Origin: a bacterium
GTDB lineage: Bacteria > SM23-31 > JAUVVT01
NCBI GenBank assembly: GCA_030616165.1
Contig: JAUWXV010000256.1
Span: 1 to 5,230, forward strand
DNA length: 5,230 nucleotides
Reading direction: 5' to 3'
Shown piece by piece: positions 1 through 5,230 of the stretch. Position 1 is the first letter of the stretch. Each line of letters opens with the position of its first letter. The notes beneath the pieces were generated by a model. The model ran no database searches. It saw only the letters and a program-made list of their open reading frames with translations, and was not told the DNA's origin. A program made the translations under genes and the position numbers.

Positions 1-1154
1 AAAAAAGAGATATTCTGGAATTTCAACTAAATGAAATAAGGATGGTAAATCCTATAATAGGTGAAGATGAGAAACTGGAGCGGGAAATAAATATAACAGA
101 AAATTTCGAAAAAATTTGGGAACTGGCTAACCAGAATTTTCAGATTCTTGATGGTGAAAGTGATTCTGTAGGTGAAAAACTTAATATGGTTTTAAATTAC
201 TTGAAAGAATTAATGAGTATAGATAAAAGTTTTGAGGAAGTTAAAAAATATATTGAATCTGCTTTGATTGAAGTTAGAGAATCCGCGCAGTTTTTCAGTA
301 AATATACAGACCAGAATACTTACAGTCCTGAAAGGCTGGAAGAAACAAGAATGAGACAGAGTCAACTATACAATTTAAAAATAAAATATAGTAAAACGAT
401 TTCCGATATTCTTAAACGAAAAGAAGAGATAGAAAATGAACTTAAATTTACTGAAAATATTGAAGAAAGGCTGAAAAATATCGAGATAGAGATAAAGGAA
501 AAATTAAGAATATTCGGCAAATTATCGAAAGAACTTTCAGAAAAAAGGGAAAAAGCCGCTGAAGAGATGAGCAAATCTATAACAGAATTACTTCATAAAT
601 TAGGGATGAAATCGGGTTTATTTTCTGTTAATGTATTTAGGAGAGATTCAGATGATGGGATTGCTGAAATTGACGGGAAAAGATATTTTGCTGACCATCA
701 TGGGATTGATGGAATAGAATTTTTGGTTGCAACAAGCAAGGGAGAAGACCTTAAACCGCTGGCTCGTATTGCTTCATTAGGAGAGATTTCAAGAGTAGTA
801 CTCGCTGTTAAATCAATACTCGCCGAAGGGGATGAAATACCGATATTGATTTTTGACGAAATAGATGTCGGAATTTCTGGAAGAATTGCATCCGCAGTTG
901 CAAAAATATTAAAAGAACTTTCTCGTTATCATCAGGTCATATGTATTACCCATCTTCCCCAGATTGCAGGTGCAGGCGATACTCACTTTTCTGCTATTAA
1001 AAAAGAGGAAAAAGAGAGAGTCTTTACAAAAATTGGAAAACTTAACTTTGATGAGCGAAAATATGAAATTGCCAAATTACTTGGTGGTGAAAAAATAACG
1101 AAAATTAATTTGAAAAATGCGGAAGAGTTATTAAAGGAAGGAAAAAATTTTTAG
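1..1154 (+). CDS. recN: DNA repair protein RecN, C-terminal part (5' end outside window)
   Basis: RecN is an SMC-like ATPase of double-strand-break repair that acts on DNA ends in the cytoplasm. The reading frame is open from the left edge (first full codon at base 3). Residues encoded before the ATG at 42, including DILEFQLNEI, already match the family, so that ATG is internal. About 383 codons remain; family members are usually about 550-570 residues, so the N-terminal head with Walker A is missing. Numbering from the ATG at 42: a long charged coiled-coil stretch covers about residues 55-190. The C-terminal head then carries the ABC signature region (ASLGEISR, 244-251), Walker B (PILIFDEID, 267-275) and the switch histidine in ITHLPQIAGAGD (H304). 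The signature reads SLGE where most RecN proteins have SGGE. The stop lies 2 nt before murA, suggesting a shared transcript. Family assignment is very secure. Confidence 0.96.
   Translation, partial: KRDILEFQLNEIRMVNPIIGEDEKLEREINITENFEKIWELANQNFQILDGESDSVGEKLNMVLNYLKELMSIDKSFEEVKKYIESALIEVRESAQFFSKYTDQNTYSPERLEETRMRQSQLYNLKIKYSKTISDILKRKEEIENELKFTENIEERLKNIEIEIKEKLRIFGKLSKELSEKREKAAEEMSKSITELLHKLGMKSGLFSVNVFRRDSDDGIAEIDGKRYFADHHGIDGIEFLVATSKGEDLKPLARIASLGEISRVVLAVKSILAEGDEIPILIFDEIDVGISGRIASAVAKILKELSRYHQVICITHLPQIAGAGDTHFSAIKKEEKERVFTKIGKLNFDERKYEIAKLLGGEKITKINLKNAEELLKEGKNF
1133..1142 (+). promoter_or_regulatory. Probable ribosome binding site of murA inside the end of recN
   Basis: The purine run AAAGGAAGGA lies within the last codons of recN and ends 14 nt before the murA ATG, longer than the usual 5-9 nt. 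It is the best Shine-Dalgarno-like sequence near any start codon in the window. Because recN stops only 2 nt before murA, ribosomes finishing recN could also reinitiate on murA. This is inference from spacing only. Confidence 0.4.
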
Positions 1155-1156
1155 GC

Positions 1157-2410
1157 ATGGACAAAATAGTTATCATCGGAGGGAATAGATTAGAGGGTGA
1201 AGTAGTTGTGAGTGGTTCGAAAAATGCAGCTCTACCTGTTATGACAGCGACTCTTCTTTCCTCTGGGAAGTTTGTTATAGAGAATGTTCCTGAGCTTCGT
1301 GATGTTAAAACTATGGCAAATTTACTTAAAATTATTGGTGCGGATGTTAAATTCTCAGAACAAAGAATGGATATAGATACATCTAACTGTAACAAATTTG
1401 AAGCGCCGTATGACCTCGTAAGAACTATGAGAGCATCAATATATGTTCTTGGTCCTCTTGTCAGTAGGTTTGGATATGCAAAAGTTTCCTTACCAGGTGG
1501 ATGTGCCTGGGGTCCAAGACCGGTAAATCTGCATTTAGAAGGATTAAAAAAGTTAGGTGCTGACATAACACTTGACCAGGGTTATATTATAGCAAAGGCA
1601 AAAAGATTGAAAGGAAGTTTGATTAAGTTTGATGTCTCTAGCGTCGGTGCAACAGGCAATATTATGATGGCTGCGGTTCTTGCACAGGGAACAACAGTGA
1701 TTGAAAATGCTGCAAAAGAACCAGAAATAAAAGCATTGGCAGAATTTCTTGTCAAAATGGGTGCAAAAATTGATGGTGCTGGAACAGAAAGGCTTGAAAT
1801 TGAAGGGGTAGATAAACTTCACCCTGTAAAAGAAATAATGATTCCTGATAGAATAAATGCAGGTACATTTATTGCGGCAGTATCTGTAACAGGAGGAAGG
1901 ATTACAATAAAAAAATCGAATCCAGACCATTTAACATTTGTACTATCCAAGTTTCAGGAGGCAGGGGTTAAATTTAAATTCTATAATTCAGATATTATAG
2001 TTGATGCTCCCGATAAATTAAAGCCGATAAATGTTACAACAGCTCCTTATCCGGGATTTCCAACGGATATGCAAGCACAATGGACTGCTTTGATGAGTAT
2101 TACTCCCGGAATAAGCATCGTTAAAGATACAATTTATCTTGACAGGTTTAGCCACATACCCGAATTGAGAAGGCTTGGGGCAGATATTCAGGTCGAAAAT
2201 AACAGTGCTATTATTAAAGGTATGAGAGAACTCAAGGGGGCAGCGGTTATGTCAACAGACCTGAGGGCTTCTGCTTCTCTGATTATCGCTGGTCTCGCTG
2301 CCAAAGGTAGAACCGATGTCTTAAGGGTATATCATATTGATAGAGGATACGAAAAAATTGAAGAAAAACTGAAAAAACTCGGTGCTCAAATCTGGCGTGA
2401 AAGAATTTAA
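1157..2410 (+). CDS. murA: UDP-N-acetylglucosamine 1-carboxyvinyltransferase MurA
   Basis: MurA transfers enolpyruvate from phosphoenolpyruvate to UDP-N-acetylglucosamine, the first committed step of cytoplasmic peptidoglycan precursor synthesis. At 417 residues it is full length. Visible landmarks are SGSKNAALP near the N-terminus (K22, N23), RTMRAS (R92), the mobile catalytic loop PGGCAWGPRPV with C116, GATGNIMMAA (164-173), IPDRINAGT (229-237), PTD (D304), TDLRAS (D368, R370) and YHIDRGYEKIEEKL (R396). These match the E. coli active-site Lys22, Asn23, Arg91, Cys115, Asp305, Arg331, Arg371 and Arg397 with an offset of one. The retained cysteine predicts the usual fosfomycin-sensitive type. 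Around R330 the sequence is YLDRF instead of the E. coli FENRF, a variation outside the catalytic residues. The ATG at 1157 fits because MDKIVIIGG is the usual start of the fold. It follows recN by 2 nt, and a hairpin element begins at the base after its TAA. Confidence 0.98.
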   Translation: MDKIVIIGGNRLEGEVVVSGSKNAALPVMTATLLSSGKFVIENVPELRDVKTMANLLKIIGADVKFSEQRMDIDTSNCNKFEAPYDLVRTMRASIYVLGPLVSRFGYAKVSLPGGCAWGPRPVNLHLEGLKKLGADITLDQGYIIAKAKRLKGSLIKFDVSSVGATGNIMMAAVLAQGTTVIENAAKEPEIKALAEFLVKMGAKIDGAGTERLEIEGVDKLHPVKEIMIPDRINAGTFIAAVSVTGGRITIKKSNPDHLTFVLSKFQEAGVKFKFYNSDIIVDAPDKLKPINVTTAPYPGFPTDMQAQWTALMSITPGISIVKDTIYLDRFSHIPELRRLGADIQVENNSAIIKGMRELKGAAVMSTDLRASASLIIAGLAAKGRTDVLRVYHIDRGYEKIEEKLKKLGAQIWRERI

Positions 2411-2445
2411 CTTACTTTCTTTGAAAAGAAAGTAAGCAAAGAAAC
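2411..2445 (+). repeat. Stop-adjacent hairpin with A-rich tail, copy 1 (after murA)
   Basis: The left arm CTTACTTTCTT (2411-2421) pairs perfectly with AAGAAAGTAAG (2426-2436) around the loop TGAA, giving an 11-bp stem. The tail CAAAGAAAC (2437-2445) follows. The element starts on the base after the murA TAA. A diverged copy occupies the same position after der (5198-5230). There is no downstream T-run, so it is not a classical intrinsic terminator. It may be a mRNA 3'-end stabiliser or processing site, a factor-assisted terminator, or a dispersed REP-like repeat. Confidence 0.8.
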
Positions 2446-2454
2446 TTTTAACTT

Positions 2455-2489
2455 ATTCCATATCCCTTGCTTTGCAAGGGATATGGAAT
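2455..2489 (+). terminator. Perfect 16-bp hairpin downstream of murA, possible terminator
   Basis: Bases 2455-2470 (ATTCCATATCCCTTGC) are perfectly complementary to 2474-2489 with a 3-nt loop TTT. This is the strongest inverted repeat in the window and lies 18 nt after the first hairpin. It is well placed to end the recN-murA transcript before the DUF512 gene. It lacks a clean U-tract: the following bases are TGGAATTTAAAAATTT. Termination is therefore only the likeliest role; mRNA 3'-end protection or a mobile-repeat remnant are alternatives. A perfect palindrome fits either strand. Confidence 0.5.
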
Positions 2490-2553
2490 TGGAATTTAAA
2501 AATTTCAAATTCATACATAGGAAATTAAGAGTTTACTTGAAGTTTGTTTATAT

Positions 2554-3831
2554 ATGAAAATCTTAAAAGTAATTGAAAATAGGACCGGATGGAAGGCAGG
2601 GCTGAGGGAAGGCGATAGGATTATTTCTATAAATAATAATATTGTTAATGACCAAATTGACTATAAATATTATATTAGCGAACAGTATGTTGATTTAAAC
2701 ATATCAAGAGGTAATGGTGAGATTAAAATTGAGATAGAAAAAGACCCCGATGATGACCTCGGAATTATCACAGATAGTTTTAATATCAAAAGATGTAAGA
2801 ATAAATGCGTTTTTTGTTTTATTGACCAGAATCCGTCTGGAATGAGGAAATCAATTTATATTAAGGATGAAGATTATAGACTCTCATTTCTTTATGGTAA
2901 TTACATAACAATGACCAATCTTAATAAAAAGGATATCAAAAGGATAATCGAGCAGAGACTCAGTCCATTATATGTATCAATGCATGCAGTTGATAAAAAG
3001 GTCAGAAAATTTTTATTGGGCGGAAATGAGAAAGATAATATTATTGATAAAATAAAGATATTGATAAGTAATGATATTGAACTTCATGGACAGGTCGTTT
3101 TATGCCCTGAAATCAATGATGGAAAAATTTTAAAAGAGACTGTGTTTGAACTTTTTAAATACTATCCCTATTTCAGGTCTCTTTCGGTTGTACCAGTTGG
3201 TTTGACAAAATTTAGAACAGACTTATATCCAATAAAAAACATAAATAAAAATTATTCAAAAAAGATAATCAAAAAAATAGAGGAATTTCAGAAAAATTTT
3301 AAAAGGCAAATAGGTGAAAATTTTGTTTATCCGAGTGATGAATTTTTTATATCGGCGGATATTCAATTGCCGCCAAAAGGATATTACGATGGTTTCTATC
3401 AGATTGAGAATGGAGTGGGTATAACAAGGAAATTTCTTGATAATTTTTATATTCAATCAAAATTATTTCCGAAGGAAATTCCAGCAAGAAAAAGAATATA
3501 CATAGTTACAGGAATTCTTATGTATAATATTATTAATAATGAAATAGTTCCGATACTCAAAAAGATAGAAAATCTTGAGGTTTTCATGATTAGAGTAAAA
3601 AATAGATTTTTTGGGAGCACAGTCACAGTGAGCGGTCTTCTGACTGGGAGGGATATTGGAGATACCATAAAAAAGTTAGAACCTGATGGATTGGTTATTT
3701 TGCCGCCAGATTGTGTTAATAATGAAGGATTGTTTCTCGATGACTGGAGCCTTAAAGACATAAAAAAATACACTTCTTGTGAAATTAAAGTATTTCGGGG
3801 AAATTTTTTTTCTGAATTAATTAAAGATTAA
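2554..3831 (+). CDS. DUF512 family protein: PDZ domain plus radical-SAM-like Fe-S protein
   Basis: This 425-residue protein belongs to the DUF512 family of predicted Fe-S enzymes, whose reaction and substrate I do not know. Residues about 1-62 form a compact PDZ-like domain (TGWKAGLREGDRIISINNN, 11-29). A cysteine cluster, CKNKCVFCFIDQ, follows, with C81, C85 and C88 in the CX3CX2C spacing of radical SAM [4Fe-4S] sites. Family hallmarks come next: GMRKSIYIKDEDYRLSFL (96-113), LSPLYVSMHA (136-145), LHGQVVLCPEINDG (177-190), VVPVGLTKFR (212-221), YPSDEFF (259-265) and ENGVGITR (285-292). The C-terminal domain has VKNRFFGSTVTVSGLLTG (348-365) and FLDD (394-397). There is no signal peptide or membrane segment, so it is probably cytoplasmic. 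The ATG at 2554 has no Shine-Dalgarno sequence, but the frame has a stop (TAG) 36 nt upstream, no ATG, GTG or TTG between, and the PDZ starts right at this Met. It sits 46 bp upstream of der, a pairing I recall from Clostridia, so a link to ribosome assembly is possible but unproven. Confidence 0.93.
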   Translation: MKILKVIENRTGWKAGLREGDRIISINNNIVNDQIDYKYYISEQYVDLNISRGNGEIKIEIEKDPDDDLGIITDSFNIKRCKNKCVFCFIDQNPSGMRKSIYIKDEDYRLSFLYGNYITMTNLNKKDIKRIIEQRLSPLYVSMHAVDKKVRKFLLGGNEKDNIIDKIKILISNDIELHGQVVLCPEINDGKILKETVFELFKYYPYFRSLSVVPVGLTKFRTDLYPIKNINKNYSKKIIKKIEEFQKNFKRQIGENFVYPSDEFFISADIQLPPKGYYDGFYQIENGVGITRKFLDNFYIQSKLFPKEIPARKRIYIVTGILMYNIINNEIVPILKKIENLEVFMIRVKNRFFGSTVTVSGLLTGRDIGDTIKKLEPDGLVILPPDCVNNEGLFLDDWSLKDIKKYTSCEIKVFRGNFFSELIKD

Positions 3832-3832
3832 A

Positions 3833-3859
3833 TTAAACATTTTTTAATAAAACTATAAT
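3833..3859 (+). promoter_or_regulatory. Candidate sigma-70-type promoter in front of der
   Basis: A perfect -10 hexamer TATAAT lies at 3854-3859 in the 46-bp gap between the DUF512 gene and der. The best -35 candidate, TTAAAC at 3833-3838, matches TTGACA at only three positions and has a short 15-bp spacer. Transcription would begin near 3866, leaving a leader of about 12 nt. The region is very AT-rich, so a chance TATAAT is possible. If real, der could be expressed independently of the gene upstream. Confidence 0.4.
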
Positions 3860-3877
3860 AAAATTTTAGAACGAGAA

Positions 3878-5197
3878 ATGTCGATTCCACTGGTATCAAT
3901 CGTTGGTCGTCCCAATGTTGGAAAGTCAACAATTTTTAATAGAGTAATTAAAAAAAGAAAAGCTATAGTGGACAGAACTCATGGAGTTACAAGAGATAGG
4001 AATACCGTTGAAACGGATTGGAACGGATTTGAATTTTTATTGACTGACACTGGTGGATATATTCCTGATACTGAGAAAGAAATTGAAAAAGAGGTAAAAG
4101 AACAAGTTGAAATATCTATAAATGAGTCTGATGTTATACTATTTGCTGTTGATGTGAAGACTGGTTTAACAGGACTTGATAGTGAGATAGCAAAGCTTTT
4201 AATAAAAAGTGGAAAGAAGGTTATACCAGTGGTGAATAAAGTTGACAATGAAAATACGGAGATATTAGCGGATGAATTTTACGGACTTGGGCTCGGTGAA
4301 CTTGCAAAAATCTCTGCTTTAAATGGAAGAAATATTGGTGATTTACTTGATCGAATTACCGAAAGTCACTCATTTAAAAAGGTTATTTCAGAAGAAGAGG
4401 ACATAGAAAAAGAGGTTAAAGTTGCAATTATCGGCAAGCAGAATGTCGGTAAATCTTCATACGTAAATGCGGTTCTTGGTTCAAAAAAGATGATTGTAAC
4501 CGAAATTCCGGGAACTACAAGAGATTCTGTCGATTCCGTATTGAAATACAAAAATAAAATAATAAGAGTTATCGATACCGCCGGTCTGAAAAAATTAAAG
4601 AAGATAAAAGAAAATGTTGAATATTACAGCAGCATTCGTACCTTTGAAAGTATTGACCGAAGTGATATATCAGTTGTGATGGTCGATGCTCTGGAGGGGA
4701 TAACTAATAATGATTTGAAGATAATTGACTACTGCGTGAAGAAATTGAAGGGGGTGCTTTTGGTTTATAATAAATGGGATATTATTGAAAAAAAAGAGGG
4801 AAAATATAGTTCTCTCGAAAAAGAGACCTATTTTAAGTTAAAAAGTATGGATTTTATCCCAATGATAACCATCTCTATCTTAAAAAACATAAGAGTATTC
4901 AATGTTCTTGATATGTGCATTGAAATTTTTAAAGAAAGGATAAAAAAGGTAAATATAAAACATTTAAATGAAGTATTAAAAAATGCTTTGGAAAAGTCTC
5001 CTCCTCCAAGTTTTTCAGGTAAAAAGGTCGATATAAAATTCGGAACTCAAGTTTCAACTTCACCTCCTATTTTTTTGCTTTTTGTAAATATTCTTAAGGG
5101 TATAAAAATACAATATGAAAGGTATCTTAAAAGAGAGATTAGGAACAATTTTGGTTTCAAAGGTGTTCCTATTGTCATAAAATTTAGGAAAAAATAA
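3878..5197 (+). CDS. der: Ribosome-assembly GTPase Der (EngA), two tandem GTPase domains
   Basis: Der is an essential GTPase that binds the maturing 50S ribosomal subunit. This 439-residue protein has the family's full architecture. GTPase domain 1 shows G1 GRPNVGKS (10-17), G2 GVTRDR (T38), G3 DTGG (57-60), G4 NKVD (120-123) and G5 SALNG (146-150). An acidic linker (about 163-180) leads into domain 2, with G1 GKQNVGKS (186-193), G2 PGTTRD (211-216), G3 DTAGL (233-237) and G4 NKWD (298-301). The G5 segment of domain 2 reads SILKNIRV (333-340) where SAL is usual, and its G1 has KQ where RP is usual. The KH-like C-terminal domain spans about 355-439, with TQVSTSPP (390-397) and FGFKGVPI (425-432). 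The ATG at 3878 places the P-loop ten residues in, as expected, although only a weak purine stretch (ACGAGAA) precedes it. It probably shares a transcript with the DUF512 gene and may also have its own promoter. A hairpin begins at the base after its stop. Confidence 0.98.
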   Translation: MSIPLVSIVGRPNVGKSTIFNRVIKKRKAIVDRTHGVTRDRNTVETDWNGFEFLLTDTGGYIPDTEKEIEKEVKEQVEISINESDVILFAVDVKTGLTGLDSEIAKLLIKSGKKVIPVVNKVDNENTEILADEFYGLGLGELAKISALNGRNIGDLLDRITESHSFKKVISEEEDIEKEVKVAIIGKQNVGKSSYVNAVLGSKKMIVTEIPGTTRDSVDSVLKYKNKIIRVIDTAGLKKLKKIKENVEYYSSIRTFESIDRSDISVVMVDALEGITNNDLKIIDYCVKKLKGVLLVYNKWDIIEKKEGKYSSLEKETYFKLKSMDFIPMITISILKNIRVFNVLDMCIEIFKERIKKVNIKHLNEVLKNALEKSPPPSFSGKKVDIKFGTQVSTSPPIFLLFVNILKGIKIQYERYLKREIRNNFGFKGVPIVIKFRKK

Positions 5198-5230
5198 CTT
5201 GCTTCTTAAAAAAGAAGTGAGCAAGAAAAC
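5198..5230 (+). repeat. Stop-adjacent hairpin with A-rich tail, copy 2 (after der)
   Basis: The left arm CTTGCTTCTT (5198-5207) pairs with AAGAAGTGAG (5212-5221) across the loop AAAA. This gives a 10-bp stem with two adjacent G-U wobbles, followed by the tail CAAGAAAAC (5222-5230) at the window edge. Start position relative to the TAA stop, arm sequence, loop size and tail all correspond to the element after murA (2411-2445). The element may continue beyond the window. As with copy 1, no U-tract is visible. Confidence 0.75.

Follow-up and report, generated by a model that had tools for sequence, protein, structure and literature searches.

The window, a 5,230-nt stretch of bacterial DNA, probably (at roughly 0.7) holds two end copies of a non-autonomous, palindromic mobile element resembling REPINs and MITEs. 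The element belongs to a repeat family that lies close behind stop codons, forms inverted pairs and dispersed units, displays covariation in two stems, is spread patchily across phyla and has unit-free sites in relatives.

Both copies lie on the forward strand and start at the first base after a TAA stop codon, that of murA (2408–2410) and that of der (5195–5197). On the murA side, an 11-bp stem (S1) with the loop TGAA (CTTACTTTCTT-TGAA-AAGAAAGTAAG, 2411–2436) is followed by the conserved A-rich tail CAAAGAAAC (2437–2445); on the der side, a 10-bp hairpin with the loop AAAA (CTTGCTTCTT-AAAA-AAGAAGTGAG, 5198–5221) is followed by the tail CAAGAAAAC (5222–5230). Direct reading of the sequence, with tails identical at 7 of 9 positions, confirms the original prediction of two related hairpin-plus-tail elements abutting these genes. 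The two described copies actually represent two different end types, A (murA) and B (der), of one kind of unit. The hairpins fold at −10.8 kcal/mol (z −3.8) and −9.3 kcal/mol (z −3.0), respectively, values equalled in each case by 1 of 200 shuffles. The region behind the murA hairpin (2450–2520) folds at −28.3 kcal/mol (z −7.9). It contains a second hairpin (2455–2489) with the arms ATTCCATATCCCTTGC and GCAAGGGATATGGAAT, the inner part of the unit, which is supported by folding and by other copies, where the sequence varies and the arms remain complementary. A short third hairpin (2490–2507) was delineated by folding and by comparison with the complete units of L008, L009, L019 and L029, in which an A and a B end face each other. 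Because the opposite B end expected at 2490–2507 is missing, the murA copy looks truncated. At 69.8 bits (G000:C310:2411-2452), it is in the top-scoring class of covariance-model matches in its genome. The der copy, which shares its class with L008:1431-1472, L026:281-322 and L146:3103-3144, is incomplete, the contig stopping at 5,230 within the element.

A complete unit is bounded by one hairpin per orientation, that is, of an inverted pair with the A-rich tails pointing inwards. Units bounded by such pairs measure about 100–650 bp and are near-perfect palindromes as a whole. In one genome (G021), the members of the inverted pairs are separated by 464–471 bp, in another (G032) by about 400 bp, and a third (G800) displays nested hairpins in the order ++−−. 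Inverted doublets in extragenic space, as found for REPs and REPINs, are present, and so are short non-coding inverted-repeat units in many dispersed copies, as found for MITEs.

In the genome containing the window, the 20-mer core has 66 near-copies with up to 3 mismatches versus 3 for the reversed control, and the family is therefore not a product of chance. A covariance-model search of both strands yielded 151 matches at E ≤ 0.05, corresponding to about 100 separate hairpins. In a sample comprising 9% of the genome, 24 hairpin ends are directed toward a stop codon and 18 toward a start codon. Of the 24 stop-facing hairpins, 17 have their first base no more than 6 nt from the stop codon, compared with 3.2 ± 1.2 after random placement inside the same gaps; 12 of these 17 begin at the first base after the stop, five of which print as −1 owing to a register shift of the regular expression. 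Start-facing ends in the sample usually lie 17–59 nt upstream of the start codon. The genome search and the table of stop distances, both proposed as checks, thus revealed further copies with stop-linked placement, in agreement with the predicted genome-wide family of gene-end elements and with its suggested REP-like, stop-adjacent character.

Exact stop-codon adjacency could also be expected of an RNA signal at gene ends, namely an unusual terminator, a 3′-end processing site or a stabilizing pseudoknot. Such a signal would be compatible with the conserved, RNA-like pseudoknot described below and with the depletion of elements in divergent gaps; 39 of the 43 intergenic sites lie between co-directional genes. 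However, in place of the G+C-rich hairpin and U-tract of an intrinsic terminator, a hairpin lacking a U-tract is found, with an A-rich tail and in both orientations. Moreover, ends toward starts are nearly as common as ends toward stops, the pairs are inverted, the distribution among relatives is patchy, relatives lack the unit at the same site, and one Caballeronia unit resides within an operon-like gap. This makes a gene-end RNA signal improbable. With unit ends pointing in either direction and a unit occupying an operon-like gap, the RNA 3′-processing or stabilizing site considered in the original prediction finds no support. The proposed marking of transcription-unit ends is likewise unsupported, given the 24 stop-facing and 18 start-facing ends, the presence of both orientations in each complete unit and the predominance of sites between co-directional genes.

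The hairpins share the core ACTTTCTT-loop-AAGAAAGT..CAAAGAA. Covariation indicates that each end forms an H-type pseudoknot, composed of an 11–13 bp stem with constant ACTTTCTT/AAGAAAGT, the linker CAAAGAA (L3, the A-rich tail) and a second stem (S2) between the loop and the bases behind the linker. CAAAGAA stands behind the hairpin in all lineages, an invariance partly imposed by the query because the search pattern required this motif. At least four contiguous Watson-Crick pairs between loop and post-tail bases, beginning 0–3 nt behind CAAAGAA, can be formed by 49 of 80 distinct loops versus 9.8 ± 2.8 after shuffling (maximum 20 in 2000 shuffles). Loop and tail also co-vary within single genomes, as TGCTA/TAGCA and TGTTG/CAACA in G006, as AAGG/CCTT and TGGGG/CCCTA in G033, and as three pairs in G249. 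For S1, with S2 included, 37 double-change cells were counted versus 10.0 ± 2.4 in shuffled alignments. In the murA copy, the proposed 3′ strand of S2 (TTTA, 2447–2450) faces the loop TGAA (2422–2425) and the pairing is weak, consisting of A-U and G-U only. This holds for the lineage of the window, where S2 is short and restricted to A-U and G-U pairs, while strong S2 covariation is seen in other lineages; in the alignment of the genome's own family, 88% of S2 cells pair. The wobble cases in non-redundant stem bases, seven A-C against three G-U, are too few to discriminate between the two strands, or between RNA and DNA, as the functional form. A search of the open-access literature did not retrieve the conserved pseudoknot structure. 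The motif letters matched the full text of eight papers, and the match examined was a recombineering primer.

The H-type topology, together with a 39-nt unit arrayed in tandem in L046, is reminiscent of structured non-coding RNAs acting with a protein partner, for example type III toxin-antitoxin-like repeats. This relationship is very improbable, given that no partner gene recurs beside the elements, that copies are dispersed instead of arrayed, that units as a whole are near-perfectly palindromic, and that neither the window nor eight other element loci reach the gathering score of any family in Rfam release 15.

Evidence for a mobile element is provided by Caballeronia, where L358 carries a 639-bp palindromic unit at a place at which its relative L362 has 26 bp. 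The aligned flanks enclose 688 versus 26 bp in L358 and L362 and 723 versus 81 bp in L360 and L364; presence and absence at orthologous sites, as expected for a MITE, is thus observed in both pairs, which belong to the Burkholderiaceae and not to the window's own lineage. A Caballeronia unit is flanked by genes for an Asp/Glu racemase and a hydrolase, which are separated by 12 bp in a unit-free relative. A 613-bp unit is reported from about 25 places on one replicon. The Pseudomonas stretches contained no usable presence/absence pair. No target-site duplication was seen at the two junctions read, so that excision or insertion is putative. Since the nearest relative of the window genome (murA 75% identical) has a diverged hairpin at the same place, the insertion at murA may be old.

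The distribution of the core is patchy, with occurrences in Pseudomonadota, Desulfuromonadales, Clostridia, Patescibacteria and others, and the outer arms differ among lineages. The strict pattern was detected in 21 of 398 Pseudomonadota and 4 of 379 Patescibacteria, and the reversed control in none of either group. Among close relatives of the window genome, the pattern was confined to that genome's own family. Among viral contigs, one stretch contained the pattern, and there was no phage match, hence no viral carrier was found. Exact matches in L037, L070 and L119 are single, lack either the paired arms or loop-tail complementarity and may be due to chance.

Intergenic inverted doublets of hairpins in about 100 copies, with no visible target duplication, would also characterize a family of canonical REPs or REPINs disseminated by the transposase RAYT (TnpA_REP). 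The search for a RAYT/IS200-like gene proposed earlier had a mixed outcome and identified seven Y1_Tnp genes in the window genome. In Pseudomonadota, Y1_Tnp is present in 19 of 21 element-bearing genomes versus 194 of 377 without the element (Fisher p = 4e-4). In Patescibacteria, however, there is no association (2 of 4 versus 176 of 375), and Y1_Tnp (PF01797) was not matched in six hairpin-bearing genomes (G013, G022, G025, G032, G038 and G335). None of the Y1_Tnp genes examined is flanked by hairpins as in a REPtron, a RAYT gene with flanking copies; no hairpin lies within about 1.5 kb of them except in L146, where the two are about 0.9 kb apart with one gene in between. A RAYT as obligatory partner is therefore unsupported by these carriers, the association in Pseudomonadota notwithstanding. 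Furthermore, REPs are marked by a GT[AG]G tetranucleotide (PMC8266576, PMC6006769) and are not conserved between species (PMC6006769), whereas the core of the element is conserved across phyla and, among 210 unique hairpins, only one on the plus strand and none on the minus strand have GT[AG]G at 0–2 nt 5′ of the foot. Lacking both the tag and a constant RAYT partner, the element was rejected as a canonical REP, and RAYT-driven spread is considered unlikely, albeit less so than the RNA-based explanations. Beside the elements, neither a transposase nor another partner gene was detected; the proteins recurring near copies in the genome stretches were spurious ORFs through the repeat and ordinary chromosomal genes. 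The four GIY-YIG nuclease matches in the genome show no link to the hairpins.

Several known systems come close to the proposed REPIN/MITE-like element. With REPINs and BIMEs (PMC3116915, PMC8266576) it shares short inverted-pair hairpins in many copies, mostly intergenic, non-coding and devoid of visible target duplication; it differs by the missing GT[AG]G foot tag, the constant tail CAAAGAA on the opposite (3′) side, the loop-tail pseudoknot, the cross-phylum stem core, the adjacency to stop codons and the lack of a REPtron. Like bacterial MITEs, the subject of the review PMC10969869, it is non-autonomous and dispersed, with inverted repeats, 100–650 bp units and unit-free sites in relatives. 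Unlike in MITEs, conservation falls on an internal hairpin with a pseudoknot instead of a transposase-specific terminal repeat, the outer arms vary among lineages, and a non-systematic search identified no parental IS. The GTAG- and CGTC-tagged palindromic repeats surveyed in several phyla (PMC3733652) are likewise small stem-loop families of singles and dimers, but the element's foot carries no GTAG tag, and pseudoknots are not mentioned in that report. The ends of IS200/IS605 elements (PMC6006769) similarly combine structured single strands, a conserved unpaired segment by the hairpin foot and extra pairing outside the stem. In the present element, by contrast, the ends are inverted, no tnpA lies inside, and the extra pairing joins loop and tail instead of guide and cleavage site.

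The pseudoknotted end might be recognized, as a folded single-stranded nucleic acid, by a trans-acting enzyme that would copy or move the unit. An HUH/Y1-type single-strand transposase would be the most natural candidate. Placement behind stop codons could result from a target preference combined with selection against insertions in genes and promoters; if the neighbouring mRNA is affected at all, this would be incidental. More tentatively, at somewhat less than even odds, the elements may constitute an undescribed mobile non-coding class of at least six phyla, with pseudoknot ends read by a non-RAYT enzyme that inserts behind stops and into palindrome centres.

The sequence of a REP-like repeat is, as a rule, specific to one lineage. 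In the present case, one short structure retains its core over a range that extends from Pseudomonas to Saccharibacteria and Clostridia, with concerted changes in loop and tail, a pattern pointing to one recognition mechanism that travels between phyla. This pattern turns the loop-tail pairing into a precise handle in the search for the enzyme and allows recognition of nucleic-acid shape by a mobile element to be tested. The element likewise explains a large number of repeats without annotation, of spurious ORFs and of breaks in assemblies, one of these breaks being the end of the window contig.

The genome-wide family expected by the original prediction was recovered with a covariance model built from 37 copies, which gave 151 hits at E ≤ 0.05 on both strands of the genome (G000; 3.74 Mb in 343 contigs), merging to about 100 hairpins. 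The 20-nt hairpin core AAGAAAGTAAGCAAAGAAAC, allowing up to three mismatches, matched 66 times, versus 3 times for the reversed control. The copies display two end types, A (ACTTTCTT..AAGAAAGT followed by CAAAGAAAC) and B (ACTTCTT..AAGAAGT followed by CAAGAAAAC), and in complete units of about 100–180 bp an A and a B end face each other with a variable second hairpin between them. On direct reading of the window, the predicted positions are exact: the hairpin at 2411–2436 with its tail at 2437–2445 follows the TAA of murA, and the hairpin at 5198–5221 with its tail at 5222–5230 follows that of der. For each, only 1 of 200 shuffled sequences folds as well. The murA copy comprises an A end and an inner hairpin (2455–2489) but lacks a B end, and at der the contig stops within a B end; thus both predicted elements are present, not as copies of each other, but as the opposite ends of a single type of unit.

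Adjacency to stop codons, also predicted, was tabulated in 20 contig stretches and the window (about 9% of the genome, with naive gene calls). Of 43 scorable hairpins in this sample, 39 lie in co-directional gaps, three in convergent and one in a divergent gap, divergent gaps being 19 of all 170. Seventeen of 24 stop-facing hairpin feet start within 6 nt of the stop codon, compared to 3.2 ± 1.2 (at most 8 in 2000 trials) when positions within these gaps are drawn at random, and 12 of the 24 start on the first base past it (five of these were scored −1 through a register shift of the regular expression). The 18 start-facing hairpins of the sample are mostly 17–59 nt away. Since TAA, TGA and TAG all precede hairpins, the element is not simply a source of stop codons.

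Across carrier genomes, the loop is complementary to the bases directly behind the CAAAGAA of the tail. The mean loop–tail pairing score was 8.70 versus 5.27 ± 0.34 for shuffled tails (0 of 1000 as high), and in a larger test that took a single tail for each distinct loop, at least four contiguous Watson-Crick pairs formed in 49 of 80, versus 9.8 ± 2.8 (maximum 20) in 2000 shuffles, which leave shared ancestry in place. The pairing partner in such helices begins 0–3 nt past CAAAGAA. The stronger argument is coordinated change of loop and tail within single genomes: TGCTA/TAGCA and TGTTG/CAACA in G006, AAGG/CCTT and TGGGG/CCCTA in G033, and CACCC/GGGTG, CGTC/GACG and TGCGC/GCGCA in G249. In G697 two tails pair with a single loop, each in its own register, and the stem S1 covaries as well, at its base. 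An S1 of 11–13 bp, an 8-nt A-rich linker and a loop–tail helix S2 of 4–8 bp would, by analogy with known pseudoknots, fit the H-type. S2 is weak in the lineage of the window itself, with A-U and G-U pairs only, so that the case for a pseudoknot rests on other lineages.

Inverted hairpins are 464–471 bp apart at four loci of Herbaspirillum (G021) and about 400 bp apart in G032. In Pseudomonas, 41 copies align over about 700 bp with a hairpin near each side; the mendocina-group consensus places the hairpin pair within a larger palindrome of about 700 bp with outer arms GGTTCTTCGCATT..GGTTGACACCGGACTGGCAA. In G800 (L334, G800:C8, 663–1739; L335) a unit sits nested at the centre of a second one, the hairpins reading ++−− with offsets of 253 bp on both sides, which suggests that units insert at the apex of palindromes already present. 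Direct arguments for mobility are Caballeronia sites with and without the unit and its dispersed copies. In C. zhejiangensis a near-perfect palindrome of 639 bp (L358:1442–2080) lies between Asp/Glu racemase and hydrolase genes; between the corresponding aligned flanks there are 26 bp in a relative (L362), in which 12 bp separate the two genes, and about 110–125 bp in two Paraburkholderia. In NK8, another Caballeronia, the start of a unit lies 6 nt past an oxidoreductase stop codon, and the 723 bp of this site correspond to 81 bp in C. zhejiangensis. This unit (query 843–1455) finds its best match on a different NK8 replicon, where 25 places match it.

The murA site may be old, since a diverged hairpin whose tail is interrupted by another palindrome likewise lies behind murA in the window's nearest relative. 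Past the murA stop on L255 (G043, same family as G000), the palindrome TCCGCC...GGCGGA separates the C of the diverged hairpin's tail from AAAGAAA. Elsewhere, about six 39-nt units, all with hairpin and tail, stand in tandem in a Clostridia MAG (L046, reverse strand, ~1738–1960), resembling either a locally expanded repeat or the arrays of type III antitoxins. Loci of G033 (e.g. L248, L244) contain the module AAGCGRAGCGGRGCAAAGAAACCTTGCAAC, stemless direct repeats sharing the tail; this is modular mixing of repeats.

The exact 20-mer occurs in at least 113 stretches of the GTDB collection; by record title, the matches listed include the Pseudomonas mendocina group, Lysobacteraceae, Herbaspirillum, Desulfuromonadales, Gemmiger and other Clostridia, Saccharibacteria and others. 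Both stem arms plus tail were found in 39 of 42 genomes among these listed matches (reversed control, 0), and, in an even sample, in 4 of 379 Patescibacteria and 21 of 398 Pseudomonadota. Among 60 genomes drawn as relatives of G000, the element was present only in G000, its one same-family relative and, as a single copy, one distant genome. A BLAST match to its sequence also lies on an Ilyobacter (Fusobacteriota) replicon. The pattern of occurrence is patchy, like that of mobile DNA.

For the RAYT-like transposase raised in the original prediction the result is mixed: G000 has seven Y1_Tnp (PF01797) genes, none flanked by hairpins. Y1_Tnp is present in 26 of the 42 genomes among the 20-mer matches listed; carriers such as the isolate G022, with eight hairpin copies, have none. 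In the Pseudomonadota sample it occurs in 19 of 21 carriers versus 194 of 377 others (p = 4e-4, kinship ignored), in Patescibacteria in 2 of 4 versus 176 of 375. A link is therefore possible, not general, and no other recurrent neighbour was found around the hairpins. Two close relatives of one RAYT-like protein are encoded at L146 1354–1881 and L145 1381–1878, the former between putative moxR-like and DUF58-like genes; an A and a B hairpin lie behind the DUF58-like gene. Beside a Y1_Tnp gene on L144 (~1800–2300), a degenerate tandem repeat yields spurious ORFs in which WGQARLRK / PGDRPGYG recur.

By definition, a REP has a RAYT and carries GT[AG]G as a tag at its foot (PMC8266576, PMC6006769, PMC3733652); with the tag at 1 of 210 hairpin feet, the unit fails as a canonical REP. 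It works like a REPIN (PMC3116915) or a MITE. Rfam gave no match for the window or eight other loci, and no prior description was found in open-access full text. The repeat is real, widespread, pseudoknot-ended and non-autonomous and, judging by its dispersed copies and the sites without it, mobile. Its likeliest mechanism would be recognition by way of folded single-stranded nucleic acid.
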